48,119 nucleotides of DNA from Collinsella tanakaei (lineage in GTDB: Bacteria; Actinomycetota; Coriobacteriia; Coriobacteriales; Coriobacteriaceae). Positions within the stretch are counted from its first letter, which is position 1. The number at the start of each line of letters is the position of its first letter. Under the pieces are notes generated by a model. It made no database searches. It had not been told where the DNA came from and worked only from the letters and a program-made list of their open reading frames with translations. Position numbers and translations under genes: made by a program. The stretch lies in assembly GCF_030373545.1 (NCBI RefSeq), contig NZ_JAUDCO010000011.1, forward strand, positions 1 through 48,119, in the 5' to 3' direction. Shown one piece after another: positions 1 through 48,119 of this stretch.

Positions 1-62
1 TAAGCCGGCCAGCGCCGATGGTACTGCGGGGTAAGCCCGTGGGAGAGCAGGGCGCCGCTGAC
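1..62 (+). rRNA. rrf: 5S ribosomal RNA, 3' end only
   Basis: The first about 60 bases match the conserved 3' half of bacterial 5S rRNA: the AAGCCGGCCAGCGCCGATGG segment, then GTACTGCGGGG and GTGGGAGAGCAGGGCGCCGC. The 5' half lies outside the window, so the end of an rRNA operon enters from the left. The exact 3' end cannot be fixed without the 5' partner strand of helix I; it is placed near 60-62. Two terminator hairpins follow directly, as expected. Confidence 0.9.
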
Positions 63-85
63 CGGTGGACGGCGTTTTGTCATAA

Positions 86-120
86 GGTCCGTGTGAGGAA
101 GCTCACACGGACCTTTGGCT
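86..120 (+). terminator. rRNA operon terminator, first hairpin
   Basis: A perfect 12-bp stem (86-97 with 102-113) closes a GAAG tetraloop and is followed by TTTGGCTTTT. It lies about 25 bases after the 5S end and is the likely main terminator of the rRNA operon. Confidence 0.85.
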
Positions 121-124
121 TTTC

Positions 125-146
125 AGGCCCTTCGGGGCCTTTTTTC
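125..146 (+). terminator. rRNA operon terminator, second hairpin
   Basis: AGGCCC (125-130) pairs with GGGCCT (135-140) around a stable TTCG loop and runs into a T tract. With the hairpin at 86-113 it forms a tandem terminator, common after highly transcribed rRNA operons. Confidence 0.85.
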
Positions 147-221
147 GTTTCTGGCATGGAGATGGGATGCGCTCTTCGCTTCTCCACTCGTATGCCCACT
201 CGTTGCGTCACAATGACGTCC

Positions 222-848
222 ATGTTTACCTTGTTTCTCATCGGCAACATAGCTTCTGGAAAATCATCGGCTGCGCGGTACCTTGAGCGGCGCGGTGCGC
301 TTCGCATTGATCTGGATGCTCTTGCCAAACGACTCTATACGCCTGGGTCTCAGGTGGTCAACGATATCGCCGATGCCTTCGGATGGGATATCCTTGACGA
401 GTTCGGTGCATTGCGTACCGACATTCTTGCTCAGCGTGCCTTCGATGTTCCCGAGCATGCCCGTCTGCTCGATTCGATCGTGCATCCCGTTCTGCTTGAA
501 CGGCTGGGCGCGATGCTTCTTCCTTCGAATTGCTGTTCTGTTGTCACGCCGCACTATGAGCTCGCCGTCGTCGAGATCTCTGTTCCCGAGACGTTTACCG
601 ATGCTTTCGGTCTTGCTGATGAGGTGCTTGCCATAACGGCACCCTTTGACGTGAGGCGCGCACGCGCTCTTGCTCGCGGCATGTCTCAGGAGGATTTCGA
701 GGCCCGAGCGCTTTGTCAACCCGATGAGGACACCTTGTGCACGCTTGCTGACACGGTGTTCGATAATTCCGGTGATGAGCACGGGCTCATAGCGTATCTC
801 GATGCTTGGCTCCACGAGCGCGGGCTTCTTCAGGGCGGTGAGCGCTGA
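222..848 (+). CDS. coaE: Dephospho-CoA kinase
   Basis: Likely catalyses the last step of coenzyme A synthesis, the ATP-dependent phosphorylation of the 3'-hydroxyl of dephospho-CoA, in the cytoplasm. The 208-residue product is the usual length. It opens with a P-loop (GNIASGKSS, residues 8-16), then a conserved acidic ID-L-D stretch near 29-32 and an IVHP motif at 87-90 typical of the family. The frame is open back to 18, but this start puts the P-loop at the family's usual distance from the N terminus. A second ATG at 213 is possible. No clear Shine-Dalgarno precedes either. The next gene starts 1 base after the stop, so coaE probably leads an operon with the transglycosylase and uvrB. Confidence 0.85.
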   Translation: MFTLFLIGNIASGKSSAARYLERRGALRIDLDALAKRLYTPGSQVVNDIADAFGWDILDEFGALRTDILAQRAFDVPEHARLLDSIVHPVLLERLGAMLLPSNCCSVVTPHYELAVVEISVPETFTDAFGLADEVLAITAPFDVRRARALARGMSQEDFEARALCQPDEDTLCTLADTVFDNSGDEHGLIAYLDAWLHERGLLQGGER

Positions 849-849
849 T

Positions 850-1431
850 ATGAAGAGACGAGTTCACTTCCTCGCCTGGTACCGCGTATTGCCGCTTCTC
901 ATCGTATTCGCGTTCGGCGCCTTTTCGTGGGTTTACGCCTACGCGCCCGCGCCGCTTTTCCGACTTTTGTATCCCCTCGATTATGAGGAGCAGATTCTTG
1001 AGTCGGCAACGGCGCATGGCATCGATCCCTATCTGGTCTCGGCTGTTATCGACACCGAATCCGGCTGGGATGCGTCCGCTCTTTCGAATAGGGGGGCCTG
1101 TGGGCTTATGCAGCTCATGCCCGAGACCGCTCATGATATGGTTGCCAAGGGTCTCGTCGATGGGTCACGATATGATGCGGACGACCTTACCGATCCGGAG
1201 ACGAATATCGAGATCGGCTGCGCCTACCTTTCCTATTTGACGTCGTATTTCAACGGGGCGACCGATCATGCCGTTGCCGCGTACAATGCCGGCATGGGAA
1301 ATGTCGACTCGTGGACGAGCGAGGGCGCTGACCTTGAGGATGCCATCACCTTCCCTGAAACCCAGGCGTATCTCGCGCGCGTCACGTCCGCCCACGATCG
1401 TTACCAGCAGCTGTATCCAGAAGCCTTTTAG
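850..1431 (+). CDS. Membrane-anchored lytic transglycosylase (SLT domain)
   Basis: Predicted murein lytic transglycosylase that cleaves the MurNAc-GlcNAc bond in peptidoglycan. The 193-residue protein has a hydrophobic anchor at about residues 12-32, then an SLT/goose-lysozyme-like domain. Visible family motifs are the catalytic glutamate E70 in DTESGW, GLMQLMP (85-91) and AAYNAG (143-148). The hydrophobic segment suggests an inner-membrane anchor with the catalytic part outside. The start at 850 follows the coaE stop (846-848) by one base, which supports translational linkage. The exact substrate, and whether it trims glycan during growth or during assembly of a wall-spanning structure, cannot be told from sequence. 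Confidence 0.88.
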   Translation: MKRRVHFLAWYRVLPLLIVFAFGAFSWVYAYAPAPLFRLLYPLDYEEQILESATAHGIDPYLVSAVIDTESGWDASALSNRGACGLMQLMPETAHDMVAKGLVDGSRYDADDLTDPETNIEIGCAYLSYLTSYFNGATDHAVAAYNAGMGNVDSWTSEGADLEDAITFPETQAYLARVTSAHDRYQQLYPEAF

Positions 1432-1448
1432 GGATTTGAGGTGACCGT

Positions 1449-3680
<2,232 letters not shown>

Positions 3681-4047
3681 CGCCGGAGAGGGCCGTCCAG
3701 CGCATCCGAATCGGTTCGTTTTCGCGGATCTGGTCACGACACGCCGATTCCTGTCGGCTCAAGGTCTTGCGCGTGCGTTCTGCGGCAGCCTGAGCTCCCG
3801 TACCGCTTCGCTCTGGCTGCTCGCACGGGGACAGGAACTCGATGACGTGCTCGGATGAAATATAAGGCATTATGAAATTGCTTATCCATCGTCGGGGGCG
3901 TACAGGAATCGTCGTCTCGTGACCACGATTGCGATCATGAGCGCTCCGTGCCCGTCCAAAGCGCGCCGGACGGTGCATAAGGCGATCGAATATCCTGCTC
4001 GTTGGGTCAAAGCATCGCGACAACGCAGCCGTGTGCCGCAGGGCGCC
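3681..4047. other. Intergenic gap between convergent uvrB and FAD oxidoreductase
   Basis: This 367-base gap between convergent genes has no convincing gene. Open frames crossing it lack a ribosome site or family resemblance. It contains an inverted repeat with 9-bp arms: CATAAGGCG at 3974-3982 and its complement at 4042-4050. The arms enclose 59 bases and the right arm overlaps the 3' end of the minus-strand gene. A large hairpin in either transcript or a small RNA is possible but unsupported. No ordinary terminator for uvrB was seen. Confidence 0.5.
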
Positions 4048-5700
4048 TTATGAGATGGTCTGGAGATCGGATATCAGGGCCTCAGCGCAGCGAATGCCGT
4101 CGGTGGCGGCGCTCATGATGCCGCCTGCGTAGCCCGCGCCCTCGCCGCACGGATAGAGACCCGGCGCTCCGATCGCCGCGCAGGCGCGGTCGCGCACAAC
4201 GGTGACAGGAGAGCTCGAGCGCGTCTCGACGCCGGTGAGCACGGCCTCAGGGTTATCGTAGCCGCGCAGACGGCGGCCAAGGGCGGGGATGCCTGCACGG
4301 AGGGTGTCGATGATATGCGCGGGCAGGGTTTCATCGAGAGAGGTCCACGTGACGCCGAGTGCATAGGTCGGCTTGATGCGGCCGCCCGTCGTGCTCGCCC
4401 GGCGCGCGATGAAGTCTCCCACCAGCTGTGCCGGGGCATGGTAGTCTCCGCCTCCGAGTTCGAAAGCGCGGCGTTCGCAGGCGCGTTGCAGCTCGATGCC
4501 GGCGAGGGGATCGGTTCCCGGAAGATCTGCGGGGTTGACGTTCACGAGCAGCGCCGCGTTGGCGTTTCGCCCGGCGCGTGCGTACAGGCTCGCACCGTTG
4601 ACGACCACGCCGCCGGCCTCCGATGCGGCCGCCACGACCTCGCCGCCCGGACACATGCAGAACGTAAAGAGGTTACGGTTGTTGGGAAGGTGCGCCACAA
4701 GCTTGTAAGGCGCTGCTCCCAGAGCGGGATGTCCCGCCGCCCGCCCGTATTGCGCTCGGTCGATATCGGCCTGGAGGTGCTCGATGCGCACGCCCATGGC
4801 GAACGTCTTGCGTTCGAGCGCGAAGCCGCGCCGGCGCAGAAGCTCGAAGACGTCGCGTGCGGAATGGCCGCAGGCGAGAATGACCTGCGAGGTCGCGATG
4901 CGCTCGGTCTTGCCGCCCTGCTCGACGCTCAACGCGCGCGGCGAACCGTCGGCAGCGCGCTCGATGTCGATCATGCGGCAGCGGAAGCGGACCTCGCCGC
5001 CGTGTGCACGAATCTCGTCGACGATATGCGTGACGACGGCGGGCAGGATGTCGGACCCCACATGGGGCTTGGCGTCCCAGAGGATCTCGCGCGGAGCGCC
5101 GGCCTCGACCATGGTCTGGAGGATGAGCCGATGAGCGGGGTTTTTCGTGCCGGTGTTGAGCTTGCCGTCCGAGAAGGTGCCGGCGCCGCCCAAGCCGAAC
5201 TGGATATTGCTTTCGGGGTCGAGCGTGCGGGTGCGCATGAAGCGCTCGATCGTCTCGGTACGCCGCGCTGCGTCATCGCCGCGCTCGATGAGTAGCGGTT
5301 TGAGCCCGGCATGGGCGAGTGTGAGCGCGGCGAAGAGGCCAGCGCACCCGGCGCCAACGACGACAGGCTGCGTGGCGCCTGCTCGCACATGTGCGGCAGA
5401 TGCCGGAAACGCGGGCGCGTCGTCGTCGACGATACGCAGGTTCTTGCGCTGCTCGGCGGGGATGCGTGACAGGACGTCCTGCTCGTTGAGATGCTTGTCA
5501 AGCCCGATACGGGCGCTCAGAACGAAATGGACGTCATGCTTCTTGCGGGCGTCCACTGACTTGCGATGGAGCTCGATACGGGCGATATCAGCCTCTGGGA
5601 GCCCCAGAAGCCGCTTTGCAGCAGCACGGCACACCGCAAGACAGGACGCCTCGGTCGTCGCCTCGTCCAGGTTCGCGCGAATCTGCGAGAGTTCGAGCAT
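4048..5700 (-). CDS. Uncharacterised FAD-dependent dehydrogenase (COG2509-like)
   Basis: A 550-residue flavoprotein. After about 110 residues comes a dinucleotide-binding fold, VVVGAGCAGLFAA (113-125), with an ER motif about 20 residues later (IERGD, 138-142) that should contact the FAD ribose. Near the C terminus, YPCGEGAGYAGGIMSAATDG is the second FAD-contact motif of this family. The N-terminal region before the fold is characteristic of the COG2509 group, whose substrate is not established. No transmembrane segment or signal peptide is apparent. Upstream (5736-5752) an ATGGTACC word occurs twice, 9 bases apart, which may be part of its control region. It is the last of three minus-strand genes but separated by 76 bases, so it may have its own promoter. 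Confidence 0.85.
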   Translation of the reverse strand: MLELSQIRANLDEATTEASCLAVCRAAAKRLLGLPEADIARIELHRKSVDARKKHDVHFVLSARIGLDKHLNEQDVLSRIPAEQRKNLRIVDDDAPAFPASAAHVRAGATQPVVVGAGCAGLFAALTLAHAGLKPLLIERGDDAARRTETIERFMRTRTLDPESNIQFGLGGAGTFSDGKLNTGTKNPAHRLILQTMVEAGAPREILWDAKPHVGSDILPAVVTHIVDEIRAHGGEVRFRCRMIDIERAADGSPRALSVEQGGKTERIATSQVILACGHSARDVFELLRRRGFALERKTFAMGVRIEHLQADIDRAQYGRAAGHPALGAAPYKLVAHLPNNRNLFTFCMCPGGEVVAAASEAGGVVVNGASLYARAGRNANAALLVNVNPADLPGTDPLAGIELQRACERRAFELGGGDYHAPAQLVGDFIARRASTTGGRIKPTYALGVTWTSLDETLPAHIIDTLRAGIPALGRRLRGYDNPEAVLTGVETRSSSPVTVVRDRACAAIGAPGLYPCGEGAGYAGGIMSAATDGIRCAEALISDLQTIS

Positions 5701-5776
5701 GAATCGCCTTTCTGTTGCATCGGTGCCAAGCGGTCATGGTACCGATGGTACCGCATATCGTTTGCTGGGCGCGTGC

Positions 5777-7066
5777 CTACCGTCCTGCACCGGCGCGCAG
5801 GCCGGAAAGCCATGCCCAGGCAAGATTGAACCCGCCGCAGTCGGCATCCATGTCGAGGGCTTCGCCGCAGATGGTCAGCGCCGGGGCGATGTCGGGGCGA
5901 ACCGTGAGGTCGGACAGGGTGACGGCGCTAAAGGGAATGCCGCCGCGCCGCACCTGGGCGCTCGCGTGCTCGGACGTGCCCAGGACCTCGAGGGCAAGGT
6001 GCTTGGCAAGGTGCGCGTAGGCGCCGCAGGTGTGCCCGTCCGGTTCGGCGATGGTGGCGATATACGCGCCGAGTCGGCCGTCGAGCAGGCCGCAAAACCA
6101 GGGGGCAGTCATCTGGGCGGGATCGCCGAAGACGGCGGCGCGCGCTTCGAAAAGTCGCACAAGCTCCGCTTCGCCATAGATGGGAAACAGATCGATCTCC
6201 ACGACATCGCCGGCGGAGCAGCGGCGTGAGAGGTCGAAGACGACGATGCCCGAGATGCCGTACGAGCGGAAGAGGACCTCGCCGTCCTCTGTCCATAACG
6301 GCGCGCCGTCGCGGATGAGGGAGAGCCGACAGTCGACGCGAAGACCGTCGAGATGATCGAATGCGATGGAGCGAGGATCGTGTCGGAGGAAGTCTGCGGG
6401 TCGACAGGCGACGGGGCACAGCACAGGTTCCTCAGCGATATGGGGAAGACCGAACATCTCGGCCATGTGTTCCGACGATCCTCCGCAGGCAATGATGACA
6501 CGGCGCGCGCATACGGTCTCGCGCGTGCGCTCGGCGCAGCGAAGCTCCTTGCGCAGCGCGCGAACAAGAGCTTTGAACTCGGTGATCGGCTTTTTCGGCG
6601 GCGATAGGGGCTTGGTCGGTCTTGAGATCTCGAGACGCCAGCAAGCATCCGCTTCATCGAAGCCGGCACCGACGATATCCGTGCATGTGCGCAGCTCGGC
6701 ATGCGGCGCCACCGCCATGAGCAGGGCGTCGCGCACGGAGTCGGCTCGCTTGCTGTAGGGGTAAAGCCTGCCGTCGACCTCGCAGGTCAAAAGGCCGATC
6801 GAGTCGAAGAAGGCGGCGAGTTCGTCCTCGGGATGTTCGCCCATGACGGTGCGGGCGATGTCGGGATGGCGGTAGCGCGCGGGGTCGAGGTGGGCGTTCG
6901 ACAGATTGCAGCGCCCGTTGCCGGTAGCCAAGATGGGCAGCCCGAGCTCGACATCGCGTTCGATGACGATGACCGAGTCCCCCGCGCGCGCGGCAGCGAT
7001 GGCGGCGGCGAGCCCGGAGGCGCCGCCGCCGACGATCGCGACGTCGTATGTGATGGGTGCGGGCAC
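5777..7066 (-). CDS. HI0933/BaiN-family flavoprotein (NAD(P)/FAD-dependent oxidoreductase)
   Basis: A 429-residue FAD oxidoreductase of the HI0933-like family. The N terminus carries GGGASGL (13-19), followed by the family signature LATGNGRCNLSNAH around residue 46 and a second FAD motif near the C terminus (ICGEALDMDADCGGFNL). The family includes proteins annotated BaiN and aminoacetone oxidase, but the physiological substrate here is unknown. Translation starts at a GTG that directly abuts the TAA of the upstream mrp-like gene (TAAGTG), so the two are almost surely co-translated. An Fe-S carrier beside a flavoprotein may hint at a shared redox role, but that is only context. Confidence 0.85.
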   Translation of the reverse strand: MPAPITYDVAIVGGGASGLAAAIAAARAGDSVIVIERDVELGLPILATGNGRCNLSNAHLDPARYRHPDIARTVMGEHPEDELAAFFDSIGLLTCEVDGRLYPYSKRADSVRDALLMAVAPHAELRTCTDIVGAGFDEADACWRLEISRPTKPLSPPKKPITEFKALVRALRKELRCAERTRETVCARRVIIACGGSSEHMAEMFGLPHIAEEPVLCPVACRPADFLRHDPRSIAFDHLDGLRVDCRLSLIRDGAPLWTEDGEVLFRSYGISGIVVFDLSRRCSAGDVVEIDLFPIYGEAELVRLFEARAAVFGDPAQMTAPWFCGLLDGRLGAYIATIAEPDGHTCGAYAHLAKHLALEVLGTSEHASAQVRRGGIPFSAVTLSDLTVRPDIAPALTICGEALDMDADCGGFNLAWAWLSGLRAGAGR

Positions 7067-7912
7067 TTAGGCCTGCTCGGAGGGCTCGTCGCCCTCATGG
7101 GACTCGACGGCCTTGACCGCGGCGAGCGCGAGCGGCAGGGTGCCGGCCAGAAGCTCGGTCTCGATGGTGCCGGCATCGCAGGCGGCGGCGAGCGCCGGGT
7201 CGATGGGCAGACGGTCGAGAACGGGCAGGCTGTAGGTGGCGGCAACGTCGTCGAGCTTGCTTGCGCCGAAGATCTCGATCGCGCGCCCGCAGTCGGGGCA
7301 CTGCACGTAGCTCATGTTCTCGACGATGCCGAGCACGGGCACGTTCATCTTGTCAGCCATGTTGACCGCCTTGGCGACGATCATGGACACGAGGTCCTGC
7401 GGGCTCGTGACGACGACGATGCCGTCGACCGGCAGAGACTGGAACACGGTGAGCGCGACGTCTCCCGTGCCCGGGGGCATGTCGACGAGCAGGTAGTCGA
7501 GCGGGCCCCAGGAGGTGTCGCTCCAGAACTGCTTGATGGCGCCGGCGATGACCGGGCCGCGCCAGAGCACGGGGTCGGTCTCGTTTTGGAGCAGCAGGTT
7601 GGACGACATGACCTTGACGCCGCCCTCGGAGATCTCGGGCAGCAGCAGCTTGCCCAGGCCGTGGGCGCGGCGATCGCCCATGCCGAACATGCGGGGGATG
7701 GACGGGCCGGTGATGTCGGCGTCGAGGATGCCGACCTTGGCGCCGCCGCGGGCGAGCTCGACGGCAAGCGAACCGGTCACGAGCGACTTGCCGACGCCTC
7801 CCTTGCCGGAGAGTACGGCGATGACGCGCTTGACCTCGGAGAGGTTGTTCTCCTCAAACTGCATCGGGGCGCTCTGCCCGCCGGCAGCCTGGGCGTGTTC
7901 ACAGGTGCTCAT
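7067..7912 (-). CDS. mrp: Mrp/NBP35-type Fe-S cluster carrier ATPase
   Basis: A P-loop ATPase (281 residues) of the Mrp/ApbC/Nbp35 group, which hold and transfer iron-sulphur clusters to target proteins. It shows the deviant Walker A SGKGGVGKS (35-43), switch regions DADITGPSIPR and VDMPPGTGD, and the cluster-binding pair C205-x2-C208 (CPDC). Only one cysteine lies near the N terminus, so it lacks the multi-Cys Nbp35 extension. The start at 7912 follows an AAAGGAT-like ribosome site; the frame stays open far upstream but the residues there have no family likeness. It leads the HI0933-like gene. A -10-like hexamer inside an inverted repeat lies about 70-80 bases upstream. Confidence 0.9.
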   Translation of the reverse strand: MSTCEHAQAAGGQSAPMQFEENNLSEVKRVIAVLSGKGGVGKSLVTGSLAVELARGGAKVGILDADITGPSIPRMFGMGDRRAHGLGKLLLPEISEGGVKVMSSNLLLQNETDPVLWRGPVIAGAIKQFWSDTSWGPLDYLLVDMPPGTGDVALTVFQSLPVDGIVVVTSPQDLVSMIVAKAVNMADKMNVPVLGIVENMSYVQCPDCGRAIEIFGASKLDDVAATYSLPVLDRLPIDPALAAACDAGTIETELLAGTLPLALAAVKAVESHEGDEPSEQA

Positions 7913-7980
7913 GGGATGATCCTTTCGATAGAACCCGGCGCGACGATACCGTGCGCGGCGCCGGGCACTCAATGGTTGGC

Positions 7981-7999
7981 ACGGGTCCATTGTACCCGT
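7981..7999 (-). promoter_or_regulatory. Possible mrp promoter -10 within an inverted repeat
   Basis: On the minus strand a TACAAT hexamer (7994-7989) resembles a -10 box. It sits inside the inverted repeat ACGGGT-N7-ACCCGT (7981-7986 with 7994-7999), so a dimeric regulator could cover it. The matching -35 is weak. Function is inferred. Confidence 0.4.
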
Positions 8000-8064
8000 C
8001 CGCAGCGGGCGATTGCGCGCGGGATGCATCGCGATGGCGGGGCGGACTTTCCCAGTGCACGCTC

Positions 8065-8110
8065 TTGACGGATGCAGGCAGTGTTTGTATGGTGTAGACG
8101 TGTATACAAA
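8065..8110 (+). promoter_or_regulatory. Promoter and operator of the toxin-antitoxin operon
   Basis: TTGACG (8065-8070) and TATGGT (8088-8093), with a 17-base spacer, form a good promoter. The inverted repeat TTTGTAT (8084-8090) / ATACAAA (8104-8110) covers the -10 and the start of transcription. This is where antitoxins of this type usually bind to repress their own operon. The ribosome site AAAGGAGG starts at 8108, partly inside the right arm. Confidence 0.7.
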
Positions 8111-8119
8111 GGAGGAGCC

Positions 8120-8404
8120 ATGGCCACAGCTGTTATTTCCGGTCGGGTTGACGAGCGCATCAAAGAGCGCGCGGATGCGTACCTCCGTGCTGCCGGGCTC
8201 CAGGCGGGAGACGTGATCCGCCAGGTGTGGGAGCGCATCGCCCGTACCGGGGAGATTCCCGTCGACGAGGGGCGTGAGGCAGCTGTCGAAGAAGACCCGC
8301 TTGAGAAGCTCATGGCGCTTCGCGTATCGTTCGGTTCGTCGGAGGAGCTCAAGCACCTTACCGATGAACAGATGAGAGAGATGATTGCGAGCAGATATGC
8401 GTAA
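8120..8404 (+). CDS. RelB/DinJ-like antitoxin of a PIN-domain toxin system
   Basis: A 94-residue protein starting MATAVISGRVDERIKERADAY, the short beta strand plus helix expected of a ribbon-helix-helix antitoxin of the RelB/DinJ type. It would bind DNA as a dimer through the N terminus and neutralise the toxin through its acidic C-terminal part. The start at 8120 has a near-perfect AAAGGAGG site 4-11 bases before it. The gene ends eight bases inside the next one, so the two are translationally coupled. The operator-like inverted repeat upstream fits autoregulation. The identification rests on size, fold signature and partner. Confidence 0.8.
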   Translation: MATAVISGRVDERIKERADAYLRAAGLQAGDVIRQVWERIARTGEIPVDEGREAAVEEDPLEKLMALRVSFGSSEELKHLTDEQMREMIASRYA

Positions 8405-8828
8405 CTTCAACGATCGAACGCTGCTTTTCGATACGAACGTACTGCTCGATGCAATCGTCGAGGGCAGGCCTGAATCCCATGAGGCGTGGGATGTCTTGTG
8501 TCGATGCAACGGCGGCGGGGATTTGGGTATGGTCACCTCGGGTTCCCTTAAGGATGCGTACTATGTGCTCTGCCGTTATGGGAAGGAAGCCGAGGCGCGT
8601 CAGGCGGTCAAGACGCTCATGGAGCTGCTCGTCATCGCGCCGATGGGGGTGGAGGAATGCGAGCTTTCCATCCATTCGAACGAGCCAGATTTTGAGGACG
8701 GGCTCGTGCGGGCATGCGCCGAGCTGAACAACGTCGATTTCATCCTCACGCGTGATGCTGCGGCGTATCGTGCATCCAAGGTGCGCGCGATGACGTGCTC
8801 GAAGTACCTCGAGATCTGCGAAGGGTGA
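8397..8828 (+). CDS. PIN-domain ribonuclease toxin
   Basis: A 143-residue PIN-domain protein, expected to be a metal-dependent RNase toxin. The N terminus carries the first catalytic aspartate in LLFDTNVLLD (D12). Further acidic candidates are D53 (SLKDAYYV), D98/D101 in the typical DFEDG element and D120 in LTRD. These four positions match the acidic quartet of PIN nucleases, so the enzyme looks intact. ATG at 8397 overlaps the antitoxin stop (ATGCGTAA). A PIN toxin with a RelB-like rather than a VapB-like antitoxin is a mixed pairing known in actinobacteria and Firmicutes. The RNA target cannot be inferred. Confidence 0.85.
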   Translation: MRNFNDRTLLFDTNVLLDAIVEGRPESHEAWDVLCRCNGGGDLGMVTSGSLKDAYYVLCRYGKEAEARQAVKTLMELLVIAPMGVEECELSIHSNEPDFEDGLVRACAELNNVDFILTRDAAAYRASKVRAMTCSKYLEICEG

Positions 8829-8888
8829 CGGCGAGGGTGGCACGGCGCAAGGCGGTCGCCCTTCTGTCGGTAGCATAAGGCGGGATAC

Positions 8889-8929
8889 AAGGCGGGGTGC
8901 AGTCCGGATCGTGGACTGCACCCCGCCTT
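8889..8929. terminator. Bidirectional terminator between toxin and flavoprotein genes
   Basis: A perfect 17-bp stem (8889-8905 with 8913-8929) with a 7-base loop. The arms begin with AA and end in TT, so it can act on either strand between the convergent genes. Confidence 0.85.
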
Positions 8930-8953
8930 CCGTGTCGATCGCCCGCTCGGGTC

Positions 8954-11533
8954 CTAGCAGGTTGCCCCGCCCACGACCTGCTTGTTGAGGATGGCCTCCT
9001 TGTCGATGGGGGCGGTCAGGAGCTTGTCCTGCACATAGTCGAAGCCCAGGCGCGCGACGGTGTCGGCAAAGCGCTCGCCTGAGATTCCCTCGTCACGGAA
9101 GAACAGAATGGCGCGCTCCACGACGTCCATGACCTCGTCCTCGCTGGTGAAGATCTTATCCAGCGCTCGGCCATGCGCGGTCTTCTTGCCCCAGCGGCCG
9201 CCGATGTAGACCTTGTAGCCGGCGAGTCCCTCGGTCACGGCATCGAACGGGCAGGAGCCGATGCAGCGCCCGCAGTGGTTGCACGCAGAGCCGTCGATGG
9301 TGATCTTTCCGTCCGGTCCGACCTGCGCGTCGCCCATGGGACATGCCTTCACGACCTGGCAGACCTTGCAGGCGCGGCACTTCTCAAGATCGATCTGCGG
9401 CACGCGCTGACCGACGATGCCCAGGTCGTTGAGGTCGGGTTTGACGCACATGTTGGGGCAGCCGCCCACGGCGATCTTGAACTTGTGCGGCAGCTCGATG
9501 CCGTGGTAGCCCACGTAGAAGCGCTCGTGCAGCTTCTCGGACAGCTCGAAGGTGTCAATCAGACCATACTGGCACGTGGTGCCCTTGCAGCTCACGACCG
9601 GGCGCACCTTGGAGCCGGTACCGCCGGCATCCAGGCCGTGGTCCTGCAAAAACGCGATGCAGGCCTCGATGTTGTCGTAGGGGACGCCCTGGATCTCGAG
9701 GGTGAGGCGCGTGGTCATCGTGACCTCGCCGGAGCCGAACGTCTCGCTCGCCTCGGCCACGATCTTCTGCTCTGCAGCGGTCAGCTTGCCGTTGCGCGTG
9801 ATCACGCGAATGTTGAACACGTCGTCGAAGCGCTTGTCCTGCAGGCAGCCCAAGCCCTTCAGGCGCTTGATCTCGGCGGCGGGAAGCTTGTTGCCCGGCT
9901 TGCGGGCGACCTTGACCTCGTTGAAGGTCATGCCGCCCTCGAGCACGCGCGTGTTGGTGTAGCCGGCCGCCTTGAGGCGGTTCTGCGCGAAGTAGCCACG
10001 CTTGCCCTTGGCGCACACGAGCAGGAGCTTCTCGTCCTTTTCGTGACCGGGCAGCCCGTCTGGGCCGATCTTGGTGAGGTCCACCCATTGTGCGCCGGGG
10101 ATCGTGGGCGCGGGCAGAACGTCGATGACCTCGTAGTCTGTGGCGGCGCCCGCGGCGTACTCGGCGGGGGTGAAGCTTTCGAGCTCGCCGGCGAGCTTGT
10201 TTTCCAGGATGTAGCCGGCGGTGACGAGCGGGTGGATCGCGGTTGAGAACGGCGGCGCGTAGGCGAAATCCATCATGTCGAGATCCTCGACCGCGAGCTT
10301 TTGATACAGGGCGGCCACCACGACGTCGACGACCTTGTCGACCGCGCCCGCGCCGAGCACCTGTACGCCGAGCAGGCGATGCGTCTGCTTGCAGGCGATG
10401 AGCTTGATGAAGAAGCTCGCCGAGCCGGGGTAGTAGTGGGCCTTGTCGTCCACGATGCAGACGATGGACTCCGGATCGAAGCCGGCCTCGCGCGCCGCAG
10501 CCTCGGTGAGGCCGCAGCGGCCACCGTTGAGCGTCGGGAGGATTCGCACCACGCCGGTGCCGAGCGCGCCGGGATAGGCGGTCGGCGCACCCGTGAGCGT
10601 ACGGGCGAGGGCGCGGCCGCAGATGTTGGCCGTGGACCCCATGGCGCTCCACTGCGGCTTGCCGGTGATGAAGTTTCTCACCTCGGCGCAGTCGCCGGCG
10701 GCGTAGACGTCGGGCAGGTTGGTTGCCATGTGCTCATCCACGAGCACGCAGCCCTTGAGCATCTCGACGCCGGAGCCCTCGAGCCATGCCGTGGCGGGGC
10801 GGATGCCGATGGCGAGCACCGCGACGTCGGCGGCAAACGAGCCGTTTGCCGTCTGCACGCTTGCAACGCGACCGTCGCCCGCGATGCCGGTGAGCGCGGC
10901 GCCGGTGACCACGCGGACGCCCGCCGCCTTGAGCTGACGCTTCGCGAAGTCGGCCATCTCGGGGTCGAAGACGTTGGGCAGAATCTGGGGCATCGCGTCG
11001 ATCACGGTGACGGAGAGGCCACGGGCGAGCAGGCTCTCGGCGACCTCAAGGCCGATAAAGCCGGCACCCACCACAACGGCGTGCCGGCACGCGTTTTGCT
11101 CCACATAGTCGCGCAGGCCGCAGGCATCGTCAGGCGTGCGCAGGCAGAAGACGCCCGCAAGGTCGCATCCCGCCACATCCGGCACGAACGGCGCCGCGCC
11201 CGTGGCGATGACCAGCTTGTCGTAGGTCTCGGTGCCCTCGCTTCCGTCCGCGCGGCGGACGCGCACCGTATGCGCGGCGGCGTCGAGCCCGGTGGCCTCC
11301 GTGCCGGTCTCCACCTCGACGCCGGTGAGGCCGGCGTACGCGGCGGGCGTGTTGACGATGAGGTCCTCGCGCGCGGGGATGTCGCCGCTTACGTAATAGG
11401 GCAGCCCGCAGCCCGCATAGCTGATGTCAGCGCCCTTGGTGACGACCTTCACCTCGGCGGAGCGATCGCAGCGCTTGATCTTGGCGGCGGCCTTGGTTCC
11501 GGCTGCCACGCCGCCGACGACCAGGTACTTCAT
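8954..11533 (-). CDS. Fusion: CoA-disulfide-reductase-like flavoprotein, rhodanese, sirohaem/4Fe-4S reductase
   Basis: An 859-residue three-part enzyme. Residues 1-450 are a pyridine nucleotide-disulphide oxidoreductase of the CoA-disulphide reductase/NADH oxidase type: FAD motif at 7-12, redox cysteine C42 in AGCGLPY, NAD(P) motif VVGAGFIGLEVAE (154-166). Residues about 465-545 are a rhodanese domain with its active-site loop CAKGKR (C507-R512). Residues about 550-859 resemble a sulphite/nitrite reductase half: C649-x4-C654 and C692-x3-C696 as sirohaem/4Fe-4S ligands, then a two-cluster ferredoxin domain (C719-x2-C722-x2-C725-x5-C731 and C751-x2-C754-x2-C757-x3-C761). It probably moves electrons from NAD(P)H to a sulphur substrate, with sulphane sulphur passing over the rhodanese. 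Substrate unknown. The nearby chelatase fusion could supply its sirohaem. Confidence 0.9.
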   Translation of the reverse strand: MKYLVVGGVAAGTKAAAKIKRCDRSAEVKVVTKGADISYAGCGLPYYVSGDIPAREDLIVNTPAAYAGLTGVEVETGTEATGLDAAAHTVRVRRADGSEGTETYDKLVIATGAAPFVPDVAGCDLAGVFCLRTPDDACGLRDYVEQNACRHAVVVGAGFIGLEVAESLLARGLSVTVIDAMPQILPNVFDPEMADFAKRQLKAAGVRVVTGAALTGIAGDGRVASVQTANGSFAADVAVLAIGIRPATAWLEGSGVEMLKGCVLVDEHMATNLPDVYAAGDCAEVRNFITGKPQWSAMGSTANICGRALARTLTGAPTAYPGALGTGVVRILPTLNGGRCGLTEAAAREAGFDPESIVCIVDDKAHYYPGSASFFIKLIACKQTHRLLGVQVLGAGAVDKVVDVVVAALYQKLAVEDLDMMDFAYAPPFSTAIHPLVTAGYILENKLAGELESFTPAEYAAGAATDYEVIDVLPAPTIPGAQWVDLTKIGPDGLPGHEKDEKLLLVCAKGKRGYFAQNRLKAAGYTNTRVLEGGMTFNEVKVARKPGNKLPAAEIKRLKGLGCLQDKRFDDVFNIRVITRNGKLTAAEQKIVAEASETFGSGEVTMTTRLTLEIQGVPYDNIEACIAFLQDHGLDAGGTGSKVRPVVSCKGTTCQYGLIDTFELSEKLHERFYVGYHGIELPHKFKIAVGGCPNMCVKPDLNDLGIVGQRVPQIDLEKCRACKVCQVVKACPMGDAQVGPDGKITIDGSACNHCGRCIGSCPFDAVTEGLAGYKVYIGGRWGKKTAHGRALDKIFTSEDEVMDVVERAILFFRDEGISGERFADTVARLGFDYVQDKLLTAPIDKEAILNKQVVGGATC

Positions 11534-11680
11534 ATGACGTCCCCTCTCTGAGACAGGACGCGCGGTCGGGTTGGCCGTGCGCGCCCGTATACCCGTGTGT
11601 CTATGATAGGCCCGCGGCGCGGTCGGGACGGGTGGGAAATACTCCGAAGGGGGAGCGCGTCGGGCTGTAAGGGAGGCGTG

Positions 11681-12229
11681 TCAGCCGGCGACGCGTTTCT
11701 CCATGATGTAGTCGTCCATGACGAAACCGGAGCCGATATCGGTCCGCACGGCGTCGATCGTCTCGAAACCCGTTCCCTTGTAGGCGCGGATGCCGAGTTC
11801 GTTGCCCTTGTTGACGGTGAGGTACATCGCGCGCAGGCCGCGCTCGCGGCAGAGCTGCTCGTAAAAGGCGACCACGGCGCTCCCGAAGTGCTTGCCGCGC
11901 TCGTCGGCGCGCAGGTAGATCTTGCTGATGAAGAAGCGCGACGTCTCGGACTCGACGTGTCCGCCCGTGTAGCCGACGATGCGGCCGTCGTCGGCGGCGC
12001 GCACGAACCAGTATTCGTACGCGTGCTCGACCATATCGCGCCGGATCGCGGAGGGGCTCTGGAAGCGCTCGATCATGTATTCGGTCTGGTCCGCACCGAT
12101 GAGCGCCGGCCAATACGCGCGCCAGATGGTGCCCGCGAGCGCGGCGAGCGCATCGGCTTGCTCGAACGCGACGGCCTCGAAAGTCGCCGGCGCACCCGGC
12201 AGATGAAGGGTGTTCGCTGCGGTATCCAT
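11681..12229 (-). CDS. GNAT-family N-acetyltransferase
   Basis: A 182-residue single-domain acetyltransferase of the GNAT fold. The acetyl-CoA-binding motif A is visible as ISKIYLRADERGKHFGSA in the middle of the protein, preceded by beta strands ending GRIVGYTGG and followed by MYLTVNKGNELGIRAYKGTGF, a typical motif B. The acceptor is unknown: amino acid, peptide, antibiotic or polyamine are all possible. The 147 bases between its end and the flavoprotein fusion start hold no clear terminator, so read-through into the fusion gene is possible. It is divergent to the sirohaem-synthesis fusion. Confidence 0.85.
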   Translation of the reverse strand: MDTAANTLHLPGAPATFEAVAFEQADALAALAGTIWRAYWPALIGADQTEYMIERFQSPSAIRRDMVEHAYEYWFVRAADDGRIVGYTGGHVESETSRFFISKIYLRADERGKHFGSAVVAFYEQLCRERGLRAMYLTVNKGNELGIRAYKGTGFETIDAVRTDIGSGFVMDDYIMEKRVAG

Positions 12230-12290
12230 GCAGCTCCTCCCGTGACGGTTGCGATATGGCCTTCAGTCTAGTTGAGGAGTAAGGTAGAGC

Positions 12291-12320
12291 CATCCTGCCG
12301 ACGGAATTGGCTTCAGGATG
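12291..12320. promoter_or_regulatory. Inverted repeat upstream of the chelatase fusion
   Basis: CATCCTG (12291-12297) and CAGGATG (12314-12320), 16 bases apart, lie 21 bases before the chelatase-dehydrogenase start. A nested AGCC/GGCT pair lies within. It could be an operator for the divergent pair or a leader hairpin. No function is established. Confidence 0.3.
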
Positions 12321-12341
12321 TAACACGGGGGAGGTGCTGCC

Positions 12342-13613
12342 ATGGAGCGGCCGGAAGGGCATCGCGGGTTGCTCGTGGTCGAGAGCGGGTATGCGGATTC
12401 TCATGTCCGCGCTACCTACGTCGAGCCGCTCGAGCGGGAGCTGATCGACGCCTTTTACCGCGATACGACCGACGCGGTACCGGTCCGCATCGCCTCTGCG
12501 GGCACCCATGCGCACGCAGGGGCGGGCCCTGCGGGGCTGGACGTCGCCGCCGCGCTCGAGGAGCTTTGGGCTGCGGGCGTGCGCGATGTGACGGTCGCCC
12601 CGACGCACCTGATCGACGGCGCATCGTATGAGGGGGTGCGGCGAGCCGTGCGCACGAAGGTGCGTCTGTTCGACGCGGTGCGCCTGATGCCTCCCTTGCT
12701 CTCGTCCGCGTCCGATGCGGCCGCCCTCGCGCGAGCCGTCGACAGCCGTTATCCGCGTCGGGAGCGCGAGGCGGTCGTGCTCGTCGGGCACGGTTCCGAT
12801 GGGGCGGGGCAGCTTGCGTACCTGGCGCTCGGCTACGAGCTGCATGCCCGGGGCCGCAGTGACGCGGCGATCGGGGTGCTTCGCGGGGACCCGTCGTGTT
12901 CTGCGGTGGCAGCCGAGCTCGCGACCGCTGGCGTCGAGACCGTGACGCTTGTCCCGCTCATGGTTGCCGCCGGACGCCATGCGCGTCGTGATGTCCTCGG
13001 CACTGAATGCGAGAGCTGGGCTAGCTGTCTCAAGGCTGCCGGGTTCACCGTGCGGGCGGCGGCAGACGGCCTGGGGGCGTGGCCCGAGGTCCGGGCGCTG
13101 GCGTGCGAGCACCTGGACCGTTCGGTTCAGGTCGTCGCGGGTGAGGATGGGCCCGTGTCGCCATGCGGCGCGAGCCGGTTCCCGCTCTTTGTCGACCTTG
13201 CGGGCGCACGCTGCCTGGTGGTCGGGGGCGGGGAGGTCGGATGCCGCCGCGCCGCCGCGCTCGCGCGCTTCGGGGCCCGTGTGACGCTGGTGGACCCCGC
13301 TTTCCGCGACGAGGGCCGCCGCGTCGCCGCCGAGCTGCTCGCACGTCCCTATCGTGCGGGTGACGAGGACGGGTGCGCGCTGGCGGTCGCCGCCACGGAC
13401 GATCGCGCGGTCAACCGCATGCTGGGCGAGCGCTGCCGCCGCCTCGGCATACCGGTGTCGGTGGCGGACGCGCCCGACGAGTGCACGTTTTTCTTCCCCG
13501 CCCTCTGCGAGGGGACCCATGCGGTCGCGGGCGTCGTCTCGCGCGATGCCACGCCGGACGGCCATGCCCTGACCGCGCGGGTCGCCGCGCAGATCCGCGC
13601 CATCCTGCCTTAG
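12342..13613 (+). CDS. Fusion: CbiK-type sirohydrochlorin chelatase and precorrin-2 dehydrogenase
   Basis: A 423-residue two-part enzyme for the last steps to sirohaem. Residues 1-265 resemble CbiK: H150 in VLVGHGSD and H213 in PLMVAAGRHARRD match the two metal-binding histidines of that chelatase, and the ESW and AWPEV elements are also typical. Residues about 278-423 are the CysG/Met8-type precorrin-2 dehydrogenase: NAD motif VVGGGEVGCRR (293-303), then ATDD (351-354) and DECTFFFPAL. The order chelatase-dehydrogenase inverts the reaction order. The preceding uroporphyrinogen III methyltransferase is not in the window. Cobalt for cobalamin is an alternative metal, but the sirohaem-type reductase next door favours iron. 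A GGGGGAGG ribosome site precedes the ATG. Confidence 0.87.
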   Translation: MERPEGHRGLLVVESGYADSHVRATYVEPLERELIDAFYRDTTDAVPVRIASAGTHAHAGAGPAGLDVAAALEELWAAGVRDVTVAPTHLIDGASYEGVRRAVRTKVRLFDAVRLMPPLLSSASDAAALARAVDSRYPRREREAVVLVGHGSDGAGQLAYLALGYELHARGRSDAAIGVLRGDPSCSAVAAELATAGVETVTLVPLMVAAGRHARRDVLGTECESWASCLKAAGFTVRAAADGLGAWPEVRALACEHLDRSVQVVAGEDGPVSPCGASRFPLFVDLAGARCLVVGGGEVGCRRAAALARFGARVTLVDPAFRDEGRRVAAELLARPYRAGDEDGCALAVAATDDRAVNRMLGERCRRLGIPVSVADAPDECTFFFPALCEGTHAVAGVVSRDATPDGHALTARVAAQIRAILP

Positions 13614-13679
13614 AGACGGATCGCGTACGGGCGATGTGCGCCGAACACGACATGGGCTTCCCGTGTTCGAACGCGCATA

Positions 13680-13712
13680 CGAACACATGTCCGGTATCAA
13701 AACGGGTAGACT
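13680..13712 (+). promoter_or_regulatory. Possible LexA/SOS box and promoter of uvrA
   Basis: CGAACACATGTCCG (13680-13693) differs in a few places from the Gram-positive LexA consensus CGAACRNRYGTTYC. A -10-like TAGACT follows at 13707-13712, so a bound repressor would cover the promoter. A partly overlapping TGTTCG-N10-CGAACA inverted repeat lies just upstream. uvrA is a classic SOS gene, which makes the reading plausible but not proven. Confidence 0.45.
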
Positions 13713-13751
13713 GGTGCCCGCATATCCCCATGGCGTTCCGAAAGGATTCCC

Positions 13752-16625
<2,874 letters not shown>

Positions 16626-16634
16626 AGACGCCGC

Positions 16635-16780
16635 GGTTGGCCGGCGACGTGTTCCATGGGTTGGTTGGGGACGTGTTCCATCCAACCCATTTTTGCGTGA
16701 AAATGCCCCAGAGGCCTTTTGTTATTGAGAAATGGGTTGGGCGGAACACGTCCCCAACCAGCCCACGTCACCGGCCGACC
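16635..16780. repeat. REP-type inverted-repeat element downstream of uvrA
   Basis: Two facing copies of the GGTTGGGGACGTGTTCC unit, at 16663-16694 and, inverted, 16730-16759. Each continues into CCAACCCATTT. Outer, less conserved arms (16635-16660 and 16761-16780) also pair, so the whole forms a long imperfect hairpin with a short centre. The same unit surrounds the transposase at 33919-34665. It may also end uvrA transcription. The rest of 16781-16868 shows nothing recognisable. Confidence 0.85.
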
Positions 16781-16868
16781 CGAGGGGTTCGACTTGCCCG
16801 TATGCGCAGGGACAAGGGTCTGTTTGGCGACTGTTCTGTTCGCCTGACACCCCCTGCGAACTGGGGTT

Positions 16869-16892
16869 GAAGCTCAACTTGAAGCTTAACTT
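16869..16892. promoter_or_regulatory. Tandem 12-bp direct repeat upstream of the NlpC/P60 promoter
   Basis: GAAGCTCAACTT and GAAGCTTAACTT lie directly head to tail, one base different, 24 bases before the -35 box at 16917. The arrangement suggests a regulator site for the wall hydrolase gene. Inference only. Confidence 0.45.
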
Positions 16893-16916
16893 GGTGTGGA
16901 GTGCGGATGAATCGTT

Positions 16917-16945
16917 TTGGGGATGGCGCCGGCTGCTGATAGAAT
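16917..16945 (+). promoter_or_regulatory. Promoter of the NlpC/P60 hydrolase gene
   Basis: TTGGGG (16917-16922), a 17-base spacer and TAGAAT (16940-16945) make a plausible sigma-A-type promoter. Transcription would start near 16952, leaving a leader of about 85 bases. Confidence 0.55.
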
Positions 16946-17039
16946 GTGGCCTACATTGAGTCTTTCGCACGAGAAAGGACGATGACCGACACGAGCGCTC
17001 GCAGACAGAAGCGCAGCGCACCGTTAGGAGATGTACTTC

Positions 17040-18356
17040 ATGGCGCACTTTAAACGTAGCCTCACCGCCATTCCCGTTTTCGGCCTGAGCTTCGCGCTCA
17101 TGGCAGGGCTTGGCCCCGTTCCCGCTATGGCGGCATCGTCGGCCGAGCTCCAACAGCAGCTGGATGTCGCTTCCGAGCAGCTTCACTCCCTGTATTCCGC
17201 CGCCGAGCAGGCGGGGAACGACCTCATCACGGTCAACAACGACCTGAACGAGACCAAGCAGAAGATCGAGGACACGAAGGCCCAGATCGCTGAGGAGGAA
17301 GAGCAGCTCGCCATCTCCCAGGGGGAGCTCAGCGAGCTGGTGACCAACCAGTACAAGACGGGTGGCAACGCGAGCATCGTCTCGGTGCTGCTCAACTCCG
17401 GCAGCTTCACCAACCTGATTTCCAACCTGCACTATGCCGACAAGGCGGCCGAGCACAAGCAGGACGTCATCACGACCACCCATGAGCTCATGACCTCCCT
17501 CGAGGAGAACAGGCAGAGCCTGGAGGAGGAGAAGGCGAAGCAGGAGAAGCTCGTCGCCGAGCAGCAGGAGAAATCCGATGCGGCGAACGCGGCGGCGGCT
17601 GAGGCGCAGGCCTACTACGACCAGCTCTCCGATGAGCTGAAGGAGCAGCTGGCTGCCGAGGAGGAGGCCGCTCGCCGCGCTGCGGCCGAGCAGGCCGCGC
17701 AGCAGGCTGCGGCCAATGGCGGTTCCGAGGACTCCTCGACCGACGGCGGCAGCGACAACCAGGGCGGCGGCTCCGACAGCTCGCACGATGATTCTGACTC
17801 CGGTTCCGACTCCGACGGCGGTTCTGACTCCGGCAACACCAGCTCCGGTGGCAACACGAGCTCCGGCGGCGGTTCCAACTCCGGCGGCGGTTCCGGTTCC
17901 GGCTCCGGCGGCGGCTCGGGTTCCGGCGGCGGTTCCGGCTCCGGCGGTGGCTCAACTTCGAGCGGTCCGACCTCGAGCGCGAGCGCCATGGTCAGCCGCG
18001 CCACGAGCATCATCGGCTCGGGCTACTCCTATTCCGGCTACAGCTGGACGGGCGACCCGAGCACCTCTTGGTTCACCTGCTCGGGCGTTGTCGACTACGC
18101 GCTCGGCCTCGGTCCGTGGTCGAACAGCCCTGAGTCCCTTATGGGCAAGGTCCAGAGGCGCGGCACGTGGACCACGAGCGTGAGCAACCTGAAATACGGC
18201 GACCTCGTGTTCTTCACCTCGAGCGGTCGCTATTGCGGCCACGTCGGCATCTACATCGGCGGCGGCTCCATGATCGACTCCATCCCCGGCGCTGGCGTCG
18301 GCTACCGCACGCTCGATTACATCGGCGGCTTCATCGGCGGCGGCTCCATCGTCTAG
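17040..18356 (+). CDS. Secreted coiled-coil NlpC/P60 peptidoglycan hydrolase
   Basis: A 438-residue exported cell-wall endopeptidase. Residues 1-31 are a signal peptide ending AMA. Residues 32-225 are a long coiled coil rich in E, Q, K and A, with a short non-coil insert (about 105-130), as in RipA/PcsB-like proteins that are switched on by the division machinery. Residues 228-309 are a low-complexity Ser/Gly/Asp linker. Residues 315-438 are the NlpC/P60 domain with C347 (TCSG) and H401 (CGHVGIY) as catalytic pair. It should cut the peptide stem, probably between D-iGlu and the diamino acid. The ATG at 17040 is 9 bases after TTAGGAG; an ATG at 17031 is too close to that site. An FtsEX-like partner is not present here. 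Confidence 0.92.
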   Translation: MAHFKRSLTAIPVFGLSFALMAGLGPVPAMAASSAELQQQLDVASEQLHSLYSAAEQAGNDLITVNNDLNETKQKIEDTKAQIAEEEEQLAISQGELSELVTNQYKTGGNASIVSVLLNSGSFTNLISNLHYADKAAEHKQDVITTTHELMTSLEENRQSLEEEKAKQEKLVAEQQEKSDAANAAAAEAQAYYDQLSDELKEQLAAEEEAARRAAAEQAAQQAAANGGSEDSSTDGGSDNQGGGSDSSHDDSDSGSDSDGGSDSGNTSSGGNTSSGGGSNSGGGSGSGSGGGSGSGGGSGSGGGSTSSGPTSSASAMVSRATSIIGSGYSYSGYSWTGDPSTSWFTCSGVVDYALGLGPWSNSPESLMGKVQRRGTWTTSVSNLKYGDLVFFTSSGRYCGHVGIYIGGGSMIDSIPGAGVGYRTLDYIGGFIGGGSIV

Positions 18357-18383
18357 CAGCTCGGGCCGCAAACGTGGACGCAG

Positions 18384-18417
18384 ACGGCTCCAGGGCATCG
18401 CGCCTTGGGGCCGTTTT
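18384..18417 (+). terminator. Terminator after the NlpC/P60 gene
   Basis: ACGGCTCCA (18384-18392) pairs, with one G-T wobble, to TGGGGCCGT (18406-18414) and runs into TTTT. It lies between the hydrolase and ybaK. Confidence 0.7.
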
Positions 18418-18436
18418 GATATGAGAGGGGAGGACC

Positions 18437-18946
18437 ATGGGTCGCAAAGAGAAGGTCCAGAAGACCAATGCCATGCGGGAGCTGGAGCGAGCCGGCATCC
18501 CCTTCGAGGTCAAAACCTATGAGGTCGACGAGGACGACCTGTCGGGCATCCACGTTTCCGAACAGCTAGGAGAGGATCCCGGGCAGGGATTCAAAACGCT
18601 GGTCACGGTCGCTCCGAACGGGAATCACGTCGTGTGCTGCATACCGGTCGCCGAAGAGCTCGACCTGAAGGTCGCCGCACGCGCTGCGGGCGAGAAGTCG
18701 CTGGCGATGATGCACGTTCGCGATCTGCTCGACACGACCGGCTACGTTCGCGGCGGATGCTCACCGGTGGGCATGAAGAAGCGGTTCCCCACCCTGATCG
18801 ATGAGGGTTGCATGCGCTATGAGCGGATTTTCATCTCTGGCGGCAGGCGCGGCATACAATTGATGCTCGATCCGCATGACCTGATTTCCCATACCGGCGC
18901 GACCGTCGTCGCGCTGTGCAGAAAGGGCGAGAGTTCGCATGACTGA
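18437..18946 (+). CDS. ybaK: YbaK-type Cys-tRNA(Pro) deacylase
   Basis: A 169-residue trans-editing enzyme of the YbaK/EbsC family, expected to hydrolyse cysteine wrongly attached to tRNA-Pro. Family elements are the N-terminal KTNAMRELERAGIPFE, the catalytic-site lysine in GFKTLVT, and GGCSPVGMKKRFPT. The length is typical. Ribosome site GGGGAGG precedes the ATG. The last eight bases overlap the start of murJ (ATGACTGA), so the two are translationally coupled. Pairing with a lipid II flippase has no obvious logic beyond co-expression, although Cys-tRNA editing could matter where FemAB-type enzymes use aminoacyl-tRNA. Confidence 0.9.
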   Translation: MGRKEKVQKTNAMRELERAGIPFEVKTYEVDEDDLSGIHVSEQLGEDPGQGFKTLVTVAPNGNHVVCCIPVAEELDLKVAARAAGEKSLAMMHVRDLLDTTGYVRGGCSPVGMKKRFPTLIDEGCMRYERIFISGGRRGIQLMLDPHDLISHTGATVVALCRKGESSHD

Positions 18947-21008
18947 TGAGTTCGATACCAAGATCGAGCGGAAAGCCCCTGGCCGTCATTTCAAAACGAC
19001 GGATGCTGCTGCGTCGGCGGGCGATGACGGCTCGGCGCCTGCGCGCGCGCATGTCGCCGCGCGCCCGGGCGCTTCACCCGATGAGACGACTGCTTTCTTG
19101 ATCTCTGCGGGCGTCGACCCCGCACGCATAGGCGCCACCCCGGCTGACGGGCCCTGCGCCTCCGACGACGAGGTCTTCGGGGTCGCCCCTGCACCTTCGC
19201 CCGAAACGACGGCGGCGTTCATGGCGGCAACCCAATACGATTCTGCCGCCTCCGTCGGGTTCAACGCGCCGCGCCCCGACGAGTCCGCGCAGTTCGCGCT
19301 CGTGGGAGACCCCACGCCCGACGCGTGGGACGACGACGGCCCCTTCGTCGACAGCGCGCGCATAGAGACCGAATCGCACGAAGGCGTAGACGAGGCGATT
19401 GAGCACCATGACGATGAGGAGGCGAGCGTTGCCGATGTCGGCCGTTCCGCTGCGCTCATGAGCGGCCTGGTCATCATCAGCCGCATCACCGGTTTCTTCC
19501 GGACGTGGGCCCAGGCGTTCGGTATGGGCACGACGCTGGTCGCCAGCGCCTTCACCGTCGCCAACAACATGCCCAACGCCCTGTATGAGCTCGTCATGGG
19601 CGGCATGCTCGTCACGGCGTTTCTGCCGGTGTACGTGTCGACCAAGAAGAAGGCGGGGCGCGTGGGAGCCTGCGCGTATGCGTCCAATCTCCTTTCGCTT
19701 GTGACGCTGCTCATGGGTGCGCTGTCGGTCCTGTCGTTCATCTTCGCTTCCGAGATCATCTGGACACAGGCGTTCAACGCGTCCTCTGAGTTCAACTTCG
19801 ACCTCGCCACGTATTTCTTCCGCTTCTTCGCCATCGAGATCGTGCTCTACGCGCTGTCCTCGGTCATCTCGAGCATCCTCAACGCGGAGCGCGATTATTT
19901 CTGGTCGACAGCGGCGCCGATTGCCAACAACGTGGTGATCACGGTGGCGTTTCTCATCTACGGACTGATCGTCGAATCGAATCCCCAGGCGGGCATCCTC
20001 GTCCTCGCCATCTCCAATCCGCTCGGTGTGGCGGTGCAGGTCTTCATGCAGGTCCCCGCCCTTGCGCGCCATGGCGTGCACCTGTCGCCGCGCATCGACA
20101 TCCATGACCCGCTCATCCGCGAGACGCTCTCCATCGGTATCCCGACCTTTGTCGTGGCGGTCGTGTCGTTCGCGACGACGTCCGTGCAGAGCGCCTGCGC
20201 CCTGTCGGTCAATCCGGGAGGCGCGTCGATCACGTACTACGCTCGTATCTGGTATATCCTTCCGTACTCGGTGTTTGCCATCCCGATCACGACGGCCATG
20301 TTCACCGAGCTGTCCTCGTATGTGGCAAGCGGTCGCATGAAGCGTTTTGTCGACGGCCTTGCCAACGGGTCGGGACAGATTCTGTTCCTGCTCATTCCCT
20401 TCGCCCTCTACCTCATGGTGTTCGCGCCGTGCCTGTCCAATATCCTCAAGAGCGGCCGTATGTCCGCCGAGGACGTCGACATCCTCTCCACGTACATCGT
20501 GTGGCTGTCCATATCGCTTCCCGGGTACGGTCTGTGCACGTATCTGCAGAAGGCGTGCTCCTCGCTGCGCAAGATGAAGCTCTTCGCGGTCGCGGAGTGC
20601 ATCGCCGGCACCATCCAGATCGTCATGTGCCTGGTGTTCACCCCGGTGTTCGGCTTCAACGTCGTCGGTTTCAGCTCGACGTTCTTCTTCGTTTCGATCG
20701 ACCTGGTCACCCTGCTGTTCCTGCGCCATGAGCTCGGCCACATCGGTTTTATGTCCATGATCGTCGCCGGCGTGCGCGCCCTTGCTCTGGGCCTTCTGGG
20801 AGCCGGTGTCGGCCTGGCGATACTCACCGGTCTTCAGATGTTCGTGGGTCCGCTCGCCGAGGGCGGAATCCTGCGCGCGCTCGCCTATGCCGTCGCCGGC
20901 GGCGTGCCCGCCGTGCTGATCACGTTCGGTGCGGGCATCGCTCTCAAGCTTCCCGAGGTCTCGTTCATCAGCTCGCTCGTGTCGAGCGTTTTGCCGCGCC
21001 GCTCATAA
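18939..21008 (+). CDS. murJ: MurJ/MviN lipid II flippase with long N-terminal extension
   Basis: A 689-residue integral membrane protein of the MOP superfamily that flips the peptidoglycan precursor lipid II to the outer face. The transporter core runs from about residue 168 (SAALMSGLVIISRITGFFRT) to the C terminus, with about 14 hydrophobic helices and the typical NNMPNALYELVMGG segment. Residues 1-165 are an acidic, probably disordered cytoplasmic extension. It holds three similar short motifs, SPDETTAF (46-53), SPETTAAF (87-94) and RPDESAQF (112-119). Its start overlaps ybaK. The following aminotransferase starts 36 bases later, and the operon probably continues through the wall-modification genes. 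Confidence 0.93.
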   Translation: MTDEFDTKIERKAPGRHFKTTDAAASAGDDGSAPARAHVAARPGASPDETTAFLISAGVDPARIGATPADGPCASDDEVFGVAPAPSPETTAAFMAATQYDSAASVGFNAPRPDESAQFALVGDPTPDAWDDDGPFVDSARIETESHEGVDEAIEHHDDEEASVADVGRSAALMSGLVIISRITGFFRTWAQAFGMGTTLVASAFTVANNMPNALYELVMGGMLVTAFLPVYVSTKKKAGRVGACAYASNLLSLVTLLMGALSVLSFIFASEIIWTQAFNASSEFNFDLATYFFRFFAIEIVLYALSSVISSILNAERDYFWSTAAPIANNVVITVAFLIYGLIVESNPQAGILVLAISNPLGVAVQVFMQVPALARHGVHLSPRIDIHDPLIRETLSIGIPTFVVAVVSFATTSVQSACALSVNPGGASITYYARIWYILPYSVFAIPITTAMFTELSSYVASGRMKRFVDGLANGSGQILFLLIPFALYLMVFAPCLSNILKSGRMSAEDVDILSTYIVWLSISLPGYGLCTYLQKACSSLRKMKLFAVAECIAGTIQIVMCLVFTPVFGFNVVGFSSTFFFVSIDLVTLLFLRHELGHIGFMSMIVAGVRALALGLLGAGVGLAILTGLQMFVGPLAEGGILRALAYAVAGGVPAVLITFGAGIALKLPEVSFISSLVSSVLPRRS

Positions 21009-21044
21009 GGCCCCGCTTCGTACGGCGCAAGGAAAGGACACCCG

Positions 21045-22229
21045 ATGAATCGTTTGCCCGAAGAGGATCGCATCGCCGAGATTTTGGCCGGCCTCACCGG
21101 AACGCGACCGCAGGATTGGTACCTGACGTTCAAGGCGCGCCACGCGATGCTCCTGGCGTTTCGTGCGGTGCGCGGGCAGATGGGTCCCGGAACGGTCGTC
21201 ACGCAGCTGCTGACGTGCTGCACGGCGGTGGATCCCATCATCGCGGCGGACCTGACGCCGCGCTATGCCGAGGTGTCCCGCTGCGCGGCGTCGATCTGTC
21301 CGGAGAAGCTGTCGCTGCTCCCGGATGACCGGGCGGTCGTCCTGCAGCATACCTACGGTCTGATCGACGAGACGGACAGCGAGAACCTGGTTCGCATCGC
21401 CCACGAAGCGGGGCTTCCGGTCATCGAGGACTGCGCCCACTGCGTAGGGCGCATGGCGCGCGGACGCGGCTCGGCCCCGCTCGCCGATATCTCGGTGCAC
21501 TCCTTCGGCGTCGCCAAGATGCTTGACTCGCAGTACGGCGGCGCGGTGTGGGTGAACCCGGATTCGCCCTTTGCCGACGTGTGCCGCGATCTTCGCGACC
21601 GCTTGGCGTCGTTGCCTGTCGCCGGCGCTGCCCTCACCGCGCGTACGAAGACCTTCATCTTCTGGAATCGCGTCTTCAACCATCTGCCGACCGGGGTGTC
21701 GCGCTGGCTCAGGCGTACGGTTGCCGCAGCCGGGCTGTTCGAGCCGGCGGTGTCGGACGAGGAGCGCCGCGGTCGGGTGTCTCACGAGCCGCTTCGTCCG
21801 AGCGCCGAGGTGTGCCGTCGCGCCATCGAGGCGTTCGCGGGGCTCGAGGATCGCGAGCGCGTGCGCGCCGAGGCCGTGGAGGTGTACCGCGATGCATTCG
21901 CCGACATGCCGGGCGTCGAGACCTTCTCGTCCGCGATGTCCGGTCCGGTGCAGCCGCTTCTTAAGTTTCCGGTGCTCATGGCCGACCGCGACCGTGCCGA
22001 GCGCGCGGTATCGGGTGCCTGCGAGGCGGGGTACTACACCGAGGCCTGGTATCGCCCGTACCTGGGCCCGGGCGTCCTCGACGAGGAGGTGTATTGCGTC
22101 CCCGAGGACACGTCGTCGGTCGCGGTGTGCCTGCATATCGTGGATACGCTCGCCACGCTGCCGTGCCATGCGGGCGCCGAGGGCGCACGCGCGGTCGTAG
22201 AGGTCGTACGCGATATCGCCGCAAGATAG
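21045..22229 (+). CDS. DegT/DnrJ/EryC1-type PLP-dependent aminotransferase
   Basis: A 394-residue fold-type I PLP enzyme of the DegT/DnrJ group, which usually aminates nucleotide sugars. K158 in SFGVAKML is the expected Schiff-base lysine, and E128-D129 in VIEDCAH the PLP-pyridine contact. Both catalytic features are present, but the surrounding sequence departs from the usual sugar aminotransferase consensus, for example QYGGA instead of GEGG. The substrate is therefore uncertain. It lies between murJ and FemAB/ATP-grasp genes, so it may supply an amino compound for the cell wall or a surface polymer. An AAGGAAAGG ribosome site precedes the ATG. A hairpin follows at 22253-22284. Confidence 0.8.
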   Translation: MNRLPEEDRIAEILAGLTGTRPQDWYLTFKARHAMLLAFRAVRGQMGPGTVVTQLLTCCTAVDPIIAADLTPRYAEVSRCAASICPEKLSLLPDDRAVVLQHTYGLIDETDSENLVRIAHEAGLPVIEDCAHCVGRMARGRGSAPLADISVHSFGVAKMLDSQYGGAVWVNPDSPFADVCRDLRDRLASLPVAGAALTARTKTFIFWNRVFNHLPTGVSRWLRRTVAAAGLFEPAVSDEERRGRVSHEPLRPSAEVCRRAIEAFAGLEDRERVRAEAVEVYRDAFADMPGVETFSSAMSGPVQPLLKFPVLMADRDRAERAVSGACEAGYYTEAWYRPYLGPGVLDEEVYCVPEDTSSVAVCLHIVDTLATLPCHAGAEGARAVVEVVRDIAAR

Positions 22230-22252
22230 GGGCGGGCGTTTCGCGCTGCCAT

Positions 22253-22284
22253 CCGCAGGCTTCCGGATGGCCGGATGCCTGCGG
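22253..22284 (+). terminator. Hairpin after the DegT-type gene
   Basis: CCGCAGGC (22253-22260) pairs with GCCTGCGG (22277-22284), and an inner TCCGG/CCGGA stem extends it around an ATGG loop. No T tract follows, so it may be a weak or partial terminator within the operon. A palindrome TTGGTAACCAA lies further on at 22368-22378. Confidence 0.5.
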
Positions 22285-22406
22285 GGCTTATGCGACGGGC
22301 CGTGGTCTCTTCATAGATTGAGCCTTGCATCCGCGGGGCCATGCGCTCCATGAAGTATGATGAGCTGTTGGTAACCAAACGTCATCGAAGGATGGAGTAC
22401 GACGCG

Positions 22407-23426
22407 ATGCAGGTTATAGAGCTCTCGCGCACCGACTACGAGCAGCGGGCCGCAGCTTTTCCCGTACCCGTACCCATAGAGCAGCTGCCCGTGTGGCAGG
22501 ACTTGGAAGATACCGTTCCCGGCCGTTCGGCCTGGGGGTACGCCGCGATCATGGAGGGGGAGCGCGAGCTCGCCCTGATCTCGCTCGTCCAGTACGAGAC
22601 CCACGGCTACCGGTATCTGCGTGCCCATCACGCTCCCGTGTGGGCGGAGGAGCCCACGCCCGAGCAGGAGTCCGAGGCGCTTGAGGCGCTGGCCGATTTC
22701 GTGCGTCGTCGCGACGGCAAGCAGGTGTTCATGCGTCTGGCGGTCGCGCACGAGCTGCCCCTGACCGCACCGTGCCTGTCGACGCTTCCCTACGACACGA
22801 CCGTCGTGATCGACCTCACCGGCGGCGACGACGAGATTCTCGCCCGCATGAAGCCGCGTGGCCGCCGCGATGTGCGAAAGGCCCTGCGCGAGTGCACGCT
22901 CACCTTCTCCGATGAGACCGAGCGCGCCATCGCGTCGTTCGACGAGTACTACGAGGTCATGGTCGAGACCGCCGCGCGCGATGGCTTTACCCCCGCTCCT
23001 GCGGAGGACTACCGCAACATGCTGCAGATCCTCGGTCACGATCACTGCCGTCTGTTCGCCGGTCGCGACGAGGATGACCGGGTGATCACCTGGACCATCG
23101 CCACCATCGCGGGCACGCATGCGACGCGCTACTACGGCGCCTCGCGTTCCGGTGCGGCGCGCAACCTCGCCACCGACCGCCTCATCTATTTCGAGTGCTG
23201 CGAGCTTGGACGCATGGGCTGCGCCGAATACGATCAGATGGGTATCGGAAGCGAGTTCCAGCCCGCGACGATGGGGCTCAACACCTTCAAGACGAAGTTC
23301 GCCAAAGACGGGGTTCGCACCGTCGCCCCCGATCGGGACGTTCCCATCAAGAAGACGTTTTACCGTGCGCTCGTGGCGGCAAAGTCCGCCCGCAACGCCC
23401 TTCGCTCGGCCAAACACGACAAATAG
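22407..23426 (+). CDS. FemAB-type peptidyltransferase (peptidoglycan branch peptide)
   Basis: A 339-residue protein with the double-GNAT fold of FemX/FemA/FemB enzymes, which attach amino acids from aminoacyl-tRNA to the stem peptide of lipid II. Recognisable elements are the N-terminal LPVWQD...GRSAWGY, then MKPRGRRDVRKALRE, the cofactor-fold LFAGRDEDDRVITW, and YYGASRSGAARNLATDRLIYFECCELG, close to the YGS..E.....A...L.W.......G pattern of the family. The amino acid added cannot be read from sequence. The ATG at 22407 is preceded by AAGGATGGAG; an ATG at 22392 is an alternative. It ends 10 bases before the ATP-grasp gene. Confidence 0.87.
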   Translation: MQVIELSRTDYEQRAAAFPVPVPIEQLPVWQDLEDTVPGRSAWGYAAIMEGERELALISLVQYETHGYRYLRAHHAPVWAEEPTPEQESEALEALADFVRRRDGKQVFMRLAVAHELPLTAPCLSTLPYDTTVVIDLTGGDDEILARMKPRGRRDVRKALRECTLTFSDETERAIASFDEYYEVMVETAARDGFTPAPAEDYRNMLQILGHDHCRLFAGRDEDDRVITWTIATIAGTHATRYYGASRSGAARNLATDRLIYFECCELGRMGCAEYDQMGIGSEFQPATMGLNTFKTKFAKDGVRTVAPDRDVPIKKTFYRALVAAKSARNALRSAKHDK

Positions 23427-23436
23427 GGGTTTCGCC

Positions 23437-24711
23437 ATGACCGATGCCATCCGCACCATCTCCGAGTCCGAGCTTCCCGAGCGCCTCGTTCCGGTCGCGC
23501 TCGGCGGAGAGATCATGTCCTACTCGTTCGCGCGCTGTTTTTACGAGGCGTACGGGGTCAAGACGATGGTTCTTTCCGCGGTCGACGTGCGCGCGACCTC
23601 CTCGAGCCGCCTGACCGACTACCGCGTGGTTCCCGCGATGGGACAGGGCGACGAGGCCATCATGGAGTACCTGCGTGGCCTGGGCGCCGAGCTCGCCGCG
23701 GCTGGCAAGGTCGCCATCATCTTCGGCAGCGCGGACTGGCACGCGCGCATCCTGTCCGTGAACAAGCAGGAGCTCTCGCAGTGGTTCGCGGTGCCCTATA
23801 ACGATTTCGAGCTGCTCGACGAGATTACGCAGAAGGAGCGCTTCTACGAGATCTGCGAGGAGCTGGGCATCGACTACCCGAAGACGTGGTCGTTCGATTG
23901 CTCCGACCCCGATGTCCGCATCGATCCGTCGGCGTTCACCTATCCGCTCATCGCGAAGCCGTCCAATTCCGCGCGCTATGATCTCATGGATTTTCCTGGC
24001 AAGGAGAAAGTCTATGAGGTGCAGGGCCCTGATGAGCTCGTGCGCATCTTCGATTTGCTGCGCGACGCGGGCTACGACCGCGAGCTGGTCGTCCAGGATT
24101 TCATCCCGGGCGACGACGCGGCCATCCGATCGCTCACCACGTTCTCCGACGCCTCCGGTGAGGTTCGCGTCGTGTCCGGCGGCCAGGTCGTGCTCCAGGA
24201 CCACTCCCCGGCGCGCATCGGCAATCCTATGTGCATCCTGCCCGAGCGCGTCGAGCCGATCATCGAGGCCGCAAAGCGGTTCTGCCGCCATGTGGGATAT
24301 CGCGGCTTCGGAAACTTCGACATCAAGTACGATGAGCGTGACGGCAAGTACAAGTTCTTCGAGATCAACACCAGGCCCGGCCGCAACACCTACTACGTGG
24401 CACAGGGCGGCGCCAACATCGCCAAGCTGCTGGTGGACGAGTACATCTTGGGCCGCGAGATCCCCTATCAGGAGGCGTACGGCGACGTGCTGTACACCTG
24501 CGTTCCCGCGCGCGTGATCAAGACGTCCGTTCCCGACCCCGAGCTTCGCCGCCGCGTCCTTGCCATGTACCGTGCGGGCAAGGCGGACTATCCGTACAAC
24601 TGGAAGGGCGACACGCTCGCCCACAAGCTGTGGTCGACGATCACCTATTTCCATCAGATCGAGAAATTCAAGCGCTACGTGGGCGATGTTCGCCGCGAGA
24701 AGGCGCACTAG
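23437..24711 (+). CDS. ATP-grasp carboxylate-amine ligase, possibly D-aspartate-ligase-like
   Basis: A 424-residue ATP-grasp enzyme. The N terminus (VPVALGGEIMSYSFARCFYE, about 18-37) resembles the start of D-aspartate ligases that add D-Asp to the stem-peptide lysine or ornithine. The ATP-grasp core shows K174 in LIAKPSNSARYD, the hinge LVVQDFIPGDD (217-227) and the Mg-binding FFEINTRPGRN (307-317). No signal peptide is seen, so it acts in the cytoplasm. Position beside a FemAB enzyme, murJ and a PLP enzyme points to peptidoglycan cross-bridge or side-chain synthesis. The exact amino acid is unknown. Its stop codon is followed at once by the uvrC ATG. Confidence 0.85.
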   Translation: MTDAIRTISESELPERLVPVALGGEIMSYSFARCFYEAYGVKTMVLSAVDVRATSSSRLTDYRVVPAMGQGDEAIMEYLRGLGAELAAAGKVAIIFGSADWHARILSVNKQELSQWFAVPYNDFELLDEITQKERFYEICEELGIDYPKTWSFDCSDPDVRIDPSAFTYPLIAKPSNSARYDLMDFPGKEKVYEVQGPDELVRIFDLLRDAGYDRELVVQDFIPGDDAAIRSLTTFSDASGEVRVVSGGQVVLQDHSPARIGNPMCILPERVEPIIEAAKRFCRHVGYRGFGNFDIKYDERDGKYKFFEINTRPGRNTYYVAQGGANIAKLLVDEYILGREIPYQEAYGDVLYTCVPARVIKTSVPDPELRRRVLAMYRAGKADYPYNWKGDTLAHKLWSTITYFHQIEKFKRYVGDVRREKAH

Positions 24712-26697
24712 ATGACGACGCCGCTCGGACCGGGCGGCCTGCCCGGACGTCGCGTGAGCGTGGATGCCCACGATGCCGCCGCGGCGGCGCGCCATGTCGC
24801 CGAGGCGGGGGAGGGCGGAGGCCTCTCGCTGGCCGCGCAGGTGGCGCTGGTCCCCACCGATCCGGGCTGCTACCTGTGGAAGGACGCTGCGGGCGAGGTC
24901 ATCTACGTGGGCAAGGCCAAAAACCTGCGCGCCCGCATGAAGCAGTACGTCCAGCTCACCGACGACCGCGAGAAGATTCCGCTCATGATGCAGCTTGTGG
25001 CGGGGTTCGATTACATCGTGGTGGACAACGAGCACGAGGCGCTCGTGCTCGAGCGCAACCTCATCGGCCAGTACCACCCGTACTTCAACGTCGACTACAA
25101 GGACGACAAGAGCTACCCCTATATCGCCGTGACCCATGGCGACCTGTTTCCCGCAATCAAGTACACCCGCGAGAAACACCGTCCCGGCACGCGCTATTTC
25201 GGCCCCTACACCGACGCGAAGGCCGCACGCGAAACCATCGACACCCTGCGCAAGGTGACGCCCATCTGCTCTGCCACCTGCGCGGAGTGGAAGCGCGTAC
25301 GCCGGCTCATCCAAAAGCGGCCCGACGATGCGGACATCATCGGCCTGATCTGTGCGCAAAAGGGCCGTCCGTGCTTCGATTACCACGTGGGGCGCGGCCC
25401 CGGCGTGTGCGCGGGCATGATTGCGCCCGATGAGTACGCGAAAAGCGTCCGCCGGGTCGAGCGGTTCTTGTCGGGGCATCGCAGCGAGCTTGTTCGCGAG
25501 CTGAAGGACGATATGGCCGAGGCCGCCGCGGAGCTCGATTTTGAGCGGGCGGGGCGCATCAAACGCCGCCTGGAGGTCATCGACGGCCTGGACGACCGGC
25601 AGCAGGTCGTGTTCCCGACGAGCGTGGACATCGACCTTATCGGGTTCTATCGCGAAGAGACCATCGCCGGCGCATGCGTGTTCGTCGTGCGCGAGGGGCG
25701 TACGGTCCGCAGCTGCGAGTTCATTTTGGACAAGGGTCTCGATGTCACCGAGGACGAGCTGGTCGGCGGATTCGTCAAGCGCTACTACGACGAGACCGCC
25801 GATATCCCCGCCGAGGTCGACATCGCCATCGACCTCGAGGATGCCGACGTGGTCGCCGCGTGGCTTTCCGACAAGCGCGGTCGCCGCTGCACCCTGCATC
25901 GCCCGCAGCGCGGGGAGAAGCGCCACCTGCTCGAGACCTGCGAGCGCAATGCGCGCCACGCCCTCATGCGCTACATGGTGCGCACCGGCTATGCCGACGA
26001 CCGCACGAACCAGGCGCTGCTGCAGCTCGAGAGCGCCCTTGCGCTCGACGGCCCGCCGATGCGCATCGAGTGCTTCGACATCTCTACGCTCCACGGCCGC
26101 TTTACCGTGGCCTCGATGGTGGTGTTTACGAACGGGCGTCCCGACAAGAGTCAGTATCGCCGCTTCAAGATTCGTGCCGAGCTCGACGAGGCGAACGACT
26201 TCCTGTCCATGTCCGAGGTGCTGGGCCGTCGCTATGCGCCCGAGCGCATGGCCGACGAGCGCTTTGGCAGCCGTCCGGACCTGCTGGTGGTCGACGGCGG
26301 AAAGCCCCAGCTCACCGCTGCCATGCGGCAGCTTGAGCAGCTCGGGCTGGACATCCCGGTGTGCGGTCTGGCCAAGGCGGACGAGGAGGTGTTCGTCCCG
26401 TGGGACGACACGCCGGTCGTCCTGCCGAGCGGGTCGGCCTCGCTCTATCTGATCAAGCAGGTGCGCGACGAGTCCCACCGCTTTGCGATCACGTTCCATC
26501 GCGAGCTGCGCGATCGCGCCATGACCGTATCGGTGCTCGACGAGGTGGAGGGCGTGGGGCCGACGCGCAAGAAGGCGCTCATGCGCCACTTTGGGTCCAT
26601 GAAGCGCCTGCGGGCGGCAAGCGTCGAGGAGATCGCGTCCGTGAAGGGCATTCCCACCGCGGTCGCCCAAGCGGTGTACGATACCCTGCGTGCGTAA
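24712..26697 (+). CDS. uvrC: Excinuclease ABC subunit C
   Basis: The endonuclease that makes both cuts in nucleotide excision repair. The 661-residue protein has the N-terminal GIY-YIG nuclease (PGCYLWKD...VIYVGKAKNLRAR, about 54-80), a UVR domain (LKDDMAEAAAELDFERA, about 263-279) that binds UvrB, an RNase H-like C-terminal nuclease (IECFDISTLHGR; DLLVVDGGKPQL) and a helix-hairpin-helix pair (VEGVGPTRKKALMRHFG...VKGIPTAVAQ). About 45 residues precede the GIY-YIG motif, longer than usual; a later start cannot be excluded. It starts at the base after the ATP-grasp stop (TAGATG), so it rides on the cell-wall operon. Confidence 0.97.
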   Translation: MTTPLGPGGLPGRRVSVDAHDAAAAARHVAEAGEGGGLSLAAQVALVPTDPGCYLWKDAAGEVIYVGKAKNLRARMKQYVQLTDDREKIPLMMQLVAGFDYIVVDNEHEALVLERNLIGQYHPYFNVDYKDDKSYPYIAVTHGDLFPAIKYTREKHRPGTRYFGPYTDAKAARETIDTLRKVTPICSATCAEWKRVRRLIQKRPDDADIIGLICAQKGRPCFDYHVGRGPGVCAGMIAPDEYAKSVRRVERFLSGHRSELVRELKDDMAEAAAELDFERAGRIKRRLEVIDGLDDRQQVVFPTSVDIDLIGFYREETIAGACVFVVREGRTVRSCEFILDKGLDVTEDELVGGFVKRYYDETADIPAEVDIAIDLEDADVVAAWLSDKRGRRCTLHRPQRGEKRHLLETCERNARHALMRYMVRTGYADDRTNQALLQLESALALDGPPMRIECFDISTLHGRFTVASMVVFTNGRPDKSQYRRFKIRAELDEANDFLSMSEVLGRRYAPERMADERFGSRPDLLVVDGGKPQLTAAMRQLEQLGLDIPVCGLAKADEEVFVPWDDTPVVLPSGSASLYLIKQVRDESHRFAITFHRELRDRAMTVSVLDEVEGVGPTRKKALMRHFGSMKRLRAASVEEIASVKGIPTAVAQAVYDTLRA

Positions 26698-26720
26698 GGG
26701 ATAGGTCCGCCGCGCCCGCG

Positions 26721-26750
26721 TTCACGCCCGTCCGCGCGGGTGGGTATACT
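26721..26750 (+). promoter_or_regulatory. Promoter of rapZ-whiA
   Basis: TTCACG (26721-26726), an 18-base spacer and a strong TATACT (26745-26750) lie 33 bases before rapZ. This suggests a promoter between uvrC and rapZ. Confidence 0.55.
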
Positions 26751-26782
26751 GGTGGACAGACTGTCGAGCGAGGAGGCCGCGC

Positions 26783-27718
26783 ATGTCCGATATGAATCCC
26801 ATCACTTCCGCTGAGCTTGCCGACCGCGTGCCCGATGTCGTGATCATCACCGGCATGTCGGGCTCGGGGCGCACCCAGGCGATGCACGTGTTCGAGGACA
26901 TGGGCTACTTCTGCATCGACAACCTGCCGCCCCGTCTGATTCTGCAGCTCGCCGAGCTCGTGGGCATCAACGCGGGCATCGGCCGGCATCTCGCCGTGAC
27001 GAGCGACCTGCGCAGCCAGGGGCTGTTCGACGAGCTGCTCGATGCCATCAAGCAGCTCGAGGATCACGAGATGAGCTGCAAGGTGGTGTTTCTTGAGGCC
27101 TCCGACGAGGTCCTCATTCGCCGCTACAACGAGAACCGCCGCCGTCACCCGCTGGCCAAACCGGGGGAGACCACGGCCGACGCCATCCAGCGCGAGCGTC
27201 TGGGCCTCAAAAGCATCCGCGAGCGCGCGGACATGATTATCGACACGAGCCGCCTGGCGACGAGCGCCCTGCGCACCAAGCTGCGCCATGCCTTCTCGGA
27301 GCTTGCCGACCAGCAGCTCATGGACGTGCACGTGTTCTCCTTCGGCTTCAAGCACGGCATGCCCGTGGAGGCCGATCTCATGATCGACGTGCGCTTCCTG
27401 CCCAACCCGTTTTACGACCCCGAGATGCGCTCCATGACGGGGCTTGACGAGAAGGTGTCGACGTTTGTCCTCGAGCACCCCAAGACCCAGGAGTTTTGGC
27501 GCGCCTGGTGCCAGCTGCTCGATGCGGTCATGCCGGGCTATGTCGCCGAGGGCAAACCGCAGCTGTCCATCGCCATCGGATGCACCGGCGGCCAGCACCG
27601 CAGCGTGGCTATCGCAGAGGCCACGGCGCGCTACCTCGAGCGCCAGCAGTACCACGTGAGCATCTCCCATCGCGATCTGTCGCGGGCGAACAGGACGGCA
27701 ACGGGGGATCCGCACTGA
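26783..27718 (+). CDS. rapZ: RapZ/YvcJ nucleotide-binding protein
   Basis: A 311-residue P-loop protein of the RapZ/YvcJ family. In enterobacteria RapZ is an RNase adapter for amino-sugar control; in Gram-positives YvcJ binds nucleotides and its role is less clear. The Walker A is GMSGSGRT (24-31), with Arg in place of Lys, as often in actinobacterial members. The C-terminal domain carries GCTGGQHRSVAIAE, the family hallmark. It leads a two-gene unit with whiA, 64 bases apart, with a small CCCC-GAAA-GGGG hairpin at 27721-27732. In most Gram-positives yvcK sits between rapZ and whiA; it is absent here. Confidence 0.93.
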   Translation: MSDMNPITSAELADRVPDVVIITGMSGSGRTQAMHVFEDMGYFCIDNLPPRLILQLAELVGINAGIGRHLAVTSDLRSQGLFDELLDAIKQLEDHEMSCKVVFLEASDEVLIRRYNENRRRHPLAKPGETTADAIQRERLGLKSIRERADMIIDTSRLATSALRTKLRHAFSELADQQLMDVHVFSFGFKHGMPVEADLMIDVRFLPNPFYDPEMRSMTGLDEKVSTFVLEHPKTQEFWRAWCQLLDAVMPGYVAEGKPQLSIAIGCTGGQHRSVAIAEATARYLERQQYHVSISHRDLSRANRTATGDPH

Positions 27719-27782
27719 TACCCCGAAAGGGGTGGGAGCGTTTTGGGACGCCTGGGATATCTGATGGAAGGAGGGCTTGCCG

Positions 27783-28736
27783 ATGTCGTTTACGGCCGAG
27801 GTGCGCGATGAACTGTCTCGCTGTGCGCCGACCTGCGAGTACTGCAACCTCGCGACGCTCGCGGCGCTGACGCGCGTGTGCGGTACGCTGGGCATCGCTG
27901 GACCTGGTCGCTATCGGCTCCAGGTCGCGACCGAAACGGGCGCCGTCGCGCGGACGATGATCGGGCTCACCCATCAGATCCTGAAGCTCAAAACGGAGTT
28001 CACCGTTCGCAAAAGCGTCCTGCACCGCGTGCGCAACTACCTCATCGCCCTGCCCGATCAGCCCGACCTCGAGAAAGCCCTTGTGCTTCTGGGCATCCTC
28101 GACCGCTCGGGCGGCCTGGTGGCGGGCATTCCGCACCACGTGGTCGCGCGCGACTGCTGCCGGCTCGCCTACATCAGGGGCAGTCTCATCGCCGGCGGCT
28201 TCGTTGCCGATCCGCGCGGCGACTTCCATCTGGAGATCTCGGTCCAGGGCGAGGCGTTTGCCCATGCCCTGGCCGATCTGATCGGTCAGGTCGGCGTGCA
28301 CGCCCGCGTCAACAGGCGCCGCTCTTCATATGCCGTCTACATCAAGAGCGCCGAGGATATCGTGTTGCTGCTGCGCCAGGTGGGGGCACCGCGCAGCGTG
28401 GCCGAGATCGAGGACGCCCGCAGCGTCAAGTCGGTGAAAAACGAGGTGAACCGAAGGGTGAACGCCGAGCTCGCCAACCAGGGGAGGAGCGCAGGCGCCG
28501 CCCAGCGCCAGATCGAGCTTATCGACGAGCTTGACCGCCAGGGGCTGCTCGACGGTTTGCCCGAGGCGCTCCTGTCGTTTTGCGCGCTTCGCCGTGCACA
28601 CCCCGACCTGTCCCTGCGCGATCTCGGGCAAATATGCGACCCCCCGCTCTCCAAGTCCGCGCTGTACCATCGGGTGCTCAGGTTGGAAAAGCTTGCCGGC
28701 GAGGCGCGCCAGAAAAACGATGAAACGCTTCAATAG
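27783..28736 (+). CDS. whiA: WhiA-type DNA-binding regulator
   Basis: A 317-residue WhiA protein. It consists of an N-terminal region starting SFTAEVRDELSR, a middle domain related to LAGLIDADG homing endonucleases but without nuclease function (RGSLIAGGFVADP...YHLEI-type strands near 135-160), and a C-terminal helix-turn-helix (about 225-310, ending LSKSALYHRVLRLEKLA). In streptomycetes it controls sporulation septation; in other Gram-positives it affects division and chromosome segregation. The ATG at 27783 has AAGGAGGG 7 bases upstream. An in-frame TTG at 27777 is less well spaced. Confidence 0.93.
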   Translation: MSFTAEVRDELSRCAPTCEYCNLATLAALTRVCGTLGIAGPGRYRLQVATETGAVARTMIGLTHQILKLKTEFTVRKSVLHRVRNYLIALPDQPDLEKALVLLGILDRSGGLVAGIPHHVVARDCCRLAYIRGSLIAGGFVADPRGDFHLEISVQGEAFAHALADLIGQVGVHARVNRRRSSYAVYIKSAEDIVLLLRQVGAPRSVAEIEDARSVKSVKNEVNRRVNAELANQGRSAGAAQRQIELIDELDRQGLLDGLPEALLSFCALRRAHPDLSLRDLGQICDPPLSKSALYHRVLRLEKLAGEARQKNDETLQ

Positions 28737-28800
28737 GCCATACGCTGGGGTTTTGAAGCGAATCAAAGCTCTGAAAATCTCAAATCGACCCCTATTGTCG

Positions 28801-28829
28801 TGATACTCGCACCGAAAAAACGGTATATT
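28801..28829 (+). promoter_or_regulatory. Promoter of gap
   Basis: A good -10, TATATT (28824-28829), has a weak -35 TGATAC (28801-28806) at 17 bases. The surrounding 60 bases are far more AT-rich than the neighbourhood, as expected for a strong promoter. The leader to gap is about 65 bases. Confidence 0.55.
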
Positions 28830-28900
28830 CTAAGAGGTTTGTTTGTAGGCCTCGGCGGCAGGCAAGGGAACCTGCGGAGGCCTCGCGAAAGGAGACAAGC

Positions 28901-29926
28901 ATGGCAGTAAAGGTTGCGATTAACGGCTTTGGCCGCATCGGTCGTCTCGCGTTCCGTCAGATGTTCGGTCACGAGGGCTCCGAGATCGTCGCTATCAACG
29001 ACCTCACCTCCCCGGACATGCTCGCGTACCTGCTGAAGTACGACTCCACGCAGGGCAACTACTCCCGCGATCACGAGATCGTCGCCGGTGAGGACTCCAT
29101 CACCGTTGACGGCAAGGAGATCACCATCTACAAGGAGGCCGACGCCAACAACCTCCCGTGGGGTGAGCTCGGTGTCGACGTCGTGCTCGAGTGCACCGGC
29201 TTCTACACCTCCAAGGCCAAGGCTCAGGCCCACATCAACGCTGGCGCCAAGAAGGTCGTCATCTCCGCTCCGGCCGGCAACGACCTGCCCACCATCGTTT
29301 ACAACGTCAACCACGAGCAGCTGACCGCTGAGGACGATATCATCTCCGCCGCCTCCTGCACCACCAACTGCCTCGCCCCGATGGCCAAGGGTCTGAACGA
29401 CTTCGCTCCCATCGTGTCCGGCATCATGACCACCATCCATGCCTGGACCGGCGACCAGATGCCGCTCGACGGCCCGCAGCGCAAGGGCAACAAGCGCCGC
29501 AGCCGCGCCTGCGCTGTCAACATCGTCCCCAACAGCACGGGTGCCGCCAAGGCCATCGGCCTGGTCCTGCCCGAGCTCAACGGCAAGCTCATCGGTGCCG
29601 CCCAGCGCGTCCCGACCCCGACCGGCTCGCTGACCAACCTCTACGCCGTCGTCGACAAGCAGGTCACCGCTGACGAGGTCAACGCCGCCATGAAGGCCTA
29701 CGCCGAGACCATCCCCGAGACCTTCGCCTACAACACCGACGACATCGTCTCCACTGACATCATCGGCGAGACCCACGGCTCCATCTTCGACGCCACCCAG
29801 ACCATGTGCTCCGATCTGGGCAACGGCCAGACCCTGGTGCAGGTTGTCTCCTGGTATGACAACGAGAACTCCTACACCTCTCAGATGGTCCGCACCATCA
29901 AGTACTTCGAGAAGTTCATCGGCTAA
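28901..29926 (+). CDS. gap: Glyceraldehyde-3-phosphate dehydrogenase, type I
   Basis: Converts glyceraldehyde-3-phosphate, phosphate and NAD to 1,3-bisphosphoglycerate in glycolysis. The 341-residue protein has the N-terminal NAD fold INGFGRIGR (7-15), aspartate 34 in AINDLT, which favours NAD over NADP, and catalytic C153 in [12 protein letters not shown], with the partner histidine in [10 protein letters not shown]. Codon use is strongly biased to C-ending codons, typical of a highly expressed gene. AAAGGAG ribosome site. A strong hairpin follows, so gap can be expressed separately from and above pgk-tpiA-gpmI. Confidence 0.98.
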
Positions 29927-29962
29927 CATCCGCCCCTAGAGCTTCCAGCGTCTTGTGTTGAG

Positions 29963-30010
29963 AGGGCGCGGCCTTGAAGGCGTATGCCCCAAAGGCCGCG
30001 CCCTTCTTAT
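29963..30010 (+). terminator. Hairpin between gap and pgk
   Basis: A 13-bp perfect stem (29963-29975 with 29992-30004) followed by TTCTTATTTA. It probably ends most gap transcripts, with pgk reached by read-through or its own promoter. Confidence 0.75.
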
Positions 30011-30056
30011 TTAGGGCTCCGCGATGCGCGGGCCCGAAAGAGAAAGGTAAGTTGCC

Positions 30057-31239
<1,183 letters not shown>

Positions 31240-31250
<11 letters not shown>

Positions 31251-32007
31251 CCGCACCCGCCTCATTGCAGGCAACTGGAAGATGAACAACGACGTGCCCG
31301 CCGCCAAGGAGCTGGCGGAGGCGCTCGTCGAGAAGGTCCCCGCGGGCAACGGCGTCGAGGTCGTCATCTGCCCGCCCACCATCGATCTGGCCTGCGCGTC
31401 CCACAAGATCGCCGACAGCGCCATCAAGCTCGGTGCCCAGAACGTGTACTGGGAGGAGAAGGGCGCCTACACCGGTGAGACCTCCTGCGCCATGCTGAAG
31501 TCCGTGGACGCCGAGTACTGCATCATCGGTCACTCCGAGCGCCGCGACTACTTCCATGAGACCGACGCCGACGAGAACAAGAAGGCCAAAGCGCTCATCG
31601 CCGCCGGCATCACCCCGATCTTCTGCTGCGGCGAGTCGCTCGAGACCCGTGAGGCCGGCGAGCACGTCGCGTTCGTGACCGCGCAGATTCGCGCCGGCCT
31701 GGAGGGCGTGGCCATCGAGTCCGCCGACCAGCTGGTCATCGCCTATGAGCCCATCTGGGCCATCGGCACGGGCAAGACCGCCACGGCGGCCGATGCCCAG
31801 GAGGTCTGCGGCGCCATCCGCGCCACCCTCGTCGAGATCTTCGGTGAGGAGCTCGCCGGTGGCATCCGCGTGCTGTACGGCGGTTCGGCCAAGCCCGAGA
31901 ACATCGCCGGCTTCCTCGCTGAGGAGGACGTCGACGGCGCCCTCGTGGGCGGTGCCTCGCTCAAGGCCGATGACTTCGCTGCCATGGTTGAGAAGGCGGG
32001 GGAGTAG
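31240..32007 (+). CDS. tpiA: Triosephosphate isomerase
   Basis: Interconverts dihydroxyacetone phosphate and glyceraldehyde-3-phosphate. The 255-residue protein has all catalytic residues: K14 in AGNWKMN, H98 in IIGHSERR and E170 in AYEPIWAIGTGKT. The start at 31240 lies inside the last codons of pgk, with GGAGTGGAGG just upstream. The frame stays open for 20 further codons, but these read pgk in another frame. The stop is 3 bases before gpmI. Confidence 0.98.
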
Positions 32008-32010
32008 CGC

Positions 32011-33567
32011 ATGGCTAAGCATCTTCCCGCCCTGCTCGTGATCATGGACGGCTGCGGCCTGGCGCCCGAGGGCGCCGATAACGCCGTGGCCGCCGCCAAC
32101 ACGCCGTTTCTGGATAGCCTGTACGAGCAGTATCCCCACACCACCCTCGGCGCGTCCGGTGAGGACGTCGGCCTTCCCGACGGCCAGATGGGCAACTCCG
32201 AGGTCGGCCACCTGAACATCGGTGCCGGCCGCATCGTGTTCCAGGAGCTGTCGCGCATCAACAACTCCATCAAGGACGGTTCGATCCAGGAGAACGAGAC
32301 GCTCGCCCGCGCCATGGACGATGTCGCCAAGAACGGCGGCACCCTGCACCTGCTGGGCCTCGTGTCCCCGGGCGGCGTGCACTCCATGCAGCGCCACGGT
32401 GAGAACCTCTCCGCCATCGCCGCCATCCACGGCGTCGAGCGCATCCGCTTCCACTGCTTCATGGACGGCCGCGATGTCGACCCGCATTCCGGTGCCGGCT
32501 ACATCGAGACCCTGAAGCAGAACCTCGAGGCGCTCTCCACCTATGCGGGCGTCGACGCCCGCATCGCCACGGTCTCCGGCCGCTACTGGGCCATGGACCG
32601 CGACAACCGTTGGGAGCGCGTCGAGCGCGCCTATGATGTCATCACGCTGCCGAGCGAGTCCGATACCGACCCGGTCGAGGGCGTGAAGGCATACTACGAG
32701 CGCGACGAGCGCGGCGATGAGTTCGTCGAGCCGTTTGCCTGCCACAACGAGGGCGTGCATGACGGCGACGCCATGGTCTTCTTCAACTTCCGTCCCGATC
32801 GCGCCCGCGAGATGACGCGTGCGTTTACCGAGGACGACTTCGATGGCTTCGAGCGCAAGGTTGCGCCCAAGCTGTCGCATTTCGTGACCATGACGGAGTA
32901 CGACGACACGTTCAAGAACGTCGAGGTGGCCTTCCCCAAGACGTTCCCCGAGAACGTGCTCGCCGACGTCATCGCCCAGAACGGCTTGAAGCAGCTGCAC
33001 ACCGCCGAGACCGAGAAGTACGCCCACGTGACGTTCTTCCTGAACGGCGGCGTCGAGGAGCCCAAGGAGGGGGAGGAGCGCGTGCTCGTGCCCTCGCCGA
33101 AGGTTGCAACCTACGACCTGCAGCCCGAGATGAGCGAACCCGAGGTCACCGAGAAGCTCGTGGCCGCCATCAATGAGGACCGCGCTGACTTCTACATCGT
33201 CAACTACGCCAACTGCGACATGGTTGGTCACACCGGCGTGTTCGATGCGGCGGTCAAGGCTGTCGAGGCCGTTGACGACGGTCTGTCCCGTGTGATTCCG
33301 GCGATCCTCGCCAAGGGCGGCTTCGCTCTGATTACCGCTGACCATGGCAACGCGGACCACATGTTCGACGTGGACGCCGAGGGCGAGAAGCACCCGTTCA
33401 CGGCGCACACCACCAACCGCGTGCCGTTCATCGTGGTCGATCCGGCCGCCAAGCTCACCGGCATCGAGGACGGACGCTTGTCCGACATCGCCCCGACGAT
33501 GCTCACGCTCGCCGGTCTCGAGCCCTCGCCCGAGATGACCGGCCGCGTTCTCGCCACCGAGGAATAG
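32011..33567 (+). CDS. gpmI: 2,3-bisphosphoglycerate-independent phosphoglycerate mutase
   Basis: Manganese-dependent enzyme that moves the phosphate of 3-phosphoglycerate to C2 through a phosphoserine. The 518 residues belong to the alkaline-phosphatase superfamily. Visible: metal-binding D13 in MDGCGL, catalytic S63 in MGNSEVGHLNIGAGR, substrate loop FMDGRDVDP, and DHGNADHM near the C terminus. It is the last gene of the pgk-tpiA-gpmI run. Enolase, the next enzyme, is not in the window. The stop is followed 3 bases later by the first REP unit, then a terminator. Confidence 0.97.
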   Translation: MAKHLPALLVIMDGCGLAPEGADNAVAAANTPFLDSLYEQYPHTTLGASGEDVGLPDGQMGNSEVGHLNIGAGRIVFQELSRINNSIKDGSIQENETLARAMDDVAKNGGTLHLLGLVSPGGVHSMQRHGENLSAIAAIHGVERIRFHCFMDGRDVDPHSGAGYIETLKQNLEALSTYAGVDARIATVSGRYWAMDRDNRWERVERAYDVITLPSESDTDPVEGVKAYYERDERGDEFVEPFACHNEGVHDGDAMVFFNFRPDRAREMTRAFTEDDFDGFERKVAPKLSHFVTMTEYDDTFKNVEVAFPKTFPENVLADVIAQNGLKQLHTAETEKYAHVTFFLNGGVEEPKEGEERVLVPSPKVATYDLQPEMSEPEVTEKLVAAINEDRADFYIVNYANCDMVGHTGVFDAAVKAVEAVDDGLSRVIPAILAKGGFALITADHGNADHMFDVDAEGEKHPFTAHTTNRVPFIVVDPAAKLTGIEDGRLSDIAPTMLTLAGLEPSPEMTGRVLATEE

Positions 33568-33569
33568 GG

Positions 33570-33750
33570 GTTCGTTGGGGACGTGTTCGTTCCAACCCAT
33601 TTTGGGGGCCGCTGACGCGCAAAGTCGGCGGCCCCCCTTTATTATGGGTTGATTGGGGACGTGTTCCTTCCAACCCATTTTGGGTTCGTTGGGGACGTGC
33701 TCCGTTCAACCCATTTTGGGGTCGTTGGGGACGTGCTCCGTTCGACCTTT
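33570..33750 (+). repeat. REP-type repeat array left of the transposase (four units)
   Basis: Four same-direction copies of the unit [G/A]TTGGGGACGTG[T/C]TCC followed by TTCAACCCATTTT-like bases: 33570-33603, 33648-33681, 33684-33717 and a decayed fourth at 33721-33750. Each can fold, as GGGTT pairs with AACCC. The gpmI terminator sits between the first and second. The next 100 bases (33751-33850) show no feature. Confidence 0.85.
33604..33643 (+). terminator. Terminator of the gpmI operon
   Basis: GGGGGCCGC (33604-33612) pairs with GCGGCCCCC (33628-33636) and is followed by a CTTTATTA tail. It is sandwiched between two REP units. Confidence 0.85.
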
Positions 33751-33850
33751 CGGAAACCGGCGAATCCTTACCGGAACCCAACACATAGAAACGCCATACT
33801 ACCTGCGGAAATAAAGGGTATGAACACCCTGTTCGGAAAGCTTGGGATGG

Positions 33851-33882
33851 GTTGATTGGGGACGTGTTCCTCCCAACCCATT
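33851..33882 (+). repeat. REP-type unit just upstream of the transposase
   Basis: A fifth same-direction copy, GATTGGGGACGTGTTCC followed by TCCCAACCCATT, ends 37 bases before the transposase start. Its placement next to the transposase gene is typical of REP/RAYT loci. Confidence 0.85.
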
Positions 33883-33918
33883 CTTCGCGCTCGGCGCCGT
33901 CGGGAAAGGGGTGTTTCC

Positions 33919-34665
33919 ATGCCAAGAACGTCTCGAGAGTATTCGGAATCCGGCTATTACCATGTTGTGCTGCGGGGAAACGGCAAGCAGCTTATTTTTG
34001 AAGACGATTCAGACCGTCTGGTGTTCTTGAAACAGCTCAAGGCGAAATCGGCGACCGACGGCGTGAGAATCATTGCGTGGTGCCTCATGAGCAACCATGT
34101 CCACTTGCTGGTTGATGACCCAAAGGATTCGCTGAGTCACTTCATGCATGCGATTTCCACGGCGTATGCACGCTACTTTAACGAAAAGTCAGGCCATGTT
34201 GGCTCAGTGTTTCAAGGTAGATTTACAAGCGTTCCCATAACAAGTGACGGCCAGCTTCTTCAGGCGGTTCGCTATATTCATGATAATCCTGCCAAGGCTG
34301 GCGTGGGTTCTGCTGATGCGTATCGGTGGAGCAGCTATGGAGAGTACCTTAGCTGCGCGGGGGTTGCAGATACGGAGACGGTACTCGACATGGTCGGGGG
34401 AGTTGAAGGTTTCCTGCGCTTTTCCGAAGACGGAAGATTCGATTCATGCTGCTATCGGACGACGAAACGGGTGTCCGATGAAGACTCACTCGAGGTGGCA
34501 CGCTATACGCTGGGAGATATGGATCCAGCGAAGCTGAAGGAAATGGGAAAGATGCAACGGAATGAGGCGCTGCGGTCGCTTCGTGCGGCCGGCATAACAG
34601 TGAAGCAGCTGGAACGTCTCACGGGCATTGGTCATAACACCATCTCCCGTGTAACAAAAGATTAG
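33919..34665 (+). mobile_element. REP-associated tyrosine transposase (RAYT, Y1_Tnp family)
   Basis: A 248-residue IS200/Y1-like transposase. It has the HUH metal-binding motif H60-V-H62 in WCLMSNHVHLLV, the N-terminal GYYHVVLRGNGKQ, and the nucleophile-region motif RYIHDNPAKAG with Y119. The C-terminal 40 residues (RAAGITVKQLERLTGIGHNTISR) look like a helix-turn-helix, an added DNA-binding part. Such enzymes nick at REP hairpins and are thought to spread them without moving their own gene. REP-like units flank it on both sides (five left, at least three right, partly inverted). Its base use is visibly more AT-rich than the neighbouring genes, consistent with acquisition. AAAGGGG ribosome site precedes the ATG. 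Confidence 0.92.
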
Positions 34666-34684
34666 TGCGCTATGGGTCGGTTGG

Positions 34685-34802
34685 GTCGGTTGGGGACGTG
34701 TTCCTTTCAACCCCTTTTGGGTTGAGCGGAACACGTCCCCAACCAACCCCTTTTGGGTTGAACGGAACACGTCCCCAACCAACCCACGTCCCCAACCAAC
34801 CC
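34685..34802. repeat. REP-type repeat array right of the transposase
   Basis: A forward unit (34685-34718, GGTTGGGGACGTGTTCC then TTTCAACCCC) faces an inverted unit (34719-34748). A second inverted unit follows at 34755-34784, then a partial copy at 34785-34802. The forward-inverted pair forms a long hairpin like bacterial REP doublets. It lies just upstream of the secG promoter region. Confidence 0.88.
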
Positions 34803-34878
34803 ATGTGGCGATTGGGTGCGGGGGCGGGCGGTGTGGTACCATACGGACTGTTCGTACGTACGTAGAAGGAGTGTCCCT

Positions 34879-35133
34879 GTGGGTCCGTTCCAGATTTTGC
34901 TTTTCGTTGTGTGGGCACTGTCCACGCTCGCGCTTATCGCGCTCGTCCTCATGCATTCCGGCAAGGGCACCGGCGTGTCCGACATGATCGCCAGCTCGCT
35001 GTATAACGCCAGCGCCGCCACCGGCATCATGGAGCAGAACCTCGACAAGCTCACCGTCATCGTGGCCGTCGTCTTCGCCGCGTGCGTCGTGCTCGCCATG
35101 TTCTTCTTCCCTCAGGGCATCGTGGGCATCTAA
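34879..35133 (+). CDS. secG: Preprotein translocase subunit SecG
   Basis: A small (84 residues) accessory membrane subunit of the SecYEG channel. Two hydrophobic helices (about residues 3-22 and 56-76) flank a conserved loop, MHSGKGTGVSDMI (about 25-37), close to the HSGKG..GLS element of actinobacterial SecG. The start is a GTG at 34879, with GAAGGAG 6-12 bases before it; the upstream in-frame codons read through the repeat-flank and have no family likeness. A TACCAT -10-like hexamer lies at 34837-34842 with only a weak -35. In many bacteria secG follows the gap-pgk-tpiA cluster, as here, with the transposase inserted between. Confidence 0.9.
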   Translation: MGPFQILLFVVWALSTLALIALVLMHSGKGTGVSDMIASSLYNASAATGIMEQNLDKLTVIVAVVFAACVVLAMFFFPQGIVGI

Positions 35134-35165
35134 GCGGGCGTCGCTGGAAAAACCAAGCATCTTGG

Positions 35166-35193
35166 CAGGGGCCGTCACAGCGGCCCCTGTTTT
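35166..35193 (+). terminator. Terminator of secG
   Basis: CAGGGGCCG (35166-35174) pairs with CGGCCCCTG (35181-35189) around TCACAG and is followed by TTTT. Confidence 0.85.
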
Positions 35194-35200
35194 GCGAAGC

Positions 35201-35314
35201 GACAAGTTTGTACCTGGCACCATCTTGCCATCTTGTCGGGTGACAAGTTTGTACCTGGCACCATCTTGCCATCTTGTCGGGTGACAAGTTTGTACCTGGC
35301 ACCATCTTGTCGGG
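35201..35314. repeat. Second repeat family: three tandem GACAAG...CTTGTC units
   Basis: Two identical 41-bp units (35201-35241, 35242-35282) and a shortened 32-bp unit (35283-35314), each starting GACAAGTTTGTACCTGGCAC. Each is bounded by GACAAG and CTTGTC, so every unit can fold. There are no unique spacers between copies. The family is unrelated in sequence to the TTGGGGACGTG repeats. Confidence 0.9.
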
Positions 35315-35636
35315 CAATGTTGCCGAATTGTAAAACTTTGCTCAAGGGTCCGGCACGGCCACCGGCGCCGCCGGGCGAGCAGGGCAGACGACGCATCCAC
35401 AAAACTGCTGCTTTTATGCATTAAAGTGGTGGTCATTTTTTAAAACCTGCACGCAATTGCTTTTTCTGCCTAAAGAAATATCTGCTGTTTACCCAAAATG
35501 AGCGCTTTACTGCGGTCAAGTTGGGTTAAGGTATTGCCTACGTTGCAAGCATGGGCCTGTCAGCCTGGACCCATGCGATTCCAACGTTACATGGGCGGGG
35601 TCCACCCCGCACCGTACCTGTATTAAGGAGGATGGC
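35315..35636 (+). promoter_or_regulatory. AT-rich control region before the opp operon
   Basis: No gene is seen here. From about 35400 to 35530 the sequence is much more AT-rich than its surroundings. A possible promoter is TTGCTT (35457-35462), 16 bases, TATCTG (35479-35484), which would give a leader of roughly 145 bases. The leader contains GGGCGGGGTCCACCCCGC (about 35594-35611), a short hairpin shortly before the AAGGAGG site. Which of several AT-rich hexamers is the real -10 cannot be decided. Confidence 0.4.
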
Positions 35637-37307
35637 ATGGCTGAATTCATGAACAAGCCGATGGGCCGCCGCGCGTTCGTCGGTGGCGCTCTGGCAACGG
35701 GCGTGCTCGGCGTACTCGCTGGCTGCGGCCAGAAGGGTAACCCCAGCGCCGCTGGTAGCACGAGCGGAGAGGGCGCCTCGGGCGGCACCCTGCGTTACTA
35801 CATCAACAACCCCGTCTCCATCGATCCGTACAACCTGATGGAGGACCAGGGCACGCAGGTCGGCTTCCAGCTGTTCGACTCCCTGACCCAGTACGACTTC
35901 GAGAAGGGCGAGATCAAGGCCCTCGCGTGCGACTCCTGGGAGGTCAACGACGACGCCACCGAGTTCACCTTCCACCTCAAGGAGGGCACGACCTTCCACA
36001 ACGGCGACACCGTGGTCGCCGCTGACTGGAAGCGCGGCTGGGAGCGCATCCTGAACCCCGAGACCAACCCCGAGAGCCCCTCGGGCATCGGTTATCACCT
36101 GGCCATGGTCGACGGCTACGACGCCTTCACCGCCGGTGAGGCCGACGAGCTGACCGGCGTCACCTGCCCGGATGACAACACCCTCGTCGTCAAGCTCGCC
36201 TACAGCTACGCTGACTTCCCCTACGTCGCCTCCCACCCGGCGCTCGTGCCGGTTCCCGAGGTCGCGCTCGAGGACTTCCAGACCTTCTTCCTGTCGCCGA
36301 TCGGCAACGGCCCGTTCAAGATGGACGGCAACTGGGAGGACGGCCAGTACATCAACATCGTCCGCTACGATGACTACTATGGCGACAAGGCCATCCTCGA
36401 CGGCGTGAACTTCGTCATCCAGAAGGACGTGGAGACCGCCTACCGCGAGTTCCAGGCCGGCAACCTCGACGTCTGCGACGTGCCCGCCACCCAGATCCCC
36501 GATGCCCGCGAGACCTACGGCGAGTCCGAGGACGGCTACACCGCCACTCCGGATCACCAGCTGCTGCTCGGCGGCGAGCCCTCCACCTACTATCTGACCA
36601 TCAACTGCGCGCAGGCTCCGTGGGACAACGTGAAGTTCCGCCAGGCCGTCTCCATGGCCATCAACCGCGAGGCCATCTGCGAGGAGGTCTTCCACGGCAC
36701 CCGCACCCCGGCCGACAACATCGTCCCGCCCGGAATCGCCGGTTACGAGGAGGGCGTGTGGCCGTACTGCAAGTTCGACCAGGATGCTGCCAAGGCGCTT
36801 CTCGAGGAGATCTATCCTGACGGCAACTATCCCACCATCACGCTGACCTACAACCAGGACGGCGGCCACAAGGAGATCATGGACGTCGTCATGGCCTCCC
36901 TCAAGGAGGTCGGCATCGAGGCCGAGGCCGACACCAACGAGTGGGCCACGATCCTCAACCGCTACAGCTCCGGCGACTACGAGATCGGCCGCTGCGGCTG
37001 GGTCGCTGACTACCCGATCATGGACAACTTCATGTACCCGCTGTTCTTCTCGACCTCGGGTGACAACTACTCCCAGATCGGTGACGACGCCATCGACGCC
37101 GCCCTGCTCGAGGCCCGCGCCACGATCGATGACGACGAGCGTATCGCCAAGTACCAGAAGCTCGACGCCGAGCTTGGCGAGCAGTGCTGGATGATCCCGC
37201 TGATGTTCTACACCCACACCACGGTCGTGGGCGATAACGTGGCCAAGTTCTACCTTGACCCGCAGAAGAAGGCGGATATGTCCAAGACCGAGCTCGTTTC
37301 GGCCTAG
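35637..37307 (+). CDS. oppA: Oligopeptide ABC transporter substrate-binding lipoprotein
   Basis: A 556-residue extracellular binding protein of SBP family 5 that captures peptides for OppBCDF. The N terminus has GRRAFVGGALA (10-20) and a lipobox LAGC with C30, so it is a lipoprotein; the twin arginines raise the possibility of Tat export. The mature part shows family 5 elements: FHLKEGTTFHNGDTVVAADW, GPFKM, RQAVSMAINREAI. The AAGGAGG ribosome site ends 4 bases before the ATG. Codon bias indicates high expression. A hairpin without T tract follows, probably letting oppA mRNA exceed that of the permease genes. Confidence 0.95.
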   Translation: MAEFMNKPMGRRAFVGGALATGVLGVLAGCGQKGNPSAAGSTSGEGASGGTLRYYINNPVSIDPYNLMEDQGTQVGFQLFDSLTQYDFEKGEIKALACDSWEVNDDATEFTFHLKEGTTFHNGDTVVAADWKRGWERILNPETNPESPSGIGYHLAMVDGYDAFTAGEADELTGVTCPDDNTLVVKLAYSYADFPYVASHPALVPVPEVALEDFQTFFLSPIGNGPFKMDGNWEDGQYINIVRYDDYYGDKAILDGVNFVIQKDVETAYREFQAGNLDVCDVPATQIPDARETYGESEDGYTATPDHQLLLGGEPSTYYLTINCAQAPWDNVKFRQAVSMAINREAICEEVFHGTRTPADNIVPPGIAGYEEGVWPYCKFDQDAAKALLEEIYPDGNYPTITLTYNQDGGHKEIMDVVMASLKEVGIEAEADTNEWATILNRYSSGDYEIGRCGWVADYPIMDNFMYPLFFSTSGDNYSQIGDDAIDAALLEARATIDDDERIAKYQKLDAELGEQCWMIPLMFYTHTTVVGDNVAKFYLDPQKKADMSKTELVSA

Positions 37308-37339
37308 TGTTTTCGCGTACAACGTACGCCTGATAGCAA

Positions 37340-37363
37340 GCGCCGACCCGGAAGGGTCGGCGC
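37340..37363 (+). promoter_or_regulatory. Stem-loop between oppA and oppB
   Basis: GCGCCGACCC (37340-37349) pairs perfectly with GGGTCGGCGC (37354-37363) around a GGAA tetraloop. There is no T tract. Such hairpins usually protect the upstream message from 3' decay or partly stop transcription, raising binding protein over permease. Confidence 0.75.
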
Positions 37364-37394
37364 GCTTGTTGAATTACGGTAAGAGGGGAACTAC

Positions 37395-38432
37395 ATGGGA
37401 ACTTACATCGCGAAGCGCGTGCTTCAGTTCATCCCGGTCTTCCTCGGTGTCACGATCATCCTCTTTGTGCTGCAAAACGTCGTGCCCGGCGACCCCATCA
37501 GGTTGATCACCGGCGGCCGCGCCGTTCCGGAGCAGACCGAGGAGATCATGCGCATCAACAACCACCTCATTCAGGTGGATGAGAACGGCAAGGCCCTGCG
37601 CGACGAGAACGGGGAGTACATCCCGACCTCGCTCGTCGATCGCTACTTCAACTACATGAACAAGCTGTTCCACGGCGACCTCGGCACGTCGTATCAGAAG
37701 AAGGTCTCCGTCACGAGCATCTTCGCGCAGAAGTATCCCTATACGGTCCGTCTTGCCGCATGCGCCATCGCGCTCGAGGCGATCATGGGTATCGGCGCGG
37801 GCGTGCTATCGGCGATCAAGCGCTATTCGTTCTGGGACATCCTCGTCACGCTGTTCACCTCCATCATGGTGGCGATCCCGGCGTTCTGGCTCGGCATGCT
37901 CCTGCAATGGTTCTTCGGCATCCTCATGAAGCAGTGGACGGGCGGCGCCTTCTCCATGCCCATCTCGGGCGCGGGCGGACCGAGCTCGCCGTACTACGAC
38001 TGGATGCACTACATCCTGCCCGCCTTCACGCTGGCGGCGGTCTCGACGGCCTACACGGCGCGCATCATGCGCTCGCAGCTGCTGGACGTCATGAACCAGG
38101 ACTACATCCGCACGGCTAAGGCCAAGGGTCTGTCCAAGCGCGACATCATCGTGCACCACGCGCTCAAAAACGCGCTGATTCCGGTCGTCACCTACATCGG
38201 CATCGACTTCGGCGGCATGCTCGCCGGCGCGATCCTGACCGAGACGGTCTTCAACTGGCCGGGTGTCGGCTACGAGATCTACCGCGCCATCACGGCGCGC
38301 GACTGGCCCATCGTCATGGGCGGCGTGACCATCATCGTCGTGGTGGTTATGGTCATCAACCTGATCGTCGACGTGAGCTACGCCTTCCTGGATCCGCGCA
38401 TCCGCCTGGGCAGCTCCAAGAACGAGGGATAG
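37395..38432 (+). CDS. oppB: Oligopeptide ABC transporter permease, DppB/OppB type
   Basis: A 345-residue inner-membrane permease. The N terminus (YIAKRVLQFIPVFLGVTIILF) is the first helix of DppB-type proteins, followed by a large loop and five more helices. The coupling loop with the EAA motif, YIRTAKAKGLSKRDIIVHHALKNALIPV, sits around residues 236-263 and docks on the ATPases. A loop of about 35 residues after the first helix (polar, with NGKALRDENGEY) is longer than in classic OppB. AGAGGGG ribosome site. Followed 10 bases later by oppC. Confidence 0.94.
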   Translation: MGTYIAKRVLQFIPVFLGVTIILFVLQNVVPGDPIRLITGGRAVPEQTEEIMRINNHLIQVDENGKALRDENGEYIPTSLVDRYFNYMNKLFHGDLGTSYQKKVSVTSIFAQKYPYTVRLAACAIALEAIMGIGAGVLSAIKRYSFWDILVTLFTSIMVAIPAFWLGMLLQWFFGILMKQWTGGAFSMPISGAGGPSSPYYDWMHYILPAFTLAAVSTAYTARIMRSQLLDVMNQDYIRTAKAKGLSKRDIIVHHALKNALIPVVTYIGIDFGGMLAGAILTETVFNWPGVGYEIYRAITARDWPIVMGGVTIIVVVVMVINLIVDVSYAFLDPRIRLGSSKNEG

Positions 38433-38442
38433 GAGGCAAACC

Positions 38443-39390
38443 ATGAAGTACCCGAAGCCTATCCCCGAGGCGGGGACGGTGACCATGCATACGGTCTCGA
38501 AGGCGACGACGGGCGACGGCGCGAGCCGCACCCTGTGGGGCGACGCCTGGAAGCGCCTGCGCCGCAACAAGCTCGCCGTCATCGCGGTCATCTGGATCGT
38601 GTTAGTGGCCATCATCGCGCTCACCTGCGATCTGTGGGCCCAGCAGCTGCTCGGTGACCCGCTGTACGCAAGCACCGCGGAGATGTCCAAGAACACACTG
38701 CTCGCGCCCTCGCTCGAGCATCCCTTCGGCACCGACGTCACCGGCCGTGACATCCTGTGCCGCGTCATCTACGGCTCGCGCATCTCGCTGTCCGTCGGCA
38801 TCATCGCCACGGCGATCTCGACGGCCATCGGTCTGGTGATGGGTGCGCTCGCGGCCTACTACGGCGGCATCTTCGACACCATCATCATGCGTCTGGCCGA
38901 CATCTTCCTGGCGTTCCCGTACACGCTGTTCGTCATCGCGATGATCGCGGTCATCGGCAACGGCATCCAAAACGTGTTCATCGCCATCGGTATCCTCGGT
39001 TGGCCGAGTATCGCCCGCGTGTTCCGCTCCGCGATCCTGTCGGTCAAGGAGAACGACTACGTCGACGCCGCGCGCGCCATGGGCGCCTCTGACGTCCGCA
39101 TCGTCGCGCGTCACATCTTCCCGAACTCCGTAGCCTCGATCGTCGTGTACGCCACGATGAACATCGGCTCCGCCATCCTCACCGAGGCCGCCCTTTCGTA
39201 CCTCGGCATGGGCGTGACGCCGCCGCAGCCTTCGTGGGGCGCCATGATCCAGGAGGGCCAGACCTTCCTGACGACGGCTCCGTGGATGATGATCATGCCC
39301 GGTCTCGCCATCCTCACCACCGTGCTCGCCTTCACCCTGCTGGGCGACGGCCTGCGCGATGCCCTCGATGTCAAGATGAAGGACGCGTAA
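38443..39390 (+). CDS. oppC: Oligopeptide ABC transporter permease, DppC/OppC type
   Basis: A 315-residue second permease. About 35 cytoplasmic residues lead into LWGDAWKRLRRNKLAVIAVI, the typical OppC_N region and first helix. After a periplasmic loop (HPFGTDVTGRDILCRVIYGSR) come five helices. The EAA loop YVDAARAMGASDVRIVARHIFPN is near residues 206-228. It ends 4 bases before oppD. OppB and OppC should form the heterodimeric channel. Confidence 0.95.
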   Translation: MKYPKPIPEAGTVTMHTVSKATTGDGASRTLWGDAWKRLRRNKLAVIAVIWIVLVAIIALTCDLWAQQLLGDPLYASTAEMSKNTLLAPSLEHPFGTDVTGRDILCRVIYGSRISLSVGIIATAISTAIGLVMGALAAYYGGIFDTIIMRLADIFLAFPYTLFVIAMIAVIGNGIQNVFIAIGILGWPSIARVFRSAILSVKENDYVDAARAMGASDVRIVARHIFPNSVASIVVYATMNIGSAILTEAALSYLGMGVTPPQPSWGAMIQEGQTFLTTAPWMMIMPGLAILTTVLAFTLLGDGLRDALDVKMKDA

Positions 39391-39394
39391 CGCC

Positions 39395-40525
39395 ATGGCC
39401 AAGAAGAAGAATACGAACTACGTCGACCTCAAGACGAAGCCCATTCCCGAGGGCAAGCACCTGCTCGAGGTCGACAACCTCAAGATGTACTTCCACACCG
39501 AGGACGGCATCGTCCATGCGGTCGACGGCGTGTCCTACACGCTCGATCGCGGCGAGACCCTCGGCGTGGTGGGCGAGTCCGGTTCCGGCAAGTCCGTGAC
39601 CGCCATGACGCTCATGGGCCTCATCGATATGCCTCCGGGCAAGATCGAGGGCGGCCACGTCTACTATCGTGGCGAGTCCCTGCTCGACATGACCGAAGAG
39701 CAGATGCAGCACGTGCGCGGCAACGACATCGCCATGATCTTCCAGGACCCCATGACCTCCCTGAACCCGGTCTACAAGATCGGCCGTCAGGTGGGCGAGG
39801 GACTGCGCCTACATCGCGGCTACACCAAGGAGCAGGCGCTCGAGCGCGCCACCGAGCTTTTGCGCCTCGTGGGCATCCCGAACCCCGAGAAGCGCGTCAA
39901 CGAGTACCCGCATCAGTTCTCGGGCGGTATGCGCCAGCGCGTCATGATCGCCATGGCGCTCGCCTGCGACCCGGACATCCTCATCGCCGACGAGCCCACG
40001 ACGGCCCTCGATGTGACCATCCAGGCGCAGATCATCGAACTCATGCAGGAGATGCAGGCCAAGAACGGCAACGCGATCATCATGATCACGCACGACCTGG
40101 GCGTCGTGGCCGACATGGCCGACAAGATCATGGTCATGTACGCCGGTCGCCCCGTGGAGTTCGGCACGGCAGACGAGATCTTCTACGACAGCCGCCACCC
40201 CTACACGTGGGGTCTCATCCGCTCCATTCCCGAGCAGGCGACCGACGAGAAGAAGCCGCTCACGCCGATCAACGGCAATCCGCCGTCGCTCGTGAACCTG
40301 CCTTCCGGCTGCCCGTTCGCCCCGCGCTGCCCATATGCCGTGGACATCTGCCATGAGAAGCTGCCCGAGCACGTCGTGACCGAGACCGGCCACTACTCCG
40401 CGTGCCACTTCGCCGACGATCCGGACTTCCTGAAGCTTGCGCCGGACACCTCGCGTTCGCGTGGCAAGATCGCCACGGGTACGCCCGACACGCTCGATGA
40501 GAGCCAGATGGGAGGTGAGGCATAA
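39395..40525 (+). CDS. oppD: Oligopeptide ABC transporter ATPase OppD
   Basis: A 376-residue ABC ATPase. Walker A GESGSGKS (60-67), Q-loop [10 protein letters not shown], signature FSGGMRQRV (about 175), Walker [13 protein letters not shown] and the switch histidine in MITHDLG are all present. The C-terminal oligopeptide extension carries the cysteines [15 protein letters not shown] plus CHF, which in related transporters bind a 4Fe-4S cluster. It drives peptide uptake together with OppF. The tail beyond is about 30 residues, polar. oppF starts 2 bases after its stop. Confidence 0.96.
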
Positions 40526-40526
40526 G

Positions 40527-41555
40527 ATGGCCTCGAACACCGATAACATGCCTCTGCTCAAGGTCGAGCACCTCACCAAGGAGTTTCCCGCCGAGGCCGG
40601 CATGCTCGCCAGCCGCTTCTCCAAGCGCGTCGTCTCCGCGGTAAACGATGTCTCGTTCGAGATCCACGCCGGCGAGACCTTCGGTCTGGTCGGTGAGTCC
40701 GGCTGCGGCAAGTCCACGACCGGCCGCTGCATCATGCGCCTGACCAAGCCCACGGCGGGCAAGGTGTACTTCCAGGGCCAGGATATCGCCGCCATGAGCC
40801 ACAAGGAGCTCAAGGCGATGCGCCGCGAGATGCAGTTCATCTTCCAGGATCCCTACGCGTCGCTCAACCCGCGCATGACGATCGGCGAGATCGTCTCCGA
40901 GCCCATGACCATCCACAACGTGGGCACCAAGGAGGAGCGCATGCGCACGGTGCGCGAGCTCCTCGACGTCGTCGGTCTGAACCCCGAGCACATCAACCGC
41001 TACCCGCACGAGTTCTCCGGCGGTCAGCGCCAGCGTATCGGCATCGCCCGCGCCTTCGCGCTCAAGCCGAAGCTGATCATCTGCGACGAGCCGGTCTCGG
41101 CGCTCGACGTATCCATCCAGGCGCAGGTCCTGAACCTGCTCAAGGAGCTGCAGAACAAGTACGGCACCGCTTACCTGTTCATTGCGCACGACCTGTCCGT
41201 CGTCCAGCACATCTCCGACCGCGTGGCCGTCATGTACCTGGGCAAGATGGTCGAGCTCTCCGACTGGAAGACGCTCTACACCGAGCCCCACCATCCGTAC
41301 ACGCAGTCTCTGCTCTCGGCGGTCCCGGTGCCCGATCCGGACGTGCAGAAGACCCGCGAGCGCATCATCCTGGCCGGCGACCCGCCGTCGCCGATCGATC
41401 CTCCGACCGGCTGCCGTTTCCATACGCGCTGCCCGATCGCCCAGCCGGCGTGCTCCAGCGAGCAGCCCGAGCTCAAGGAGGTCGCACCCGGACACTTCTG
41501 CGCATGCCATTGCGCCCGTCCGTTCCCCATCAGGGAGACCCATATCGACCTGTAG
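40527..41555 (+). CDS. oppF: Oligopeptide ABC transporter ATPase OppF
   Basis: The partner ATPase, 342 residues. Walker [10 protein letters not shown] (56-64), Q-loop [13 protein letters not shown], signature [17 protein letters not shown], Walker [13 protein letters not shown], switch histidine in FIAHDLS. The C-terminal extension also has the cysteine pattern ([17 protein letters not shown]...CACHC). The ATG at 40527 has GGGAGGTGAGG 5-15 bases upstream, within the oppD end. A terminator follows at 41584. The set oppABCDF is complete. Confidence 0.96.
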
Positions 41556-41583
41556 CGCTCGCCGCGCCCAGGAGCTTTTATGT

Positions 41584-41619
41584 GACCCGGATTCGCCGCG
41601 TGCGAATTCGGGTCATTTT
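41584..41619 (+). terminator. Terminator of the opp operon
   Basis: A 12-bp stem with one G-T pair (41584-41595 with 41603-41614) followed by ATTTTG. Confidence 0.8.
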
Positions 41620-41650
41620 GCATGCTTGGGGCGCGGTCGCGCCGTCGCGC

Positions 41651-41680
41651 TTGAAACGATGCGGTGCCGTGCGGGACAAT
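41651..41680 (+). promoter_or_regulatory. Promoter of the second binding-protein gene
   Basis: TTGAAA (41651-41656), 18 bases, GACAAT (41675-41680). Together with the terminator just upstream it makes the following gene a separate transcription unit. Confidence 0.5.
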
Positions 41681-41736
41681 ACCTGAAAAACCGTGGCCCC
41701 GTCCGCGTCAGGCCTATTCGTTAGGAGCAATCCGCC

Positions 41737-43443
41737 ATGTCCGATCCCGCTACCCACCCCATCAGCCGCAGGGACGCCCTTGTCCGCATGCTTGCGCTGT
41801 CGGCGCTCGTTCCGCTTGCGGGCTGTACGGGCACTGAGGCGGGGGAGGGGCAGGCGAGCGAGGGCAGCGACGCCCTCGCCGCGCAGAAGGCCGCATCGCT
41901 TGCGTTCGGTCTTGTGGCGCCGGCGGCAATCGATCCCTATCGCGTGGTCGACGCGTCGGGCGAGCAGGTTGCCCACCAGCTGTTCGACCCGCTGACGCGC
42001 TTCGACTGCGAGACGGGGACCCTGACGTGCCTGGCTGCCGAGCGCTACGAGGCGTCCGAGGACCAAATGACGTTCACGTTCGCGCTCAGGGACGCGACGT
42101 TCCACGACGGCACCCCGGTGCGCGCGTCCGATTTCAAGCGGGCGTGGGAGCGCTTGGCGTCCCCGGGCGCCGCGGTTTCGGATGCCGCGGCCCCTGTTGC
42201 GGACCGTTCCTACCTGCTCTCCCTTGTCGAGGGCTATGAGGCGTTTCGCGCCGGTGACGCATGGGGGCTGTCCGGCGTCACCTGTCCCGACGACCGGACG
42301 CTCATCGTGAAGCTCGCCGAGCCCTATGCCGATTTCCCCTTCGTCGCGGCAGCGTTGTGCCTGGCCCCGGTGCCTGCGGCTGCCGACGACGACCCGGAAG
42401 GGTTCGCCCGTCTTCCGATCGGTAACGGTCCCTTCATGCTCGAGTCGCCGTACGAGCAGGGCGATGAGGAGATATCGCTCGTGCGCTACGACGGGTACGC
42501 GCTCGCCGCGCCCTCGCTCGAGCGCGTGACGTTTCTTGTCTTCGATCGCTTCTCCGAGGTGTACCGCGCGTTTGAGGCGGGCGATGTCGCCGTCTCAGGC
42601 TGCCCGATAGAAAACGTGGACGCCAACGCCGCAGACTGGAAGTCTTCGGACGACGAGCGCCTGGAGCTCAACCGGGGTCGCCATACCGTCTTGGCCGCGA
42701 GTCCCGTCGTCTCGTATCTGGTATGCAACACCGCTACCGAACCGTTTGACAGTCCCGCCTTCCGCCGCGCGCTATCGATGGCGATCGACCGTGACGGGCT
42801 CGTCAAGAGCGTGTTTCGCGACGCGCGGATGCCCGCCGACGGTATCGTCGCGCCCATGGTTCCCGGCTATCGCCCTGAGGCGTGGCCCTATGCCGTCTAC
42901 GATGCCCAAGCGGCATCCGATCTGCTCGACGCCACCTGCCCGCGCGGTGCCGACGGCGAGCGCGGCGTCGAGATCTCGTTGGTCTTCGGCTCGGGCGGGG
43001 GACACGAGAACGCCATGGAGGCGATCGCCCGCGACCTCGAGGCCGTCGGCGTCACCTGCGCCCTCGAGCCGGTCGAGTTCGAAGACCTGCATGCCCGCCT
43101 TGCCGACGGCAACTTCCAGCTCGCCCGCGTCGACTGGACGATGGATGCCATGAGCATGGATAACGTTTTATTCCCGCTGTTCCACTCGTCGTGCATCGGG
43201 GGTTCCAACTACTCCCGCTTCGCCGACGAGCAGGTCGACGAGCTCATTGACGAGGCCCGTTCTGAGCGGCGCGCTGCCGAGCGCACGTCGTTGCTCCAGC
43301 AGGCGGAGGATATCGTGGCGCGCGACTGCCCGGTGATCCCCTATCTCTTCGGTGCGCGGGCGCATGTGGGCACGCGGGCCATCGAGCGCCTTCCCTTTGA
43401 CTCCTTTGGCTATGCACATCTGGATGAAGCCGAGCTTGTATAG
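41737..43443 (+). CDS. Second oligopeptide-binding lipoprotein, paralogue of OppA
   Basis: A 568-residue SBP family 5 protein. SRRDALVRMLALSALVPLAGC (from residue 10) combines twin arginines with a lipobox ending at C30. It is clearly related to the OppA at 35637: both have QLFD.LT..D, GVTCPDD.TL.VKLA..YADFP, and the .P.DGIVAP/.PADNIVPP element. Similarity is moderate, and its codon use is less biased, so it is an older paralogue at lower expression. It has its own promoter and no permease or ATPase genes. It probably serves the adjacent OppBCDF with another peptide specificity, or acts as a sensor. Ribosome site TTAGGAG. Confidence 0.9.
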   Translation: MSDPATHPISRRDALVRMLALSALVPLAGCTGTEAGEGQASEGSDALAAQKAASLAFGLVAPAAIDPYRVVDASGEQVAHQLFDPLTRFDCETGTLTCLAAERYEASEDQMTFTFALRDATFHDGTPVRASDFKRAWERLASPGAAVSDAAAPVADRSYLLSLVEGYEAFRAGDAWGLSGVTCPDDRTLIVKLAEPYADFPFVAAALCLAPVPAAADDDPEGFARLPIGNGPFMLESPYEQGDEEISLVRYDGYALAAPSLERVTFLVFDRFSEVYRAFEAGDVAVSGCPIENVDANAADWKSSDDERLELNRGRHTVLAASPVVSYLVCNTATEPFDSPAFRRALSMAIDRDGLVKSVFRDARMPADGIVAPMVPGYRPEAWPYAVYDAQAASDLLDATCPRGADGERGVEISLVFGSGGGHENAMEAIARDLEAVGVTCALEPVEFEDLHARLADGNFQLARVDWTMDAMSMDNVLFPLFHSSCIGGSNYSRFADEQVDELIDEARSERRAAERTSLLQQAEDIVARDCPVIPYLFGARAHVGTRAIERLPFDSFGYAHLDEAELV

Positions 43444-43514
43444 GTGTCTACCTGCGCTGTTATGATTTGCAGGAGCGACCCGTCACGCGATTTGCCCGAT
43501 TTGGAAAAAAGTTC

Positions 43515-43544
43515 TTGCAAAGAGTCGCGGACTTGGGTTAATAT
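43515..43544 (+). promoter_or_regulatory. Promoter of tRNA-Leu
   Basis: TTGCAA (43515-43520), 18 bases, TAATAT (43539-43544), in a locally AT-rich stretch 20 bases before the tRNA. It may also transcribe the phosphatase gene by read-through. Confidence 0.7.
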
Positions 43545-43563
43545 CTTTCTCGCTGCAAAGCAA

Positions 43564-43653
43564 GTCGGAGTGGCGGAATTGGCAGACGCGCTAGCTTGAG
43601 GTGCTAGTGACCACTTTTCGGTCATGCGGGTTCAAGTCCCGCCTCCGACACCA
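43564..43653 (+). tRNA. tRNA-Leu (anticodon GAG)
   Basis: Acceptor GTCGGAG (43564-43570) pairs with CTCCGAC (43643-43649), followed by A and an encoded CCA. D-loop GGAATTGGCAGACGCG, anticodon loop TTGAGGT with GAG at 43598-43600, a class II long variable arm, and T-arm GCGGGTTCAAGTCCCGC. All pair. It reads CUC/CUU leucine codons. Confidence 0.97.
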
Positions 43654-43665
43654 TCGAATTCTTCG

Positions 43666-43693
43666 AGCCTCCGTTCGGGAGGCTTTCTTTTTA
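43666..43693 (+). terminator. Terminator after tRNA-Leu
   Basis: AGCCTCC (43666-43672) pairs with GGAGGCT (43678-43684), followed by TTCTTTTT. Confidence 0.85.
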
Positions 43694-43779
43694 CCCATCG
43701 GACATGTCATGATATACGGCACGAGGATTCTCGGCCCGAGCGCCACGGCGCCTGTGGGCCGTGCGATGGGGGTGCTCAA

Positions 43780-46110
43780 GTGGAGTCCAAGGACAAAAGC
43801 GCATTCGGCGAGGTTGCGAACCTGGTCGAGCTGACAAGCGATGCCGTCGCGCTCTGCGAGCGTGACGGCACGGTGCTCCATGTGAACCAGCAGATGCTTT
43901 CGCTTGTCGAGCAGGCGCGGCAGCGCATCGTCGGGCAGGACATCAAGGACTATCTGTACAGCGAGGCTTTCGAGCGTGCCCCCGGCGGGTCGTTTCCCTT
44001 CTCGCTGGACGGTCGGGCGTCCACCTGTCGTCTCAAGCTGCCCGAAGGTTCGTTCATACCCGTCTCGGTGCGTGCGTCCGAGGTCTCGGCGCGCACGTTC
44101 GGACCGTTTTCCCATGGGGGCAAGCGCGTTCTCATGGTCGTGCGGAGCCTCGAGGAGCAGTACGCGCACGATCGGCAGACGCAGCGCCTCCTCAAAGAGC
44201 TTCAGGCCGTCAACAGAAGGCTTTCGGGCACGCTCTCGGTCATCATGACCGCTGCGGGCTCCAAGGACCTTCCGTCGCTTCTGGACGCCGTTCTCAACAA
44301 GCTCGTCGAGACCCTCGATGCCGATGGCTCCTCGATCTACTTCTCCGAGAGCGGAGGATTCAAGCTGCGCGGCATCAGCTACGGCCTGACGCGCGACTAC
44401 GTTCCCGAGTTCATTCCCTTCGGCGCCGGCGTTCCCACCTATGTGCTGCGCGAGCAGCGCACGTGCAACCTGGCGATCGTTCCCTCGTCGTATGGGAGGG
44501 GCGCCGATTCGAATGTCTTTTATGACATCGATACCCGTGAGAGCACGCGCCTTCGTGTCGAGAACATGCCACCTTACCGTACGCTTATCGCGGTTCCCGT
44601 GTTTTTCGGTACCCAGGTGCTCGGCATCCTCGAGCTCGGGTGGAAGCGGCCGCGCCTGCCGCGCGCCCTCGATGCTCGCGTGCTCGAGGTCATCTGCGAC
44701 TATCTTTCGATCGAGCTCGTCGGCCTGGTGAGCAGTCTGCGCTCGCAGCGCACCGAGGAGCTCACGCGTTCGCTCAACCGCACGAGGGAGTTCATGTTCT
44801 CCCAGAACATGAGCCGTCGTGCCGTGTGGGACGGGATGACCGATGAGGTCCATCGGGTTCTGCAGTGCCGTGTGTGCGCCATCCTGCCCGATACCCAGCA
44901 CCATTGCTACGTCCTCGACTTTGAGGGCGGCAGTCGCGTGTGCCTTCCGGGGACCATCGAGGAGATGTTCTTCTCGACCACGGCCCCTGCAGCGCGCGTG
45001 GACCCCTTGGACCGCATACCGCTCGTCCACGACCAGAGCGCCTGGTCCTGCGCTCCCGAGGACCTGCGGACCGTGCGCCTGGTGCGCGTCGATACGACCA
45101 CCTGGGCGGGCGAGTGGCTCGCCTCGCGCGGGCTGCCGAGCCAAGGCGTGTTCTTTGACCTCCGTGAGACGTTTGCCGACGCGGGCGCAGACGACGAGGG
45201 CGAGGCGGGGGAGGATGCCGCCGAGGGCGGCGTGCCCCGCATGGTGCTCCTTCTGCGCGACAGCACGCAGGAGCCCATCGACAATCTTGAGTACGACTAC
45301 CTCGTCCGCTTGGCGCACGATTTCGAGATCATGTGCCAGGGCATGCAGAAGGCGAACTCGGAGCGGCGTATCGCCCAGACGCTGCAGGTGGGGATGAGAA
45401 ACAGCCTGGGGAGCGTTCCGGGTATCACCACCGACTCCCTCTACTCGTCCGCCACGCAGCAGGCCATGGTCGGCGGCGACTTCTACACGCTCATCCGTCT
45501 GCCCGACGACCGCGCGGTCATGGTGCTCGGCGATGTGTCGGGCAAGGGCGTTGAGGCCGCCTCCATGTCCGCCTTGGTCAAGACCGCACTCACCGCGTAC
45601 GCGTGGGAGGGCGCGAGCCCGCAGCACATGGTGCGCTCGCTCAACAACATGCTCATGAGCTTCTCGCGGGTCGAGACGTTCGCCACCATGTTCGTGGCAA
45701 AGATCGATTTGCGCTCGCACGTGGCGACCTACTGTTCCGCCGGGCACCCGCCGACGGTGCTCATCCACCCCGCCGTACCCGGCTCTTCCGATGCCGATGC
45801 AGTGGGCGAAATGGAGCTTCTCAGCGTCCAGTCGGGTGTGGTGGGCGCGTTTGAGTCCATGGCGTACGAGAGCGGCGTGTTCTCGTTTTCCGCCGGGGAC
45901 ATCCTGTTCATGTACACAGACGGGGCGATCGAGGCCAGGGACGCATCGGGCGAGTTCTTCGGCGAGCGGCGCCTGTTCGACTTGGTGCTTCACGAGTCCG
46001 CATCCGGTGTGCACGGCCTGTGCGCGAGCGTGCTCGATCAGCTGGACGAGTTCACCTCCTCGACGCTGGATGACGACATCGCGCTCGTGGCGTTGCGGTT
46101 CGATGCATGA
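43780..46110 (+). CDS. PAS-GAF-SpoIIE/RsbU-type PP2C serine phosphatase
   Basis: A 776-residue soluble sensor phosphatase. Order: PAS-like domain (about 10-120, LVELTSDAVALCERDGTVLHVN), short coiled linker, GAF domain (about 160-315), a second less clear sensory region (about 340-500, with an acidic loop near 470-482), then a SpoIIE/PP2C catalytic domain (about 525-776). Metal-binding aspartates are visible: D567 in VGGDFYT, D585 in GDVSGKG, D714 in YTDGAIEA and D765 in LDDDIAL. It should dephosphorylate a STAS antagonist, most likely the next gene's product. The GTG at 43780 is preceded by TGGGGGTG; the frame is open further back, into the tRNA, so an earlier start cannot be used. No transmembrane helix seen, so the signal is cytoplasmic. 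Confidence 0.9.
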   Translation: MESKDKSAFGEVANLVELTSDAVALCERDGTVLHVNQQMLSLVEQARQRIVGQDIKDYLYSEAFERAPGGSFPFSLDGRASTCRLKLPEGSFIPVSVRASEVSARTFGPFSHGGKRVLMVVRSLEEQYAHDRQTQRLLKELQAVNRRLSGTLSVIMTAAGSKDLPSLLDAVLNKLVETLDADGSSIYFSESGGFKLRGISYGLTRDYVPEFIPFGAGVPTYVLREQRTCNLAIVPSSYGRGADSNVFYDIDTRESTRLRVENMPPYRTLIAVPVFFGTQVLGILELGWKRPRLPRALDARVLEVICDYLSIELVGLVSSLRSQRTEELTRSLNRTREFMFSQNMSRRAVWDGMTDEVHRVLQCRVCAILPDTQHHCYVLDFEGGSRVCLPGTIEEMFFSTTAPAARVDPLDRIPLVHDQSAWSCAPEDLRTVRLVRVDTTTWAGEWLASRGLPSQGVFFDLRETFADAGADDEGEAGEDAAEGGVPRMVLLLRDSTQEPIDNLEYDYLVRLAHDFEIMCQGMQKANSERRIAQTLQVGMRNSLGSVPGITTDSLYSSATQQAMVGGDFYTLIRLPDDRAVMVLGDVSGKGVEAASMSALVKTALTAYAWEGASPQHMVRSLNNMLMSFSRVETFATMFVAKIDLRSHVATYCSAGHPPTVLIHPAVPGSSDADAVGEMELLSVQSGVVGAFESMAYESGVFSFSAGDILFMYTDGAIEARDASGEFFGERRLFDLVLHESASGVHGLCASVLDQLDEFTSSTLDDDIALVALRFDA

Positions 46111-46200
46111 TGGCGGCCGCGATGCGCCATTGGGCGCCTTTGGGTTGCGCAACAGGGCTCCTGCATGAATAGGTGCGCATGAACGGGGAACCATGAGCGT

Positions 46201-46956
46201 ATGAACGAATGGAATGACATAGCGGTCATCTCGCCGGTGAGGGATATCGATATCTCGACCGTTGCGTCCCTGCGCAGCCAGATCGACGCACTCGTCGAGT
46301 CGGGCGTTCGCCGTATCTTGGTGAACTGCCAGGATGTCACCTATATCGATTCCTCGGGGATCGCCTGCTTGCTTTCGCGCTCCCGCGAACTCGCTCGGCT
46401 GGGGGGCATGCTGTCCCTTGTCAACACATCGCCGGGCGTGACGCGTTCCATTCAGATCGCACGTCTGTTGGATGCCCTGCATGTGACCGCCGCCGTGCGT
46501 CCGCCGGTGCCCGTGCTCAAGCCGGGCGAGCTGCCGCTCTGGAGCAAGAGCGTGTCCGTCCGCGAGGGCGTGGAAAATCTCGGGTACTATCGGCACCGCA
46601 TAGCCGACATGATCTCCGCGCTGCCCATGAGCCAAAACGACCGGTTCGATACGGCGCTTGCCGTGGGCGAGGCGCTCTCGAACGCCTACGACCATGGTGG
46701 AAACGGCGCCGGCTGCACGATGATGGTGATGGCCTATCCCGATCGCGTTGTGATCGAGGTGCGTGACTGCGGCTGCGGCTACGAGATCGCTCCGGACGAG
46801 GAGCCGCGCGAAAGCGTCGAGCGCGGTCGCGGTATCAGGCTTATGCGCATGCTGGTGGATAGCGTCGAGGTGCGCCGTCGACGGGACACGACGGGTACCC
46901 TGGTGCGCCTCATCAAGCTGCTGAACGAGACGGGGGCTCCGGACAGGGCGGCATAG
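46201..46956 (+). CDS. Fused STAS antagonist and HATPase anti-sigma kinase (RsbV-RsbW in one chain)
   Basis: A 251-residue protein with two parts normally on separate chains. Residues 1-100 are a STAS domain with the phosphorylation motif D50-S-S-G53. Residues about 115-245 are a GHKL/Bergerat ATPase of the RsbW/SpoIIAB type: N box E157-ALSN161-AYDH165, G1 box D189-CGCG193, G2 box G209-RG-IRLM. All kinase residues are present, including the catalytic base E157. It lies 90 bases after the phosphatase gene and probably forms one operon with it. In classic partner switching the kinase phosphorylates the antagonist, and the antagonist binds the kinase to release sigma. Here that switch could be internal. 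No sigma gene is next to it. Confidence 0.9.
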   Translation: MNEWNDIAVISPVRDIDISTVASLRSQIDALVESGVRRILVNCQDVTYIDSSGIACLLSRSRELARLGGMLSLVNTSPGVTRSIQIARLLDALHVTAAVRPPVPVLKPGELPLWSKSVSVREGVENLGYYRHRIADMISALPMSQNDRFDTALAVGEALSNAYDHGGNGAGCTMMVMAYPDRVVIEVRDCGCGYEIAPDEEPRESVERGRGIRLMRMLVDSVEVRRRRDTTGTLVRLIKLLNETGAPDRAA

Positions 46957-46961
46957 ATGCG

Positions 46962-46998
46962 AACGCATCAGGGGGTCCTTCCGGACCCCTGATGCGTT
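46962..46998. terminator. Hairpin after the STAS-kinase gene
   Basis: The stem 46962-46978 pairs with 46983-46998, about 16 bp with one bulged G. There is no clear T tract. It stands between the plus-strand regulatory operon and the minus-strand tRNA region and can slow transcription from either side. Confidence 0.65.
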
Positions 46999-46999
46999 C

Positions 47000-47163
47000 T
47001 GGAGGCGACGCCCGGATTCCGCGTGCGCCTCGCGGCGCCCGTGCCGGCTGCGGGCGCTGGCCGCGCCCGCTTCACGCTCGCGCCGCCAGCGCGGTTCGAA
47101 CCCGGTTTCTCAAGGTTCGAACCCGGTTTCTCAAAAAACGAAAGGGCCCCGTCATCGGAGCCC
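47000..47163 (-). repeat. Decayed tRNA-Cys 3' end and trailer, copy A
   Basis: 47000-47019 equals the last 20 bases of tRNA-Cys including CCA (plus strand TGGAGGCGACGCCCGGATTC). After it the tRNA sequence breaks off into GC-rich bases. Then come two GGTTCGAACCC words like tRNA T arms (47092-47102, 47115-47125) and a terminator-like hairpin (47144-47163) with its T tract on the minus strand. The rest of the tRNA is missing, so this is not a functional gene. Confidence 0.8.
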
Positions 47164-47175
47164 TGTCAGTTTCTC

Positions 47176-47348
47176 TGGAGGCGACGCCCGGATTCCGCGT
47201 GCGCCTCGCGGCGCCCGCACCGGCTTCGGGCGCTGACCGCGCCCTCGCCCGCTCGCTACGGGCGCTCGCGCGCCCGCTTCACGCTCGCGCCGCCAGCGCG
47301 GTTCGAATCCGGTTTTCCAAAAACGAAAGGGCCCCGTCACCGGAGCCC
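47176..47348 (-). repeat. Decayed tRNA-Cys 3' end and trailer, copy B
   Basis: The same 20-base tRNA-Cys 3' fragment at 47176-47195, the same GC-rich continuation (about 30 bases longer, with GCTCGCTACGGGCGCTCGCG), the CGCCGCCAGCGCGGTTCGAA segment and a hairpin at 47329-47348. Copy A and copy B are a tandem duplication of the trailer next to the intact tRNA-Cys at 47361. Confidence 0.85.
47318..47348 (-). terminator. Terminator of tRNA-Cys, first copy
   Basis: On the minus strand GGGCTCC pairs with GGGGCCC (one wobble), then TTTCGTTTTT. It lies 12 bases after the CCA end. Confidence 0.8.
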
Positions 47349-47360
47349 AGTCAGTTTCTC

Positions 47361-47434
47361 TGGAGGCGACGCCCGGATTCGAACCGGGGGTAAAGGCTTT
47401 GCAGGCCTCTGCCTTACCACTTGGCCACGTCGCC
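47361..47434 (-). tRNA. tRNA-Cys (anticodon GCA), first copy
   Basis: Acceptor GGCGACG pairs with CGTCGCC, discriminator T, encoded CCA at the 3' end (47361-47363 on the plus strand as TGG). Anticodon loop CTGCAAA with GCA at 47402-47400; T arm CCCGGTTCGAATCCGGG. The only acceptor difference to the copy at 47917 is one compensated pair. Confidence 0.97.
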
Positions 47435-47441
47435 GAATATG

Positions 47442-47469
47442 AAAAGAGCCGATTGTAGAAAACCGGCTC
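47442..47469 (-). terminator. Hairpin between tRNA-Gly and tRNA-Cys, first copy
   Basis: On the minus strand GAGCCG and CGGCTC pair (47469-47464 with 47451-47446), followed by TTTT. It may be a processing site or attenuator between the two tRNAs. Confidence 0.55.
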
Positions 47470-47480
47470 CTTGCATGCGA

Positions 47481-47556
47481 TGGAGCGGACAACGGGGCTC
47501 GAACCCGCGACCCCAACCTTGGCAAGGTTGTGCTCTACCAACTGAGCCATGTCCGC
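47481..47556 (-). tRNA. tRNA-Gly (anticodon GCC), first copy
   Basis: Acceptor GCGGACA pairs with TGTCCGC, then T and CCA. D arm GGCTCAGTTGGTAGAGC, anticodon loop TTGCCAA (GCC), T arm GCGGGTTCGAGCCCCG. Identical over its length to the copy at 48035. Confidence 0.97.
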
Positions 47557-47568
47557 TTGCGAGGATGT

Positions 47569-47597
47569 ACTATACGCGATTTCGGGGGGCGGCGCAA
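47569..47597 (-). promoter_or_regulatory. Promoter of the first tRNA-Gly/tRNA-Cys pair
   Basis: On the minus strand TTGCGC (47597-47592), 17 bases, TATAGT (47574-47569), 12 bases before tRNA-Gly. Strong. The remaining bases to 47688 show nothing else. Confidence 0.7.
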
Positions 47598-47688
47598 GAA
47601 GCATTTTGCTCTGCACACGTTGTTCAAAGTATCCGATCGTGCGGAGAAGCGCCAAAGGCGTATTGCGACACCTCGGGTTAAACCGTAA

Positions 47689-47821
47689 CCCCGTTTAGGG
47701 GACGGTTTTTGAAGCGAGTGCCGAGTACACCCGAACTGGGCAATGCCTTGACCAGCGAGTCTAGTACTTATATCAACCCGTCTACTTGAAGGATGCTATG
47801 AAAACCGTCCCCTAAACGGGG
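47689..47821. mobile_element. Inverted-repeat element with 21-bp perfect arms
   Basis: Perfect 21-bp inverted arms (47689-47709 and 47801-47821), outer end CCCCGTTTAGGGGACGG, enclose 91 bases without an open frame of note. Size and structure suggest a miniature non-autonomous element or a third REP-like pair. It lies between the two tRNA pairs. No transposase recognising these ends is in the window. Confidence 0.75.
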
Positions 47822-47875
47822 GTAGGGGTTTCGGGGGCTGCTCCGCGCCGCCAGCGCGGTTCGAATCCGGTTTCC

Positions 47876-47904
47876 AAAAAAGAAGGGCCCCGCTGCCGGA
47901 GCCC
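47876..47904 (-). terminator. Terminator of tRNA-Cys, second copy
   Basis: GGGCTCC/GGGGCCC hairpin on the minus strand (47904-47885) followed by TTCTTTTTT. The adjacent CGCCGCCAGCGCGGTTCGAA trailer (47848-47867) recurs after the first copy. Confidence 0.8.
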
Positions 47905-47916
47905 TATCAGTATCCC

Positions 47917-47990
47917 TGGAGGCGAAGCCCGGATTCGAACCGGGGGTAAAGGCTTTGCAGGCCTCTGCCTTACCACTTGGCCACTTCGCC
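47917..47990 (-). tRNA. tRNA-Cys (anticodon GCA), second copy
   Basis: As the first copy, but with acceptor GGCGAAG/CTTCGCC. Position 6 and its partner both changed (C-G to A-U), keeping the pair. The encoded CCA, the anticodon and the other arms are intact. Confidence 0.97.
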
Positions 47991-47997
47991 TGATATG

Positions 47998-48023
47998 AAA
48001 AGAGCCGATTTGAAAACCGGCTC
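47998..48023 (-). terminator. Hairpin between tRNA-Gly and tRNA-Cys, second copy
   Basis: GAGCCG/CGGCTC stem extended by further pairs, then TTTT on the minus strand. Counterpart of 47442-47469 with a shorter loop. Confidence 0.55.
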
Positions 48024-48034
48024 GAATCATGCGA

Positions 48035-48110
48035 TGGAGCGGACAACGGGGCTCGAACCCGCGACCCCAACCTTGGCAAGGTTGTGCTCTACCAACTGAG
48101 CCATGTCCGC
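48035..48110 (-). tRNA. tRNA-Gly (anticodon GCC), second copy
   Basis: Same sequence as 47481-47556. The next nine bases (TTGCGAGGA) also match the first copy, so the duplication and its promoter probably continue past the window end. Confidence 0.97.
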
Positions 48111-48119
48111 TTGCGAGGA

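What the first reader, a model, noticed from the sequence alone, without database searches (positions are those of the whole stretch)
43780..46956. Condensed partner-switching module: STAS antagonist and anti-sigma kinase fused in one protein, beside a PAS-GAF phosphatase
Seen: one 251-residue chain has an intact STAS phosphosite motif (DSSG, 50-53) and an intact RsbW-type ATPase (E157, N161, H165, D189-x-G-x-G, GRG). Known: in RsbV/RsbW and SpoIIAA/SpoIIAB switches these are separate, because binding between them competes with sigma. Fusion forces a 1:1 ratio and allows self-phosphorylation within the chain, so the switch logic must differ. The PP2C phosphatase upstream would reset it. No sigma gene is adjacent, so the output is unknown: a distant sigma factor, another STAS protein, or a non-sigma target.
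Basis: partly seen in the sequence, partly recalled or inferred. Interest (0 to 1): 0.85.

Follow-up and report, generated by a model that had tools for sequence, protein, structure and literature searches.

The report
STAS–kinase fusion controlling sigma factor
A gut bacterium makes one small protein that joins a stress-switch kinase to a switch target usually made separately; many relatives keep it, and it probably controls a stress-type sigma factor encoded elsewhere, although the same two-part design was already described once in another actinobacterium.

Summary
Window 46201-46956 encodes one 251-aa chain with a STAS domain (phosphosite D50-S51) and an RsbW/SpoIIAB-type ATPase, 90 nt downstream of a PAS-GAF-PP2C gene. 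It is not a frameshift: S51 and the catalytic residues are invariant in 69 distinct sequences, except one change at G193, and a PP2C gene lies just upstream in 89 of 92 loci.

The 'unknown output' has a strong candidate. A SigB/F/G-type sigma factor (195 of 296 class genomes) occurs only in genomes with a fusion match (201 of 296). It sits behind an RsbW homologue without the ATP-site Asn (46 of 47 loci). A free STAS protein keeps its phosphosite (30 of 30). The fusion is the only kinase-competent RsbW-type protein found in this genome, so it is probably the kinase of the free STAS protein, as RsbW2 is in Mycobacterium smegmatis. No binding or phosphorylation was tested.

The architecture has precedents: Actinoplanes SipA has the same domain order and similar size, and Rv1364c carries both domains. 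New variant of a known kind.

The parts
43780..46110 (+). PAS-GAF-PP2C phosphatase gene (RsbU/RsbP-like), GTG start, 776 aa
   Evidence: Pfam SpoIIE 1.1e-44, GAF 1.2e-10, PAS 0.0017 (below cut-off); a PP2C match just upstream of the fusion in 89 of 92 loci
43813..44079 (+). PAS-like region (residues about 12-100)
   Evidence: weak Pfam PAS hits, below gathering scores
44263..44718 (+). GAF domain (residues 162-313)
   Evidence: PF13185 2.1e-11, PF01590 1.2e-10
45472..46101 (+). SpoIIE-type PP2C catalytic domain with GGDF (565), GDVSGKG (584), YTDG (712), LDDDIAL (763)
46201..46956 (+). STAS-HATPase fusion, 251 aa
46213..46491 (+). N-terminal STAS domain (residues 5-97)
   Evidence: PF01740 5e-16, TIGR00377 1.1e-18
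46351..46353 (+). S51, predicted phospho-acceptor serine
   Evidence: invariant in 93 of 93 rows, 69 distinct; aligned with SpoIIAA of 1th8
46576..46917 (+). C-terminal RsbW/SpoIIAB-type ATPase (residues 126-239)
   Evidence: PF13581 4e-17; fold matches SpoIIAB, RsbW and UsfX chains
46669..46695 (+). N box E157-x3-N161-x3-H165
   Evidence: 93 of 93 rows at each of the three residues
46765..46779 (+). G1 box D189-x-G191-x-G193
   Evidence: 93, 93 and 92 of 93 rows
46825..46833 (+). G2 / lid motif G209-R210-G211
   Evidence: 93 of 93 rows
46962..46998 (.). inverted repeat directly after the fusion gene (arms of 16-17 nt with one bulged base), likely end of the operon
   Evidence: seen in the sequence; not tested further

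Best explanation
The two genes are the input half of a split partner switch. The fusion is a dedicated STAS kinase that carries its own STAS domain; the output is a SigB/F/G-type sigma factor encoded elsewhere (G000:C22). Proposed cycle: (1) the sigma is held by its neighbour gene's product, an RsbW homologue that has lost the kinase motifs; (2) a free RsbV-type STAS protein (G000:C23) frees the sigma by binding that anti-sigma, but only when its DSTG serine is unphosphorylated; (3) the ATPase domain of the fusion phosphorylates the free STAS protein, keeping the sigma off, and also phosphorylates S51 of its own STAS domain; (4) on a signal read by PAS-GAF, the PP2C removes phosphate from S51 and probably from the free STAS protein. 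The unphosphorylated fused STAS domain then docks on the attached ATPase and blocks it, so phosphatase action and kinase shut-down reinforce each other and the sigma is released. Shown here: domains, intact motifs, conservation, gene order, loss of the kinase motifs in the RsbW homologue, co-occurrence. Inferred: every phosphotransfer, every binding step, the signal, and the functional link between the loci.
For: Both active sites are kept in 93 of 93 rows (69 distinct), apart from G193 in 92. A PP2C match ends 14-457 nt upstream on the same strand in 89 of 92 loci. The sigma is SigBFG subfamily, 288 bits against a cut-off of 234. Of 296 class genomes, 195 have the sigma at E<=1e-60 and all 195 are among the 201 with a fusion match; no genome of family f3 is in either list (lists compared). 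In an 80-genome set the free STAS is found at E<=2.1e-18 in 49 of 49 genomes of f1, f2 and f5 and in 0 of 15 of f3. The RsbW homologue upstream of the sigma has Y, F or L where RsbW has the N-box Asn in 45 of 45 aligned, and a 46th reads the same by eye; its best solved relative is B. subtilis RsbW, 2.9e-14. Free STAS phosphosite YIDSTG in 30 of 30. In G000 the other four HATPase_c_2 matches at E<=0.001 are sensor histidine kinases by eye, so the fusion is the only kinase-competent RsbW-type protein found. G087 has a free STAS gene, the RsbW homologue and the sigma in a row. Precedents: RsbW1 (no kinase activity on RsfB), RsbW2 (kinase) and RsfB in M. smegmatis (PMC7693655); the SipA ATPase domain binds its own STAS and a second STAS (PMC10733313).
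Against: No binding or phosphorylation was tested. The co-occurrence rests mainly on one clade (f3) lacking both parts, so it is few independent events. Six genomes have a fusion match but no sigma at E<=1e-60; one of them, G128, is 98% complete, has the fusion beside its PP2C gene and four further strong HATPase_c_2 matches, so there the module must have another output or the sigma is missing from the assembly. None of the 21 fusion regions compared carries the sigma or the RsbW homologue. No SigB/F-like promoter was found upstream of the free STAS, PP2C or rsbW-sigma genes: 0 of 30, 0 of 41 and 0 of 46. In the other families of the class the free-STAS matches are weak (E 4e-13 to 3e-8), and in G129 the only match is the fusion itself. 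In the SipA paper the authors' structural model has the two STAS domains on opposite faces, which speaks against simple competition.
Confidence: 0.55

Rival explanations
1. Self-contained antagonist: the fused STAS domain itself, when unphosphorylated, binds the kinase-dead anti-sigma and frees the sigma; the attached kinase phosphorylates it in the same chain or dimer, and PP2C resets it. The free STAS protein serves something else.
For: S51 is invariant while S52 is not; Rv1364c is reported to phosphorylate and dephosphorylate its own STAS serine (PMC7693655 passage); the PP2C is next to the fusion.
Against: The free STAS protein would be left without a known kinase although its phosphosite is kept in 30 of 30. 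In G087 it is a free-standing STAS gene, not the fusion, that precedes the rsbW-sigma pair. A STAS domain tethered to its own ATPase domain would tend to be occupied by it, as in SipA.
Confidence: 0.2
2. Direct anti-sigma: the ATPase domain of the fusion binds a sigma factor itself, like SpoIIAB or RsbW, and the fused STAS domain competes with the sigma on the same chain.
For: The ATPase domain matches RsbW/SpoIIAB models and folds, including anti-sigma chains of the UsfX-RsfB and SigF complexes; five sigma-70-type genes are in the genome.
Against: The SigB/F/G-type sigma already has its own adjacent RsbW homologue; M. smegmatis RsbW2 did not bind SigF, and Actinoplanes SipA did not bind the sigma domain of its partner (PMC7693655, PMC10733313).
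Confidence: 0.1
3. Non-sigma output: the module controls a different STAS-bearing or unknown target, as SypE-SypA or SiaABC do in proteobacteria (recalled; titles seen).
For: No sigma gene beside the module; G128 keeps the module without the sigma; no shared promoter signal.
Against: Only two STAS domains were found in the genome, the fusion and the free one; near-perfect co-occurrence with the sigma.
Confidence: 0.13
4. Artefact: a frameshift or assembly error joins two genes.
For: None found for this locus. Outside the class, seven matches spanning both domains are two separate genes with a stop between them, so the two-gene form does exist.
Against: Frames of 229-276 aa holding both domains in 92 loci.
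Confidence: 0.01

Closest known systems
SipA (AMIS_54230) of Actinoplanes missouriensis, Nat Commun 2023, PMC10733313
   Same: 243 aa, N-terminal STAS and C-terminal RsbW-like ATPase on one chain; its ATPase domain binds its own STAS domain and a second STAS domain by two-hybrid
   Different: The second STAS is the C-terminus of the sigma factor SsdA; a term search of the main text for SpoIIE and PP2C found neither, and no phosphorylation of SipA is reported in the passages seen; here the second STAS is a free protein, and neither STAS in the genome lies on a sigma factor
Rv1364c of M. tuberculosis (PMC7693655, PMC10950880, PMC12143880 passages; original papers not read)
   Same: RsbW-type kinase and STAS on one chain with PAS and PP2C; STAS serine reported to be phosphorylated and dephosphorylated by the same protein
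   Different: All in one chain, in the order PAS-PP2C-kinase-STAS; here PP2C is a separate gene and STAS is N-terminal to the kinase
M. smegmatis SigF partner switch (RsbW1, RsbW2, RsfB; PMC7693655)
   Same: Sigma-binding RsbW without kinase activity on the antagonist, a second RsbW as its kinase, a free STAS antagonist
   Different: RsbW2 is not described as a STAS fusion in the passages seen; here the kinase carries a STAS domain
B. subtilis RsbV/RsbW/RsbU and SpoIIAA/SpoIIAB/SpoIIE (established knowledge)
   Same: Same domain folds and motifs, PP2C reset
   Different: One RsbW does both sigma binding and phosphorylation; antagonist and kinase are separate chains

Membership tests
RsbW/SpoIIAB anti-sigma kinases | GHKL ATPase with N, G1 and G2 boxes | tested here: met
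RsbW/SpoIIAB anti-sigma kinases | binds a sigma factor | not testable with these tools
   no binding data; the sigma has its own RsbW homologue
RsbW/SpoIIAB anti-sigma kinases | scores above an RsbW or SpoIIAB equivalog cut-off | tested here: not met
   spIIAB 36.5 bits against 135; RsbW 26.8 against 145
RsbV/SpoIIAA antagonists | STAS domain with phosphorylatable Ser after Asp | tested here: met
RsbV/SpoIIAA antagonists | single-domain protein | tested here: not met
   251-aa two-domain chain
SipA-type STAS-RsbW proteins | N-terminal STAS plus C-terminal RsbW-like ATPase, about 240-250 aa | tested here: met
   PMC10733313 passages
SipA-type STAS-RsbW proteins | partner sigma factor with its own STAS domain | tested here: not met
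   two STAS domains found in the genome, neither on a sigma factor
SipA-type STAS-RsbW proteins | orthology by sequence to SipA | not tested
   SipA sequence was not fetched
M. smegmatis-type split SigF switch | sigma-linked RsbW without kinase motifs | tested here: met
   N-box Asn lost in 46 of 47 loci, one locus unresolved; activity itself not measured
M. smegmatis-type split SigF switch | separate kinase acting on the free STAS | not testable with these tools
   argued by elimination only
RsbU/SpoIIE PP2C phosphatases (upstream gene) | SpoIIE-type catalytic domain with metal-binding Asp motifs | tested here: met

The most novel reading that the evidence does not exclude
Across most of the Coriobacteriia, the two jobs of RsbW have been divided: the sigma-holding copy lost its kinase site, and the kinase copy was fused to a second antagonist domain that acts as its built-in, phosphatase-controlled off-switch. 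One phosphatase would then both rescue the free antagonist and shut down its kinase: a double-acting, possibly ultrasensitive partner switch that I have not seen described.
Probability: 0.35. Interest if true: 0.65.

Novelty: new variant of a known kind. Interest (0 to 1): 0.48.

Why it matters
It gives a testable wiring for a stress-type sigma factor in Coriobacteriia (Collinsella, Atopobium and relatives); my two searches on that group, 'Collinsella' with 'anti-sigma' and 'Coriobacteri' with 'RsbW', found no paper on it. It also places SipA, whose authors in 2023 knew of no protein of similar domain structure, beside a design conserved in another actinobacterial class, and offers a natural system for asking what a tethered antagonist does to a partner switch.

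Tried and rejected
Frameshift or artefact: rejected. Fusion shared with other actinobacterial lineages: my notebook entry lists seven such genomes; this was wrong. On reading, all seven are adjacent separate rsbV and rsbW genes with a stop between them. Of the further rows printed, those outside the class that span both domains also show stops inside, except G540, which is a true single chain of a different kind. Rows beyond the printed part were not seen. SigB/F-like promoters upstream of the module genes: none; only three loose patterns were tried, against mononucleotide shuffles. Paper searches for the architecture by domain words gave nothing to the point; the SipA paper was listed and recognised only on reading. 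One-chain structure: mean pLDDT 81.6 and pTM 0.74; the arrangement of the two domains was not analysed, since no complex could be run and no error matrix was returned.
Full report
Check of the observation. The frame 46201-46956 (+) gives 251 residues. It holds a STAS domain (PF01740, 5e-16, residues 5-97) and an RsbW-type ATPase (PF13581, 4e-17, residues 126-239). NCBIfam gives anti-sigma factor antagonist (TIGR00377, above cut-off) for the first part and only sub-cut-off RsbA, SpoIIAB and RsbW matches for the second. The gene 90 nt upstream encodes a GAF-SpoIIE/PP2C protein with a PAS-like N-terminus, start GTG at 43780; its frame is open back into the tRNA-Leu gene at 43564-43653. An inverted repeat with one bulged base follows the fusion.

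Conservation. A scan of named bacterial genomes gave 42 loci: by title 37 Collinsella, three other Coriobacteriaceae-like genomes and two Atopobium/Atopobiaceae. Lengths are 229-276 aa; the 93 rows with the window hold 69 distinct sequences. D50, S51, E157, N161, H165, D189, G191 and G209-R210-G211 are identical in 93 of 93 rows and 69 of 69 distinct sequences; G193 in 92 and 68; S52 is T in 53, S in 35 and A in 5 rows. S51 is aligned with the first Ser after Asp of SpoIIAA. A PP2C match ends 14-457 nt upstream on the same strand in 89 of 92 loci; in L091 it ends about 1 kb upstream, and L078 (1.5 kb held) and L175 (3.0 kb held) have none. In the 88 of 92 loci where a script could assign the PP2C frame, GGD and DD-x-A/T/S motifs are in 88 of 88; TDG too, but it was part of how the frame was picked; GDVSG-like in 73, the other 15 reading DVCGKG or similar.

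Rest of the genome. The genome of the window (2.2 Mb, 25 contigs) has two STAS matches, the fusion and a 104-aa free STAS protein; three SpoIIE-profile matches, of which one is this PP2C, one a PP2C of another type and one below cut-off; five sigma-70 region 2 matches; and six HATPase_c_2 matches at E<=0.001. Of the six, four are sensor histidine kinases by their His-box sequence read by eye, one is the fusion, and one is a 126-aa RsbW homologue whose frame overlaps the start of a SigB/F/G-type sigma gene. Weaker homologues below that threshold would not have been seen.

The anti-sigma without kinase motifs. Of 47 sigma loci from the class, 45 upstream proteins aligned by script have Tyr (38), Phe (6) or Leu (1) at the N-box Asn position and no GxG lid. 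The script's picking pattern fixed the residues just before that position, not the position itself. Two of the 45 (L099, L111) contain a D-x-G-x-G string. A 46th (L157) reads Tyr by eye, and in L120 no upstream frame was found. The best solved relative of this family is B. subtilis RsbW, 2.9e-14, where the aligned residue is Asn. Loss of kinase activity is inferred, not measured.

Co-occurrence. In one draw of 296 class genomes the fusion query matched 201 at E<=0.001 and the sigma query 195 at E<=1e-60. All 195 are within the 201 (lists transcribed and compared). The six with a fusion match but no sigma are G128 (98% complete), G061, G097, G121, G125 and G149. Seven of the 201 fusion matches are weak (E from 8.5e-15 to 1.8e-6: G017, G085, G107, G133, G149, G151, G291) and may be STAS only or partial. 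No f3 genome is in either list; the 20 no-match genomes printed are all f3 and 75 were not printed. In a chosen set of 80 genomes the sigma (E<=1e-60) is in 18 of 18 f1, 29 of 30 f2, 1 of 1 f5, 0 of 15 f3 and 16 of 16 of the other families of the class. The free STAS query gives E<=2.1e-18 in 49 of 49 of f1, f2 and f5; in f3, 11 of 15 have no match and four a very weak one; in the other 16 the matches are weak, and in G129 the only match is the fusion. The free STAS reads YIDSTG in 30 of 30 loci examined (the picking pattern required a DS motif, and no locus failed it). Since the main absence is one family, this counts as few independent events.

Other kinases in relatives. In 11 genomes searched with PF13581, 17 loci other than the fusions were read: ten carry a histidine-kinase His box, three (L204, L210, L211) look like histidine-kinase or LytS-type ATPases by eye, and four look RsbW-type, three of them in G128 and one a short fragment in G078. 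Rows without loci were not examined, nor were loci L213 and L219 of G003.

Link between loci. In the 17 sigma loci from f5 and the other families, the RsbW homologue precedes the sigma in 17 of 17; in G087 a free STAS gene precedes both, which gives the classical rsbV-rsbW-sigma order. None of the 21 fusion regions compared (L171-L191) has a match to the sigma or the RsbW homologue; the Collinsella fusion loci were not put to this test. A search for SigB/F-like promoters upstream of the free STAS, PP2C and rsbW-sigma genes found 0 of 30, 0 of 41 and 0 of 46.

Structure. AlphaFold2 on the window protein with 23 relatives: mean pLDDT 81.6, pTM 0.74. Foldseek matches in the PDB are SpoIIAB (1th8, 1tid, 1l0o), RsbW (6m36, 6m37) and mycobacterial anti-SigF chains (8ih8, 8jzt) for one half, and SpoIIAA and relatives for the other. 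The top two rows are a Leptospira response regulator aligned over both halves at rmsd 19, which is not a real superposition.

Origin. Outside the class, the seven strongest matches that span both domains are pairs of neighbouring genes, rsbV then rsbW, with a stop codon between them. The fusion may thus have arisen by joining such a pair early in the class (inference). One weaker match (G540) is a single chain, so other fusions exist.

Literature. Read in part: PMC7693655 (abstract and passages), PMC10950880 (passages), PMC10733313 (passages, sections 9 and 14), PMC8256260 and PMC12143880 (passages). In M. smegmatis, RsbW1 is the anti-sigma and did not phosphorylate RsfB, RsbW2 is the kinase of RsfB. 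Rv1364c is reported there to phosphorylate and dephosphorylate its own STAS serine; the original papers were not read, and one title among them speaks of loss of kinase activity. SipA of A. missouriensis has the same two domains in the same order; its ATPase domain binds its own STAS and the STAS of the sigma SsdA, and not the sigma domain. 'Coriobacteri' with 'RsbW' gave no paper and 'Collinsella' with 'anti-sigma' one unrelated paper; only open-licence papers are held.

Verdict. The thing is real, conserved across most of its class and sensible. The wiring around it, a STAS-bearing kinase, an anti-sigma without kinase motifs and a free antagonist at three separate loci, is a new variant of the actinobacterial partner switch. 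The best-supported role is kinase of the free STAS protein with a built-in, phosphatase-controlled STAS regulator, at about 0.55.

Noticed in passing
window 47361-48110: Two tRNA-Cys/tRNA-Gly pairs on the minus strand form a direct repeat of about 555 nt spacing (89-96% identical), at the end of the contig; further repeats at 46998-47320.
   Followed up: partly
window 37395-43443: Looks like a peptide-transport cluster: two permease-size frames, two ABC ATPase frames with oligopeptide-type C-termini, and a substrate-binding-protein-like frame just upstream of the module (reading by eye, no family search).
   Followed up: no
L171, L193, L212, L218, L229, L230 (genome G128): A genome of family f2 that keeps the PP2C-fusion pair but lacks the SigB/F/G-type sigma, and has four further strong HATPase_c_2 matches on long frames; the two regions fetched show a PP2C match next to the ATPase.
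   Followed up: partly
L157 (genome G087): Free STAS, RsbW homologue without kinase motifs and sigma in a row; this genome has a second sigma copy on another contig.
   Followed up: partly
window 43591-46968, minus strand: A 1125-aa open frame antisense to the whole module; probably a by-product of high G+C codon usage.
   Followed up: no
L231 (genome G540): A single-chain STAS-ATPase protein outside the class, with DSSG and an N-box Asn but a different G1 region.
   Followed up: partly
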